From positions 1-52,943 of the forward strand of contig NZ_SLXU01000018.1 of assembly GCF_004343505.1 (NCBI RefSeq): a stretch of 52,943 bases of DNA, in the 5' to 3' direction. Positions within the stretch are counted from its first letter, which is position 1. Every line of letters starts with the position of its first letter. The position numbers were made by a program, and so were the translations under genes. Under the pieces are notes generated by a model. The model was given only the letters and a program-made list of their open reading frames with translations. It was not told the DNA's origin and ran no database searches. Positions 1-52,943 of the stretch are shown one piece after another. Origin of the DNA: Rhodovulum bhavnagarense (GTDB lineage Bacteria; Pseudomonadota; Alphaproteobacteria; Rhodobacterales; Rhodobacteraceae).

Positions 1-548
1 CTGCCGGTCCCGCCAATGATCGCCCCAACACCCGCCGCATTGCCAAGCCAGCGCGAAACCTCAGACGCCGAAAACGGGTTGAGCGCCATCAAACGGGCCA
101 TCAGCGGAAACAGAAAACCGGCCATGCCCTTGAAATTCTCCAGCGCCGCGTTGATCCCCACCAGCGCCTTTGGCGGCCGTTTCAGGTCGCGCAGCATCCG
201 CAGACCCAGCGCCGCCCCCGCAGAATGGCCAATAATGACATCGGGCAGCAATCCCTCGCTATCCACCAGGGCGGCGATGTCCTTGCTCATCCCGTCGATG
301 CCGCACCTCTGGCGTGCGCCCATCCGGGTGAAGCCCTGCCCCGGCAGGTCCAGCGCCACGACGTGATAGTGGCGTGCGAGGATCGGGAAAATGTCGCGCC
401 AGCTATGGGTGGTCGCACCCGTGCCATGCAGTAAAAGGACGATCGGCCCCTCGCCCGCCTCTTGCAGGTGCCACAGGTGAGGGCGGTGACGGACAAATCG
501 GGAATGCTCCCGGTTGGGCCAGTCCCGTCCGTCCCGCCCCCAATCCAT
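1..548 (-). CDS. bchO: BchO, magnesium-chelatase-linked alpha/beta hydrolase (3' end cut by window edge)
   Basis: About 182 residues are visible before the window edge. The fold is an alpha/beta hydrolase: an HGTG oxyanion motif at residues 41-44 and a nucleophile elbow GHSAG with Ser109. The N-terminus (MDWGRDGRDWPNREHS) and position directly after bchD identify BchO, a protein of the bacteriochlorophyll cluster whose exact reaction is not settled; it is thought to assist Mg insertion. ATG at 548 is chosen because GAGGAGG overlaps the bchD stop codon just upstream (11-nt gap), so translation is probably coupled to bchD. The gene continues beyond base 1. Confidence 0.93.
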   Translation of the reverse strand, partial: MDWGRDGRDWPNREHSRFVRHRPHLWHLQEAGEGPIVLLLHGTGATTHSWRDIFPILARHYHVVALDLPGQGFTRMGARQRCGIDGMSKDIAALVDSEGLLPDVIIGHSAGAALGLRMLRDLKRPPKALVGINAALENFKGMAGFLFPLMARLMALNPFSASEVSRWLGNAAGVGAIIGGTG

Positions 549-559
549 GAGCGGCCTCC

Positions 560-2260
560 TCAGGCGTCAAGAACGGCCGATACCGCCGAGGACAGGCGGT
601 TTGCATCGGCCCGAGGCAAAGGAATATAGGGTGCGCCCAGCGTATCGGCGAGCGCCTTGAGCGACCGTTCGGGCCGCTGGCCCATGTCGATGACCATCGC
701 GGGAAACTCGTTCAACCGGATCGCGGCGGCCATTTTCGTGGCATCCTCGCCCGCCTGCGCACGGTTGGGCGTGCCGTCCAGCGCGATATTGGCCCGGCCA
801 TCGGTCAACAGCGCCACTGTCGGCGTCATCCCCCGCCCCTTGGCCTGGATCGCGACCTCAAGCGCGGTTTTCAACCCGGCCGCCAACGGCGTGCCGCCCC
901 CGCCGGGCAGCGCGGCAAGCCGCCGCTTGGTCTGCACCAGCGACCGGGTAGGCGGCAACAGCAATTCGGCGTCTTCGCCGCGAAACGCCACCAGTGCGAC
1001 ATGGTCACGCCGGGCGTAGGCCTCGGCCAGCAGGATTTCGACCGCACCCTTGGCCTCGGCAAGGCGGGTCATCGCCGCCGAGCCCGAAGCATCGACCACG
1101 AAGATCAAGAGCCGGTCGGATTTCTCCTCGAACCGGCGAATGCGGAAATCGTCGGTGCGGATATGCAGGTTCCGCTCGATCCGCGATTCCTGCTTGCGGA
1201 TCGTCTGCCAGGGCGCGGCCGCGCGCAGGGTGGCGATCACGTCCAGCCGGTTGCCACTGTCCAGCCGCCCCCGGCGCGAGGGGATCGGACGACCGCGGCG
1301 GTTGCCTTTCAGCTTGGCCCCCGCGCCCGCGCCGCCCATCGCGCCCCGGCCGCTTTTCTTGGCGGCCAGTTGCGCCAGAAGATCGGCAGGCAGGGCGGCC
1401 TGCGCGGCCTCCAGCAGGATATCCTGCAAGGGTAACTCGTCCAGCGACTGGCTTTCGCCCTGCTCCTGGTCCTGGCGATCCTCGGGTTCGGGTTCCGGGG
1501 GGGGCGGCTCTTGTTGCTGGTCCTGGTCTTGCTCTTGTTCAGGGAATTGCGTGGCGCGAGGGGCAAGCACGAGTTCAACCGCGGTGGTCAGGTCGTCGAT
1601 ATCTACCTCGTCCTCACCGCCAAGTGCGGCAAGCGCGCGCGCGGTGCGCAGCGCCAGCATCGGCGCGCGCAGGCTGTCGATGCCCAGCCGCACCGCCAGA
1701 AGCGTCAGATCCTCCAGAACCTTGGGCGCGGCCTTGACCTGACCCAGGCGCGCGCGGGCCTGGGCCAGCGCGTCCTTATCCAGTTCGACCGGATCGGTTG
1801 CGCCGTAAGGCAGCGCGTCAAGATCCACATGCAGCGCCAACCGGTCGGTCAGCGCGGCGGGCAGCGTTTCGTCCGGTTCGGCGCCCTCGTCCATGGCGAT
1901 CAGGCAATGCCCGGCGCCCATGTCGATGGCCCCGGCCAGCCGCGCGGCCAGTCCCGGCTGAGTACGTTCGGCCATCGGCAGGACCAGGACCGCCGGCTCG
2001 GCCAACAGGCCCTTTCGCTGCACCACGCGGCCCTCGGCCAGCGTCGCGGTCAGGTCGATCCCCCCGAATAACTGTTCATCCCCGATAGAGGGGTGCAGCC
2101 GTTTCTGAGGCAGCGGCAGCGCGGGAAGCGCCGCCATCACCCGGTCGCGCACAGGACCGGACCGGGCGCGCAGCCACAGACCGCCCAGCCCCGCCGGATC
2201 GACGGCCAGAACGTTCAGTCCGACCTCGACCCGTGTCCAGACGGACCCTGCGGTGCTCAC
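560..2260 (-). CDS. bchD: Magnesium chelatase subunit D
   Basis: 566 residues, close to the known BchD length. BchD forms the double-hexamer AAA platform with BchI that drives insertion of Mg2+ into protoporphyrin IX by BchH. The order is a degenerate AAA-like N-terminal half, a Gln/Glu/Pro-rich acidic linker at about 238-270, and a C-terminal integrin-I/VWA domain with the metal-site motif DASGS at 390-394. The start is a GTG at 2260 inside the bchI stop codon (GTGA overlap). An upstream extension is open but lies inside bchI and lacks family similarity. Co-transcribed with crtA, bchI and bchO. Confidence 0.95.
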   Translation of the reverse strand: MSTAGSVWTRVEVGLNVLAVDPAGLGGLWLRARSGPVRDRVMAALPALPLPQKRLHPSIGDEQLFGGIDLTATLAEGRVVQRKGLLAEPAVLVLPMAERTQPGLAARLAGAIDMGAGHCLIAMDEGAEPDETLPAALTDRLALHVDLDALPYGATDPVELDKDALAQARARLGQVKAAPKVLEDLTLLAVRLGIDSLRAPMLALRTARALAALGGEDEVDIDDLTTAVELVLAPRATQFPEQEQDQDQQQEPPPPEPEPEDRQDQEQGESQSLDELPLQDILLEAAQAALPADLLAQLAAKKSGRGAMGGAGAGAKLKGNRRGRPIPSRRGRLDSGNRLDVIATLRAAAPWQTIRKQESRIERNLHIRTDDFRIRRFEEKSDRLLIFVVDASGSAAMTRLAEAKGAVEILLAEAYARRDHVALVAFRGEDAELLLPPTRSLVQTKRRLAALPGGGGTPLAAGLKTALEVAIQAKGRGMTPTVALLTDGRANIALDGTPNRAQAGEDATKMAAAIRLNEFPAMVIDMGQRPERSLKALADTLGAPYIPLPRADANRLSSAVSAVLDA

Positions 2261-3261
2261 GCCAGCACCTCCTCCACGACACGCGTGACGCGGGTGGTCG
2301 ACCCCGCCTCGTCCAGCGGGTCGCGGCGCAGGCGATGGCGCAGCGCAGAGGACGCGATCTTGCGCACATGATCGCGGGTGACCTCTTCGGCGCCCTCGAA
2401 GGCAGCCACCGCACGAGAGGTCTTGAGCAGGGTCAATTCCCCCCGCAACCCGTCCGAACCAAGCGCAAGACACAGTTCGGCACAATCGCGCAGCACCGCG
2501 TCAGAGGTCTTCAGGGTATTGAGATGGGCGCGCGCGGCCAAGATCCTGTCGCGCAGTTCGGCATCTTCCTGACGCCATTTTCCCATGAACCCGTCATAGT
2601 CCATTTCATAGGCATCACGGCGACGGATGACCTCGATCCGCGTGTCGATATCCTTGGGCGAGGCCACCTCGACCGACAGGCCGAACCGGTCCAGCAGCTG
2701 CGGCCGCAACTCGCCCTCTTCGGGGTTGCCGGACCCGACCAGCACGAAGCGCGCCGGGTGCCGGATCGACAGGCCTTCCCTCTCGACCACGTTTTCGCCC
2801 GACTGGGCGACATCAAGCAGAAGGTCGACGATGTGGTCCTCAAGGAGGTTGACCTCGTCGATATACAGGTAGCCGCGGTTGGCCCGCGCCAGCAGGCCCG
2901 GCTCGAACGCCTTTTCGCCAGAGGACAGCGCCTTTTCGATATCCAGCGCGCCGACGACCCGGTCCTCGGTCACGCCCAGCGGCAGGTCTACCACGGGGGT
3001 GGGCCGTTCGACGATATCGTGCTGACCGACATGCGCCCAGTCGGGGCAGCGGTCAAGCGAGGGCGAGTTGACCGGGCACCCGGCCACCACCTTGATCGGC
3101 GGCAGCAGGGCGGCCAGGGCGCGCACCGCGGTCGATTTCCCCGTCCCGCGATCCCCGAACACCAGCACGCCGCCGATGCCCGGGTCGATCGCGGTCAGGA
3201 TCATCGCCTGTTTCATTTCCTCCTGCCCGACGATGGCAGAGAAGGGAAAGGGTTGTGTCAT
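2257..3261 (-). CDS. bchI: Magnesium chelatase ATPase subunit I
   Basis: 334 residues. AAA+ ATPase of Mg-protoporphyrin chelatase. Walker A is GDRGTGKST at about 36-44 and Walker B is in YIDEVNLLEDH. ATG at 3261 overlaps the crtA stop (ATGA), and the product begins MTQPFPFSAIVGQEEMK as in known BchI. An in-frame upstream extension of 36 codons exists but runs inside crtA and is basic and unlike the family, so it is excluded. Translational coupling with both crtA and bchD suggests one transcript under the crtA regulatory region. Confidence 0.96.
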   Translation of the reverse strand: MTQPFPFSAIVGQEEMKQAMILTAIDPGIGGVLVFGDRGTGKSTAVRALAALLPPIKVVAGCPVNSPSLDRCPDWAHVGQHDIVERPTPVVDLPLGVTEDRVVGALDIEKALSSGEKAFEPGLLARANRGYLYIDEVNLLEDHIVDLLLDVAQSGENVVEREGLSIRHPARFVLVGSGNPEEGELRPQLLDRFGLSVEVASPKDIDTRIEVIRRRDAYEMDYDGFMGKWRQEDAELRDRILAARAHLNTLKTSDAVLRDCAELCLALGSDGLRGELTLLKTSRAVAAFEGAEEVTRDHVRKIASSALRHRLRRDPLDEAGSTTRVTRVVEEVLA

Positions 3262-4034
3262 GCGGGCTCTTCCGTTTTCTTCGGCGCCTTCTTCTTTTTC
3301 GGCGCCGCCTTGGGTTCGTCGAAGGTCCGGCCGGTTTCCAGCAGACTCATCGGGCTTCCGCCTTCCCAAGTACCCTCTTCTTTCAGGATGTTGAAGCGGG
3401 CATACATCTCTTCCTTGAACCAGTCGCCTTCACGGACGTGTTTCACCGCGTGGCCGTGCGGGCAGTCGCCATAGGCAAAGCCGCCCATCTCCTTCTTGTT
3501 GTTCCACAGCGAGAAGGTCACCTGCTGCACCCAAGGCACCTCGGCCATGCCGATATGGAAGGCGCAGTTGGGATGCTTGGCGACACGTTCCTGCACTTCG
3601 GGCACCTCGGCCCAGAACTTCAGGGCGGCCGGCAACTTCACCGTGGCACGCGTCAGAACGGCGATATTTCCGGTGTCATCGGGTTTCTCGGTGACCCTCA
3701 GCGGCTCTACCCCCGACCACAGGCCGCGCGCCGAGGTCGGCGTCAGGTAGATCGTATAGGTTTCACAGGCATGATCGCGCAGGGTCTTGTGCGTGATGCT
3801 GGCCTTGAGGCCGTTCTCGGCGGTCTCCATATCCTTCCAGACACAGAGAATCGCGTTCACGTTCACGTTCGGGCGCGGATTGAATCCCGCATCCGACCCG
3901 GTGCCCAGCAACTTGAAAAACTCAAGCCCCGGCACATTCTTCAGCGCGAAACGGCCGCGCGCCATCTGGCTGAAGGCCTCTAGCCGAGAGGCCCAGTTGT
4001 CGTAACGAAAATAGCTGATGGTGGTGACTTGCAT
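3258..4034 (-). CDS. crtA: Spheroidene monooxygenase
   Basis: 258 residues. Adds the keto group at C-2 of spheroidene to give spheroidenone, the red carotenoid made under oxygen. The sequence starts MQVTTISYFRYDNWASRLEAF, as in CrtA, and ends with a Lys/Pro-rich tail. The ATG at 4034 is preferred over an in-frame start at 4130 because the extra 32 residues have no family match and would cover the two PpsR-type sites. It heads the leftward crtA-bchI-bchD-bchO run and faces crtI across a 130-bp regulatory gap. Its presence implies the spheroidene pathway. Confidence 0.93.
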   Translation of the reverse strand: MQVTTISYFRYDNWASRLEAFSQMARGRFALKNVPGLEFFKLLGTGSDAGFNPRPNVNVNAILCVWKDMETAENGLKASITHKTLRDHACETYTIYLTPTSARGLWSGVEPLRVTEKPDDTGNIAVLTRATVKLPAALKFWAEVPEVQERVAKHPNCAFHIGMAEVPWVQQVTFSLWNNKKEMGGFAYGDCPHGHAVKHVREGDWFKEEMYARFNILKEEGTWEGGSPMSLLETGRTFDEPKAAPKKKKAPKKTEEPA

Positions 4035-4055
4035 TGCCGACTCTCCATTCGCAAC

Positions 4056-4073
4056 TGTCAAGTATGTGTGACA
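4056..4073. promoter_or_regulatory. PpsR/CrtJ-type operator, crtA-proximal
   Basis: TGT-CAAGTATGTGTG-ACA, an exact TGT-N12-ACA palindrome, 21 bp upstream of the crtA start codon. In Rhodobacter the redox-responsive repressor PpsR/CrtJ binds this consensus upstream of bch and crt genes. The site match is seen; repressor binding is inferred. Confidence 0.82.
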
Positions 4074-4130
4074 CATTGGGGTGCGACCGCAAGTATCCTG
4101 CCGCCCCCGGCGCGCATCCGGTAGAAGCAT

Positions 4131-4148
4131 TGTAAACTAAACTAGACA
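4131..4148. promoter_or_regulatory. PpsR/CrtJ-type operator, crtI-proximal
   Basis: TGT-AAACTAAACTAG-ACA, a second exact TGT-N12-ACA site, 16 bp upstream of the crtI ATG. Its centre is 75 bp (about seven helical turns) from the other site, which would allow cooperative binding on one DNA face and joint oxygen control of both divergent operons. Confidence 0.82.
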
Positions 4149-4164
4149 GGTTTAACCTAGCGAC

Positions 4165-5733
4165 ATGATGACACGAGTCGATCCCGCCCTGGCGGATGAA
4201 GCAGTTCGCGCCCAAAGGCCCCAAGCTGTTGTGATCGGGGCAGGACTTGGTGGTCTTGCCGCCGCGATGCGCCTCGGTGCCAAGGGCTATCGCGTAACCG
4301 TTATAGACAAGCTGGACGTGCCCGGCGGGCGCGGCTCGGCGATCTGGCAGGATGGCCACCGATTCGACCTGGGCCCAACCATTGTCACCGTGCCGCAGAT
4401 CTTCCGCGAACTGTGGAAAACCTGCGGGCGCGATTTCGACCAGGACGTGAAACTGGTCCCGATGGACCCGTTCTACGAAATCGTCTTTCCCGATGGCGAA
4501 CGCTTCAAGGCCCAGCAGGACACCGAGGGCATGCGCGCCGAGGTCGCCCGCCTGTCGCCCGGGGACCTGGCCGGCTACGACAAGTTCCTTGAGGACAGCG
4601 AGAAACGCTACTGGTTCGGGTTCGAACAGCTCGGCCGCAAGCCGATGCACAAGTGGGAAGACCTGATCAAGGTGCTGCATATCTTCGGCATGCTGCGCGC
4701 CGACAAGTCGGTCTATGCCCATGCCGCGTCCCGCGTTCAGGACGAACGCCTGCGCATGGCGCTGTCCTTCCACCCGCTGTTCATCGGGGGCGATCCGTTC
4801 AACGTCACCTCGATGTATATCCTGGTGTCCTACCTCGAAAAGGAATTCGGGGTGCATTACGCGATGGGCGGCGTCGCCGCGATCGCCAAGGCCATGGCCG
4901 ACGTGATCGAGTGGCAGGGCGGCACCCTGCGGATGAACACCGAGGTCGACGAGATCGTCACCGAAAAGGGCAAGCGCAGCTACAAGGCAACCGGCGTGCG
5001 CCTGGCCTCGGGCGAGGAAATCAAGGCCGATGTGGTGGTGTCCAACGCCGATGCGGGGTTCACCTATAACACCTTGCTGCGCAACGTCCGCCGCTGGCGC
5101 TGGAGCGACGAGAAACTGGCCAAGTCGCGCTGGTCGATGGGCCTGTTCGTCTGGTACTTTGGCACCAAGGGCACGCGCGGCATGTGGAAGGACGTCGGTC
5201 ACCACACCGTGCTGAACGGCCCGCGCTACGAAGGGCTGGTCAAGGACATCTTCTTCCACCAGGAAAAGCTGGCCGACGACATGAGCCTGTATATCCACCG
5301 GCCCACCGTCACCGACCCCTCCGCCGCGCCCGAGGGCGACGATACCTTCTATGCGCTGTCGCCGGTGCCGAACCTGCACAGCGACGATCCGGTGGACTGG
5401 GAGGCCAATGGCGAACGCTACCGCCAGATGGTGCAGGACTTCATGGAAGACAAGCTGATGCCGGGGCTGGGCAAGCACGTCTCGACCAGCATGTTCTTCA
5501 CCCCGAACGAGTTCCGCGACCGCTACCTGTCGCCCTATGGCGCCGGTTTCTCGCTGGAACCGCGGATCTTCCAAAGTGCGAACTTCCGCCCGCACAACAT
5601 CAGCGAAGAGGTTGACGGCCTGTACATGGTGGGCGCGGGCACCCATCCCGGCGCGGGCCTGCCCAGCGTGATCACCTCGGCCGAGGTGATCGGCAAGGTC
5701 GTGCCCGACGCAACCCCGGTCAAGGCGCGGTAA
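4165..5733 (+). CDS. crtI: Phytoene desaturase
   Basis: 522 residues. FAD-dependent desaturase that converts phytoene to neurosporene (three steps) in spheroidene-making bacteria. It has an N-terminal dinucleotide-binding motif GAGLGG at 25-30 and the C-terminal carotenoid-dehydrogenase signature GLYMVGAGTHPGAGLPS near 490-507. Two ATG codons (4165, 4168) are adjacent and no strong ribosome-binding site separates them. crtB follows one base after the stop codon. Control is probably by the PpsR-type sites just upstream. The number of desaturations is inferred from the crtA context, not from residues. Confidence 0.96.
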   Translation: MMTRVDPALADEAVRAQRPQAVVIGAGLGGLAAAMRLGAKGYRVTVIDKLDVPGGRGSAIWQDGHRFDLGPTIVTVPQIFRELWKTCGRDFDQDVKLVPMDPFYEIVFPDGERFKAQQDTEGMRAEVARLSPGDLAGYDKFLEDSEKRYWFGFEQLGRKPMHKWEDLIKVLHIFGMLRADKSVYAHAASRVQDERLRMALSFHPLFIGGDPFNVTSMYILVSYLEKEFGVHYAMGGVAAIAKAMADVIEWQGGTLRMNTEVDEIVTEKGKRSYKATGVRLASGEEIKADVVVSNADAGFTYNTLLRNVRRWRWSDEKLAKSRWSMGLFVWYFGTKGTRGMWKDVGHHTVLNGPRYEGLVKDIFFHQEKLADDMSLYIHRPTVTDPSAAPEGDDTFYALSPVPNLHSDDPVDWEANGERYRQMVQDFMEDKLMPGLGKHVSTSMFFTPNEFRDRYLSPYGAGFSLEPRIFQSANFRPHNISEEVDGLYMVGAGTHPGAGLPSVITSAEVIGKVVPDATPVKAR

Positions 5734-5734
5734 G

Positions 5735-6793
5735 ATGATCGACCCGGCGGATCTGGAGCATTGCAAAGCCTCGATCCGCACCGGGTCGTATTCCTTTCAC
5801 GCGGCCTCACGCCTGTTGCCGCCCCGCGTGCGCGACCCGGCGCTGGCGCTCTATGCCTTTTGCCGGCTGACCGATGATTCGGTCGACCTGACCAACGAAA
5901 AGACCGAAGCCGTGCTGATGCTGGGCGAACGGCTGGACGCGATCTATCGCGGCCAGCCCCGCAACGCGCCCACCGACCGCGCCTTTGCCGCCGTGGTCGA
6001 GGATTTCGAGATGCCGCGCACCCTGCCCGAGGCCCTGCTGGAGGGCATGGCCTGGGACGCGATGGAAAAGCGCTATCAGACGCTTTCGGAAGTCTATGCC
6101 TATTCTGCCCGCGTTGCCGCGGCAGTGGGCGTGATGATGAGCGTTCTGATGCGGGCGCGTTGTCCCCACGCGCTGGCGCGGGCCTGCGACATGGGCGTGG
6201 CGATGCAACTGACCAACATCGCACGCGACGTGGGCGAGGATGCCCGCGCGCGGCGTATCTACCTGCCGCTGGACTGGGTCGAAGAGGCCGGCATCGACAT
6301 CGACGCCTTCTTTGCCAACCCGCGCCCGAACCGTGAAATCCGCAAGATTACCCGGCGTCTTCTGGCCGATGCGAACCGGCTGTATTTCCGGTCAGAACCC
6401 GGCGTAGCCGAGTTGCCGCTGGCCTGTCGGCCCGGCATATTTGCCGCCCGCCACATCTATGCGGGCATCGGGCGCGAGGTCGCGCGACGCCATTACGACA
6501 GCATCAATTACCGCGCCTACACCACGAAGGGTCAGAAAATCGGCTGGCTGATCCAGTCCATGCTGGAAACTCTGATCGTCACGGTCATGCCGCGCTCGGC
6601 GGTACTGTATGGCAAACCGCTGCCAGAATGCGCCTACCTTGTCGAGGCCGCGGCCGAACGCCTGCCCTCGGACAATCCATGGGGCGAGGGCCGCGCGGGC
6701 GAGGTCATCGCCGTTCTGGCCCAGCTTGAGGCAAAGCGGCGCAAGGCGCTTCCTCCTGCCGCATTGGTCGAAGGGCGGCAACGCGCTATCTAA
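5735..6793 (+). CDS. crtB: Phytoene synthase
   Basis: 352 residues. Condenses two geranylgeranyl diphosphates to 15-cis-phytoene. Both Asp-rich Mg-diphosphate binding motifs are present: DDSVD at 47-51 and RDVGEDARARRIYLP starting at 164. It starts 1 nt after crtI, so the two are surely one operon. The C-terminal third is less conserved but of normal length for Rhodobacter-type CrtB. Confidence 0.95.
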   Translation: MIDPADLEHCKASIRTGSYSFHAASRLLPPRVRDPALALYAFCRLTDDSVDLTNEKTEAVLMLGERLDAIYRGQPRNAPTDRAFAAVVEDFEMPRTLPEALLEGMAWDAMEKRYQTLSEVYAYSARVAAAVGVMMSVLMRARCPHALARACDMGVAMQLTNIARDVGEDARARRIYLPLDWVEEAGIDIDAFFANPRPNREIRKITRRLLADANRLYFRSEPGVAELPLACRPGIFAARHIYAGIGREVARRHYDSINYRAYTTKGQKIGWLIQSMLETLIVTVMPRSAVLYGKPLPECAYLVEAAAERLPSDNPWGEGRAGEVIAVLAQLEAKRRKALPPAALVEGRQRAI

Positions 6794-6798
6794 GAGGC

Positions 6799-7284
6799 AT
6801 GCTTATTGACTGGCCCCTATTCGCGCTTTTCGTTACGACCGCCTTCGCCGCGGGATCGACGGGGGCGTTCTTTTCGCCGGGACGCTGGTACGCCAACCTC
6901 GACAAACCCGGCTGGACCCCGCCCAACTGGCTGTTTCCGCTGGCGTGGTTCGTTCTTTACCTGTCGATGGCCTATGCCGCGACACGCGTGGCGATCTCGG
7001 GTCATCCCGAGGTGATCTACGCGCTGGCGATCTGGGGTCTTCAGATCGTGTTCAACACGCTCTGGTCGCCGGTATTTTTCGGATTGCACCGACTTTTGCC
7101 CGCCCTCGTCGTGCTGTTCGGGATGTGGGCGTCTGTTCTGGCAATGGCGGTTGCCTTCTGGCGGATCGACCTTGTGGCGGGCTTGCTCGTGGCGCCCTAC
7201 GTGGTCTGGACCAGCTACGCCTTTGCGCTGAACTTTTCGATCTGGAGGCGCAATCCCGATGCCGCCCAGATGGCGGGAAGCTGA
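6799..7284 (+). CDS. tspO: TspO/MBR-family membrane protein
   Basis: 161 residues with five hydrophobic segments and the Trp/Pro-rich loop WTPPNWLFPLAW typical of TspO (historically crtK). In Rhodobacter sphaeroides TspO is an outer-membrane tryptophan-rich sensory protein that binds tetrapyrroles and down-tunes photosynthesis genes in oxygen. It starts 5 nt after the crtB stop, so crtI-crtB-tspO form one transcript. In Rhodobacter crtC and crtD come next; here the following gene is a convergent sugar transferase. Confidence 0.93.
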   Translation: MLIDWPLFALFVTTAFAAGSTGAFFSPGRWYANLDKPGWTPPNWLFPLAWFVLYLSMAYAATRVAISGHPEVIYALAIWGLQIVFNTLWSPVFFGLHRLLPALVVLFGMWASVLAMAVAFWRIDLVAGLLVAPYVVWTSYAFALNFSIWRRNPDAAQMAGS

Positions 7285-7287
7285 TCC

Positions 7288-7956
7288 TCAAGCGCGTCCG
7301 AAAGGCGGCCTGGGCATCCGCCGGCCCGGCCTCATAACCCCGAATGCCCGCATGGCCGTGATCCAGATCAACCACAGGTCAAACCCGACCGAGCGGTGGC
7401 GAAGATAGATCAGGTCAAGCCGCGCCTTGCGCGGAATACAGCGCCGCGCATAAACCGCGTCAGTCTGTTCCGGCGTTGCACAGCGGGCCAGCAGCCATTG
7501 TTCATGGGGGCTGAACACCAGGGTTGCCAACCCGGTGATCCCCGGCGGCGTGCGCAAAACGTCGGCGTAAAGTTCTGGAAACCTCTCGACATATTCACGC
7601 AGAGGCGGGCGCGGCCCGACGAAACTGATATCGCCCCGCACCACGTTCCACAGTTGCGGCAATTCGTCGGCGCGCGTGCGGCGCAGCCTGCGCCCCATCG
7701 GCGTGATCCGCGCGGCCTTGTCTCCGCCCGAAACGCCCGCATCGCCCGGATCGGGGCGCATGGTGCGGAATTTCAGCAAGCCAAAGCCTTGTGCCGGGCT
7801 TTTCATCCGTTCCGACACATGCAGCACCGGCCGACCCTGACCACGCCACAACAGGACCGCCAGGCCCAGGCTAACCGGCACCAGCACCGGCGCGAAAAGG
7901 GCCGCAAGCCCTAGGTCCAACGTCCGCTTGCGCCTGTCGGTTGCCGTTTGCATCAT
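7288..7956 (-). CDS. Bacterial sugar transferase (undecaprenyl-phosphate glycosyl-1-phosphate transferase type)
   Basis: 222 residues. One N-terminal membrane segment (about residues 10-31) is followed by the sugar-transferase core: LLKFRTM, and RTRADELPQLWNVVRGDISFVGPRPPL, the hallmark of the WbaP/PglC/ExoY-like family that loads the first sugar phosphate onto undecaprenyl phosphate. The start ATG at 7956 (or 7953) overlaps the stop of the upstream epimerase gene, indicating coupling. Likely role: starting an exopolysaccharide or O-antigen repeat unit. Its stop lies 3 nt from the tspO stop in convergent orientation. Confidence 0.88.
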   Translation of the reverse strand: MMQTATDRRKRTLDLGLAALFAPVLVPVSLGLAVLLWRGQGRPVLHVSERMKSPAQGFGLLKFRTMRPDPGDAGVSGGDKAARITPMGRRLRRTRADELPQLWNVVRGDISFVGPRPPLREYVERFPELYADVLRTPPGITGLATLVFSPHEQWLLARCATPEQTDAVYARRCIPRKARLDLIYLRHRSVGFDLWLIWITAMRAFGVMRPGRRMPRPPFGRA

Positions 7957-8885
7957 ACCCCGTCCGCCTGCATCGCCCGCCATTCCGCCACCAGCCCTGC
8001 CGCCGTTCCCGCACAAGGCGGCAGCGCGCAGAGCCGGGCCAGTCGCGCGTCATCAAGCGCAAGCATGGGCAAGGCCCCGGCTGCCGCCGCACGCCACGTC
8101 CAGTCCCGGCCCGCAACCAGCCCCGTTTCCCCCAACAGGGCGGCCATGTCCACCACCCCCGGCGCGGCGATGTTCAGACAGTCGGGCAGGGGGCCGGTCA
8201 TCGCATGCCGGCACAAACAGGCCAGCACCTTGGCCAGGCTTTGGGGCCCGATATAGGCACGGCGCGGCCCCGGCGCGGCCGGCCCGTCGCCGAACCGGTC
8301 CAGGACAAGGGGAACCCGGCGATCGGACGGGGTGGTCTGCCACGTCGCCACGCTCCCTCCCAACAGCGCATCCGCGCCCGCCACGTTGCCGATCCTCAGG
8401 CAGGTCAGCCCCGGCGCCCCCGGCCCGATCGCGCGGACCTCAGCCCGAGCGGCCTGTTCCATTTCCAGCTTGGCCCGGCCATAGGCGGCGGCGGGGGCGG
8501 GGGCCTCGTCCTCGGAATGGGGGGCCTCGCCCCGACCGTAAACCGCCACCGACGAGGCAAGGAAAACGTGGCGCGCACCCACTGCATGGCCCGCCCGCAA
8601 AGCGGCCAGCCCAAGCCGGGCATTGTCGCCCAGCGCCGCGCCGGGGCGCGGCACCACGCCCGCCAGCCCCAGAACCACGTCGATACGACCCGACAGGATC
8701 TCGGGCACCGGCGCACCCAGCGGGGACCAAACCACCTCGTCCACGCCCGCCGGTTCGTGCCGCAGCTGCCAGACCGGACGCAGGTCCGCGCCCGCCCAGC
8801 CCCGGCGCAGCATCCGGCCCAGCCGCCCGCTTGCCCCCAGAACCAGAACTCGCGGCCCCACCATCAGGCCCTGCCACGCAGCCAT
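7953..8885 (-). CDS. NAD-dependent epimerase/dehydratase family protein
   Basis: 310 residues. Short-chain nucleotide-sugar epimerase fold: GASGRLG glycine motif near residues 15-21, SSVAVYG with the usual Ser, and YGRAK as the catalytic Tyr-xxx-Lys. Substrate cannot be read from sequence; UDP- or GDP-sugar modification is inferred from the neighbouring sugar transferase and Wza-like exporter. ATG at 8885 is preferred (GAGGGG upstream); 8864 (MVGPRVLVLG) is an alternative. An upstream extension to 9002 would intrude on the exporter's promoter. Confidence 0.82.
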   Translation of the reverse strand: MAAWQGLMVGPRVLVLGASGRLGRMLRRGWAGADLRPVWQLRHEPAGVDEVVWSPLGAPVPEILSGRIDVVLGLAGVVPRPGAALGDNARLGLAALRAGHAVGARHVFLASSVAVYGRGEAPHSEDEAPAPAAAYGRAKLEMEQAARAEVRAIGPGAPGLTCLRIGNVAGADALLGGSVATWQTTPSDRRVPLVLDRFGDGPAAPGPRRAYIGPQSLAKVLACLCRHAMTGPLPDCLNIAAPGVVDMAALLGETGLVAGRDWTWRAAAAGALPMLALDDARLARLCALPPCAGTAAGLVAEWRAMQADGV

Positions 8886-9016
8886 GTCACGCGCCCCTCG
8901 CCCATTCCGAACCGTATGTTGACCGGACCGGTCCAGACAGTATCTTGCGCCGGGACACAAGCAAAGCCGCCGCCACCGGATTCTCCGGCCCCGCGGCCAC
9001 ACGCCCCGGAGACCAT

Positions 9017-10129
9017 ATGACAGATCTTTCCAGACGGCATGTTCTGGTAACCGGCGTCGCGGCGGTACTGGCCGGATGCAGCGTTCCGCGTAACGCCCCG
9101 ATGAAACGCGAAGTCCTGGAAGGCGCGGGAGAGTTCAGCGAGTTCTCGGTCTACCAGGTCACACGGGCCAGCCTGCCGCGTTTTGGCGCCTGGCCGGTGA
9201 CAGGGCGCGAGGTCCTGTCAAACTGGCCCTCGCGCAACGACCGCAAGGGCCTGCCCCGTATCGCGCCCGGTGACCGGCTGAGCCTGCGCATCTGGGATGC
9301 CGAGGAAAACTCGCTTTTGACCGGGCCGGGAGGCAATGTCACCGACATGCCCGACATGATCGTGTCCACGCGAGGCACCATCTTCGTGCCCTATGTCGAC
9401 GAAATCCGGGTTTCGGGGCTGACGGTAGATGCAGCGCGCAGCCATATCCAGCAAGAGGTGACCGACGTCATCCCCTCGGCGCAGGTCCAACTGAACCACC
9501 AAAGCGGCCAGGGCAACTCGGTCGAACTGGTCAGTGGCGTCGCCGTGCCGGGCCGCTACCCGCTTGAGGCACCGCAAACCACGATCCTCGGCGCGATCTC
9601 GGCCGCAGGCGGGGTCCCCGGTGCGATGCGCAACCCGCAGCTGCGCCTGCAACGCCAGGGCCGGGTCTATGGAATCTCGCTGCAAGAGGTGTTTGACGAC
9701 CCCGCACACGACATCCCGCTTTGGGGCAATGACCGGATCATCGTCGAGGAGGACAAGCGCAACTTTATCGCGCTGGGAGCCTCGGGCCAGCAGAACGTGA
9801 TCGATTTCGACGCCCAGCAGGTCAGCGCGCTGAGGGCGATTTCCCTGATGGGCGGAATGGCCGATACCAGCGCCGACCCCGGCGGCGTTCTGGTGATGCG
9901 CCAATACCCGCGCGCCCTTGTCGGCCCGCAGGGCGGCCGGCCCGAGACCGAGCGGGTGGTGTTCAGCTTTGACCTGACCAGTGCCGACGGGCTGTTCAGC
10001 GCGGGCCAGTTCCCTGTCAATTCCGGCGATGTCGTGCTGGCGACGCAGGCGCCGGTCACGACCATGCAAAAGGTGCTCTCGCTGCTTGGCAGCACGATCG
10101 GGCTGGGCGCTCGGGTCAGCAGTTTCTGA
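9017..10129 (+). CDS. Polysaccharide export lipoprotein, Wza/KpsD family
   Basis: 370 residues. Begins with a lipoprotein signal ending LAGC, so Cys21 would be lipidated. It then has a polysaccharide-export (PES) domain (GDRLSLRIWDAEENS...VDEIRVSGLT) and SLBB-type repeats (VAVPGRYPLEAPQTTILGAISAAGG). Such proteins form the outer-membrane channel or periplasmic ring for capsule or exopolysaccharide export. It is divergent from the epimerase/sugar transferase pair, and the three make a small export locus. The C-terminus carries a tandem 12-bp duplication across the stop codon (see repeat entry). ATG at 9017 is chosen since the signal peptide starts there. Confidence 0.9.
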   Translation: MTDLSRRHVLVTGVAAVLAGCSVPRNAPMKREVLEGAGEFSEFSVYQVTRASLPRFGAWPVTGREVLSNWPSRNDRKGLPRIAPGDRLSLRIWDAEENSLLTGPGGNVTDMPDMIVSTRGTIFVPYVDEIRVSGLTVDAARSHIQQEVTDVIPSAQVQLNHQSGQGNSVELVSGVAVPGRYPLEAPQTTILGAISAAGGVPGAMRNPQLRLQRQGRVYGISLQEVFDDPAHDIPLWGNDRIIVEEDKRNFIALGASGQQNVIDFDAQQVSALRAISLMGGMADTSADPGGVLVMRQYPRALVGPQGGRPETERVVFSFDLTSADGLFSAGQFPVNSGDVVLATQAPVTTMQKVLSLLGSTIGLGARVSSF

Positions 10130-10143
10130 GGCAGTTTCTGAGG
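10120..10143 (+). repeat. Tandem 12-bp duplication over the stop codon
   Basis: Two perfect copies of CAGTTTCTGAGG in tandem, followed by CAGG. The first copy holds the stop codon of the export lipoprotein gene; the second carries a second in-frame TGA. Probably a recent slippage event with no effect on the protein. Confidence 0.85.
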
Positions 10144-10226
10144 CAGGTCATGAGGCGGGGCGGGGCAGCCCCGGACCGCCCACACAGCCTCTAGGCGAAT
10201 CCCCCCTCCATGCCCATATTCGAGGC

Positions 10227-10466
10227 ATGGGTATCGTGTTCCTGATCATCGTGGGCGCAGCCGCGGGCTTTCTGGCCACGCGGCTGATGGGGCTTGAGGC
10301 CGACATTCCCACCACCATCGCAATCGGTATCGCGGGCGCGCTGATCGGTGGGCTGATCTTGCGGGTGCTCCTGGCGCTGACCGGGTTTGCCGCGGGGCTG
10401 GTGGGCGCGGTTCTGGGGGCAATGGTGCTGATCTGGGTCTACCGGCTTTACCTGGGCGGCCGCTAG
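10227..10466 (+). CDS. GlsB/YeaQ/YmgE-like small membrane protein
   Basis: 79 residues, almost all hydrophobic: three membrane segments with Gly-rich turns (MGIVFLIIVGAAAGFLATRLMG, IAIGIAGALIGGLILRVLL, GAVLGAMVLIWVYRLYLG). This matches the transglycosylase-associated/GlsB family of stress-induced inner-membrane proteins, whose function is unknown. Its last 4 bases overlap the end of the convergent FAD oxidoreductase gene. Confidence 0.72.
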   Translation: MGIVFLIIVGAAAGFLATRLMGLEADIPTTIAIGIAGALIGGLILRVLLALTGFAAGLVGAVLGAMVLIWVYRLYLGGR

Positions 10467-11512
10467 AGGCTTGCCTCGACGCCAAAGCCCGCAGGAATGC
10501 CGGTGGGGTTATCCTCCAGAACCAGGTCGGCCATGACCTGCCCGATCCCGGGCGCAAGGCCAATGCCGATCTTGAACCCCCCGTTTGCCACGAAATGACC
10601 CGGCCGGCCGGGCCATGGCCCCAGCATCGGCGCGATGGTGGCCGCCCGCGGCCGCACCCCTGCCCAGCGTTCGATCACCTCTGCACCGGCCAGCGCCGGA
10701 CAGGCGATCCGCGCCCTGGCAATCACCTCGTCCAGCCGGGCATCGGTTCGGTAGGGATCGTCGAAATCGCGCTCGGTGGTAGAGCCCACCGCGACCGTCC
10801 CGTTCGAATGTGGCACGATCAGCAATCCCTCGGCATAAATCTGCGGCGCCTGGCGCGCATCGTGATCCAGGATCGCGGCCTGCCCCTTCACACCGCTGCC
10901 GACCTGGTGGTCGAGATCGGCCGACAACGCGGCCAGCCCCGGATAGCCCGTGGCCCAGATCACCCGCCCCTCGACCGGGCCCTCGGCGCCACATGCGACC
11001 TCGCCCCCCAGCGCGACAATGGCCGCAGCCAGCGCCTGGCAGGCAGCACGGGGCGCGATACGGGCGGACAGGGTGTCATGAATCAACAGCCCCGTAGGCG
11101 TGAGCGGGGCGAAATTCCCTGCCTCGGCCGCCGCGACCACGCGCCATGCCGCCCTCCCCCGCCAGAGCGTTTCGGCCTCGGCCGCCCGGTCGCGCGCACG
11201 TGCCAGCGCCGCATCGTCGGCGATCGGCTGATAGCGGCCCAGGCGGCCATAGCCTGTGGGCCGGCCCGAGACCTGCTGGACGCCCGTCCAGAAGGCATCC
11301 CCCATCAGGAGGCTGTCGAGCTGGAACGCCTTTTTCGCGTTCCAGCGCTCGGGCACATGCGGCGACAGCGCACCGACCGGCGTGCCGCTGGCCCCCGCCG
11401 CGGGATGGGACCATTCGACCACCCGCACGCGCGCGCCGCGACACGCGCAGACATAGCCGCAAGCCAGGCCCAGGATGCCCGCCCCCATCACCGTCACATC
11501 CACCGTTGCCAT
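10463..11512 (-). CDS. FAD-dependent oxidoreductase (DadA/MnmC-C-like)
   Basis: 349 residues. DAO-type flavoprotein with N-terminal VMGAGILGLACGY dinucleotide motif and the C-terminal ERWAGVRPRAATIAPMLGP and NGGFKIGIGLAPG segments of glycine/D-amino-acid oxidases. It sits 53 bp from, and divergent to, mnmD. In gamma-proteobacteria these two activities are fused in MnmC, so this protein is a good candidate for the cmnm5U34-to-nm5U34 tRNA-modification step (inference). A general amine oxidase is the alternative. ATG at 11512 is chosen; GTG at 11518 is possible. Confidence 0.78.
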   Translation of the reverse strand: MATVDVTVMGAGILGLACGYVCACRGARVRVVEWSHPAAGASGTPVGALSPHVPERWNAKKAFQLDSLLMGDAFWTGVQQVSGRPTGYGRLGRYQPIADDAALARARDRAAEAETLWRGRAAWRVVAAAEAGNFAPLTPTGLLIHDTLSARIAPRAACQALAAAIVALGGEVACGAEGPVEGRVIWATGYPGLAALSADLDHQVGSGVKGQAAILDHDARQAPQIYAEGLLIVPHSNGTVAVGSTTERDFDDPYRTDARLDEVIARARIACPALAGAEVIERWAGVRPRAATIAPMLGPWPGRPGHFVANGGFKIGIGLAPGIGQVMADLVLEDNPTGIPAGFGVEASL

Positions 11513-11565
11513 TGCCACGGCCCTCTTTCATTCTTGCCGTCCGGACCTCGCATCTAGGACAGATC

Positions 11566-12240
11566 ATGCCAGAGCGCCAGCACGCGGAAATCGAGTGGAA
11601 CGAAGGCGGCGTACCCGTTTCGACCCGGTTCGCCGATCCTTATTTCTCGCTTGCCGACGGGCTGGCCGAAACCCGGCACGTATTTCTTGCGGGCAACGAT
11701 CTACCCGCGCGGTTCGTGCCAGGGTTCCATATCGCGGAACTGGGGATCGGCACCGGGCTGAACCTGTTGGCCGCGCTGATCGCATGGCGCGAGGCGGGGA
11801 TGGAGGGACCGTTGCGCTATACCGGGTTTGAAGCCTACCCGATGACCGCCCACGAGATCGACCGGGCCCTGTCAGCCTTTCCCGAGGCCCATGCCATGGC
11901 CGGCCCGCTGATCGCGGCTTGGCACGCAGGGGCCACGCGGATCGAAAACGACATGCTGCACGCCACCCTGGTCTTCGGCGATGCGCGCGAGACGCTGCCC
12001 ACCTGGCCGGGCCGGGCCGATGCCTGGTTCCTGGACGGTTTCGCGCCGGCAAGGAACCCCGAACTGTGGTCGCCGGAGCTGATGGCCCAGGTCGCGGCCC
12101 ATACCGCACCCGGCGGCACTGCGGCGACCTATACCGCGGCCGGTTTCGTGCGCCGCGGGCTGGCCCGGGCCGGGTTCAACGTGGAACGGCGCCCCGGATT
12201 TGGCCGCAAGCGACACATGACCGTCGCAAACCGGGCATGA
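11566..12240 (+). CDS. mnmD: tRNA (5-methylaminomethyl-2-thiouridine) methyltransferase MnmD
   Basis: 224 residues. Begins MPERQHAEIEWNEGGVPVSTRFADPYFS, the characteristic opening of the MnmC N-terminal domain, followed by the SAM motif ELGIGTGLNLLA and the domain's WFLDGFAPARNPELWS segment. It methylates nm5U34 to mnm5U34 in wobble positions of certain tRNAs. The normal C-terminal FAD domain is absent; a separate FAD oxidoreductase lies divergently next door. Confidence 0.9.
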   Translation: MPERQHAEIEWNEGGVPVSTRFADPYFSLADGLAETRHVFLAGNDLPARFVPGFHIAELGIGTGLNLLAALIAWREAGMEGPLRYTGFEAYPMTAHEIDRALSAFPEAHAMAGPLIAAWHAGATRIENDMLHATLVFGDARETLPTWPGRADAWFLDGFAPARNPELWSPELMAQVAAHTAPGGTAATYTAAGFVRRGLARAGFNVERRPGFGRKRHMTVANRA

Positions 12241-12287
12241 CAGCAGCGCAGACCGTCATGCGGAGCCTTCTCGGACGCGTCGGGATC

Positions 12288-12311
12288 ATGGGTATTTTTG
12301 CCAAGAAGAAG
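12288..12311 (+). repeat. 24-nt MGIF element, copy 1
   Basis: AT-rich 24-mer beginning ATGGGTATTTTTG and ending CCAAGAAGAAG, 48 nt after the mnmD stop and 2 nt from the stop of the convergent slt gene. Its end joins a 9-bp inverted repeat: GAGCCTTCT (12263-12271) pairs with AGAAGGCTC (12307-12315). The same 24-mer occurs near 24.5 kb and twice near 35.1 kb. Confidence 0.85.
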
Positions 12312-12313
12312 GC

Positions 12314-14245
12314 TCAGTCGGACTTGAGTTCCGCAGACAGGCGCAGGGGTTCGGGCCGACCCGACAGGCGCGCGCGATAAATGGCCAGGGATTCGCTTAC
12401 CCGCATCACGTAGTTGCGGGTTTCACGGAACGGAATCATCTCGATCCAGTCGACGACATCGACCCCGGCCGAGCGCGGATCGCCGCGTTCGGTGATCCAG
12501 GCGCGGGCGCGGCTGGGCCCGGCATTATAAGCCGCCGCGACCAGCACCGGGTTGGGACCGAATTCCTCGACCAGCTGCGCGAGATAGGCCGCACCGAGCC
12601 GTGCGTTGTAATCGGGATCACGCGTGAGCGCGGCCTCGGAATAGGCGAGACCGAGTTTCGCCGCCATCGCCTGCGCCGTGCCGGGCATCAGTTGCATCAA
12701 TCCGCGCGCGCCCGCCCCCGAAACCACGGAAGGGTCGAATTCGCTTTCGCGGCGGGCGACAGCAAGAACCAGCTCGGTCGCCACCGGGTGGTCGGCGCGC
12801 GCCAGGCCGCTCAGCGGGAAATAGGCATCGATCATCACGTTGCCGTCGCCCGCGGCCAGCTTGGCCAGCCGCAGGGCGATATGGGGCTCGTCAAGACGCA
12901 GCGCGAGCCCGGCCAACTTGCGCTGTCCGATGGGATCGGCCGAGTCGGCAAGGTGGGTCAGGAACCATTCCACCAGGTTACGTTCGCCCGCCTCGTGGAA
13001 CATCAGCGCCGCGCGCAGGACCGATCCGTTGGCCCAGGGCGCGTCGCGCCAGCCGGGATAGGTTTCGCCCCCGGCCAGGGCCGGGTCCATCGGCAGGCCC
13101 GCGCGTTCGGCGGCGAGCTGACCGTAGAACGCGGTCTGGTGGGCGGCGGCCCCGGCATAGGCGGCGCGGGCCTCGTCGGGGCGGCCCATCGCCTCGAGCG
13201 CGCGGCCGCGCCAATAGCCGCCGCGCGACAGGCTGATCGGGGTTTCGACCACGGCCTCGAACCGGGTGAAATGGGTCAGCGCCGTGGCAGGGTCGTCCAG
13301 CTGGCGCAGGGCGATGAAGCCCGCCAGCCATTCCAGGTCGGCATAGGCATAATCCGATCCGGGCGGGATGTGATGGCGCGCGGCCAGCCGGTAGGCGCGG
13401 GCGCCCTCGCCCTCGCGCATCAGCTTTCGGGCGTAGATACGCCGCCAGTTGGCCCATTCCTCCGGGCGGCCCAGTGTCTCGGCAGAGAGGCTATGCGCCT
13501 CGATCAGGGCGATGGCATCCTCTGCCCGGCCCTTTTGTGCGCGCCACAGGAAACGTTCCCGGGCCAGGCCCGGATGATCGGCCAGCGATGCGGGCACGGC
13601 CGCGATCAGGGCATCGACCCCGGCGGCGCCCGCGCGCAGCGCAAGACGCGCATCGGCCAGCGCAGCCCACCCCCCGGCCACGAGCGGCAACATGCGCCGC
13701 ACCTCGGCGGCCTCGCCCGCCCAGAGCATCGCATCGATGCGGGCCTCGTGATGGACCGACAGCGCAGGCGCAAAGCGCGCCAGGAACGCGGCATGTGCCT
13801 CGGCGCCCAATGGCAGGGTACGCCACGCCAGGACCGCAAGCGCCTGGGCATCGCCGGAATTGCCCAGCGCCGCATGCGCCTGCACCAGCCGGAGCGCCCC
13901 GAGCCCGGTCACCGGCCGGCGATTCGCGAAAAAGGCCAGGACCGCGGCCGGGTCGACATCGGGCGGGATCTTGCCCTCGGCCTGCATGTGCAGGCGGTCG
14001 AGACCGGGCCAGTCGCCATTGCGCGACAGGAAAGCGACATAATCGGCAAAAGTGCCTTCGCCCGCGCGCAGCCGCCGCCATTCCACGATGTCGAGCGCAA
14101 CCTGGCCCGCAGGCGCGGCCTGGGCGCGCGCGGCCTGCCAGTTATCGGCGCGCAGTTCGACCATGGCGCGGGCCAGGGGTGTATCGCCGGCGGCCGCCGC
14201 ATCGGCGGCGAGTGCAAGTGCAAGGCAGGCAATAAAGGTGCGCAT
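12314..14245 (-). CDS. slt: Soluble lytic murein transglycosylase
   Basis: 643 residues. Cleaves peptidoglycan glycan strands with 1,6-anhydro product in the periplasm. It has an N-terminal signal peptide (about residues 1-20, Ala-rich), a long alpha-helical superhelical U/L region, and a C-terminal SLT catalytic domain: RRESEFDPSVVSGAGARGLMQLMP carries the catalytic Glu (RESEF), then VAAAYNAGPSRA. The start is ATG 14245. It is convergent with mnmD and divergent from dapA. Confidence 0.93.
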   Translation of the reverse strand: MRTFIACLALALAADAAAAGDTPLARAMVELRADNWQAARAQAAPAGQVALDIVEWRRLRAGEGTFADYVAFLSRNGDWPGLDRLHMQAEGKIPPDVDPAAVLAFFANRRPVTGLGALRLVQAHAALGNSGDAQALAVLAWRTLPLGAEAHAAFLARFAPALSVHHEARIDAMLWAGEAAEVRRMLPLVAGGWAALADARLALRAGAAGVDALIAAVPASLADHPGLARERFLWRAQKGRAEDAIALIEAHSLSAETLGRPEEWANWRRIYARKLMREGEGARAYRLAARHHIPPGSDYAYADLEWLAGFIALRQLDDPATALTHFTRFEAVVETPISLSRGGYWRGRALEAMGRPDEARAAYAGAAAHQTAFYGQLAAERAGLPMDPALAGGETYPGWRDAPWANGSVLRAALMFHEAGERNLVEWFLTHLADSADPIGQRKLAGLALRLDEPHIALRLAKLAAGDGNVMIDAYFPLSGLARADHPVATELVLAVARRESEFDPSVVSGAGARGLMQLMPGTAQAMAAKLGLAYSEAALTRDPDYNARLGAAYLAQLVEEFGPNPVLVAAAYNAGPSRARAWITERGDPRSAGVDVVDWIEMIPFRETRNYVMRVSESLAIYRARLSGRPEPLRLSAELKSD

Positions 14246-14423
14246 GGCGACAGATCGAACCGGGGGCTTGGTTTCGCCAGCCTGTCATGGCGGGCGTGGC
14301 CGGGACAATTCACAAACTTGGCAATCGGGCAATCGCGCTATAGGGTCCGCGCGCCCGTGACGGGCGGCGAGTCGCGCCGACGTTCCGGTCCCGGACAACA
14401 TTATCATGCGAAAGGAGCGTGTC

Positions 14424-15299
14424 ATGATCAAAGGGTCCCTTCCTGCCCTGGTGACGCCGTTCAAGGACGGCGCGGTGGATCGCGACGCGCTCAAACGACT
14501 GGTGGAGTGGCACCTCGATGAAGGCAGCCACGGGATCGTGCCGGTCGGCACCACCGGCGAGAGCCCGACGCTGAGCCATGCCGAACACGAGATGGTCATC
14601 GAAGAGGTGGTCAAGGCCGCCGGTGGCCGGGTGCCGATCATCGCCGGGGCGGGGTCGAACAACACGCAAGAGGCGATCCGCTTCATGCAATATGCCGAAA
14701 AGGTCGGCGCCGATGCGGCGCTGGTGGTCACGCCCTATTATAACAAGCCCACCCAAGCGGGCATGATCGCGCATTTCACCGCGCTTCACGATTGCTGTGA
14801 ATTGCCAATCATCATCTACAACATCCCCTCACGGTCCGTGGTGGACATGACGCCCGAAACCATGGGCGAGCTGGCAAAACTGCCCAGGATCATCGGGGTC
14901 AAGGACGCCACCGGCGATCTGTCCCGCGTGCCGAAACAACGCATCACCTGCGGCCCGGATTTCCTGCAATTGTCGGGCGAGGATGGAACCGCGCTGGGGT
15001 TCAACGCCCATGGCGGGCGGGGCTGCATCTCGGTCACCGCCAACGTGGCGCCGCGGCTGTGTGCGCAGTTCCAGGAGGCGACGCTGGCAGGCGATTATGC
15101 CCGCGCACTGGAATTGCAGGACCAGCTGATGCCGCTGCATATCGCGATCTTTCTCGAGCCTGGCGTTGCCGGGGCGAAATACGCGCTGTCGCGGCTGGGG
15201 CGTTGCACCGAAGAAGTCCGCTCGCCGCTGGTCGGGTTGACCGAAGGCACGAAGGCGCGGATCGACGACGCGATGCGCCACGCCGGCATCCTGGATTGA
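14424..15299 (+). CDS. dapA: 4-hydroxy-tetrahydrodipicolinate synthase
   Basis: 291 residues. Condenses pyruvate with aspartate semialdehyde, the first committed step to diaminopimelate and lysine. Catalytic Lys160 is in GVKDATGD, Tyr132 in IYNIPSR, and the GTTGE motif is at 42-46. The start ATG 14424 has AAGGAG 8-9 nt upstream; an in-frame ATG at 14406 lacks one. trmO follows 3 nt after the stop, then smpB. Confidence 0.97.
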
Positions 15300-15302
15300 T
15301 CC

Positions 15303-15782
15303 ATGGCGGGCCTGCGCCCAGGTGAAGTGGTGGCCGAGGGCCTGAAAGACCCCGATGGGCCAAGGTTACGGGTGATCGGGCGAATCCGCACGCCGTGGGG
15401 GCCGGACGATTGTCCGCGCAACATGGGCACCGCCCGGCAACGCGGCGGCCGTTTCGTGGTCGAACTGGACCCGGACCTTGGTCCTGCGCTTGAGGGTCTG
15501 GCCGTTGGCCAGCCTGTCATCCTGCTATACTGGATGGACCGGGCGCGGCGCGATCTCTTGCGCCAAAGTCCCCGCCATATCGAGGGCACACGCGGCACGT
15601 TCGCGCTGCGTTCACCCAACCGGCCCAACAGCATCGGGGTGGCGACGGTGGTGATTACCGCGCTCGATCCGGGGGACGCGACACTCGGTATCGACGCGAT
15701 CGATTGCTATGACGACACTCCGCTGATCGACATCAAGCCCTGGACGGAACGGGCCGACCTGCCGCCGGGCCGTGACGGCTAG
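15303..15782 (+). CDS. trmO: tRNA-methyltransferase O family protein (TrmO/TsaA/YaeB)
   Basis: 159 residues. Carries [11 protein letters not shown] (about 102-112), the signature of the UPF0066/TsaA family, a beta-barrel SAM-dependent enzyme that N6-methylates ct6A37/t6A37 in tRNA-Thr in E. coli. It lacks the C-terminal extension of the longer E. coli protein, as do many alphaproteobacterial members. It lies 3 nt after dapA, so probably co-transcribed. Confidence 0.85.
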
Positions 15783-15853
15783 AATCGCACGAGACATCGG
15801 GACATTCGGCACACCTTTCCCCCGGCGCGGCTTTGGCCTATATGCGCCCCACC

Positions 15854-16330
15854 ATGGCCAAACCGAAATCAGACCCGAATTACAAGGTAATCGCCGAAAA
15901 CAGGCGCGCGCGGTACGACTACGCGATCGAGGACGACCTGGAATGCGGGATCATCCTGCAAGGGTCCGAAGTAAAATCGCTGCGCGAGAACGGCGCCAAC
16001 ATCGCCGAGAGCTATGCCTCGGTCGAGGATGGCGCACTGTGGCTGGTCAACGGCTATATCCCGCCCTACGAACAGGCGAAAACCTGGGGCCACGAGGAAC
16101 GGCGCAAGCGCAAGCTCTTGGTCAGTCGCAAGGAACTGGCGCGCCTGTGGTCGGACACGCAGCGCAAGGGCTACACGCTGGTGCCGCTGGTTCTGTATTT
16201 CAATCACAAGGGCATCGCCAAGCTGAAGATCGGGATCGCCAAGGGCAAGAAGACCCAGGACAAGCGCGCCACCGAGGCCAAGCGCGACTGGCAACGCCAG
16301 AAACAGCGCCTGTTGAAGGATCACGGTTAG
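15854..16330 (+). CDS. smpB: SsrA-binding protein
   Basis: 158 residues, normal length. Binds tmRNA and delivers it to stalled ribosomes. The sequence opens [23 protein letters not shown], has the GSEVKSLR core and ends with the basic [13 protein letters not shown] tail that enters the mRNA channel. ATG 15854 is taken over an upstream in-frame ATG at 15842 since MAKPK is the family start. The tmRNA gene is not in this window. Confidence 0.97.
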
Positions 16331-16398
16331 GCCGCGGCCTTGCCTAGGTCACGCCAGCGTTCTAAGCATTCCTGAACGCGATACGGGCGGAGGGGTGC

Positions 16399-17256
16399 AT
16401 GGCCTATAACGATCCGAAAACGCTGGTCTCGACCGAGTGGCTGGCCGATCACCTGAAAGACCCCGACCTGCGCATTCTGGACGGGTCATGGTACCTGCCG
16501 ACAGATCCGCGCGACCCACGCGCCGAATACGACCAGGCGCATATTCCCGGCGCGCGCTTTTTCGATATCGACGAGATTTCCGATCAGCGATCCGATCTGC
16601 CGCACATGGCGCCCCCGGTGGAAAAGTTCATCGCGCGGATGCGCGCGATGGGCGTGGGCGACGGGCACCAGGTCGTCGTCTATGACGGCATGGGCCTGTT
16701 TTCAGCGCCGCGCATCTGGTGGACCTTCCGCCTGATGGGCAAGACCGATATCGCCGTGCTGGACGGGGGCCTGCCGAAATGGCTGGCAGAGGGGCGGCCT
16801 GTAGAGGATCTGCCGCCCTTGGTGCGCGACAGGCACATGACCGTGCAGCGCCAGGCACATCTGATCAAGGACGTGACGCAGGTCGCCGCGGCCTCGAAAC
16901 TGGGCGATTACGAGATCATCGACGCCCGCGCGCCCGGCCGTTTCGAGGGGCGCGAGCCAGAGCCGCGGCCGAACCTGCGCTCGGGCCATATCCCGAATTC
17001 CCGGAACGTGCATTTCGCCACCCTGCTGAACGCCGATGGCACGATGAAATCCCCCGACGATCTGCGCGCGGTGTTCGCCGCGGCGGGCGTGGACCTCGGC
17101 AAGCCCGCGATTGCAAGCTGTGGATCGGGCGTTAATTCTGCCCTGGTCTGCCTTGCGCTGGAACTGATCGGTCATCGCAACCACGCGGTTTACGACGGGT
17201 CGTGGACGGAATGGGGGATGTATAACGACCTGCCCGTGGCGACGGGGCCGGCATGA
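16399..17256 (+). CDS. sseA: 3-mercaptopyruvate sulfurtransferase
   Basis: 285 residues in two rhodanese domains. Transfers sulfur from 3-mercaptopyruvate to thiol acceptors. The C-terminal active-site loop is CGSGVNS with Cys241 (E. coli SseA has CGSGVT), favouring mercaptopyruvate over thiosulfate. A good ribosome-binding site (GGAGGGG) precedes ATG 16399. The stop overlaps the start of the aminotransferase gene (ATGA). The pairing makes sense: cysteine transamination supplies mercaptopyruvate. Confidence 0.93.
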   Translation: MAYNDPKTLVSTEWLADHLKDPDLRILDGSWYLPTDPRDPRAEYDQAHIPGARFFDIDEISDQRSDLPHMAPPVEKFIARMRAMGVGDGHQVVVYDGMGLFSAPRIWWTFRLMGKTDIAVLDGGLPKWLAEGRPVEDLPPLVRDRHMTVQRQAHLIKDVTQVAAASKLGDYEIIDARAPGRFEGREPEPRPNLRSGHIPNSRNVHFATLLNADGTMKSPDDLRAVFAAAGVDLGKPAIASCGSGVNSALVCLALELIGHRNHAVYDGSWTEWGMYNDLPVATGPA

Positions 17257-18440
17257 TGCTGGGCCATCTCAGCCCACAGACCCCCGACAAGATCATGGCC
17301 TTGATGCAGGCCTATGCCGCCGATCCGCGCACCGACAAGATCGACCTGGGCGTGGGCGTATTCCGCGACGCGGCCGGGCACACCCCGGTCATGCGCGCCG
17401 TCAAGGCCGCCGAGGAACGGCTGTGGCAGATCCAGGAAACCAAGACCTACACCACACTGGCGGGTGATCCTGCCTTTTTAAGCGCGCTATCGGACCTCGT
17501 GCTTGGGCAAGAATCGCCCGCCGAGCGCCGCGCCGCCATCGCAACGCCCGGCGGCACCGGCGCCGTGCGGATGGGACTAGAACTGGCGCGGCTTGCGAAT
17601 CCCGGCACGCGCATCTTCGTGCCCGACCCGAGCTGGCCCAACCACGCAGCGATCATCGGATTCCTCGGGCTGGAACGCGTGGATTACCGCTATTACGACG
17701 CGCGGGCGCGGAGCCTTGACACAGGGGGAATGCTGGTTGACCTGGAACGGGCCGGGCCGGGCGACGTGGTGCTGTTGCATGGCTGCTGTCACAACCCCAC
17801 CGGCGCCGATCTAACCGCCGCAGACTGGCGGGCTGTGGCAGAGCTGTTGACGAAAACCGGTGCGCTGGCGATGGTCGATATCGCCTATCAAGGCTTTGGC
17901 GACGGGGTTCAGACCGATGCGACGGGCCTGAGGATACTGGTAACCGCCCTGCCAGAACTGATCGTGGCAACAAGCTGTTCCAAGAATTTCGGCATCTACC
18001 GCGAACGCACGGGTGCGGTTTTCGTGCTGGGCGAGACTACGAAAAGCCGCGACATGGCACAGTCCAACCTGACCATGCTGAACCGCCAGACCTATGCCTT
18101 TCCACCCGATCACGGCGCGCGGGTGGTCACGGAAATCCTGAACGACGCAGACCTGCGCGCCTGTTGGCAGGCAGAGTTGGACGGCATGCGCCTGCACATG
18201 CAACGCCAGCGCCAGGCGTTGGCCGACACCCTGCGGGAGATGAGCGGGTCGGACCGCTTCGCCCACCTGGGCGCGGAAAAGGGCATGTTCTCTCTGGTGG
18301 GCGCCAACCCCGAACAGGTGGAAAGAATGCGGGCCGAGCACGGCCTCTACATGATAGGCGACGGCCGGATCAACCTCGCGGGGCTATCGCTCGACAGGGT
18401 TCCACGCGTGGCAGAGGCGATGCTGGCGGCCGGTCTGTAA
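17253..18440 (+). CDS. Aromatic/aspartate aminotransferase (class I, TyrB-like)
   Basis: 395 residues. PLP enzyme of the aspartate/aromatic aminotransferase subgroup: N-terminal KIDLGVGVFRD, HGCCHNPTG, and the Schiff-base Lys244 in SCSKNFGIYRERTG. Amino donors are probably aromatic residues or aspartate; the exact preference is not readable. Coupled to sseA by ATGA overlap, so it might provide 3-mercaptopyruvate from cysteine (inference). ATG 17253 or 17256 are both possible. Confidence 0.9.
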   Translation: MMLGHLSPQTPDKIMALMQAYAADPRTDKIDLGVGVFRDAAGHTPVMRAVKAAEERLWQIQETKTYTTLAGDPAFLSALSDLVLGQESPAERRAAIATPGGTGAVRMGLELARLANPGTRIFVPDPSWPNHAAIIGFLGLERVDYRYYDARARSLDTGGMLVDLERAGPGDVVLLHGCCHNPTGADLTAADWRAVAELLTKTGALAMVDIAYQGFGDGVQTDATGLRILVTALPELIVATSCSKNFGIYRERTGAVFVLGETTKSRDMAQSNLTMLNRQTYAFPPDHGARVVTEILNDADLRACWQAELDGMRLHMQRQRQALADTLREMSGSDRFAHLGAEKGMFSLVGANPEQVERMRAEHGLYMIGDGRINLAGLSLDRVPRVAEAMLAAGL

Positions 18441-18491
18441 CGGGCGTGGCGCCCGAAATGACGCGCCAGGACAACACGCCGGAAACAACAA

Positions 18492-18515
18492 ACCCCCGGG
18501 CAGGGCCACGGGGGT
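18492..18515 (-). terminator. Rho-independent terminator of rpsU
   Basis: Perfect 7-bp stem ACCCCCG/CGGGGGT with a 10-nt loop. Read on the minus strand it is followed by TTTGTTGTTTCC, a T-rich tail, placing it 40 nt after the rpsU stop. No T tract follows on the plus strand. Confidence 0.8.
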
Positions 18516-18554
18516 CGTCGCACGGGGCCAAAGCCCCCGTTCGCATGTCGATCC

Positions 18555-18761
18555 TCAGAGAAGACCTTCGCGCTGCGCTTTCTTGCGCGCCAGCTTGCGG
18601 GCACGGCGAATGGCCTCGGCCTTCTCGCGAGCCTTCTTCTCGGAGGGTTTCTCGAAATGCTGCTTGAGCTTCATTTCGCGGAACACACCCTCGCGCTGAA
18701 GTTTCTTCTTCAGGGCCCGAAGAGCCTGATCGACATTGTTGTCGCGAACGCTAACCTGCAT
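18555..18761 (-). CDS. rpsU: Small ribosomal subunit protein bS21
   Basis: 68 residues, very basic. [21 protein letters not shown] is the canonical bS21 N-terminus. Binds the 30S platform near the 16S 3' end and aids initiation. AAAGG lies 15 nt before the ATG. It has its own terminator and is divergent from coq9. Confidence 0.97.
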
Positions 18762-18870
18762 GTGGTTTTCACCACCTTTCCAGTTCGAGTTTCAAAAAAG
18801 CAGGAGGTGGCCGTATAGCAAAGGCTGCCTAACTTGTCTATACATCGTCCCCGACAAACGGAGGCCCGCA

Positions 18871-19587
18871 ATGACCGAGAGCCCGAACGACATGGACCAT
18901 GTGAAAAATACCCTATTGGACGCGATCCTGATCCACGTCCCCTTTGATGGCTGGAGCGAGACAGCCTTTCGCACCGCGATTGCCGAATCCCATACCGATG
19001 CCGGCCTGGCGCGGGCCGCCTGCCCGCGCGGCGCGCTGGATCTCGCGGTTGCCTATCACAAGCGCGGCGATGACCTGATGGCGCAGCGCATGGCCGAAAC
19101 CGACCTGACCGACATGCGTATCCGCGACCGGATCGCCCTGGCGATTCGTTACCGGCTTGAGGCTGTCGAAGACAAGGAATGCGTGCGCCGCGGCACCACG
19201 CTGTTCGCCCTGCCGCAGCATGCCGGCGAAGGCACCCGTCTGGTCTGGGGCACCGCCGACCGGATCTGGACGGCACTGGGCGACAGTTCCGAGGATGTGA
19301 ACTGGTACACCAAGCGCGCCTCGCTTTCGGCGGTCTATGGCGCGACCGTGCTCTACTGGCTGGGTGACGACACTTTTGACAGTCAGCCCACCTGGGAATT
19401 CCTCGACCGCCGGATCGAGGGGGTTATGCGGTTCGAAAAGGCAAAGGCGCGGATGCGGTCCAACCCCTTCTTGAAACCCTTCACCCTTGGCCCACGCATG
19501 GTCGGCAGCCAGATCAAGCCGCCCCATGCGCGCAAACCGTTGCAGATGCCCGGTTTCCTGCGCCCCAACGCCGCCAAGGGCGCGTGA
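18871..19587 (+). CDS. coq9: COQ9 family ubiquinone biosynthesis protein
   Basis: 238 residues. Mostly helical TetR-fold lipid-binding protein that supports COQ7 hydroxylation in ubiquinone synthesis; common in alphaproteobacteria. The C-terminal COQ9 domain is visible (SSEDVNWYTKRASLSAVYGATVLYWLGDDT). ATG 18871 follows ACGGAGG, and an in-frame upstream extension into the rpsU promoter region is excluded. The stop overlaps the GTG start of the next gene. Confidence 0.93.
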   Translation: MTESPNDMDHVKNTLLDAILIHVPFDGWSETAFRTAIAESHTDAGLARAACPRGALDLAVAYHKRGDDLMAQRMAETDLTDMRIRDRIALAIRYRLEAVEDKECVRRGTTLFALPQHAGEGTRLVWGTADRIWTALGDSSEDVNWYTKRASLSAVYGATVLYWLGDDTFDSQPTWEFLDRRIEGVMRFEKAKARMRSNPFLKPFTLGPRMVGSQIKPPHARKPLQMPGFLRPNAAKGA

Positions 19588-20573
19588 GCCTGCCCGGACT
19601 GATGCGCGCCGTCGAAATCGCCGAACCCGGCGGTCCCGATGTGCTGCGCGCGTGCGATCGTCCCGTTCCCGCAGCGCGGGCAGGGGAAATCGTGATCCGT
19701 CTGGCCTATGCCGGTGTGAACCGACCCGATGCCCTTCAACGCGCGGGACAATACGCGCCGCCGCCCGGTGCCTCGGACCTGCCCGGACTAGAGGGCGCGG
19801 GCGAGGTTGTGGCCCTGGGCGAGGGTGTGAGCGGGCTATCGGTGGGTGACAAGGTATGTGCGCTGTTGCCCGGCGGTGGCTATGCCCAATACGTGGCCAC
19901 CCCCGCCGCCCATGCCCTGCCCATTCCCGAGGGGCTGGGCCTGGAACAGGCCGCCTGCCTGCCCGAGACCTTCTTTACCGTCTGGTCCAACGTGTTCATG
20001 CGCGGGGGTCTAGAGGCGGGCGAGCGGTTCCTTGTCCATGGCGGCAGTTCGGGTATCGGCACGACCGCGATCCAGTTGGCCAAGGTGTTCGGCGCCCGCG
20101 TCTTTGCCACCGCCGGCAGTACCGAAAAATGCGCCGCCTGCATCACCCTGGGCGCAGAACGCGCGATCAACTACCGCGACGAGGATTTCGTCGATGTCCT
20201 GCGCGCAGAGGGCGGCGCGAACCTGATCCTCGACATGGTCGGCGGCGACTACCTGCCCCGCAACGTGCGCGCGCTGGCCGATGAGGGCCGCCTGGTACAG
20301 ATCGCCTTTCTCAAGGGGCCGAAGGTCGAGTTGAACTTTGCCCAAGTCATGATGCGGCGTTTGACGATCACCGGTTCAACCCTGCGCCCGCAATCCGACC
20401 TGGCAAAGGCGCGCATCGCGGACGAATTGCGCGAAAAGGTCTGGCCGCTGATCGCCTCGGGGCGCGTGGCCCCAGTGATGGATTCGGAATTCCCGCTGGA
20501 AGAGGCCGCCGCCGCGCATGCGCGGATGGAAAGCTCGGCCCATGTGGGCAAGATCGTCCTGAAGATCGACTGA
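19584..20573 (+). CDS. NAD(P)H quinone oxidoreductase (zinc-free MDR, PIG3/QOR type)
   Basis: 329 residues. Medium-chain reductase with the Rossmann stretch HGGSSGIGTTAIQLAKVFGARVFATAGS. It lacks the structural-zinc cysteine cluster, as in quinone oxidoreductases (p53-inducible PIG3-like). GTG at 19584 overlaps the coq9 stop and has AAGGG nearby; ATG at 19602 (MRAVEIAEPGGPDVL) is the alternative start. The operon with coq9 suggests quinone-related reduction, but the substrate is unknown. Confidence 0.87.
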   Translation: MSLPGLMRAVEIAEPGGPDVLRACDRPVPAARAGEIVIRLAYAGVNRPDALQRAGQYAPPPGASDLPGLEGAGEVVALGEGVSGLSVGDKVCALLPGGGYAQYVATPAAHALPIPEGLGLEQAACLPETFFTVWSNVFMRGGLEAGERFLVHGGSSGIGTTAIQLAKVFGARVFATAGSTEKCAACITLGAERAINYRDEDFVDVLRAEGGANLILDMVGGDYLPRNVRALADEGRLVQIAFLKGPKVELNFAQVMMRRLTITGSTLRPQSDLAKARIADELREKVWPLIASGRVAPVMDSEFPLEEAAAAHARMESSAHVGKIVLKID

Positions 20574-20662
20574 GAACGGGCGCGCGCGACGTTGCCCGAT
20601 CCCGGATGGGCGCGTCGTAACGGTTGGTCGATCTCGTCTGCTGTGCAGGCAAATTCGGCCCC

Positions 20663-20688
20663 CGCCTGGCGTGACTGGATGCCAGGCG
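20663..20688. terminator. Hairpin between convergent genes
   Basis: CGCCTGGC and GCCAGGCG form a perfect 8-bp stem with a 10-nt loop between the quinone oxidoreductase stop and the DUF2783 stop. No clear T tract on either side, so a weak or Rho-assisted transcript end is the likeliest reading. Confidence 0.45.
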
Positions 20689-20700
20689 CCTTGCCCCGCC

Positions 20701-20889
20701 CTATTTCTGGCCCGCTAGGGCCAGCGCCTCGCGCAGCACATCGAGATCGCCCACGTGATTGGCCAGGATCAGGATAAGTTGCGCGTTCAGCGCCTGGCTT
20801 TCGGCCTCGCTCAGGCCCCTGTGCGCGTCCAGCAGCTCGGCCATGAAGGCATCATGTCCATCCAGGTTGGGGGTCGTGATCAGCGTCAT
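20701..20889 (-). CDS. DUF2783 family small protein
   Basis: 62 residues: MTLITTPNLDGHDAFMAELL..., helical, no cysteine, no signal. I recognise it as the DUF2783 family, which recurs directly downstream of flavin monooxygenases of this type; function unknown. ATG 20889 overlaps the monooxygenase stop (ATGA), so the two are translationally coupled and may form a complex or share a substrate. Confidence 0.75.
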   Translation of the reverse strand: MTLITTPNLDGHDAFMAELLDAHRGLSEAESQALNAQLILILANHVGDLDVLREALALAGQK

Positions 20890-22436
20890 TCCCGTCCCTC
20901 CCACAACGCGCGCAACGCGGCCGAGACCGCCTTGGGCTCTGCCGCGACCCAGCGCGCCGCGACAACCTGGTCGGGGCGGATCAGGTAAAGCGCGCGATCG
21001 GCACGCCCCAGGTAGCGGCGGCGGACGGTTTCGTTCACCTCTGCCCTGAGCTTGGGCACCTCGAGACCCGCGGGCGGGTCGCAATTGAAGGCAACCAGCC
21101 TCGCCTCTGCCCCCAGTGCCTGCATCAGCCAGCCAGACCCCTGCGGCGCGTCGGGCGCCACGGCACCGGGGCGCGACAGCGCGGGCAAGAGCCGATCGTC
21201 GGGCGCATCGGTTCGATAGACCGTGGGTTGCGAAAAACGACCGGGGTTGACCCAAGGGCGGGCAAATTCCGCCTTGCCCGCCAGTGCCAGCACCTGGTCG
21301 CGAAAAAGCTGCTCGACCCCCGGACGGGGGGTCATGAAGCGGGTCGCGCGGATTGCCTGCGTCAGGTTCTCATCGGCCGATTGCACCCGCTCGCGGTCAT
21401 AGCTTTCCAGCAAGGTTTCCGGCGCGCGGCCCTGCAACACGGCGGCCAGCTTCCAACCCAGGTTGTCGACATCGCGCAAGCCCCCGTTGCCGCCCCGCGA
21501 TCCGAACGGCGCCACCACGTGCGCCGCATCGCCCAGGAAGATCACCCGGCCATGAACGAACCGCGCCAGCCGTCGACATTGAAAGGTATAGACGCTGACC
21601 CAGTCCAATTCGAAATCGGGGCCGACCACCTGTTCGATCCGGGGGATGACCTTTTCGGGCCTCACCTCTTGCTTGGCGTTGGCATCGCGACCCAGGTGCA
21701 GGTCCAGCCGATAGACATTGCCCGCCTGCCGGTGCAACAGTGCCGACTGCCCGTCGTGAAAACTGGGATCGAACCAGAACCAGCGTTCGGGCGGGAAATC
21801 GGCCTCCATCTCGATATCTGCGACCAGGAAACGTTCCTCGAACATCTCGCCTTCGAATTCCAGGTCCATGGTCGCGCGCACGGTCGAACGCGCCCCGTCA
21901 CAGGCCAGCAGGTAGTCCGCCTCAAGCATGTAGGGGCCGTCGGGGGTCTTGATACTGAGTGTCGCTGCCTCTGTCCCGGCCTCGACATCAATCACGCGGT
22001 TCTTGAACCGCAGGTCGATCAGCGGGTGGTCCAGAACCGCATCAACCAGGAATTCCTCGATGAAATATTGCTGGATATTGACGAAGGGCGGCATCCGGTC
22101 GCCGGGGTCACGCCCGAAATCCTCGGTGAATACCTCCTGGTCGCCATAGCAGGTCCGCCCCACCTGCCAGGGCGTACCAATATCCAGCACCTTGTCTGCG
22201 ACGCCCAGCCGGTCAAGGATTTCCAGGCTGCGCCGCGACCAGCAGATCGCGCGCGACCCGGTGGCCACCCGGTCACCCTCGTCCAGCAGGACCGAGGCGA
22301 TGCCGCGATGGGCCAGGTCAAGCGCCATAGCCAGCCCCACAGGCCCAGCCCCGACGATCACCACCCCGTGACGTGGCTCGGGCGTGCGCAAACCTGGGGG
22401 GGGATTGTAAGCGAAAGACTTGTATTCGTGGGGCAT
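20886..22436 (-). CDS. FAD-binding aromatic monooxygenase (MhpA-like)
   Basis: 516 residues. Class A flavin hydroxylase: VVIVGAGPVGLAMALDLAHRG near residue 26, DGARSTVR, and VIFLGDAAHVVAPFGSRGGNGGLRD, then a thioredoxin-like C-terminal region. Closest familiar relatives are 3-(3-hydroxyphenyl)propionate and resorcinol hydroxylases; the substrate is unknown but probably a phenolic acid. Divergent from a MarR regulator, with a perfect palindrome between them. Its ring-cleavage partners are not in this window. Confidence 0.85.
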   Translation of the reverse strand: MPHEYKSFAYNPPPGLRTPEPRHGVVIVGAGPVGLAMALDLAHRGIASVLLDEGDRVATGSRAICWSRRSLEILDRLGVADKVLDIGTPWQVGRTCYGDQEVFTEDFGRDPGDRMPPFVNIQQYFIEEFLVDAVLDHPLIDLRFKNRVIDVEAGTEAATLSIKTPDGPYMLEADYLLACDGARSTVRATMDLEFEGEMFEERFLVADIEMEADFPPERWFWFDPSFHDGQSALLHRQAGNVYRLDLHLGRDANAKQEVRPEKVIPRIEQVVGPDFELDWVSVYTFQCRRLARFVHGRVIFLGDAAHVVAPFGSRGGNGGLRDVDNLGWKLAAVLQGRAPETLLESYDRERVQSADENLTQAIRATRFMTPRPGVEQLFRDQVLALAGKAEFARPWVNPGRFSQPTVYRTDAPDDRLLPALSRPGAVAPDAPQGSGWLMQALGAEARLVAFNCDPPAGLEVPKLRAEVNETVRRRYLGRADRALYLIRPDQVVAARWVAAEPKAVSAALRALWEGRE

Positions 22437-22591
22437 CAGCGGGTTCCTCCGGGGCTATACGCCGCGGGCACCGGCGCACCCGCCCCGAAAACGCTAAGGC
22501 AAGGGCAGGCCCTGCAACCGGGACGCCCGGGACCAATGGTCATGGCGTTCTCCCACACCCGTTCCTGGTTCTTCTTATCGGCGGTCAAAGT

Positions 22592-22616
22592 GTTGCAGCC
22601 GACGGCCATCTGCAAC
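22592..22616. other. GTTGCAG/CTGCAAC inverted repeat followed by T6
   Basis: 7-bp perfect arms (22592-22598 and 22610-22616) with 11-nt loop, followed on the plus strand by CGCTTTTTT. It looks like an intrinsic terminator facing right, but no rightward transcript is obvious here; it may instead be a second operator for the divergent pair. Confidence 0.4.
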
Positions 22617-22678
22617 CGCTTTTTTGGGCAGATCCATCGCTCGTGCGGCGGTTTCGCGCATTGACGGAGTCGTTGCAA

Positions 22679-22693
22679 GGTCAACAATTGACC
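22679..22693. promoter_or_regulatory. Candidate MarR operator
   Basis: GGTCAA-CAA-TTGACC, a perfect 6-bp inverted repeat with 3-nt spacer, 27 bp before the marR-family start codon. Size and symmetry fit a MarR dimer site controlling itself and the divergent monooxygenase. Binding is inferred. Confidence 0.6.
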
Positions 22694-22719
22694 AGCTGTG
22701 GCCACCCGGAGGCTCGACG

Positions 22720-23166
22720 ATGGACGGCGCGACGGTTGACGCTTTCGATCTGGACGAATTCCTGCCCTACCGGCTGTGCGTGGCGGCCAACCACGTGGGG
22801 CGCGAATTTGCCGAAAGGTATCGCCGCGAATTTGGTATTTCCATCGCGGAATGGCGCGTGCTGGCGCATCTGTCGCAAACCGGCCCGGTCAGCGTGCGCG
22901 AGATCAACGCCGCCGTCGACATGGACAAATCCAAGATTTCGCGCGCCGCGGCGCGGTTGCAGGCGGCGGGCCACATCACCAAGCAGGAAAACCCACGTGA
23001 CCGCCGACTGGTTGAGCTGTCGTTGACCGCGACGGGACAGGATCTGTTGACGCGCCTGATCCCGGTGGCCCGCGAATACCAGGCCGAACTGACCGCGCGG
23101 CTGGGACCCGACGCGCAAGGCGTGGCCGATGCGCTGGTCCGGCTGGCCGGGCAGGACGCAACGTAA
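22720..23166 (+). CDS. MarR family transcriptional regulator
   Basis: 148 residues. Winged helix-turn-helix: ISIAEWRVLAHLSQTGPVSVREINAAVDMDKSKISRAAARLQAAGHITKQENPRDRRLVELSLT. MarR proteins usually repress divergent catabolic genes and respond to phenolic ligands, in keeping with the neighbouring monooxygenase. ATG 22720 has CGGAGG at good spacing; longer in-frame starts would run over the palindrome. Confidence 0.92.
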   Translation: MDGATVDAFDLDEFLPYRLCVAANHVGREFAERYRREFGISIAEWRVLAHLSQTGPVSVREINAAVDMDKSKISRAAARLQAAGHITKQENPRDRRLVELSLTATGQDLLTRLIPVAREYQAELTARLGPDAQGVADALVRLAGQDAT

Positions 23167-23234
23167 GGGATGCAGCACCCCGCGCGCCTCGCTACGGTCC
23201 GTCCAACACAAACGACCCCTGCAAGAGAGGACGG

Positions 23235-24410
23235 ATGACCGGCATTGTGATCCTGGGCGGCGCACGCACCGCAATCGGCAGCTTCGGCGGCAGCCTAGCG
23301 GCCATTCCGCCGATCGAGCTTGGCGCGATCGTCGCCCGCGCCGCGCTGGACCGGGCTGGCGTCGACGGCCGCCAGATCGGCCATGTCGTGTTTGGCCATA
23401 TCATCAATACCGAGCCCCGCGACATGTATCTCAGTCGCGTCGCCGCCATGCAGGCCGACATCCCCGAGACCACACCCGCGATGAACGTCAACAGGCTATG
23501 CGGTTCGGGCGTGCAGGCGGTGGTATCGGTCGCGCAATCGTTGATGCTGGGCGATGCCGATTTCGCGCTTGCGGGCGGTGCCGAATGCATGAGCCGTGCC
23601 CCCCATATCCTGCCCGCCGCCCGCTGGGGCCAGAAGATGGGCGATGCGCCCGCCGCCGACATGATGCTCGGCGCGCTGACCTGCCCCTTTGGCACCGGCC
23701 ATATGGGCGTGACCGCCGAGAATGTCGCCGCCGAGCACGGGATCAGCCGTGCCGACCAGGATGCATTTGCCCTGGAGAGCCAGGCCCGCGCGGCGCGCGC
23801 CATCGCGGCGGGCCGCTTTGCCGATGAAATCGTGCCGGTCGAGGTGCCCCACAAGCGCGAGACGGTGATCTTTGCGGTGGACGAACACCCCAAGCCCACC
23901 ACATCCGCGGCGTTGGCGGCCCTGCGCCCGGCATTTCGCCCCGATGGCACCGTGACCGCAGGCAATGCGAGCGGCATCAATGACGGCGCTGCGGCGCTTG
24001 TGCTGGCGCGCCAGGAGGCCGCCGAGGCGGCGGGGCTGAGAGCCGTGGCGCGGATTGTCGGCTATGCCCATGCAGGCGTCGCGCCCAGGGTCATGGGGCT
24101 GGGTCCGATCCCGGCCGTCCGGGCGGTTTGCGAAAAGACCGGGCTGAGCCTGGCCGAGTTCGACGTGATCGAAAGCAACGAGGCCTTTGCCGCGCAGGCC
24201 ATTGCCGTGAACCGGGCCCTGGACCTGGACCCCGCCCGCGTCAACGCCGATGGTGGAGCCATCGCGCTGGGCCACCCGGTGGGGGCGACCGGCGCGATTC
24301 TCGTGGTCAAGGCCATCCATGCGCTTGCCCGCAACGGCGGACGCTATGGGCTGGTGACCATGTGCATCGGCGGCGGGCAGGGCATTGCGCTGGCGCTGGA
24401 ACGTGTCTGA
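23235..24410 (+). CDS. Acetyl-CoA acetyltransferase (thiolase)
   Basis: 391 residues. Catalytic residues all present: Cys89 in NRLCGSG, His347 in GGAIALGHPVG, Cys377 in CIGGGQG. Biosynthetic type (PhaA/BktB-like), making or splitting acetoacetyl- or beta-ketoacyl-CoA. It stands 68 bp after the MarR gene on the same strand; it could serve the aromatic pathway's last step or act independently. A GC hairpin GGCCCC-TTGC-GGGGCC (24427-24442) lies 16 nt downstream. Confidence 0.93.
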   Translation: MTGIVILGGARTAIGSFGGSLAAIPPIELGAIVARAALDRAGVDGRQIGHVVFGHIINTEPRDMYLSRVAAMQADIPETTPAMNVNRLCGSGVQAVVSVAQSLMLGDADFALAGGAECMSRAPHILPAARWGQKMGDAPAADMMLGALTCPFGTGHMGVTAENVAAEHGISRADQDAFALESQARAARAIAAGRFADEIVPVEVPHKRETVIFAVDEHPKPTTSAALAALRPAFRPDGTVTAGNASGINDGAAALVLARQEAAEAAGLRAVARIVGYAHAGVAPRVMGLGPIPAVRAVCEKTGLSLAEFDVIESNEAFAAQAIAVNRALDLDPARVNADGGAIALGHPVGATGAILVVKAIHALARNGGRYGLVTMCIGGGQGIALALERV

Positions 24411-24842
24411 GACGTGATCTGATCGCGGCCCCTTGCGGGGCCATGCCTTTGCGGGTGCGCGCGCAAGGGCGCGCGGTTATGGGTATTTGACCCAAGAAGA
24501 AGACCCCAACGCAACGTGATCATCGACCGGACGATACGCCCTCGGCATCGACCAGCGAAAGCATGACAAAGCCCGGTGGGGGAGAGGCCAGACAGGTCTG
24601 ACGCAGGTGGAGCCCCCCGGGCCAGCGGCGCACCATCTGCCGGCCGCATGAACGGCGGCGTGCCGCCGCTGCGCCTCGGGGGGCAGGTTCAAGGCATTTT
24701 CCCGCACCGCACCGCCGGGCGGGACAGCGATGCGCGGGCGGGCGTTTCCCGTCAACGGCGGGCAACGGGGCCACCACCCCGCGTTAATCCCGCGTTCACT
24801 CCGATCGCCAAGACTGATCCCTGATCGCAGCGGGAGAGGGCG
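24411..24842. other. 432-nt intergenic region with hairpins and MGIF element
   Basis: Holds the hairpin at 24427-24442, a second hairpin CGCGCGC-AAGG-GCGCGCG (24458-24475), and then copy 2 of the 24-nt element. The rest (24503-24840) has open frames on the minus strand, but none has a family match, a convincing start or typical composition. I see no supportable gene; a decayed gene cannot be excluded. The right end has GGGAGAGGG before the kinase ATG. Confidence 0.6.
24479..24502 (+). repeat. 24-nt MGIF element, copy 2
   Basis: ATGGGTATTTGAC followed by CCAAGAAGAAG, 69 nt after the thiolase stop and 3 nt after a 7-bp GC hairpin. Same orientation relative to the upstream gene as copy 1. It differs from copy 1 at three positions in the middle. 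Confidence 0.82.
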
Positions 24843-27401
24843 ATGGATCTGAACGATAGACTCGCACAGGAACGGCGGGCGCGGTTGGCCGCGGAACTGC
24901 TTCTGGATCGCAAGAGCCGCGCGTTATCCGCGGCCAATGCCCGTCTTGCCCGCCATGCACAGACCTTGTCCGACGAGATCTTGCAAACACGCCAGACCGC
25001 CGCCGATCTGCGCGACCGCAATGACGAGATGCTGTCCGAACTCGCCCATGCCGAGGCCGAGGCCCGGCTGGCCAATCGCCGGCTGTGGGAATCGCTCGAA
25101 ACGATCCGAGACGGGTTTGCCCTGTTCGACGCCGAGGATCGTCTGGTGATGGCCAATCGCGCCTACCTGGCCGTGTTCGACGGGCTTGAGGGGGTTACAC
25201 CAGGCGCGCGTTATGGCGAAATCCTGCGCCTGGCCGCAGAAGAGGGAGTGATCGATCCGGGCGGCGAAAGTCCGGGGGACTGGGTGGCGCGGATGCTGAC
25301 CCGCTGGCGGGAAGAGCGGATCGCGCCGGTCGTCCAGCGGCTATATAGTGGCGAATACATCAAGCTGGTGGACCGGCGCACGCCTTCGGGGGACATGGTA
25401 TCGCTGTGCCTGGACATCACCGACATGATGCGAATGTGGGCCGCGGTCGAGGCGATACCGGATGGTTTCGTTCTCTATGATCACGAGGACCGGCTAGTGA
25501 TGTGCAACGAACACTATCGCGAGATCTACACGGAAAGTGCGGCGGCCATGGTGCCCGGCACCCCGTTCGAGGATATACTGCGCCACGGCCTGGACCATGG
25601 CCAGTATCCCGAGGCAGAGGGGCGCCGGGAGGACTGGCTGGCCGCGCGCATGGCCCGACACAACGCCCCGGACGAGATGCTGGAACAACGGCTGCGCGAT
25701 GGCCGCTGGCTGCGCATCCTCGAAAAGCGTACCCCCGATGGCGGGCTGGTAGGGTTGCGCGTGGACATCACCGAACAAAAACGCCAGCAAGAGGCGCTGG
25801 AGCGCGCCCGCGTCGCCGCCGAGGCCGCCAACCGGGCCAAATCCGCCTTCTTCGCCAATATGAGCCACGAATTACGCACGCCCCTGAATGGCGTTGTGGG
25901 CATGGCCGAACTGATCTGCGACACGGACCTGACCGAGGAACAGCGGCTTTACGCCCGGACGATCCGCGATTCGGGCGAGGCGCTTTTGACCCTGTTGAAC
26001 GACGTGCTGGATTTTTCCAAGATCGAGGCCGAAAGGCTCCATCTGCATCCCGAACCGTTCGACCTGGAACGCACGATCCACGAGATCGTGCTGTTGTTGC
26101 AGGCGCCCGCCCGCGACAAGGCGCTTGAGGTGCTGATCGATTACGACATGTTCCTGCCGACGCGGTTCACCGGCGACCGCGGCCGCATTCGCCAGGTTCT
26201 GACGAACCTGATCGGCAATGCTCTCAAGTTCACAGAGGCCGGCCACGTCCTGATCCGGGCCACCGGGATCGAGGATGATGGCGACATGCAGGTTCATATC
26301 GCGGTCGAGGATACCGGCATCGGCATCGACCCCGAGATGCAGGAACACATCTTTGGCGAATTCAACCAGGTCGAAGACCAGCAGAACCGCAAGTTCGGTG
26401 GCACCGGCCTGGGCCTGGCCATTACCCGCCGGCTGGTCGGGCTGATGGGGGGTGATATCTGGGTCGACTCGGAAAAAGGCAAGGGGTCCTGTTTCGGCAT
26501 ACGCCTGCCGCTGTCGGTGACCGAACGGGACGAGGCGCTGATCCTGCCACCGGGTACTGCGGCGCGACGGGTGCTGGTGATCGACGACCAGGCCGTGAAC
26601 CGCACCATCCTGGAACGCCAGTTGGGCCAGATCGGGTTGATGGTGTCCTGTTTCGACACCGCCGCGGCGGCACTGGACAGCGCGGGGCAGACCGACCTGG
26701 TGGTGACCGACCACCGGATGCCCGGTATGGATGGCCCCGCCCTTGCCTCGGCATTGCGCGCGCGCGGCTATGGCGGCCCGATCCTGATGCTGACCTCGCA
26801 CCCGGCAATGCTGCGCGAGGGGGCCGCAGGATCGGGGCCGGTGGACATGGTGTTGCAAAAACCGTTGTTGCGGCGCACCCTCTACGAGGCCATCACCCGT
26901 CTGGCACCGCCGCCATGCCCGTTGCCGCCAATGCGCAACAGGCCCCGCGCGATGCGCATCCTTGCCGCCGACGACAACCGTACAAACCGGCTGGTTCTGC
27001 AAAAGATGGTCGCGGAGCTGACGGTAGACATGCGCTATGCCACCGATGGCGATGCCGCGCTTGCCGCCTTTGCCGAGGATCGGCCTGACCTGGTGCTGAT
27101 GGATATCTCGATGCCTGGCCGGGACGGAAAGGCCACCACCCAAGCACTACGCACGCTAGAGACGGAAAGCGGTGCGCCCCCGGTGCCGGTCGTCGCGCTG
27201 ACCGCCCATGCGCTGGATGACGATCTGGGCGACATACTGGCCGCGGGATTGGATGCCTGCCTGACCAAGCCGCTGCGCAAGGCCGATCTCATGGCGATGA
27301 TTGTGCGTTATCGCCCCGCTGACTGTCTGCCGACGGGGGCCCCCGGCGACGCGCCCGCGCCCGATGCACCCCCGCGCCGGGCCGCGGGCGCGCCGTCCTG
27401 A
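24843..27401 (+). CDS. Soluble hybrid sensor histidine kinase with two PAS and two receiver domains
   Basis: 852 residues, no membrane segment or signal. Order: coiled coil (1-80), two PAS-like domains (about 82-200 and 203-325, each with a DGF-x-L-x-D/DHEDRLVM core), HisKA with His342 in [11 protein letters not shown], HATPase (DTGIGI, GGTGLGL), REC1 with Asp623 in [13 protein letters not shown]2 with Asp754 in [10 protein letters not shown], then a Pro-rich tail. No response regulator or Hpt gene is adjacent, so targets are unknown. The ATG follows GGGAGAGGGCG. Ends 5 nt from convergent yaaA. Confidence 0.93.
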
Positions 27402-27406
27402 TCGAC

Positions 27407-28180
27407 CTAGTCGGCCTCTCCGCGCAGGAAAACCGGGCGATCCGGCTCAGAGGCATCAGGCATGTAGCGATATCCGCCGCTGTCGAACTCTGCCAGCGCT
27501 TGCGGATCGGTCACGCGATGTTCGACGATAAAACGGGCCATCGCGCCGCGCGCCTTCTTGGCGTAGAAACTGACGACCTTTGGCCCGCTGGGGCGTTCCT
27601 CGAAAAAGACCGGCGTGATCACCCTCAGATTCAGTGTCTCACGCGCCACCGCGCCGAAATATTCCTGGCTGGCGCAGTTGACCAGGACATCGGTGCCCGC
27701 CGTCCCGGCCGCCTCGTTCAGGGCGTGCGCAATCTTGTCACCCCAGTAGTCATAGAGGCTCTTGCCCCGGTCAGTAGCAAGTTTGCTGCCCATTTCCAGC
27801 CGGTGCGGCTGGATCGCGTCCAGCGGGCGCAACAGGCCGTAAAGCCCCGACAGGATGCGAAGGTGGTCCTGCGCATAGCGCAGCGCATCCTCATCCAGGG
27901 TTTCGGCCTCCAGCCCGGCATAGGTATCGCCATCGAACAACAGTGCGGCGGGCGTCAGCGCCTCGGGTGCGGGATCGGCGGCAAAGTCTGAAAAACGTGC
28001 GGCATTCAGCCGGGCCAGCTTGTCGCTGATCCCCATCAGTTTCGACAATTGCTCGTGGGTCAGTGCCCCGGCGACGCCCGCCAGGTACACCGCGTCCTGC
28101 TGAAACACGGGAAGGGTGATGCCCGGGCGCGTTCCCGGGGTCGGATCGAGGCGCTTCGCGGGTGAGATGACGACAAGCAT
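27407..28180 (-). CDS. yaaA: Peroxide stress protein YaaA (UPF0246)
   Basis: 257 residues. MLVVISPAKRLD is the family opening; LLRPLDAIQPHRLEMG and FYAKKARGAMARF are conserved blocks. E. coli YaaA lowers free iron during hydrogen peroxide stress and binds DNA with a helix-hairpin-helix. The true start is ATG 28180; a longer in-frame opening has no match. It follows recQ on the same strand after 59 nt. Confidence 0.93.
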   Translation of the reverse strand: MLVVISPAKRLDPTPGTRPGITLPVFQQDAVYLAGVAGALTHEQLSKLMGISDKLARLNAARFSDFAADPAPEALTPAALLFDGDTYAGLEAETLDEDALRYAQDHLRILSGLYGLLRPLDAIQPHRLEMGSKLATDRGKSLYDYWGDKIAHALNEAAGTAGTDVLVNCASQEYFGAVARETLNLRVITPVFFEERPSGPKVVSFYAKKARGAMARFIVEHRVTDPQALAEFDSGGYRYMPDASEPDRPVFLRGEAD

Positions 28181-28239
28181 TCGACAACCTTTCGTTTGAT
28201 CGACGCGCAACCTAGCGATTGCGCCGGTGGCGTCCAGCC

Positions 28240-30285
28240 TCAGCCTCCCGCCAGCACCTCCAGGAAAGCCGGGCCAAAGCGTTCGGCCTTGGCCGGACCC
28301 ATACCGGGCAGGCGGGCCAGTTCCTCGACCGAGGACGGCCGGCGTTCGGCGATATGGCGCAGCGTGGCATTGGGACAAGACAGGTATTTGCCCGTGCCGT
28401 CCGTGCCGCGGCTGAGATCGCGCTGCACCTCGGCCAGCCGATCGAACAGCGCGCCGGCCTCGCGCCCGGCCAGCCGGCGGCGCACGGGATGGGGTCTGTC
28501 CGCCGCGGCCCCGGTCACGACCTCTAGAAACGCCTGCCCGTATCGGTCCAGCTTGGTCGCGCCGACACCCGAAATCCGCGCCATGGCGTCCAGAGTGTCA
28601 GGGCGGCGCTCGGCCATCTCGATCAACGTGCGATCGTTGAAGATGACATAGGCGGGCACCCCGGCCGCCTTGGCCAAGGCGAACCTCTTGGCCTTTAGCG
28701 CGGAAAACAGCGGGGCATCCTCATCCGACACCTGTGCCTTGACCGCAGGCCGTACCGTGGCCGCCGCGATGGTATCCCGGCGCAGCTCGATCCCGTCCTC
28801 GCCGCGCAGGATCGGGCGGGCGGCCGACATCATCCGCAGCGCGCCATGGCGTTCGGGATCGGGGCGCACCAGGTCGCGGCCCATCATCTGACGGAACACC
28901 GCCTGCCATTGCGCCCGGTTCATATCGCGCCCCACGCCAAAGGTGGGCAGGCCGTCATGTCCGCGCTGCCGCACCTTGTCGGTCTCGTTGCCGGTCAGGA
29001 TGTCGATCAGGTGGCCGGTGCCGAAATACTCCCCGGTGCGCAGCATGGCCGACAGCGCCTTGCGCACGGCCTCGGTCCCGTCGAAGCGGTCTGGCGGGGC
29101 GTCGCACAGGTCGCAATGGCCGCAGGGGTCGGCCTCTTCCCCGAAATAGGCCAGCAGCGTCTGGCGGCGGCATGTCAGCGCCTCGGCCAGGCCCAAGAGC
29201 GCGTTCAGCCGCGCGTGATCGGCGGCGCGGCGTTCGGGCGGGGCCGGGCTTTCGTCGATCTGGGACCGGCGCAGGCGGATGTCGTCGGGGCCGTACAGGG
29301 TCAGCGTCTCGGCCGGGGCGCCATCGCGGCCCGCCCGGCCGATTTCCTGGTAATAGGCCTCGATCGACTTGGGCAGGTCCGCATGGGCCACCCAGCGGAT
29401 ATCGGGCTTGTCCACCCCCATGCCAAAGGCGACGGTGGCCACCACGATCAGACCGTCCTCGGTGGCGAAGCGTTCCTCGACGGCGCGGCGCGCGTCCGCC
29501 TCCATCCCGCCGTGGTAGGCGCAGGCGGAATGCCCCTCCGCGGCCAGAGCGGCGGCAAGGCTTTCGGTCTTGGCGCGCGTGCCGCAATAGACGATGCCCG
29601 CCTGGCCCTTGCGTGCGGCGGCAAAGCCCAGGATCTGGCGGCGCGGGCTGTCCTTGGGTGCAAAGGCCAGATGGATGTTGGGCCGGTCGAAGCCGCGCAG
29701 GAAGGTTTCCGGCGCCACGCCATCGAACAGCCGTGCGACGATTTCCTCGCGTGTTTCGGCATCGGCCGTGGCGGTAAAGGCGGCCAGCGGCACGTCCAGC
29801 GCGCGGCGCAATTCGCCGATACGCAGGTAATCGGGGCGGAAATCATGGCCCCACTGGCTGACGCAATGGGCCTCGTCCACGGCAATCAGGCCGACGCCTA
29901 TCCGGCGCAGCATCTGAACCGTGCCGCCCGAGGCCAACCGCTCGGGCGCCATGTAAAGCAGCTTCAATTCGCCCGCTTCAAGCGCGGCGAACACGGCCTC
30001 TGTCTCGGCCTCGGTATTGCCAGAGGTCAGGGCACCGGCCGCAACACCCGCCTCGCGCAGGCCTCGCACCTGGTCGCGCATAAGCGCGATCAACGGCGAG
30101 ATCACAACCGTCACGCCGCCCCGCATCAGCGCGGGCAACTGGAAACACAGCGACTTGCCCCCGCCCGTTGGCATGATGGCAAGCGTGTTGTGCCCTTGGG
30201 CAACGGCCTGGACGATTTCCTCCTGCCCCCGACGAAAGGCGTCGAATCCGAACACATCGGACAACAGCGTATGGGCAGAGGTCAT
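28240..30285 (-). CDS. recQ: ATP-dependent DNA helicase RecQ
   Basis: 681 residues, longer than E. coli RecQ (about 609). It unwinds DNA 3'-5' in recombination repair. Walker A PTGGGKS at 39-45, DEAH box in AVDEAHCVSQWGHDFRPDY, helicase C domain, and a zinc-binding Cys cluster (EADPCGHCDLC). The C-terminus appears to hold two HRDC-like modules, each ending in a GVGATK/GMGPAK hairpin, which explains the extra length. ATG 30285 is chosen over an upstream in-frame start. Confidence 0.95.
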   Translation of the reverse strand: MTSAHTLLSDVFGFDAFRRGQEEIVQAVAQGHNTLAIMPTGGGKSLCFQLPALMRGGVTVVISPLIALMRDQVRGLREAGVAAGALTSGNTEAETEAVFAALEAGELKLLYMAPERLASGGTVQMLRRIGVGLIAVDEAHCVSQWGHDFRPDYLRIGELRRALDVPLAAFTATADAETREEIVARLFDGVAPETFLRGFDRPNIHLAFAPKDSPRRQILGFAAARKGQAGIVYCGTRAKTESLAAALAAEGHSACAYHGGMEADARRAVEERFATEDGLIVVATVAFGMGVDKPDIRWVAHADLPKSIEAYYQEIGRAGRDGAPAETLTLYGPDDIRLRRSQIDESPAPPERRAADHARLNALLGLAEALTCRRQTLLAYFGEEADPCGHCDLCDAPPDRFDGTEAVRKALSAMLRTGEYFGTGHLIDILTGNETDKVRQRGHDGLPTFGVGRDMNRAQWQAVFRQMMGRDLVRPDPERHGALRMMSAARPILRGEDGIELRRDTIAAATVRPAVKAQVSDEDAPLFSALKAKRFALAKAAGVPAYVIFNDRTLIEMAERRPDTLDAMARISGVGATKLDRYGQAFLEVVTGAAADRPHPVRRRLAGREAGALFDRLAEVQRDLSRGTDGTGKYLSCPNATLRHIAERRPSSVEELARLPGMGPAKAERFGPAFLEVLAGG

Positions 30286-30362
30286 GGCACCTGCGGAAAC
30301 GAAAGGCTGGCGGGGTCGAACGGACACTCCCACACTAACCGCAGGGGGACAAGACCGAGATA

Positions 30363-30650
30363 TCAGACAAAGAGATAGATGTTGTTAGAGATGACGATGC
30401 GGATGGCATATATCGCGATCAGAACGATCAGCGGCGCAAGGTCGAGGCCTCCGGTATTGGGCAATATGCGGCGCACCGGACCATAAAGAGGCTCTAGCAG
30501 CCGGTTCAGCCCCTGCCATATCTGCATGACCAGGGGTTGATGAAGATTAAGCACCTGAAAACTGATCAGCCAGCTCATGATGATCTGGACGATGATCACG
30601 AACCACACCACGTCGAGGATCAGCAGGATTATCTGGAAAAGCGAAAGCAT
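30363..30650 (-). CDS. YggT family membrane protein
   Basis: 95 residues with two hydrophobic segments (about 4-30 and 68-90) flanking the loop NRLLEPLYGPVRRILPNTGGLDLAPL, which is the YggT signature. A conserved inner-membrane protein linked to osmotic tolerance and cell shape in other bacteria; precise role unknown. ATG 30650 begins MLSLFQIILLILDVVWF. It lies 77 nt upstream of recQ. Confidence 0.9.
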   Translation of the reverse strand: MLSLFQIILLILDVVWFVIIVQIIMSWLISFQVLNLHQPLVMQIWQGLNRLLEPLYGPVRRILPNTGGLDLAPLIVLIAIYAIRIVISNNIYLFV

Positions 30651-30788
30651 CGGGCGCGACCCTCTGGTGATGGCAACTGTCACAGAGGTAGGCCGCCCGC
30701 GCCGCTCGCGCAACCACGATTCCGCCGCGTCGGGCTTGACGCGCCCCGCGCGTCGGGCGAGGCAGCGCTCAATGACAGGAGCGTGCGC

Positions 30789-31322
30789 ATGTATCCCTTT
30801 CTGAGACTGGCCAAGGAATTCTACGTCCACCGCAATGATCCCGCGCTGCCACTGACGGGCACCCATGTCTCGCATCACCTGTGCTGGCCTTGGGATCTGG
30901 ACCTGTGGATGGAACTGAACAACGGCCGCACGCTGACCCTTCTGGATCTCGGGCGGCTACCGCTGGCGCGGCGCGTGGGCCTGATCGCGGTCATGAAATC
31001 GCAGGGCTGGGGGCTGACCATGGCAGGCGTCAGCGTGCGCTATCGCCGGCGGGTGCGGATGTTCGACCGGTTTCATACCCGTAGCCGCTGTATCGGCTGG
31101 GATGAACGTTTCATCTATATAGAACAGGGCATGTGGCGCGGCGGCGAGTGTTGCAACCACGCCCTTTACCGCGCGGCAGTGACCGATGCCAACGGGATCG
31201 TCACACCCGACCGGGTGATGCGCGCGATGGGGCTGGACGTGGCCTCGCCCCCGCTGCCCGGATGGGTCAGCGCCTGGATCGAGGCCGAGGCCAAACGTCC
31301 CTGGCCCCCCATGGCCGAGTGA
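30789..31322 (+). CDS. Acyl-CoA thioesterase-like hot-dog protein
   Basis: 177 residues. Resembles the THEM6/4HBT-like hot-dog family: LDLWMELNNGRTLTLLDLGR has the Asn/Asp pattern of the hot-dog helix and MAGVSVRYRRRVRMFDRFHTRSR the strand that lines the active site. Likely acts on acyl-CoA, substrate unknown. ATG 30789 follows AGGAGCG. Divergent from yggT. Confidence 0.75.
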   Translation: MYPFLRLAKEFYVHRNDPALPLTGTHVSHHLCWPWDLDLWMELNNGRTLTLLDLGRLPLARRVGLIAVMKSQGWGLTMAGVSVRYRRRVRMFDRFHTRSRCIGWDERFIYIEQGMWRGGECCNHALYRAAVTDANGIVTPDRVMRAMGLDVASPPLPGWVSAWIEAEAKRPWPPMAE

Positions 31323-31399
31323 TCCTGCGGCCACTGCGCAGTTGCGCGGCCCCTTAAAGCCCTGTCTTATGCCCCCGAAAGTTGAAACGAGGGCAGCAC

Positions 31400-32752
31400 A
31401 TGGAACGATCGGCGCGGCGGCGCATCTGGGGATGGTGGTTCTATGACTGGGCCAGCCAGCCCTATGCCACGCTGCTGCTGACCTTCATCTTCGCCCCTTA
31501 TGTCACGGATCTGGTTGGCGATGGCACCGCCGCACAGGCGGCCTGGGGCTATGGCGTGGGGACGGCCGGGCTGGTGATCGCCCTGCTGGCGCCGATCCTT
31601 GGCGCGGTGGCGGACAAGTCCGGGCACCGGATGCCGTGGATCGTTCTGTTCTCGGTGTTCTACATCCTGGGCGCCAGCGGCCTGTGGCTGGCCAATCCCG
31701 AGGCATTCAACCTGTGGCTGGTGCTGTTCTTCTTCGGCCTCGGCATGGTGGGGCTGGAATTCACCACGATATTCACCAACGCGATGCTGCCGGATCTGGC
31801 GCCGCGGGCCGAACTGGGCCGGATTTCCGGCAGCGGCTGGGCGTTCGGCTATGTCGGCGGGCTGATCGCCCTGGTGGCGATGCTGACGCTGTTTGCAGAG
31901 GGCGACACCGGTACGACCCTGATCGGGATCGAACCGATGCTAGGCCTCGACCCGGCCCTGCGCGAGGGTACGCGCTTTGTCGGGCCTTTCACCGCGCTTT
32001 GGTACGCGCTGTTCATCATACCGTTCTTCCTGTGGGTGCGCCTGCCGCGCCAGCCCGCCCGCGCCACGGTGCGCCAATCCCTGTCCGGGGCCCTGCCGGA
32101 ATTCCGCGCAACGCTGGCGCATCTGCCACGCACGCCCAGCCTCACTGCGTACCTGCTGTCATCGATGTTCTATCGCGACGCGCTGAACGGGATGTATGTC
32201 TTTGGCGGCATCTACGCGGCGGGCGTGCTGGGCTGGTCGGTGATCGAGGTCGGCGTCTTCGGCATCCTCGCCGTGATCGCAGGGGCGGCCTTTTCCTGGC
32301 TGGGCGGACGGGCAGACCAACGTTTCGGCCCCAAGCCGGTGATCCTGTTCAACGTGATCGTGCTGACCATGGTCGGAATCGCCGTGATCTTCGTTTCGCG
32401 CGAGGCGGTGTTCGGCCTGCCTGTCGCACCGGGATCAAACCTGCCCGATATCGCTTTTTACATTCTCGGCGCGATCATCGGCGCGGCCGGCGGCGCATTG
32501 CAAACGGCAAGCCGCACGATGATGGTCCGTCAGGCCAACCCGGCGCGGATGACCGAAAGTTTCGGGCTTTACGCGCTATCGGGCAAGGCAACGGCATTCC
32601 TCGCGCCTCTCTCGATCGGGATCGTCACGGATTTGACCGGGACCCAGCAAATGGGCATCACGCCACTGGTTGTTCTGTTCGCATTGGGGCTTTTCCTGCT
32701 ATTCTTCGTCCGGGCAGACGGCGAAAGGGCAGAACGATGGGACGCATCCTGA
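31400..32752 (+). CDS. Atg22/UMF1-type MFS transporter
   Basis: 450 residues with about 12 membrane segments. The N-terminal WGWWFYDWASQPYATLLLTFIFAPY is the hallmark of the Atg22-like (UMF1) branch of the MFS, whose eukaryotic member exports amino acids from the vacuole; bacterial substrates are mostly unknown. ATG 31400 follows GAGGGC; a TTG at 31382 is less likely. The last 16 nt overlap mepA in another frame. Confidence 0.88.
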   Translation: MERSARRRIWGWWFYDWASQPYATLLLTFIFAPYVTDLVGDGTAAQAAWGYGVGTAGLVIALLAPILGAVADKSGHRMPWIVLFSVFYILGASGLWLANPEAFNLWLVLFFFGLGMVGLEFTTIFTNAMLPDLAPRAELGRISGSGWAFGYVGGLIALVAMLTLFAEGDTGTTLIGIEPMLGLDPALREGTRFVGPFTALWYALFIIPFFLWVRLPRQPARATVRQSLSGALPEFRATLAHLPRTPSLTAYLLSSMFYRDALNGMYVFGGIYAAGVLGWSVIEVGVFGILAVIAGAAFSWLGGRADQRFGPKPVILFNVIVLTMVGIAVIFVSREAVFGLPVAPGSNLPDIAFYILGAIIGAAGGALQTASRTMMVRQANPARMTESFGLYALSGKATAFLAPLSIGIVTDLTGTQQMGITPLVVLFALGLFLLFFVRADGERAERWDAS

Positions 32753-33627
32753 CGGCAAGCCTGGTGGCGCTAGCCCTCGCCGGCCCAACCCATGCAGAGC
32801 CCCGGGCCAAGGACCTGTTCGGCGCCAAACGTGCGGCCAGCGCACAGGCCCCAGACCCGATCGGTCACTATTCCCGTGGCTGCGCAGCCGGGCTGGTGCA
32901 ACTGCCCGAAACCGGGCCCACCTGGGCCGCCATGCGCCTGTCGCGCAACCGCAACTGGGGCCACCCCGACACGATCGAGTTCATCAAGCGGCTATCGGCC
33001 AAGGCCACGCAGGTTGGCTGGAAGGGGCTGTATATCGGCGATATCAGCCAGCCGCGCGGCGGGCCGATGGTGTCGGGCCATGCCAGCCACCAGATCGGGC
33101 TCGACGTGGATATCTGGATGTTGCCCCCCGAACGGCTGAACCTGACCCGCGCCGAGCGCGAAACCCTGTCCTCGATTTCCGTCCGCAGCACGGATCAACG
33201 CCACGTGAACGGTAATTTTACCCCTGCACATGCCGCGATCTTGACGGCTGCGGCCCGCGATCCAGCCGTTGATCGCATCTTTGTCACCCCGCCCGTCAAG
33301 ATCGCACTATGCAAGACCGCCACCACCGCAGACACCCCCTGGATGCAAAAGATCCGGCCGCTTTACGGGCATCACTACCATTTCCACGTGCGCCTGAAAT
33401 GCCCCCGCGGCGCGCGCCACTGCATCGACCAGGAGCCGACGGTAGCGGAACTGTCCGGGGGCGGGAACGGCTGCGACAAGACGCTAGAATGGTGGGTAAC
33501 CGACTATCTCGAACCGCCCGCCCAGAGCGGTAGATCGAAAACACCCGTACCGCAAAAACGCCACCCGCGAGACTTCACCATGGATGACCTGCCCCGGGAA
33601 TGCCGCGCGGTACTGGGCGCGGACTGA
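32737..33627 (+). CDS. mepA: Penicillin-insensitive murein endopeptidase
   Basis: 296 residues. Signal peptide (MGRILTASLVALALAGPTHA), then the LAS-type zinc metallopeptidase core: HASHQIGLDVDIWM and GHHYHFHVRLKCP supply the zinc ligands. Cuts D-Ala-mDAP and mDAP-mDAP cross-links in peptidoglycan. It starts inside the last codons of the MFS gene (16-nt overlap), so co-translation is likely. Cysteine pairs in the C-terminal half would be oxidised in the periplasm. Confidence 0.93.
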   Translation: MGRILTASLVALALAGPTHAEPRAKDLFGAKRAASAQAPDPIGHYSRGCAAGLVQLPETGPTWAAMRLSRNRNWGHPDTIEFIKRLSAKATQVGWKGLYIGDISQPRGGPMVSGHASHQIGLDVDIWMLPPERLNLTRAERETLSSISVRSTDQRHVNGNFTPAHAAILTAAARDPAVDRIFVTPPVKIALCKTATTADTPWMQKIRPLYGHHYHFHVRLKCPRGARHCIDQEPTVAELSGGGNGCDKTLEWWVTDYLEPPAQSGRSKTPVPQKRHPRDFTMDDLPRECRAVLGAD

Positions 33628-33724
33628 ACAATCGCTTGAAATTCGCGCAAGTCGGCGCTAACTGCCATCCCGCCCGCAGCGTCGGGCCAAGTCTCCGCAA
33701 CCTTGTAAAAACGGACCAGATCCC

Positions 33725-34345
33725 ATGAACCGTATCCTGCCCGGCATCCTTGCCATGGCCGCCATCGTGGTGGCCTCCAACATCCTCGTGCAGTTCCTGT
33801 TCGGCCAATGGCTGACCTGGGGCGCGTTTACCTATCCGCTCGCCTTCCTCGTGACCGACGTGATGAACCGCGTCTACGGCCCCGGCCCCGCGCGCCGCGT
33901 GGTCTTAGCCGGTTTTCTGGTCGGGGTGGCCTGTTCCTTTGTCGGCACCCAGATCATGGGCGAATTCGGCCCACTGGTGACCCTGCGCATCGCCATGGGC
34001 TCTGGCCTGGCCTTCCTGACGGCGCAACTGCTGGACGTGGCGATCTTCGACCGGCTGCGGCAGGGGCGCTGGTGGCGCGCGCCGCTTGCCTCTACCCTGG
34101 TGGGGTCGTCCGTCGATACGGCGATCTTCTTCACCCTGGCCTTCTCGGCTTCGCTGACCTTCCTGGAACCGGGCAACGACGTGTCCTGGGCGGGCGAGGC
34201 GCTGCCGCTTCTGGGGCTGGGCCCGGTGGTGCCGCTCTGGGTGTCGCTGGCGGTGGCCGACTGGTGTGTCAAACTTGCCCTCGCCTTGATCGCGCTGATC
34301 CCGTTCCGCCTGATTGTTAGGCGCCTCACCGCACGGGTTGCGTAA
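33725..34345 (+). CDS. Queuosine precursor transporter (VUT family, YhhQ-like)
   Basis: 206 residues, about six membrane segments. TYPLAFLVTDVMNRVYGPGPARRVVLAGF is the DUF165/VUT signature. E. coli YhhQ imports queuine precursors preQ0/preQ1. The upstream 97 nt show no clear preQ1 riboswitch. Followed closely by an independent promoter and leader/sRNA. Confidence 0.87.
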   Translation: MNRILPGILAMAAIVVASNILVQFLFGQWLTWGAFTYPLAFLVTDVMNRVYGPGPARRVVLAGFLVGVACSFVGTQIMGEFGPLVTLRIAMGSGLAFLTAQLLDVAIFDRLRQGRWWRAPLASTLVGSSVDTAIFFTLAFSASLTFLEPGNDVSWAGEALPLLGLGPVVPLWVSLAVADWCVKLALALIALIPFRLIVRRLTARVA

Positions 34346-34351
34346 AAGCGT

Positions 34352-34381
34352 TTGACGAACACAAGATCTGTGGCACGCTAT
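34352..34381 (+). promoter_or_regulatory. Candidate promoter of the leader/sRNA
   Basis: TTGACG (34352-34357), 18-nt spacer, then CGCTAT (34376-34381). The -35 is good and the -10 is weak. It starts 7 nt after the transporter stop and would begin a transcript near 34388. Confidence 0.45.
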
Positions 34382-34414
34382 TCCTGACGGCAACAACAGA
34401 AAGGAGGTGGTCCA

Positions 34415-34471
34415 GTGTCTAGAGTGATATTGGAGAGAGAGGTTGGAACAGTCGGAGGGGCCGTGGTCTGA
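34415..34471 (+). CDS. 18-residue micro-ORF with extended Shine-Dalgarno
   Basis: GTG start, product MSRVILEREVGTVGGAVV, stop TGA. The stretch GAAAGGAGGTGGTCCA just before it (34399-34414) can pair with all of the 3' end of 16S rRNA (one G-U), with GGAGG 7 nt from the GTG. Five of 18 codons are Val. Translation seems very likely; function unknown (leader peptide or small protein). Confidence 0.6.
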   Translation: MSRVILEREVGTVGGAVV

Positions 34472-34541
34472 GGGCAACCCCCGGACCGAAACGCTTTCGA
34501 TTGGGCCTCACGCTCTAACCGGCCCATCTCCGTAGCTCTCG

Positions 34542-34572
34542 GGGCCGCCTGACACAGGCGGCCCTTTCCTGT
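34542..34572 (+). terminator. Intrinsic terminator between micro-ORF and arfB
   Basis: GGGCCGCCTG-ACA-CAGGCGGCCC (perfect 10-bp stem, 3-nt loop) followed by TTTCCTGTT, ending 13 nt before the arfB ATG. Placed so that termination here would cut off arfB unless read-through occurs. Confidence 0.8.
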
Positions 34573-34584
34573 TAAGAGCGTCCC

Positions 34585-35007
34585 ATGCTGCGCATCAGTG
34601 ACGATATTGCCATCGAAGACTGGGAACTGACCGAGGTGTTTTCCCGGTCCTCAGGCCCCGGCGGGCAGAACGTGAACAAGGTGTCGACCGCCGTGGATCT
34701 GCGGTTCGAGGCCGCCCGCTCCCCCAACCTGCCCGCCCCGGTCAAGACCCGCCTCAAACGGCTGGCCGGCCGCCGCTGGACGGCCGACGGCGCGGTGCTG
34801 ATCCGCGTGGAAGACACCCGCAGCCAGGCCCGCAACCGCGAGATCGCGCGTGAGCGGCTGGCCGAGCTGGTGAAGAAGGCGCTGGTGGCGCCGAAGAAAC
34901 GGCGGCCGACGCGGCCGACCCTCGGCTCTCAGCGCCGCCGCCTGAAAGCCAAGAAGGAACGCGGCGAAATCAAGAGCTTGCGCGGGCGGGTGACGGGCGA
35001 GGACTGA
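34585..35007 (+). CDS. arfB: Alternative ribosome-rescue factor / peptidyl-tRNA hydrolase ArfB (YaeJ)
   Basis: 140 residues. Single RF1-like catalytic domain with GPGGQNVNK (GGQ at 26-28) and no codon-recognition domain, followed by a basic C-terminal tail (PKKRRPTRPTLGSQRRRLKAKKERGEIK) that enters the empty mRNA channel. Releases peptides from stalled ribosomes without tmRNA. Sits directly after the terminator of the leader/sRNA. Its own ribosome-binding site is weak. Confidence 0.93.
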   Translation: MLRISDDIAIEDWELTEVFSRSSGPGGQNVNKVSTAVDLRFEAARSPNLPAPVKTRLKRLAGRRWTADGAVLIRVEDTRSQARNREIARERLAELVKKALVAPKKRRPTRPTLGSQRRRLKAKKERGEIKSLRGRVTGED

Positions 35008-35052
35008 CCGCCGCGCCCCCTGCCGGCGCCGCGCGGGCTGCGGCCGCCCAAC

Positions 35053-35121
35053 ATGGGTATTTTTTCCAAGAAGAAGACAAGGGCGCGCGATACCCCCCTT
35101 CTTCTTGGGAAAAATACCCAT
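35053..35121. terminator. Inverted pair of 24-nt MGIF elements, candidate bidirectional terminator
   Basis: Copy 3 (35053-35076, plus strand) and copy 4 (35098-35121, minus strand) are 23/24 identical and face each other over a 21-nt loop, giving a 24-bp stem with one mismatch. Located between convergent arfB and pncB. The long stem with a T run in each arm fits a two-way transcript end. Confidence 0.7.
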
Positions 35122-35157
35122 GGCCGAACAACAGCCACCGGGCGCGGGGCTGGGGGT

Positions 35158-36456
35158 TCAGACCACCACCTCCCGCGCCACCTGCTCGCCCACCCCGAAG
35201 ACCCGCTTGTAGCGGGCGATCTCGGCCTCGGGGCCCATCGCCTTGTTGGGGTTGTCCGACAGTTTGACCGTGGGGCGCCCATTGGCCGAGACCGCCTTGC
35301 AGACCAGGCTGAAGGGCGCCAGCCCGTCATCGGGCACAAGCCCGCGGAAATCGTTGGTCAGCAGCGTGCCCCAGCCGAAGCTGATCTTGGCGCGGTCCTT
35401 GAACCGGTCGTAAAGATCGTGGATCAAGTCCACGTCCAGCCCGTCGGAGAAGATGATCAGTTTCTGCGTCGGGTCCTCGCCACGGTCCTGCCACCAGCGG
35501 ATCGCGGTTTCCGCGCCTTCGAAGGGGTTGCCCGAATCGATGCGGATGCCGGTCCAGCCGGCCAGCCAGTCGGGCGCGTTGTCGAGGAAGCCCCTGGTGC
35601 CATAGGTGTCGGGCAGGATGATGCGCAGGTTGCCGTCATGTTCCTCGTGCCAGTCGGCCAGCACCTTGTAGGGCGCCTCGCGCAACGCGGCGTCGGTTTC
35701 GGCCAGCGCGGCATAGACCATGGGCAATTCGTGGGCGTTGGTGCCGATCGCCTCGATATCGTGGCGCATGGCGATCAGGCAGTTGGAGGTGCCGACGAAC
35801 TTGTCGCCCAGCCCTTCCATCATCGCCTGCACGCACCAGTCCTGCCACAGGAAGGAGTGCCGCCGCCGCGTACCGAAATCGGCGACCTTGAGCTTGTCCA
35901 GCGGTTTCAGCCGCTCGACCTTTTCCCACAGCTTGGTCATGGCGCGGGCGTACAGCACCTGCAGCTCGAACTTGCCCATATGCGCCAGAACCGCGCGCCC
36001 GCGCAGTTCCATCAGCACGGCAAGCGCGGGAATTTCCCACATCATCACCTCGGGCCAGCGGCCCTCGAAGGTCAGCTCGTACTGGCCGTCGCGCTTTTCC
36101 AGGGTGTAGGGCGGCAGTTGCAGGTTTTCGTACCACTCCATGAAATCGGGGCGGAACATCTGGCGCTTGCCGTAGAAGGTATTGCCGCGCAGCCATGTGC
36201 TTTCGCCGCGGGTCAGGCGCAGGGTGCGGATGTGGTCAAGCTGTTCGCGCAGCTCTCCCTCGTCGATCAGCTCGGCCAGGCGGATATCGGTGGAGCGGTT
36301 GATGATCGAGAAGCTGACCTCGGTATCGGGTTTGTTTCGGAACACCGACTGGCACATCAGCAACTTGTAGAAATCCGTGTCGATCAGGGACCGCACGATC
36401 GGGTCGATCTTCCATTTGTGGTTATAGACCCGCGTGGCGATATCGACCATCTTCAC
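35158..36456 (-). CDS. pncB: Nicotinate phosphoribosyltransferase
   Basis: 432 residues. Makes nicotinate mononucleotide in NAD salvage. Conserved blocks: DTDFYKLLMCQ, FGTRRRHS, GTSNCLIAMRHDIEAIGTNAHE and the phosphate-binding RIDSGNPFEGAE. The start is GTG 36456 overlapping the pncA stop (GTGA); ATG 36450 (MVDIATRVYN) is an alternative. pncA-pncB form one unit that turns nicotinamide into NaMN. Confidence 0.96.
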   Translation of the reverse strand: MKMVDIATRVYNHKWKIDPIVRSLIDTDFYKLLMCQSVFRNKPDTEVSFSIINRSTDIRLAELIDEGELREQLDHIRTLRLTRGESTWLRGNTFYGKRQMFRPDFMEWYENLQLPPYTLEKRDGQYELTFEGRWPEVMMWEIPALAVLMELRGRAVLAHMGKFELQVLYARAMTKLWEKVERLKPLDKLKVADFGTRRRHSFLWQDWCVQAMMEGLGDKFVGTSNCLIAMRHDIEAIGTNAHELPMVYAALAETDAALREAPYKVLADWHEEHDGNLRIILPDTYGTRGFLDNAPDWLAGWTGIRIDSGNPFEGAETAIRWWQDRGEDPTQKLIIFSDGLDVDLIHDLYDRFKDRAKISFGWGTLLTNDFRGLVPDDGLAPFSLVCKAVSANGRPTVKLSDNPNKAMGPEAEIARYKRVFGVGEQVAREVVV

Positions 36457-37061
36457 GGTTCCAGCACGATATTGGCGTCGAGCATCGTCGTGCGCGCGTC
36501 TTCCAGCGAGCCGTTAAGGTCGATGCCGCGGCAGGCCCCCTCGACGATAGTGACCGCGTAGCCCAGGCGGACCGCGTCCAGCGCCGAATAGAGCACGCAG
36601 AAATCGGTGGCCAGCCCGACCAGCGTCAACTTGTCGATACCTTTGGGGGAGAGGTAATCATCAAGCCCGGTGGACGTTTCGTGGTCGTTCTCGAAAAAGG
36701 CCGAATAGCTGTCGATCTCGGGGCGGCAGCCTTTTCGGACGACGTGATCGGCCCTTGAGACATCGAGATCGGGGTGGAAAGCTGCCCCGCGGCTGTCTTG
36801 CACACAATGCACCGGCCACAAGATTTGCGGCCCGTAGGGCATCTCTATGACTTCGAGGGGCTGGCGCCCCGCATGGTTGGCCGCGAAAGAGCCGTGATCG
36901 GCAGGGTGCCAGTCCTGGGTGAGGATACGGGTCTGGAATTCGTCCATCAGCGCATTGATACGCGGCACGACGGCATCGCCATCCGGCACGGCAAGCGCAC
37001 CGCCGGGGCAGAAATCGTTCTGCACGTCGATCACGATCAGGGCTTCGTTGGCGGGTCGCAT
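36453..37061 (-). CDS. pncA: Nicotinamidase
   Basis: 202 residues. Hydrolyses nicotinamide to nicotinate. Catalytic triad Asp12 (VIDVQNDF), Lys110 (VVRKG) and Cys155 (ATDFCVLYSA); metal ligands Asp50, His52 and probably His85. ATG 37061 is preceded by GGAGG. Coupled to pncB. Confidence 0.96.
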   Translation of the reverse strand: MRPANEALIVIDVQNDFCPGGALAVPDGDAVVPRINALMDEFQTRILTQDWHPADHGSFAANHAGRQPLEVIEMPYGPQILWPVHCVQDSRGAAFHPDLDVSRADHVVRKGCRPEIDSYSAFFENDHETSTGLDDYLSPKGIDKLTLVGLATDFCVLYSALDAVRLGYAVTIVEGACRGIDLNGSLEDARTTMLDANIVLEP

Positions 37062-37246
37062 GGGCCTTCCTCCGGTCTGATGCCGACTCGGGTTACGCAC
37101 CTGCCCCGCGCAGGTCAATGGCTGCGCCTGTCGCGGGCGAGGCACAGCATGGGGCGGCGTGGGCCGTCCGAGGGGCCGGGCAGTCTGGACCCGCCCCGTC
37201 GCAAACCTAGATCTTTGCGGGTCCGAATCCAGACGGGGATCAGCCC

Positions 37247-37933
37247 ATGCTGCATGTTGTCACGCCCTCGACCGTCTCCAACCGCTCTGCGCTCAAGATC
37301 CGCAAAGTGCCCCGGTCGTTTATCGGCTTTGGGCTCGGGATGCTGCCGCGGGGGGCCATGACGCGCTCGATCTACTGGCGCATGGCGATGGAGATAAATT
37401 TCCTGCGATATTGCGCGGCGCTGGTGCCGTTTCCGCTTGCGATGCTGATCTTTCCCGAAAAGGCGTTGCTGATCGGGCAGGCGCCGGCGCTGATGTTCCT
37501 GGCCGTCTATTTTTTCGAATCGCGCCTGCTATCGGTCGATACCCCCGAACGTCGCCGCCGCCTGATGGCCGAGGAAGAGGCCGAGCGTGGCGCCGACATG
37601 CTCGGGGCGCGTGGGCGCGAGGTGCTGACGCAGATCGCGGCGCAACGCGGGCTCGGGGCCGGGGTGCTGCATCTGGTGGTCGAACAGTCGGCGCTGGCGC
37701 GGCTGCCGCCGATCACGCTGGTTTCACTTCAGCGCGCAGAGCCCCAGCCCGAGGTGCTGGACCTCAGCGCGCAAGAGCAAGCCGCGATCCGCGCGGGCCT
37801 GTTCGACGGCACGTTTACCGAAAAACACATGCATACCTGTAGCCTCGCGCTTGGCCGGTTCCTGCACGATGTCAGCCTCGATGCGCGAGGCGTTTCTGCC
37901 CATGCGCGGCTGGCGGCGCTGGCCGCATCCTAG
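37247..37933 (+). CDS. Hypothetical protein with two adjacent membrane segments
   Basis: 228 residues; I do not recognise a family. A basic N-terminal stretch is followed by two hydrophobic segments (about 54-70 and 74-91), then a cytoplasmic-looking acidic/helical region (PERRRRLMAEEEAERGADML) and a C-terminal part with LDLSAQEQAAIRAGLF and EKHMHTCS. Codon pattern matches neighbours, so it is likely real. ATG 37247 has a weak GGGGA upstream. Convergent with the VWA protein. Confidence 0.65.
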   Translation: MLHVVTPSTVSNRSALKIRKVPRSFIGFGLGMLPRGAMTRSIYWRMAMEINFLRYCAALVPFPLAMLIFPEKALLIGQAPALMFLAVYFFESRLLSVDTPERRRRLMAEEEAERGADMLGARGREVLTQIAAQRGLGAGVLHLVVEQSALARLPPITLVSLQRAEPQPEVLDLSAQEQAAIRAGLFDGTFTEKHMHTCSLALGRFLHDVSLDARGVSAHARLAALAAS

Positions 37934-37986
37934 AACGCGACCAGAGCGACGGCGCGGTGCCAAAGGGTCTGGCGGGCGCGCGGGAT

Positions 37987-39348
37987 CTATCGCGCAAGAC
38001 TCAGGATACGCCCGAACGGAACACCAGTTGCGGGCGGCTTCCCCGGTACGGCCCAGACCACGGGCAGACCCTTGGGCGGGGGCGGGCCGAATGGCCCCTC
38101 CAGGTCGGTCAGGATCACGATGGCGGACGGGTTCAGGGCCAGCGCCTCTTCGATGACCGGGATGAAGGACGTGCCCCCGTCGCGGGCAAACAGGATATCG
38201 GTGATCCGCCGTCCCCACAGCCCCCCCGCGCCAAGGACGGTTCTGGTGCGCACGACGACGTCAAAGACCAGAAGGTGTGTTTCGGCACCGGTACGCTTGG
38301 CGATGGCCGCAACTTCGGCCGCGAATTTTGCCAAGAGTGGACCATCGACCGAACCCGAACTGTCCACCCCCACCACGATGCGGGGGATTTCGCGGTCGCG
38401 GCGCCAGCCGGGTTGAAACGCCGGGGGCCGGGTGCCCGCGATGCGGGCGGCACTGTCCATTGCCAGCCAGCGGCGAGAGGGACGTGTGACCTGTGGCCGG
38501 GGGTCATGGAGCACCGCGCGCGTCACAAGACCGCGCAGGGTGACCTCCCAGGGGGTGCGCGGCTCTGGCAGGTCGGCCAGCCGATGACCCAGCGCACCGA
38601 TCCCGTAACCGGCCTGTCGACCCGATTCCAACGCTCGGGCGAGGTGCTGACGCCAGGCGGCGTCTTGCGCGCTGCTGCCGCTGGCAGCCGTTGCCGCGCC
38701 GCTGTCGATATCCGGGGAAAAGCCCTGCTGTTGCGCATAGCCGCGTGCGGCCTCGGCAAGCGCGCCGCCCGGACGGGGCCGGTTACCGCCCGCGCTGCCC
38801 TGGCCTGCGGCCTTGCCCGCGCCGCCTTGCTGCGCGCCGCGCCTGTCGCCGGTACGCCTGCGCGGCGCGCCGCGTTCCTGCATCAACGCGATATAAAGCC
38901 GTTCGGCATCCCAGGCCGTGATCGCCTCGTCAGGTTTCATGTCATCGCGCGTTGTCGCCTTGAGCAAGCCCGTCAACCGCACCAAGGGACGGGGCAGGAT
39001 ATGCCCGGCCAGCATCAGGGTTTCGTTCACGATCGCATCGGTGGCGAGGTTGAAGAGATCGCCGTCATACCGCTCGCCAAAGCGGCCTTTCATGGCCTGC
39101 GCCCGGTTCGCATGGCGAAAGGCGACATGCAGGATGTGATGGGCGGCCAGTCCCACCTGTTCGGGCAAGCTCAGGGCCTCGTAGGCCGGCCCGTAACAGA
39201 TGGTTTCCCCATCGGTCCAGGCCGGTCCCTCGCGCAGGTCGCTATCGGTATGACGGCACCACAGCGCCAGCGCGGCAAAGGCCGGGTCCTGCTCGGCCAG
39301 CTTTTGCAGGGCGCGGGTGGCGCGGGCGGAATGGCGCGTCGGTTTCAC
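37987..39348 (-). CDS. VWA-like protein with metallopeptidase-like N-terminal domain (DUF2201)
   Basis: 453 residues. N-terminal DUF2201 metallopeptidase-like region with AHHILHVAFRH (70-79), Gly/Ala/Arg-rich linker, C-terminal VWA-like domain with VVGVDSSGSVDG. The expected HExxH glutamate is His71 here, so peptidase activity is doubtful. GTG 39348 overlaps the MoxR gene stop (GTGA). MoxR-VWA pairs act as chaperone-like remodellers; the client here is unknown. Confidence 0.85.
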   Translation of the reverse strand: MKPTRHSARATRALQKLAEQDPAFAALALWCRHTDSDLREGPAWTDGETICYGPAYEALSLPEQVGLAAHHILHVAFRHANRAQAMKGRFGERYDGDLFNLATDAIVNETLMLAGHILPRPLVRLTGLLKATTRDDMKPDEAITAWDAERLYIALMQERGAPRRRTGDRRGAQQGGAGKAAGQGSAGGNRPRPGGALAEAARGYAQQQGFSPDIDSGAATAASGSSAQDAAWRQHLARALESGRQAGYGIGALGHRLADLPEPRTPWEVTLRGLVTRAVLHDPRPQVTRPSRRWLAMDSAARIAGTRPPAFQPGWRRDREIPRIVVGVDSSGSVDGPLLAKFAAEVAAIAKRTGAETHLLVFDVVVRTRTVLGAGGLWGRRITDILFARDGGTSFIPVIEEALALNPSAIVILTDLEGPFGPPPPKGLPVVWAVPGKPPATGVPFGRILSLAR

Positions 39349-40463
39349 GCGAGACCAGCCTCTTGGCGCTCTTTCGCGTAGGTCTTGTAGGCGTCATGGG
39401 ACAGGAACCGTTCCCCCAGCCCGAGATCAAGACCCTTTCGGATCAACCCCTCGAAACCGTATGTCGTCAATTCGCCCAAGGGCATCCTCTTGAACTCGGG
39501 CTCTTCGCGCTGGTGCGACAGGATGCGTATATCGGCCATGACATCGATCACGCCCTCGACATTGCGCCCATCCAGCACCCCGATCAGCCCATAGATCAAC
39601 GCGTTCAACCCGTGCATCGAGGCAGGGTAGAGACCGATCCGGGTCTTTCGATCCGCCTCCAGCATGTCGTGAACCTGCACGGTGGCGGCGATGTCGTCAG
39701 CGATCATCGCAAACTCTGCCGCCACGGCCTCGCCCAGGGTGCCTGCGATCAGGACGTTGCGGATGCGCCGGTCGGGCACCGCCCGCATGATCTGGCTGAC
39801 CCGTTCCCAACTGCGCGGCGTCGTGGCGATCAGCATTCCCTCGGCCAGCGCACGTTCGGTGGTATCGAGCAGGTCGGCGCGGGTCTTGATGAAGGCGATC
39901 ACCGCCGGGTGCAGGCCACGCGGCACCGCGTAACTGTCCAGCCAATCGGTTGCGGCGGCCTGCACATGCAGATGGATCAACCGGTCGGAAAGGGCCGTGT
40001 TCATCTGGTAGGCGATGGCGCCATCCTCGACCGTGTTCCCCGCGGCCACGACGAACACGTTACCAGGCAGCCGGTGCCGCCCGACGCGGCGTTCCTGCAA
40101 CAGGCCATAGACCGTGGGTTGCAGCATGGGCGAGGCGGCGGTGAGTTCGTCGAGAAACAGGATCGCGGGATGGGCCGGGTCGTCGGGCAGATCCTCGGGG
40201 CGGTACCACCGGGTTTTCTGGGTGTCGTGGTCGTAATAAGGCAGGCCGCGCAGATCATGGGGCTCGATCGTGGTCAGGCGCAGGTCGAATAGCAATGCGC
40301 CCTTTTCTTGGGCCAGTTGCGCCACGATCTGGGTCTTACCCACACCGGGGCGCCCGTGCATCATGTAGGATGCAAGCATCTGCCCCTCGCTTTGCGCCTG
40401 CCATCCCGCGCGCAGCACCTCCAGCGCCTCGCCTGCCGATACCGTCATCGCGTTAACGCTCAT
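39345..40463 (-). CDS. MoxR family AAA ATPase
   Basis: 372 residues. AAA+ core with Walker A GRPGVGKT (37-44) and Walker B ILFLDELTAA (Asp105, Glu106), sensor region VVAAGNTVEDG, then the helical lid. Probable loading/remodelling ATPase paired with the coupled downstream VWA protein. Divergent from the small ORF-hemP unit over a 199-nt gap. Confidence 0.9.
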   Translation of the reverse strand: MSVNAMTVSAGEALEVLRAGWQAQSEGQMLASYMMHGRPGVGKTQIVAQLAQEKGALLFDLRLTTIEPHDLRGLPYYDHDTQKTRWYRPEDLPDDPAHPAILFLDELTAASPMLQPTVYGLLQERRVGRHRLPGNVFVVAAGNTVEDGAIAYQMNTALSDRLIHLHVQAAATDWLDSYAVPRGLHPAVIAFIKTRADLLDTTERALAEGMLIATTPRSWERVSQIMRAVPDRRIRNVLIAGTLGEAVAAEFAMIADDIAATVQVHDMLEADRKTRIGLYPASMHGLNALIYGLIGVLDGRNVEGVIDVMADIRILSHQREEPEFKRMPLGELTTYGFEGLIRKGLDLGLGERFLSHDAYKTYAKERQEAGLA

Positions 40464-40580
40464 CCTGCCTCCGATCCTGAGTCTTGCCAGCGCAATCTAG
40501 GGCGCGGCGTGCGGGGATCACGGGGAAATAATCGATTGGACAGGCTTTATCCCAAGTAAAACCATCAGGCTTTACATATC

Positions 40581-40595
40581 TGATAATTTCCGTCA
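40581..40595. promoter_or_regulatory. Candidate iron box (TGA-N9-TCA)
   Basis: TGA-TAATTTCCG-TCA in an AT-rich stretch, 67 nt before the 51-residue ORF that precedes hemP. TGA-N9-TCA is the core of the RirA/Iron-Rhodo box of alphaproteobacteria. An overlapping IR ATCAG-N11-CTGAT lies at 40564-40584. Match is to a short core, so chance is possible. Confidence 0.45.
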
Positions 40596-40662
40596 GTTTT
40601 TATCCCGGATTCCTATCAACCCCGCGGTGCAGCCCGGAATCCGTTGCACACAGGAGACGAGA

Positions 40663-40818
40663 ATGCATCCGACCCAAGGTCACCCGCAGCCCCGCCCGCA
40701 CGCAACCACACTGCTGCGTGATGTCTGGAATGAAATGATCTCGACCGGTCTTTTTGAGGTCTCTGCCGGCGAGCGCTTTGTCGAACACATGATCGAGCGG
40801 ATCGAACGGCGCGCCTGA
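40663..40818 (+). CDS. Small hypothetical protein upstream of hemP
   Basis: 51 residues (MHPTQGHPQPRPHATTLLRD...), His/Pro-rich start then an amphipathic helix. No family recognised. AGGAG lies 6 nt before the ATG, hemP starts 6 nt after its stop and the candidate iron box lies upstream, so it is probably translated and iron-regulated. Confidence 0.55.
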   Translation: MHPTQGHPQPRPHATTLLRDVWNEMISTGLFEVSAGERFVEHMIERIERRA

Positions 40819-40824
40819 CACAAC

Positions 40825-40977
40825 ATGACCCAAGGCAGCGTTGAAAGTCAGGCCGATTACCCCGCCCATGATGCCCGCGTTCTGACGGGCGGAGGGACCT
40901 GCGCGGCAATCGTGCTGGACGGCACGGTCTATACCTTGCGCATCACCCGCGCGGGCAAGCTCATCCTGACGAAGTGA
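40825..40977 (+). CDS. hemP: Hemin uptake protein HemP
   Basis: 50 residues, too short for many gene finders. The C-terminal half IVLDGTVYTLRITRAGKLILTK matches the HemP family end (Y-x-LR-x-TR-x-GKLILTK). HemP assists heme-uptake gene expression or transport in several proteobacteria. Starts 6 nt after the small ORF. No hemin receptor or hmu transporter gene is nearby. Confidence 0.85.
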   Translation: MTQGSVESQADYPAHDARVLTGGGTCAAIVLDGTVYTLRITRAGKLILTK

Positions 40978-41039
40978 CCTCCGATCGGGGCGCGTTTCCC
41001 TCGACCTGGTCGGCCGCAGGGAACGGTGACCGGGTTGCA

Positions 41040-41073
41040 TTGCCTGCGACATTCCCAGCATTGTCGCAGGCAA
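41040..41073. other. Perfect 12-bp inverted repeat
   Basis: TTGCCTGCGACA, 10-nt loop, TGTCGCAGGCAA, 63 nt after the hemP stop. A second hairpin CCGGACG-N9-CGTCCGG follows at 41106-41128, 25 nt before the kinase ATG. No T tract after the first; it could be a transcript end for hemP or an operator/attenuator for the kinase gene. Confidence 0.6.
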
Positions 41074-41153
41074 ATCCATTCCTAAGTAGAAGACTAATGT
41101 TTTCTCCGGACGTGGTTCCTGCGTCCGGCAGCCAGTCGCAGAAGAGACCCCCG

Positions 41154-42476
41154 ATGTCCCAGAACAAGTACGAACCCCGCCCCCTTGCCGTTCCCAGCGG
41201 GCGCTTGTCGCGCCTCGCGCGGTTTGGCGGCATGGCCTCCAACATCGCAGGCTCCATGGCCGTAGACGGCGCCCGCCACCTTGCACAGGGCAAGCGGCCC
41301 AAGGCCAGCGACCTTTTGCTGACGCCGGCCAATGCGCGCAAGGTCGCCGACCAGCTTGCGCATATGCGCGGCGCGGCGATGAAGGTGGGGCAACTGATTT
41401 CCATGGATGCGGGCGACATGCTGCCGCCCGAGTTGTCGGAAATCCTGGGTCGGTTGCGGGCCGATGCCCATTACATGCCAGGCGGGCAGCTCAAGAAGGT
41501 GCTGAACGAGAACTGGGGCGACGGCTGGCTGGGCAAGTTCGAGAAATTCAACGCCCGCCCCATTGCCGCGGCCTCTATCGGGCAGGTGCATCGCGCGCTG
41601 ACCAAGGACGGGCGCGACCTGGCGATCAAGGTGCAATATCCCGGCGTGCGCAAGAGTATCGACAGCGACGTGAACAACGTGACCTCGTTGCTGCGGCTGT
41701 CGGGCGCGATCCCCAAGGAACTGGATGTCGCCCCGATGCTGGCCGAGGCCAAGCGCCAGTTGCACGAAGAAGCCGATTACGAGCTTGAAGGCCGGCATCT
41801 GCGCCGCTTCGGTCAGTTGCTGGCGGGCGCAAACGATTACATCGTGCCCGAATTGCAAGAGGATCTGACCACCAAAAACGTCCTGGCCATGACTTTTGTC
41901 GAGGGCGTTGCAATCGAAAAGCTGGCCGACGAGCCGCAAGACGTCCGCGACCGGGTGATGTATCTTCTGATCGACCTGCTGTTCCGCGAACTTTTCGAGT
42001 TCAAGGTGATGCAGACCGACCCCAACTTTGCCAATTACCGCTATAAACCCGAGACGGGGCAGGTAATCTTGCTGGATTTCGGTGCGACGCGCGAATTCAG
42101 CGACAAGATGACCGAGGATTTCCGCCGCCTGATGCGGGCGGGGCTAGACAATGACCGCGAGGGCGTGCGCCGGGCGATCATGGATATCGGCTTTTTCGCC
42201 GAGGACACCAAGGACAAGCACCAGACCGCGATGCTGGATATGTTCGAGATGTCGATGGAACCCCTGCACCGTTCCGGTGCTTTCGATTTCGCCGATAACG
42301 ACGTGGCACTCAGGATGCGCGACGCGGGCATGAAACTGGGTCAGGATCGCGATTTCTGGCACATCCCGCCGATGGACACGCTGTTCATGCAGCGCAAGTT
42401 CGGGGGCGTTTACCTGTTGGCCAGCCGACTCAAGGCGCGGGTGGATATCCGCGCGATCATGGAACAGCATATGTAA
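41154..42476 (+). CDS. ABC1/UbiB-family atypical kinase
   Basis: 440 residues. ABC1 (ADCK/UbiB) fold: KVGQ at 77-80 (KxGQ motif), Ala-rich loop PIAAASIGQVH, LAIKVQYPGV with the ATP Lys, and LLDFGATREF as the metal-binding DFG. No C-terminal membrane anchors as in UbiB itself, so it is nearer the ADCK3/4-like branch linked to coenzyme Q homeostasis. ATG 41154 is taken; ATG 41097 in frame is possible but would place both arms of the second hairpin in the coding sequence. Confidence 0.9.
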   Translation: MSQNKYEPRPLAVPSGRLSRLARFGGMASNIAGSMAVDGARHLAQGKRPKASDLLLTPANARKVADQLAHMRGAAMKVGQLISMDAGDMLPPELSEILGRLRADAHYMPGGQLKKVLNENWGDGWLGKFEKFNARPIAAASIGQVHRALTKDGRDLAIKVQYPGVRKSIDSDVNNVTSLLRLSGAIPKELDVAPMLAEAKRQLHEEADYELEGRHLRRFGQLLAGANDYIVPELQEDLTTKNVLAMTFVEGVAIEKLADEPQDVRDRVMYLLIDLLFRELFEFKVMQTDPNFANYRYKPETGQVILLDFGATREFSDKMTEDFRRLMRAGLDNDREGVRRAIMDIGFFAEDTKDKHQTAMLDMFEMSMEPLHRSGAFDFADNDVALRMRDAGMKLGQDRDFWHIPPMDTLFMQRKFGGVYLLASRLKARVDIRAIMEQHM

Positions 42477-42646
42477 CGCAACCATCGCCCGGCGGGGCGG
42501 ATGCAGCCCCGCCCGGCGCGGGGCAGGCGTCGGCCTGTGAATGGCCGGTCTGCGCATCGTGGCAGGCCCGGTGCGGACGCGTTGCATATGCGCCCCCGTT
42601 TCCTTATGTCGTCGGGCAAGACGACCGACAGGAAAGGCACCGGACC

Positions 42647-43258
42647 GTGGCGAATACCCTTTACAAGCGCGACCTGCCCGACGGGCTGGACCTGGGCCCG
42701 GTGGTGGCCATCGACTGTGAAACCATGGGGCTGAACCCGCACCGCGACCGGCTGTGCCTGGTTCAGTTGTCGGGCGGCGACGGCAACGCGCACCTGGTCC
42801 AGATCGAACAGGGACAGACCGAGGCCCCGAACCTGGCGCGAATGCTGGCCGATCCATCGGTGCTAAAGCTGTTTCATTTCGGGCGCTTCGACATTGCCGC
42901 GCTTTACCATGCCTTCGGTGTTCTGACCGCCCCGGTCTATTGCACCAAGATCGCCTCGAAACTGGTGCGCACCTATACCGACCGGCACGGGCTGAAATAT
43001 CTTCTGGCCGAGATGCTGGATGTCGATATCTCGAAACAGCAGCAAAGTTCCGACTGGGGGGCCGAGACGCTCAGCGAGGCGCAGATGGCCTATGCCGCCT
43101 CTGACGTTCTGTATTTGCACCGTTTGCGCGATGCGCTGGATGCCCGGCTGGCGCGCGAGGGGCGGAGCGCAATCGCGCAGGCCTGTTTCGAGTTCCTGCC
43201 GACACGCGCGAAACTGGATCTTGCGGGCTGGCCCGAGATCGACATCTTTGCCCATTGA
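42647..43258 (+). CDS. Ribonuclease D-type 3'-5' exonuclease
   Basis: 203 residues, a single DEDDy exonuclease domain: AIDCETMGL (Asp23, Glu25), FGRFDIAAL, and YAASDVLYL. It lacks the HRDC domains of full RNase D, as usual for this short alphaproteobacterial form. Start is GTG 42647 after AGGAAAGG. Overlaps or abuts the kdsD start, so coupled to it. Confidence 0.9.
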   Translation: MANTLYKRDLPDGLDLGPVVAIDCETMGLNPHRDRLCLVQLSGGDGNAHLVQIEQGQTEAPNLARMLADPSVLKLFHFGRFDIAALYHAFGVLTAPVYCTKIASKLVRTYTDRHGLKYLLAEMLDVDISKQQQSSDWGAETLSEAQMAYAASDVLYLHRLRDALDARLAREGRSAIAQACFEFLPTRAKLDLAGWPEIDIFAH

Positions 43259-43266
43259 GCCCGCTC

Positions 43267-44226
43267 ATGACCCGCGACACCCATATCGCCATCGGCCGCC
43301 GCGTCCTGAGCGGCGAGGCCGAGGCGCTGAGCATGCTGGCAAACGCGCTGGACGACCGTTTCGCGCAGGCGGTTGACCTGATCCTGTCGGCCACGGGGCG
43401 GGTGATCGTGTCTGGCATGGGCAAGTCGGGCCATGTCGCGCGCAAGATCGCGGCGACCTTTGCCTCGACCGGCACGCCCGCCCATTTCGTTCACCCAGCC
43501 GAGGCCAGCCATGGCGACCTGGGCATGCTGACCAAGGGAGATGTGTGCCTGGTGCTGTCGAATTCCGGCGAAACGCCGGAACTGGCCGACATCATCGCCT
43601 ATACCCGCCGCTTCGGCATCCCGCTGATCGGGGTCGCGGGGCGGGCTGACAGCACGCTTTTGCGTCAGTCTGACGTGGCACTGCTGCTGCCCCCCGCGCC
43701 CGAAGTCTGCCCCATGGGGCTGGCGCCGACCACATCCACCACGATGACTCTGGCGCTTGGGGATGCGCTGGCTGTTGCGCTGATGGAACACCGCGCCTTT
43801 ACCCCCGAACATTACCGCGAATTTCACCCCGGCGGCAAACTGGGCGCACGGCTGGCAAAGGTGGGCGACCTGATGCACCGGGGCGACGAGGTGCCGTTGG
43901 TGGCCACGCAAACCGCCATGTCAGAGGCCCTTCTGGTGATGAGCCGGCAGGGATTCGGCGTGGTCGGCGTGATCGGTGCCGAAGGCCGGTTGACCGGGAT
44001 CGTCACGGATGGCGACCTGCGCCGTCACATGGAGGGATTGCTCGGCCATACGGTCGACCAGGTGATGACCCCGAACCCGCACACGGTCGGGGCCGGGGCG
44101 CTGGCCGAAAAGGCGCTGGCGATCATGAACGGGTCAAAGATCACTTGCCTGTTCGTCGTCGACGAGACAGGCCGTCCCGAGGGTATTCTGCATATCCACG
44201 ATTGCCTGCGCGCCGGGGTGGCCTGA
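43267..44226 (+). CDS. kdsD: Arabinose-5-phosphate isomerase
   Basis: 319 residues (ATG 43267; a TTG at 43255 overlapping the RNase D stop is the alternative). Converts ribulose-5-phosphate to arabinose-5-phosphate for Kdo synthesis. SIS domain (SGMGKSGHVARKIAATFASTG, SNSGETPEL) then two CBS domains (about 200-319). Heads the kdsD-lptC-lptA-lptB lipopolysaccharide block. Confidence 0.94.
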   Translation: MTRDTHIAIGRRVLSGEAEALSMLANALDDRFAQAVDLILSATGRVIVSGMGKSGHVARKIAATFASTGTPAHFVHPAEASHGDLGMLTKGDVCLVLSNSGETPELADIIAYTRRFGIPLIGVAGRADSTLLRQSDVALLLPPAPEVCPMGLAPTTSTTMTLALGDALAVALMEHRAFTPEHYREFHPGGKLGARLAKVGDLMHRGDEVPLVATQTAMSEALLVMSRQGFGVVGVIGAEGRLTGIVTDGDLRRHMEGLLGHTVDQVMTPNPHTVGAGALAEKALAIMNGSKITCLFVVDETGRPEGILHIHDCLRAGVA

Positions 44227-44230
44227 GGCC

Positions 44231-44839
44231 ATGGCCTCGTTCGACAACGCCTATTCCCGCTTCGTGGCGCTGGCCCGGATTGTGCTGCCGCTGGCGGCGC
44301 TGGGGATACTCTCGACGCTATTCCTGGTTTCGCGCGGGCCCGATCCGGGCGACGATCTGCGCCAATCCCGCGATACGGTTGCCGAGATCGCTCGCGAACA
44401 GCGCATAGGCGCCCCGGAATTCGCCACCGTCACCGCGGATGGAACCGCGGTCGCGCTGAGCGCAGAAACCGTGCGCCCCGACGCGGCGTATCCCGGACAG
44501 GCCACCGCCGACATCCTGCACCTGCGGCTGGACATGGCCGGTGGCGCGCGGGCCGACCTGCGCGCCGCGCGCGGCGCGCTGGACATGGCGGCAGGCCAGA
44601 CCGTTATGGAGGGCGGGGTACGAATCGAAAGTTCAGCCGGTTACCGGCTGGAGGCCGCGCGCGTCACCGCCGCGATGGACCAGACCGATATCCTTGCCGA
44701 GGGGCCTGTCACCGGCGAGGGTCCGGCGGGCAGGATCACCGCCGGCCAATTGCAACTGACCGCCGACCCACAGGCGGCGGGTAGGTATCTTCTGGTTTTC
44801 AAGGACGGCGTGAAACTGGTATACGAGCCGGGACGATAG
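44231..44839 (+). CDS. lptC: LPS export protein LptC
   Basis: 202 residues. Single N-terminal membrane anchor (about 14-33) then a periplasmic beta-jellyroll. Passes LPS from LptB2FG to LptA. Sequence conservation is low in this family; position between kdsD and lptA settles it. Starts 4 nt after the kdsD stop. Confidence 0.88.
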   Translation: MASFDNAYSRFVALARIVLPLAALGILSTLFLVSRGPDPGDDLRQSRDTVAEIAREQRIGAPEFATVTADGTAVALSAETVRPDAAYPGQATADILHLRLDMAGGARADLRAARGALDMAAGQTVMEGGVRIESSAGYRLEAARVTAAMDQTDILAEGPVTGEGPAGRITAGQLQLTADPQAAGRYLLVFKDGVKLVYEPGR

Positions 44840-44850
44840 GGGGGAACAAC

Positions 44851-45363
44851 ATGGCTGTGCTGCTTCGTGTTGCCGTGGCTGCGATGGCCCTTGTGCTTTT
44901 CCCTGTCAGCGTCTCGGCACAGGATACAGCGATTGCCTTTGGCACGCTTGCCCATGACAGCGGCTTGCCAGTCGAGATCACCGCAGAGGCGCTGGACGTC
45001 GACCAGGAAGATGGCACCGCCACCTTTCGCGGCGGGGTTTTGGTGGGCCAGGGCGAGATGCGCCTCTCGGCCGACCGGGTACTGGTCGTCTATGGCGAAA
45101 CCCCCGAGGGCGCGCGCGCCCGGATCGCGCGGCTAGAGGCATCGGGAAACGTTCTGATGACGCTGGGCGCCGAAGCCGCAGAGGCGCAAAACGCCGTCTA
45201 CACCATCGACCGCGCCAAGGTCGTCATGACCGGCGATGTTCTTTTGACCCAGGGCGACAGCGCGATCGCCGGCCAGCGGCTTGAGGTCGATCTCGGGCGA
45301 GGCACCGGCGCGATGTCGGGCAGGGTGCGCACGGTCTTTCAGCCCGAAGGCAGGGCGGATTGA
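44851..45363 (+). CDS. lptA: LPS transport periplasmic protein LptA
   Basis: 170 residues. Signal peptide ending VSVSAQD, then an OstA/LptA jellyroll ([35 protein letters not shown]). Forms the periplasmic bridge for LPS. GGGGGG precedes the ATG. Stop TGA shares its last base with the lptB ATG. Confidence 0.93.
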
Positions 45364-46127
45364 TGAAAGACACACCCGACCTGACCCTTGCCGCCAATCG
45401 CGATACCGGCTTGCGCATCGTCAACCTACGCAAGAGCTATCGCCGCCGCCCGGTGATCCGCGATATCAGCCTGCGGCTGGACCGGGGTGAGGTCGTCGCG
45501 CTTCTGGGGCCGAACGGGTCGGGCAAGACCACCTGTTTCTATGCTGTGGCGGGCTTGGTCATGCCCGAGGGCGGCCACGTGGTCATTGACGGGCGCGAGG
45601 TGACCGGTCTGCCGATGTATCGGCGCGCGCGTCTGGGCATCGGCTATCTGCCGCAAGAGGTCAGCATCTTTCGCGGCCTCAGCGTGGAGAACAACATCCT
45701 CGCCATTCTCGAACTGCGCATTTCCGACCGCCATCGCCGCCGCGAGCGCCTCGAAGAGCTGTTGTCGGAATTCGCCATCGAACATTTGCGCCGCGCGCCG
45801 GCGGTTTCGCTGTCGGGCGGGGAAAGGCGTCGGGTGGAAATCGCCCGTTGCCTGGCGGCAGAGCCGAAATACCTTTTGCTGGACGAACCCTTTGCCGGTG
45901 TCGACCCGATCGCGGTGGGTGAAATCCGCGCGCTGGTGGGCGATCTGAAAACCCGTGGGATCGGGGTGCTTATCACCGACCACAACGTGCGCGAGACGCT
46001 GGAAATCGTGGACCGCGCCTATATCTTGCATGATGGCCGCGTCCTTATGAGCGGCACCGCGCGGGAAGTCACCCGCGACGAGAACGTGCGCCGCGTCTAC
46101 CTGGGCCAGAACTTCCGAATTTCGTGA
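45363..46127 (+). CDS. lptB: LPS export ATP-binding protein LptB
   Basis: 254 residues. ABC ATPase: Walker [10 protein letters not shown], signature [14 protein letters not shown], Walker [14 protein letters not shown]. Energises LPS extraction by LptFG. ATG 45363 overlaps the lptA stop; a TTG one codon earlier is less likely. rpoN, which often follows in proteobacteria, is absent. Confidence 0.96.
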
Positions 46128-46334
46128 CCGCCGCGGCGCGGCGCGAGGGCGTTGTTGACATTTCCCGCCCAACTGACGCCAAATGACACACGATCAAGAG
46201 GCCAGAACATGACCTCGACCGCAGGCACGGAAAGGCACATGGCACCTAAACCGGGCCGGACCCCAGTTGACCCCGGCGCGCACCGGCTTTAACGGGGGGC
46301 AACCCTGCGAATGCAGGCAATTCGAGGAGGCGAA

Positions 46335-46898
46335 ATGCTGTATCAGATCAGCGGCAAACAGATCGACATCGGGGAAGCGCTGCAAACCCACGTCAAGGAT
46401 GAACTCAGCGCGGCCGTGGCCAAGTATGCCGAGCGGCCCACCGACGCGAATGTGGTATTCTCCCGCAACGCGCATGAATTCGTCTGCGAGGCGACCGTGC
46501 ATCTGTCCACCGGTCTGACCGCGCAGGCCAAGGCCCACGCGACCGAGATCTACGCCGCTTTCGACAGCTGCTGTGACAAGATGGAAAAACAGCTTCGCCG
46601 CTACAAGCGCCGGCTGAAGGATCACCATCGCGATCGCAGCGAGCCGGTTGAACTGACGGGTGCGTCTTCTTATGTTCTGGCCTCGTCCGGCGACAACGAG
46701 GAATCCGAACCCGAAAGCCTTCAGCCCATGATCATCGCCGAGATGGAAACCAGGATTCCGTCGATTTCGGTCGGTGAGGCAGTGATGCAGATGGAACTGG
46801 CCGGGCAGTCCGTCCTGGTGTTCCGCAACGAGAAAACCGGCAAGATCAACGTCGTTCACACACGCGAGGACGGCAACGTGGGTTGGATCGACACCTAA
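46335..46898 (+). CDS. hpf: Ribosome hibernation promoting factor, long form
   Basis: 187 residues. N-terminal S30AE domain (about 1-100, MLYQISGKQIDIGEALQTHVKDELS) and a C-terminal dimerisation domain (SISVGEAVMQMELAGQSVLVFRNEKTGKINVVHTREDGNVGWID). Dimerises 70S ribosomes to 100S in stationary phase. A strong GAGGAGG precedes ATG 46335. In the 207-nt gap upstream a -35-like TTGACA at 46155 has no good -10. Confidence 0.95.
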   Translation: MLYQISGKQIDIGEALQTHVKDELSAAVAKYAERPTDANVVFSRNAHEFVCEATVHLSTGLTAQAKAHATEIYAAFDSCCDKMEKQLRRYKRRLKDHHRDRSEPVELTGASSYVLASSGDNEESEPESLQPMIIAEMETRIPSISVGEAVMQMELAGQSVLVFRNEKTGKINVVHTREDGNVGWIDT

Positions 46899-46936
46899 GG
46901 GCCGCACCCGAACCCGCCGCCACAAGCGAGAGGCTC

Positions 46937-47404
46937 ATGCAGCTTTCCATCCTTCTGAAGCCGGAGGCCGTGCGCGTCTTCGGCAAGATGTCGAGCAAGA
47001 AGCGCCTGTTCCAGGAACTGGGCGAGATTGCCGCCACGGCCTACGGGCTGGCGTCCAGCGATGCCATCGACGCGCTTCAGGAACGCGAAAGCCTGGGGCC
47101 CACCGGCGTGGGGCACGGCGTAGCCCTGCCCCATGCCCGCCTGCACGGGCTCGACCATGTCCGCGGCGCCTTTGTCCGGCTGGAAAAGCCGCTGGACTTC
47201 GGCGCGGTAGACCGTCAGCCGGTCGACCTCGTCTTTGCCCTTTTCGCACCGCAGGATTCAGGGGTCGACCACCTCAAGGCGCTGGCATTGGTGTCACGTA
47301 CCCTGCGCGATACCGCGACATGCGAGAAACTGCGCGCCAATACCGACCCGGCCACCCTGCATGCCGTTCTGACAGAGGCCCAGACCTCAAGCCAGGCGGC
47401 CTGA
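46937..47404 (+). CDS. ptsN: Nitrogen-regulatory PTS enzyme IIA
   Basis: 155 residues. EIIA-Ntr fold with the phospho-acceptor His66 in GHGVALPHARL. Takes phosphate from PtsP/NPr and regulates potassium, nitrogen and envelope functions. Follows hpf by 38 nt on the same strand. Confidence 0.95.
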   Translation: MQLSILLKPEAVRVFGKMSSKKRLFQELGEIAATAYGLASSDAIDALQERESLGPTGVGHGVALPHARLHGLDHVRGAFVRLEKPLDFGAVDRQPVDLVFALFAPQDSGVDHLKALALVSRTLRDTATCEKLRANTDPATLHAVLTEAQTSSQAA

Positions 47405-47409
47405 GCGCC

Positions 47410-47431
47410 GGCCGGGCCGGGACGCCCGGCC
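47410..47431. terminator. GC hairpin after ptsN
   Basis: GGCCGGGC-CGGGAC-GCCCGGCC, perfect 8-bp stem, 6 nt after the ptsN stop. A smaller CCGGG/CCCGG hairpin follows near 47443-47457, before the convergent sulfotransferase stop. T-poor, so a weak terminator. Confidence 0.45.
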
Positions 47432-47467
47432 CCGAAACCGTTACACCGGGAATGTCCCCGGCGGACC

Positions 47468-48901
47468 CTAGCCGCACCAGGCGCGATAACCGAAGGCAAG
47501 GTAATCGCGCTGATAGGCGTCGCGGGCGGCGGCCTCGATCTCTTGATCATATATATCGGCTAACGGCACCGGCCCATCTGGATCGGCCTGCGCCAACTCC
47601 GGTGCGGGCAGGCCGATCCCGGCGGCGAGAAAAGCCAGTTCCGGGCCCAGACGCTCTGCCCGCAAGACCATGTCGGGCATCACCACCTGCGCCATGCCGG
47701 CCAGGATACTCGACTGGCTGGCCCAGCTTGCATCGACGCGCAGCGCGGTCTGCCCGCCCAGGTGGCCCTTGAGAAATCGCAAGAAGGCCAGGAATGCCGC
47801 ACGATGCGCACCGGCATCGTAGCCGGGTCCGGGATCGCCCACAGGCAGCGGCAGTCCATAGGTCTGGCGCAGCGTCTCGCGGATCTGGGGAAAACAGGCG
47901 CCGCCGGTGGGCAGGATATGGGTGCAAAACGCCCGATGTGCCCGCACCAGCGGATGACTGACCACGGTGAAACAGCGATGTCCGGGATGGCGGCGTTTCC
48001 ATTGGCGCAAGCTTTTCTGGGTAAAGTCGCGTCGCACCTCATCCATTGCCTTGCCGTCCAGCGCACCAAGCCATGCCTCGACCTGTCCGACCGGCCCGCC
48101 CCGGATCGGCAGGAACAACAACGCACTGTCGGGCGCGGCAACATAGCTGGTCACGGCGGGGCCGCGGCGCGGTTCGAAATTGGGCGTGCGCGACAACTCG
48201 AACAGGTCAAGCCCGGCCAGCGCCTGTTCCATCTCGTCGAAATTGGTGACCTTTTCCGATAAAGGTTCGGGATTTTGCTTTTTCAGCTTGGCCGAAACCG
48301 CGTCCAGTCGCGCCTCGACCCCGAGAAAGGCCAAAAGCCCGTTCAGAACATCCAGCTCGGCGATATCCTCGTAACCGATGTAAAATGCCGTCTGCCCCCG
48401 GATCTGCAAGCCACGCAAAAGACGCAGTTGAAAGCCCTGGATACTGTCCAGAAAGGCGCCGAATTCAGCCGCGTCAAAACGTACCCGTGCCGAGCGCGAG
48501 TGTTTCATGTCGGTCAGCCGCCATTGCCCGGTTTCGCCCGCGATCTTGCGCGAGACATAGGATTCGGCGGGGTTGCGCGTCAGCACGATCTTGGCACAGC
48601 GCCGATCGTCGAGAACCCGGTCAAGGACACGCGGATCATGATCATGGAAATACCGAAATCCGGGCAAGGCCGCACCATCGCGCCGCATCGCCGCCAACAG
48701 GCGCGCGGGATCGGCGTCGCGTTGTTCCTGGGTCACCCCCAGCATCGCGCGCTGATCCTTGTGGCCGACGAAATGCGGATTGAATACCTCGCCGTAACAG
48801 TGCAGGCCGGGCACCGAATTGAGGTTTTCCTCAAGAAAGTTCGAGCCGGTGCGCATCTCGGCAAAGATCACGAAACTGTCGAAGGTGCGGGGATCACTCA
48901 A
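47468..48901 (-). CDS. Sulfotransferase family protein (NodH/Stf0-like), two-part
   Basis: 477 residues. The N-terminal half (1-260) is a PAPS sulfotransferase: FAEMRTGSNFLEENL is the 5'-phosphosulfate loop and KIVLTRNPAESYVSRK the 3'-phosphate-binding segment, as in NodH. The C-terminal 210 residues hold another sulfotransferase-like trace (TVVSHPLVRAHRAFCTHILP). The start appears to be a TTG at 48901. Last gene of the glycan cluster; likely sulfates the polysaccharide. Confidence 0.8.
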   Translation of the reverse strand: MSDPRTFDSFVIFAEMRTGSNFLEENLNSVPGLHCYGEVFNPHFVGHKDQRAMLGVTQEQRDADPARLLAAMRRDGAALPGFRYFHDHDPRVLDRVLDDRRCAKIVLTRNPAESYVSRKIAGETGQWRLTDMKHSRSARVRFDAAEFGAFLDSIQGFQLRLLRGLQIRGQTAFYIGYEDIAELDVLNGLLAFLGVEARLDAVSAKLKKQNPEPLSEKVTNFDEMEQALAGLDLFELSRTPNFEPRRGPAVTSYVAAPDSALLFLPIRGGPVGQVEAWLGALDGKAMDEVRRDFTQKSLRQWKRRHPGHRCFTVVSHPLVRAHRAFCTHILPTGGACFPQIRETLRQTYGLPLPVGDPGPGYDAGAHRAAFLAFLRFLKGHLGGQTALRVDASWASQSSILAGMAQVVMPDMVLRAERLGPELAFLAAGIGLPAPELAQADPDGPVPLADIYDQEIEAAARDAYQRDYLAFGYRAWCG

Positions 48902-48902
48902 T

Positions 48903-50600
48903 TCACTTCACCAGGTAGGGTTTGCTGGTTTGCCGTGGGGCCGGGTGGGGATCGTCGCCCACGGGGAAATCCCCCATCAGGTAAGGCTTCATCCCCTGGT
49001 TCTTGAGATTTTGAAGGAACTGGCCGAACCCGTCCAGATTGACCATCGTCGGCGCCTCGGTCAGCCGCCGCTGGGCACGCGGCGCGATCTCGTCGATGAT
49101 GATCTGCAACGGCTCCATCGGGTTTTGCACGAAATCGGCCATGCTCCAGATCCGCACCCTAGCCCGGGTATGCGGCGAACGCAGGATATCAAGATGCGCC
49201 GCCTCGACCCGTTGCAGATGCGCCGCGCGCTTGCGCAGATCGACAAAGCTCTGGCGCGAATGGAACAGCGGCACCGCCCAGGCCCCGGTAATGACCGAGA
49301 TCTGCGCATTCGGGTCGCCGACCATGAACCAACTGATCTGTTGCCGGTCATGCGGGCCGAACTGGAAACACTGCCGTTCGCCGCGGGTATTCCAGATCAG
49401 GTTGGTCAGAAAGGCGCGCGGATCGTAATCGCGCAACGGCGCGCTGTCGCAAAGCGCACCGTTATAGACCGCCTCTCCGCCGGCGAATTCCACCCGGTCG
49501 GGGTGATACAGGTGGCCATGCACCCGCGCGCCGATGGTCTTGCCAAGCCAGGTCTCGAAATTCTCGAACAGTTCGGAAAACCCCTCGAAAACCGAGTATC
49601 GCGCACAGGTCTTGCCGTTTTCCCAGCCCTCGTTGGGAAAACGGCTTTGCATGTATAGACCGGGCCGCCCCCGGGTGCGCCGATCGACGGCCTTTGAAAA
49701 CAGCCGGTCGATCTTGCCGGGGTTGGGTTCTGCCCGGTTGGTGCGCCCGGCATCGGGGGCAAGGAAGGTCTGGTACAACAGATCGGCCTGCGGCCAGATC
49801 TTGCGCGCCACGAAACAGTCGGACCGGCGCAGCAATTGCAGGTGGTCATCGTAGAAGATATGCGGCTTGCCCTGGAAATCGAACTTGGACAACGTCAACG
49901 AGCGGCTTTCGATCTGGCCGGAATGCTTGCGCACCAGCGTCTGGAAATAGCTTTCATCGGGAATCCAGACGCGGTGGAAATAGCGTTCGTAAGTATCGCG
50001 TTCGGGGTCTGTCAGGATCGCCTCAAGCGTGCGCCGGGTCAGGCACCACCATTGCGACCCCAGGTGCGGTTCCAGACCCTCGGGAATCCGCCGCTTGAAA
50101 TTTATCCGCCGTTGCAAGGCAACATAGCGGTCGAACAGGCGACGGTTCTTTTTCCACGAAAATGGAAAGCGCAGGGTAAAGCGTTCCCGGTCCAGCCCCC
50201 CGATGGTCCAGGGAACCTCGTCGGTGGTGACGGATTCTATGAAATCGGTGCGGGGCCGTGCGGCAAGGTAATGGCGCAGCTCCTCAACCGGGCGCAGCGG
50301 CAGGCAAGATCCCGAGGCCAGGTAGATATGGGCAATCTCGGGAAACTCGCGCAACACCATCTCGACCCCGGCGATCGTGGCCTGCACGATCGACCATGTT
50401 CCCCATTCACAGCGATATCTCTTGCAGAACCGCACATTGTCCAGCCCGGCCAGTTCGGCGTGAAACGCCCTGACCTCGGCGTGGCTCGCCCGGCGGTCGA
50501 CATGGATAACAACGGGACAATCATGGCTGGCCCAGTGCCGGGCCACCGCCGCCGCCCGGTCAAAGGCATTGTGAACCAGCATGACGAACCCGATGCTCAC
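48903..50600 (-). CDS. Core-2/I-branching (GT14-like) glycosyltransferase with C-terminal extension
   Basis: 565 residues. The N-terminal about 270 residues fit GT14 (VSIGFVMLVHNAFD, HVDRRASH, IYLASGSCLPLRP, GSQWWCLTRRTLEAIL), a beta-1,6-GlcNAc/xylosyl-type transferase. The C-terminal half (DUF5928-like as I recall) is specific to Rhodobacterales relatives and unknown. GTG 50600 overlaps the upstream stop (GTGA). Coupled to GT2-like and sulfotransferase genes. Confidence 0.83.
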   Translation of the reverse strand: MSIGFVMLVHNAFDRAAAVARHWASHDCPVVIHVDRRASHAEVRAFHAELAGLDNVRFCKRYRCEWGTWSIVQATIAGVEMVLREFPEIAHIYLASGSCLPLRPVEELRHYLAARPRTDFIESVTTDEVPWTIGGLDRERFTLRFPFSWKKNRRLFDRYVALQRRINFKRRIPEGLEPHLGSQWWCLTRRTLEAILTDPERDTYERYFHRVWIPDESYFQTLVRKHSGQIESRSLTLSKFDFQGKPHIFYDDHLQLLRRSDCFVARKIWPQADLLYQTFLAPDAGRTNRAEPNPGKIDRLFSKAVDRRTRGRPGLYMQSRFPNEGWENGKTCARYSVFEGFSELFENFETWLGKTIGARVHGHLYHPDRVEFAGGEAVYNGALCDSAPLRDYDPRAFLTNLIWNTRGERQCFQFGPHDRQQISWFMVGDPNAQISVITGAWAVPLFHSRQSFVDLRKRAAHLQRVEAAHLDILRSPHTRARVRIWSMADFVQNPMEPLQIIIDEIAPRAQRRLTEAPTMVNLDGFGQFLQNLKNQGMKPYLMGDFPVGDDPHPAPRQTSKPYLVK

Positions 50601-51607
50601 GCCCAGTTCCCCTTGGACATGAGGCCCAGGATTTCCAACTGGCGCCAGTTGATGTATCGTTCCGACCACTTGCACCAGAGATCGGGATCGTCCTTGAGAA
50701 CGGCGTTATAGGCGCGGTACTCGTGGCTGTTGGCGTAATGCTGGCGCCGGGTCAATTCCTCGGCGGATTTCTGAACGAAAGTATGCAGGAACTTGGCGTG
50801 CAGCAACGCGCCGCTGGCCTTTTCGCCCCCCCATTCGTCATAGACCAGGTTCAGGCCCCGCGGCAGCAATTCGTGGGTCGATTTGACATAGGCATAGCCC
50901 GGCTGCCACTTGACCAGAGGAATCTTGTTCAACGCCGGCGCCCGTTCGGGCCGGTCGGCAAAAAACGCCCGCGCCCGCGGCCCCCCCTGTATCCACAGGT
51001 TTCCAAAGCGGCTGTTCTTCTTGATCGTGTAATTGCCGCTGTCGAACCAGCAGGCGATTTCGAACGGGTCCTGGCCCGCACGGTAGGGCACCGCATCGAT
51101 CGGCCCCTTGGGATACATGTCGACCAGCATCGCGCCGAACGACTTGATCGAAGAGGCGTCAAGCCAGTCGGTCAGCGCCCGGATGGGCCGCGTATCGCAA
51201 AACGGATAGATAAAGAATTCGTCCACATCGACGGTCAGGCACCAATGCCCCTTGCCATACCAGCGCGTCAGCCAGTTCAGCCAATCCACACCAAAGCGCG
51301 CGCGCTTGTAACTCTTTTCGGTGGTCCAGAGCGAAACGTCGTCCTGCGCCTCGAGATATTCGCGCGACCCGTCATCAGAGCCGTTATCGACCATCAGGAA
51401 ATGGCCAACCCCCAGGTCGCGGTAATATTTCAGGAAAAACGGCAGGCGGATGCGTTCGTTGCGCAGGGTGGTAAAGACCAGAACGTCATCGGCGCGGATC
51501 GACCCCGTGCGCAGCGCGACCTTTTTCAATTCGCGCCGCTTGCGAAAGGCCCGTATGCGCCAGCGCTTGCGCTGAATCCGCAACCGGTATGAGGACACGA
51601 TACCCAT
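50597..51607 (-). CDS. Glycosyltransferase family 2-like protein (Glyco_tranf_2_4)
   Basis: 336 residues. VLVFTTLRNERIRLPFFLKYYRDLGVGHFLMVDNGSDDGS and the DVDEFF metal site are typical of Glyco_tranf_2_4 proteins. Donor and acceptor unknown. A basic N-terminus (first 30 residues) may peripherally bind the membrane. ATG 51607. Heads the coupled GT2-GT14-sulfotransferase run. Confidence 0.87.
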   Translation of the reverse strand: MGIVSSYRLRIQRKRWRIRAFRKRRELKKVALRTGSIRADDVLVFTTLRNERIRLPFFLKYYRDLGVGHFLMVDNGSDDGSREYLEAQDDVSLWTTEKSYKRARFGVDWLNWLTRWYGKGHWCLTVDVDEFFIYPFCDTRPIRALTDWLDASSIKSFGAMLVDMYPKGPIDAVPYRAGQDPFEIACWFDSGNYTIKKNSRFGNLWIQGGPRARAFFADRPERAPALNKIPLVKWQPGYAYVKSTHELLPRGLNLVYDEWGGEKASGALLHAKFLHTFVQKSAEELTRRQHYANSHEYRAYNAVLKDDPDLWCKWSERYINWRQLEILGLMSKGNWA

Positions 51608-51654
51608 TCACATACACCTAAGTTCCGACCCGCAAGGGCGGTCCGGGGCCCGGC

Positions 51655-52920
51655 TTAGCCCGCCTTGCTTAACACGGTCTTGCAATGTGCCCGCCATGTC
51701 GGAACATTCGGCCCCGCTCTGCGCCCGTTTTCGGGATTTTTCCCGTTCCCTGCAAATTCAAGGATCGTATTGCGCCAAGAATAGGCATCCGTTGGCGCCA
51801 GGTAAACGGGGTAAGACCCCAATGTCTCGCGGTAGATGGCCAAATCGGCACAAATGACAGGGGTGCCAAGTGCCGCGGCCTCAAGCGGCGGCAGCCCATA
51901 GCCCTCGGCAAGGCTTGGCTGTAACAGCGCCGCCGCCCCCGACAACAATGCTGCAACCGCCCTGTCGTCCAGGTCCGCGCGCTCGATCACCGGCCAACCC
52001 TCGGCATGCGCCGTATCAAGGCGCGCGAAAACCTCGGCATTGCGCCAACCCCGGCGGCCAATGACGACCAGTGCCGGTATCCCGCCGAGCGGCGGATCAT
52101 CGACAAGCCCTTGCCACAGATCAAGCAACAGCGCGTGGTTCTTGCGCGGCTCGATCGTGCCCAGCGTCACGAAATAGGGCCCCGGCGGCGGCAGGCCCGC
52201 GGGCAACGCGGCCGGATCGGGGCGGGCAACATCCACGCCCAGCGGCACAACCAGGCCTGGCGGGACGCGCCCCATATGCGCCATGTGCCATTCGGCGCGG
52301 GCACGGGTATCGGCGGAATTGTAGATCACCAGGTCTGCCTGCGCTGACACCCGCGCAAGCCGCGCACCAAAGGCCTGCGGAACGCCCTCGCGCGCATGGT
52401 CCGGGAAATCCAGCGGGATCGTATCGTGGATCAACACGTTGATCCCGGCACCCGGCACGGCCCGAAGCCCGCGCAGGGTGCGCGCCGTCAGGTTGGCATG
52501 GCCCACGTTGAAACAGGCCGTCCCGGCCGGCAGGTGACGGCACAGCATTTGCCCCAGCCCCACCGCCATGCAGCGCGCAATCGCGTGGCGGCGCAAGAGC
52601 GCCTCTGCCGCCGCGCGCGCAGGGTCGCGTGGGCGTAGCACCCGATCGGCCAGCCCTGCACGCGGCCAGCCCCGCCCCCTGATCGCATCGGCCAGCGCGA
52701 TCATCCCGGCGCGACCCGTCAGCACGTAACCGGCCCGCGTCCGCGAAAGGGCAAAGGCCGGCACATCACCGCCCGCAAGGTAATCAAGGTAGGCCAGTTC
52801 GACCCGGTCGATGCCAGTCAGTGCCCCCTGCCCCGCGCGCGAAACCAGGCGCGAGACATCCAGCAGCCACGCAGGCCGTCTAGCGGCGATAGGGGCCGCG
52901 CTGGTACCATTTCCACGCAT
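51655..52920 (-). CDS. GT4-type glycosyltransferase (group 1)
   Basis: 421 residues. GT-B fold: N-terminal LLDVSRLVSRAGQGALTGIDRVELAY, then YFVTLGTIEPRKNHALLLDLW and the donor-site LLQPSLAEGYGLPPLEAAALGTPVICAD, typical of mannosyltransferase-like GT4. ATG 52920 overlaps the galE end by 41 nt. Probably adds a backbone sugar of the same polysaccharide. Confidence 0.88.
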   Translation of the reverse strand: MRGNGTSAAPIAARRPAWLLDVSRLVSRAGQGALTGIDRVELAYLDYLAGGDVPAFALSRTRAGYVLTGRAGMIALADAIRGRGWPRAGLADRVLRPRDPARAAAEALLRRHAIARCMAVGLGQMLCRHLPAGTACFNVGHANLTARTLRGLRAVPGAGINVLIHDTIPLDFPDHAREGVPQAFGARLARVSAQADLVIYNSADTRARAEWHMAHMGRVPPGLVVPLGVDVARPDPAALPAGLPPPGPYFVTLGTIEPRKNHALLLDLWQGLVDDPPLGGIPALVVIGRRGWRNAEVFARLDTAHAEGWPVIERADLDDRAVAALLSGAAALLQPSLAEGYGLPPLEAAALGTPVICADLAIYRETLGSYPVYLAPTDAYSWRNTILEFAGNGKNPENGRRAGPNVPTWRAHCKTVLSKAG

Positions 52921-52943
52921 CGGCGATCATCACCCCGAGATCA
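52880..52943 (-). CDS. galE: C-terminal end of a UDP-glucose 4-epimerase-like gene
   Basis: Only 20 codons visible: DLGVMIADAWKWYQRGPYRR then TAG. The pattern (DL-x3-IADAWKWYQ) is that of GalE C-termini. Overlaps the GT4 start, so the pair is probably co-transcribed. Call rests on a short fragment. Confidence 0.55.
   Translation of the reverse strand, partial: DLGVMIADAWKWYQRGPYRR

Follow-up and report, generated by a model that had tools for sequence, protein, structure and literature searches.

Organization of the locus

The window analysed here is a stretch of 52,943 nucleotides of Rhodovulum bhavnagarense (contig NZ_SLXU01000018.1). The element described below lies on the forward strand, as do both of its neighbours: a gene for a queuosine-precursor transporter on the 5′ side (33725–34345; TIGR00697, 100.9 bits with a cut-off of 50.95, and PF02592, also over its cut-off), and on the 3′ side arfB (34585–35007; NF006718, 183 bits with a cut-off of 100), a rescue-factor gene that is the 3′ neighbour in most of the Rhodobacterales rows compared. 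The order of features is transporter gene, TTGACG, a long Shine-Dalgarno (SD) sequence, a micro-ORF beginning with GTG, a terminator and arfB. The −35-like TTGACG is located at 34352–34357, shortly after the end of the transporter gene, as the original prediction had it; together with the stretch that follows, it forms a promoter-like block (34351–34380) conserved in Rhodobacterales rows. The extended SD (AGAAAGGAGGTGGTCCA) covers 17 nt, at 34398–34414, and the GTG start codon (34415–34417) is the very next triplet. It opens a micro-ORF of 18 codons (MSRVILEREVGTVGGAVV; 34415–34471) with a TGA stop at 34469–34471, which agrees with the ORF first described. The intrinsic terminator (34541–34565) has a stem of 11 pairs, nine of them G-C, followed by TTCCTGTT. 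A terminator in front of arfB had been expected and is present, but the spacing had been given as 13 nt, whereas the distance from the end of the stem to the arfB ATG (34585) is 19 nt.

The predicted small mRNA would extend from 34391 to 34573, with its 5′ end placed by position 1 of the Rfam family RF01867 (see below) and its 3′ end by the terminator. The folding z-score is −4.2 for 34388–34590 and −4.6 for 34391–34573. Among 50 Rhodobacterales rows, TTGAC occurs 31 times at −52 to −49 relative to the SD, compared with 18 times in the 400 nt upstream of those 50, and 18 times at −53 to −49 in 129 other rows. As regards a separate transcript, the promoter-like block and the terminator are both conserved, and a simple sigma-70 consensus scan of the window found no promoter. 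Beyond arfB, between this gene and a convergent pncB-like gene, a long inverted repeat was seen by eye at 35053–35121, its arms carrying GGGTATTTTT/CCAAGAAGAAG and its complement; it may be a bidirectional terminator or else some small repeat element.

The extended SD and the 16S rRNA tail

SSU rRNA was sought in the assembly of R. bhavnagarense and in that of one relative, and none was found in either. The 16S tail used, GGAUCACCUCCUUUCU, is that of Sinorhizobium meliloti; it lies within a 39-mer RNA oligonucleotide listed in a table of a paper on 16S processing in that species (PMC6943124). All 16 bases of the SD pair with this tail, which may not be the host's own 3′ end, and one of them does so as G-U; the SD of 16–17 nt that was originally proposed is present. 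It is also the best site in the genome. Across the whole genome, 29 sites lie within three mismatches of AGAAAGGAGGTGATCC, compared with nine for the backwards pattern; the window element has one mismatch, a single further site has two, and the other 27 have three. Seven sites of GGATCACCTCCTT were inspected, of which four are the reverse complement of the same element (L221, L222, L223 and L225) and three are coding-like. Chance, or an artefact of antisense to rRNA, was rejected as an origin of the element, given one copy per positive genome, a backwards control of zero, and a conserved ORF length and stop (see below).

Distribution and relation to CC2171

A BLASTN search with 34340–34590 found relatives in 31 of 61 genomes, the host's own genome counted. 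In all 30 loci fetched from this motif-free search, AAGGAGGTG is present and TC comes directly after the start codon. The exact pattern is found in 27 of the 30; L025 has the motif too, with an 18-codon ORF, and in L020 and L026 the element is on the opposite strand, with the spacing one base shorter. In the most distant hits only the SD and the first codons are kept. Such a remnant would suit an RNA whose role is to bind 30S subunits, sequestering or sensing those that are free, with the peptide incidental; we consider this possible but doubtful, for reasons that emerge from the ORF and the fold.

Of 385 genomes of the class, 72 contain the pattern AAGGAGGTGNNCCNDTGTC, each of them exactly once, and a slightly looser core pattern is present in 108 of 149 genomes of the family, again in a single copy per genome; the backwards control gave zero in both cases. 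The named stretches with the pattern, which are a sample of the matching contigs, number at least 118, and among the matches listed their labels span at least 23 families. No copies were found in the plasmid collection searched. The micro-ORF and the structure are found far beyond close relatives, rather than being confined to them, the outcome that the original prediction had named as weighing against it. Taken together, the sequence comparisons support an RNA that is structured and combines an extreme SD with a conserved micro-ORF.

The window matches RF01867 (CC2171, an sRNA of Caulobacter) at 34391–34565 over the full length of the model (positions 1–159), with E-values of 3.1e-6 and 2.2e-6. 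The two have in common a 5′ CAACAA, GAAAGGAGGTG, a start codon and TC, but the score of 36.2 bits falls short of the gathering score of 75. At E ≤ 0.01, RF01867 matches are present in 25 of 115 genomes of the class, of which five are above the gathering score; two of the matches are short. Among 14 control genomes, matches at E 0.01 were found in Caulobacter, as expected, and in the non-alphaproteobacterial Deinobacterium. In the 115 genomes searched both ways, comparison of coordinates places the pattern site at the start of the RF01867 match in 21 of 22 pattern genomes, which indicates homology rather than curated membership. CC2171 also differs in that it is catalogued as an sRNA, with no ORF mentioned in the portions of the sources available, and no function is given where CC2171 or RF01867 is named in the accessible parts of the literature searched. 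According to Schrader et al. 2014, translation occurs on two Caulobacter RNAs that had earlier been predicted to be non-coding.

The Rfam scan of the window returned no family, hence no known riboswitch, at gathering score, and a known riboswitch was discarded as an explanation on this basis. Three genomes have two RF01867 matches each at E ≤ 0.01 (G048, at L038 and L056; G075; G103), suggesting paralogues; the G048 pair comprises one MSHC-type and one MSHG-type element. Among the matches listed, the pattern with a short ORF also occurs outside the Alphaproteobacteria, judging by label, in L096, L122 (Gemmatimonadota) and L195 (Porticoccaceae, Gammaproteobacteria). The unlabelled L205 has both features as well, and has neighbours in common with L122. 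These copies could represent real spread, binning error or chance.

Conservation of the micro-ORF

The ORF is 14–35 codons long in 177 of the 181 distinct pattern rows, the remainder having 6 (at a locus end), 44, 56 and 59 codons, and in the other two frames the lengths scatter widely. In the main Rhodobacterales class, which comprises 52 rows when no length filter is applied, 50 rows have 18 codons, one has 20, and one has 16 with no stop in the available stretch. Among 47 distinct rows of this class the stop codon is TGA in 23, TAG in 16 and TAA in 8. Rows of the Bradyrhizobium type have an ORF of 14 codons in 7/7 cases. The start codon begins with A in 67, G in 110 and T in 6 of 183 rows; C is excluded by the pattern, so these counts are no test on their own. 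The conservation of length and stop would be needless in an RNA that did no more than bind 30S subunits, while the divergence of the peptide between orders is what such an RNA would be expected to show.

It has to be considered whether the 18-residue peptide is itself the functional product. Within the reading frame, 43% of single-base codon differences are synonymous, compared with 26% and 24% in the shifted frames (values not corrected for kinship), and in Rhodobacterales rows Ser2 is encoded by TCN in 47/47 and Gly11 by GGN in 46/47. A functional peptide would account for these features, but we think it unlikely, as the peptides of other orders have, among the printed rows, little in common beyond Met-Ser. 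In addition, the nearly invariant codons 6–7 double as the 3′ arm of the start-codon hairpin described below, so that their invariance is explained by RNA pairing.

The arrangement of SD and ORF recalls the small mRNAs rreR and rreB, which are said to be defined by at least 16 nt complementary to the 3′ end of 16S rRNA upstream of a short ORF. The rreB of Bradyrhizobium is reportedly an mRNA of 165 nt that has a 17-nt SD and 14 codons, and rreR in the Rhodobacter/Roseobacter lineage reportedly encodes 18 amino acids. In the window, a stretch of 16 nt or more that pairs with the 16S tail of S. meliloti precedes a short ORF, and the extended SD of 16–17 nt and the GTG start are as in rreR/rreB. 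The 18-residue ORF in the 50 of 52 Rhodobacterales rows fits the reported rreR, and the 14-residue ORF in all seven Bradyrhizobium-type rows fits the reported rreB. The window element is probably an rreR, of the 18-residue type of the Rhodobacter/Roseobacter lineage. Furthermore, rreB is said to co-sediment with 30S subunits, to be weakly translated, and to be stabilised when its start codon is replaced by a stop; the co-sedimentation would also be expected of an RNA that acts by binding 30S.

The element is new for R. bhavnagarense and looks like a kind already described in alphaproteobacteria. Relative to rreR/rreB as reported, sequence comparison would add the lineage-dependent internal anti-SD helix and the equation with CC2171, as well as, among the matches listed, a spread that includes Sphingomonadales and Acetobacterales. 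No link between rreR/rreB and CC2171 was found in the literature searched; the present analysis ties the two together. The study of rreR/rreB by Hahn et al. 2017 (RNA Biol 14:1353) is cited in the reference list of PMC7298713.

Predicted fold

For the structural alignment, rows were filtered for Leu-Glu at residues 4–9 and an ORF of 17–21 codons, which gave 53 loci, 51 of them distinct; the near-duplicates L012, L014 and L184 were left out and the remaining 48 rows aligned. The consensus fold consists of an SD:anti-SD helix, a start-codon hairpin, a helix denoted P2 and the terminator. In the first of these, GGAGGTG of the SD (34403–34409) pairs with an internal anti-SD (34525–34531), which is CATCTCC in the window and CGCCTCC or CACCTCC in other Rhodobacterales rows. 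The anti-SD varies by A/G and T/C changes, and in most rows its pairing with the invariant SD is preserved; 96.5% of cells are paired for six of the pairs and 100% for the seventh, and changes occur on the anti-SD side only. The start-codon hairpin (34411–34434) joins TCCAGT (34411–34416) to ATTGGA (34429–34434) and is paired in 99.3% of cells, with four of its six pairs invariant, one-sided changes in the other two and no covariation. Helix P2 (34452–34500; 34452–34457 with 34495–34500) surrounds the stop-codon hairpin and has two-sided changes in all six pairs, with 80.9% of cells paired, and the terminator has them in seven of eight counted pairs. The original prediction had drawn the downstream hairpins as separate elements; this stands in part, but the best fold and the alignment also pair the SD and the start codon.

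Over the whole fold, 93.2% of cells are paired, compared with 87.7% in shuffles and 38–63% in slid controls, and two-sided changes occur in 90 cells, compared with 32 in shuffles. Four of five covariation measures were reached by none of 500 shuffles and the fifth by one, and all lie above every slid control, with the reservation that the rows are related and the shuffle counts therefore overstate the support. The SD:anti-SD helix and the start-codon hairpin rest on retained pairing, since two-sided variation is absent from both.

In a composition-keeping test, the RNA behind the start region was shuffled in 175 of the 181 distinct rows; the flanks of the other six are short. The Rhodobacterales SD core has an unpaired probability of 0.05, compared with 0.29 for shuffled tails, and 41 of 54 rows fall below the 10% rank. 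In the Bradyrhizobium type (n = 7) the corresponding values are 0.10 versus 0.24 for the SD core, where one of the seven rows falls below the 10% rank, and 0.01 versus 0.42 for the start codon. In two other groups the SD core is, on average, more often unpaired than in their controls (0.41 versus 0.32, n = 29; 0.38 versus 0.27, n = 41), while the means of the MSHG type (mostly Sphingomonadales; n = 26, seven below the 10% rank) and of 18 other rows (five below) are no different from controls. A class-wide locking of the SD was rejected in view of the open groups of 29 and 41 rows.

When the Bradyrhizobium loci L156 and L165 were folded, the SD and start codon were found within one local hairpin, where the SD is paired with TGT CAC CTC, the Cys-His-Leu codons of the ORF. 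The models thus point to a lock on the SD and start codon that is lineage-specific. No description of such a lock was found in the literature searched, which covered Hahn et al. 2017 by its title. The pairing of both SD and start codon in Rhodobacterales is a further point against an RNA serving simply to capture 30S subunits.

Energy of opening

Freeing the 9-nt SD core in the window is predicted to cost 5.2 kcal/mol, and freeing GGAGG 5.0 kcal/mol, while the predicted duplex with GGAUCACCUCCUUUCU yields −14.0 kcal/mol for the 9-nt core and −27.8 kcal/mol for 16 nt. Docking of an ordinary SD would therefore not be blocked, and the notion that 9 nt of SD would scarcely bind at all was dropped in view of the 5.2 kcal/mol. 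As the core alone opens cheaply, the case for a long SD rests on the larger footprint. Freeing the 16 SD bases costs 13.8 kcal/mol in the window, and freeing the SD together with the start region to +15 costs 18.2 kcal/mol, with a mean of 17.6 kcal/mol over 54 Rhodobacterales rows; these energies exclude the contributions of ribosome and tRNA and indicate a tendency only.

In the Rhodobacterales, the larger footprint is paid for by the 9-nt duplex (−14.0 kcal/mol) in 3 of 54 rows and by the 16-nt duplex (−27.5 kcal/mol) in all 54; the corresponding numbers for the Bradyrhizobium type are 0/7 and 7/7. In the open groups, 9 nt already pay for it in 21 of 29 and 28 of 41 rows. When the 16 SD bases only are counted, the 9-nt duplex suffices in 47 of the 54 Rhodobacterales rows.

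Linkage to arfB

The original prediction proposed that the element is a leader controlling arfB, with ribosome loading or stalling on the micro-ORF altering read-through of the terminator. Linkage was counted where the right flank reached 900 nt or more, which left 47 of 52 rows of the main Rhodobacterales class and 115 of 129 outside it. In 36 of the 47 rows of the main class arfB follows on the same strand at a distance of 100–500 nt, and the 19 nt that separate terminator stem and ATG in the window are likewise in keeping with a leader; in four further rows arfB is 1.1–1.6 kb away, and in seven none is present in the available stretch, which speaks against it. Outside the main class arfB is close downstream in 2 of 115 rows, by elimination L005 and L007, same-genus variants missed by the peptide filter. 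Once these two are removed, along with L102 from Paracoccus, in which arfB was not found, a close same-strand arfB is seen in none of the 112 rows that represent other peptide types. In L151 (Hyphomonadaceae) arfB is upstream and divergent. More generally, the neighbours of the element differ between orders and some are common within an order; 15 rows (e.g. L091, L140, L148) have an upstream same-strand gene family in common, and those that were checked all belong to the MSHG type.

The fold was also modelled with the start, middle or stop region of the ORF occupied, and the terminator stem was predicted to stay in each of the three positions in the window. By eye, CGGCCC (34520–34525) could pair with the 5′ arm of the terminator and is a candidate antiterminator in the window. 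Attenuator leader peptides such as peTrpL (PMC7298713) resemble the element in having a short ORF, hairpins and a terminator; the window element differs in that it has neither a class-wide conserved downstream gene nor a predicted loss of the terminator with a ribosome bound.

The sequence TA...T is present at −22 to −5 of the arfB ATG in 14 of 40 arfB-linked loci, compared with 2 of 400 spots inside arfB, a control that consists of GC-rich coding DNA. Examples are L011, L012, L013, L014, L019, L104 and L138. This hints at a separate, near-leaderless arfB promoter in some relatives, which argues against a leader there. No TA...T was found before the arfB ATG of the window, so that arfB here may depend on read-through. 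Given the 112 unlinked rows and the persistent terminator, we regard the leader as improbable: control of arfB by the element is unlikely, and a local read-through into arfB is possible with low probability. The alternative that the original prediction had offered, an RNA pairing with the 30S subunit, is closer to the reported behaviour of the relative rreB than control of arfB is.

Proposed mechanism

The explanation that we favour, and consider reasonably probable, is that the window holds a local copy of the small-mRNA family rreR/rreB, homologous to CC2171, which forms its own transcription unit, has a locked SD and is gated by the ribosome. The element would be transcribed from its own promoter and end at its own terminator. 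In Rhodobacterales, an anti-SD copy within the RNA would pair with the long SD, and a hairpin would hold the start codon. The 9-nt SD core is predicted to open cheaply, which would allow a 30S subunit to dock. Exposure of the start region costs more than the 9-nt duplex yields, and pairing of 16 nt with the 16S tail, presumably by strand invasion, would pay for it. Conservation, ORF, helices, terminator and the difference between lineages are evident in the sequences compared. By analogy with the reported behaviour of rreB, translation of the window RNA is probably low, and its fate, both 30S binding and stability, would be set at the ribosome.

We know of no purpose for a once-per-genome RNA with a near-perfect complement of the ribosome tail. 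A more speculative view, to which we give little credence, is that the RNA is a self-locked gauge of mature 30S subunits, in which only a 16S tail that is complete and correctly trimmed fully opens the start region, the lock having arisen at least twice and arfB being an added output. If this is true, translation or decay of the RNA would report ribosome supply or maturation; the two locks would be the long-range anti-SD of Rhodobacterales and the local ORF hairpin of Bradyrhizobium, and arfB would have been placed behind the Rhodobacterales terminator as the additional output. The lock and its two constructions point to mutants with which it could be tested whether such RNAs measure ribosome supply.

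Two other groups of small RNAs are of interest for comparison. The SisA–D sRNAs of Caulobacter (PMC12559287) also contain an anti-SD-like stretch; their motif is reported to pair, in all likelihood, with other mRNAs, whereas that of the window element is predicted to pair with its own SD. A weak match to the actinobacterial sRNA Ms_IGR-5 (RF02471) covers 34393–34571 (16.4 bits, E 0.12 and 0.085). The consensus of Ms_IGR-5 starts with ACACAAGGAAGGAGGUGGUCC, and it is a possible parallel in another phylum.
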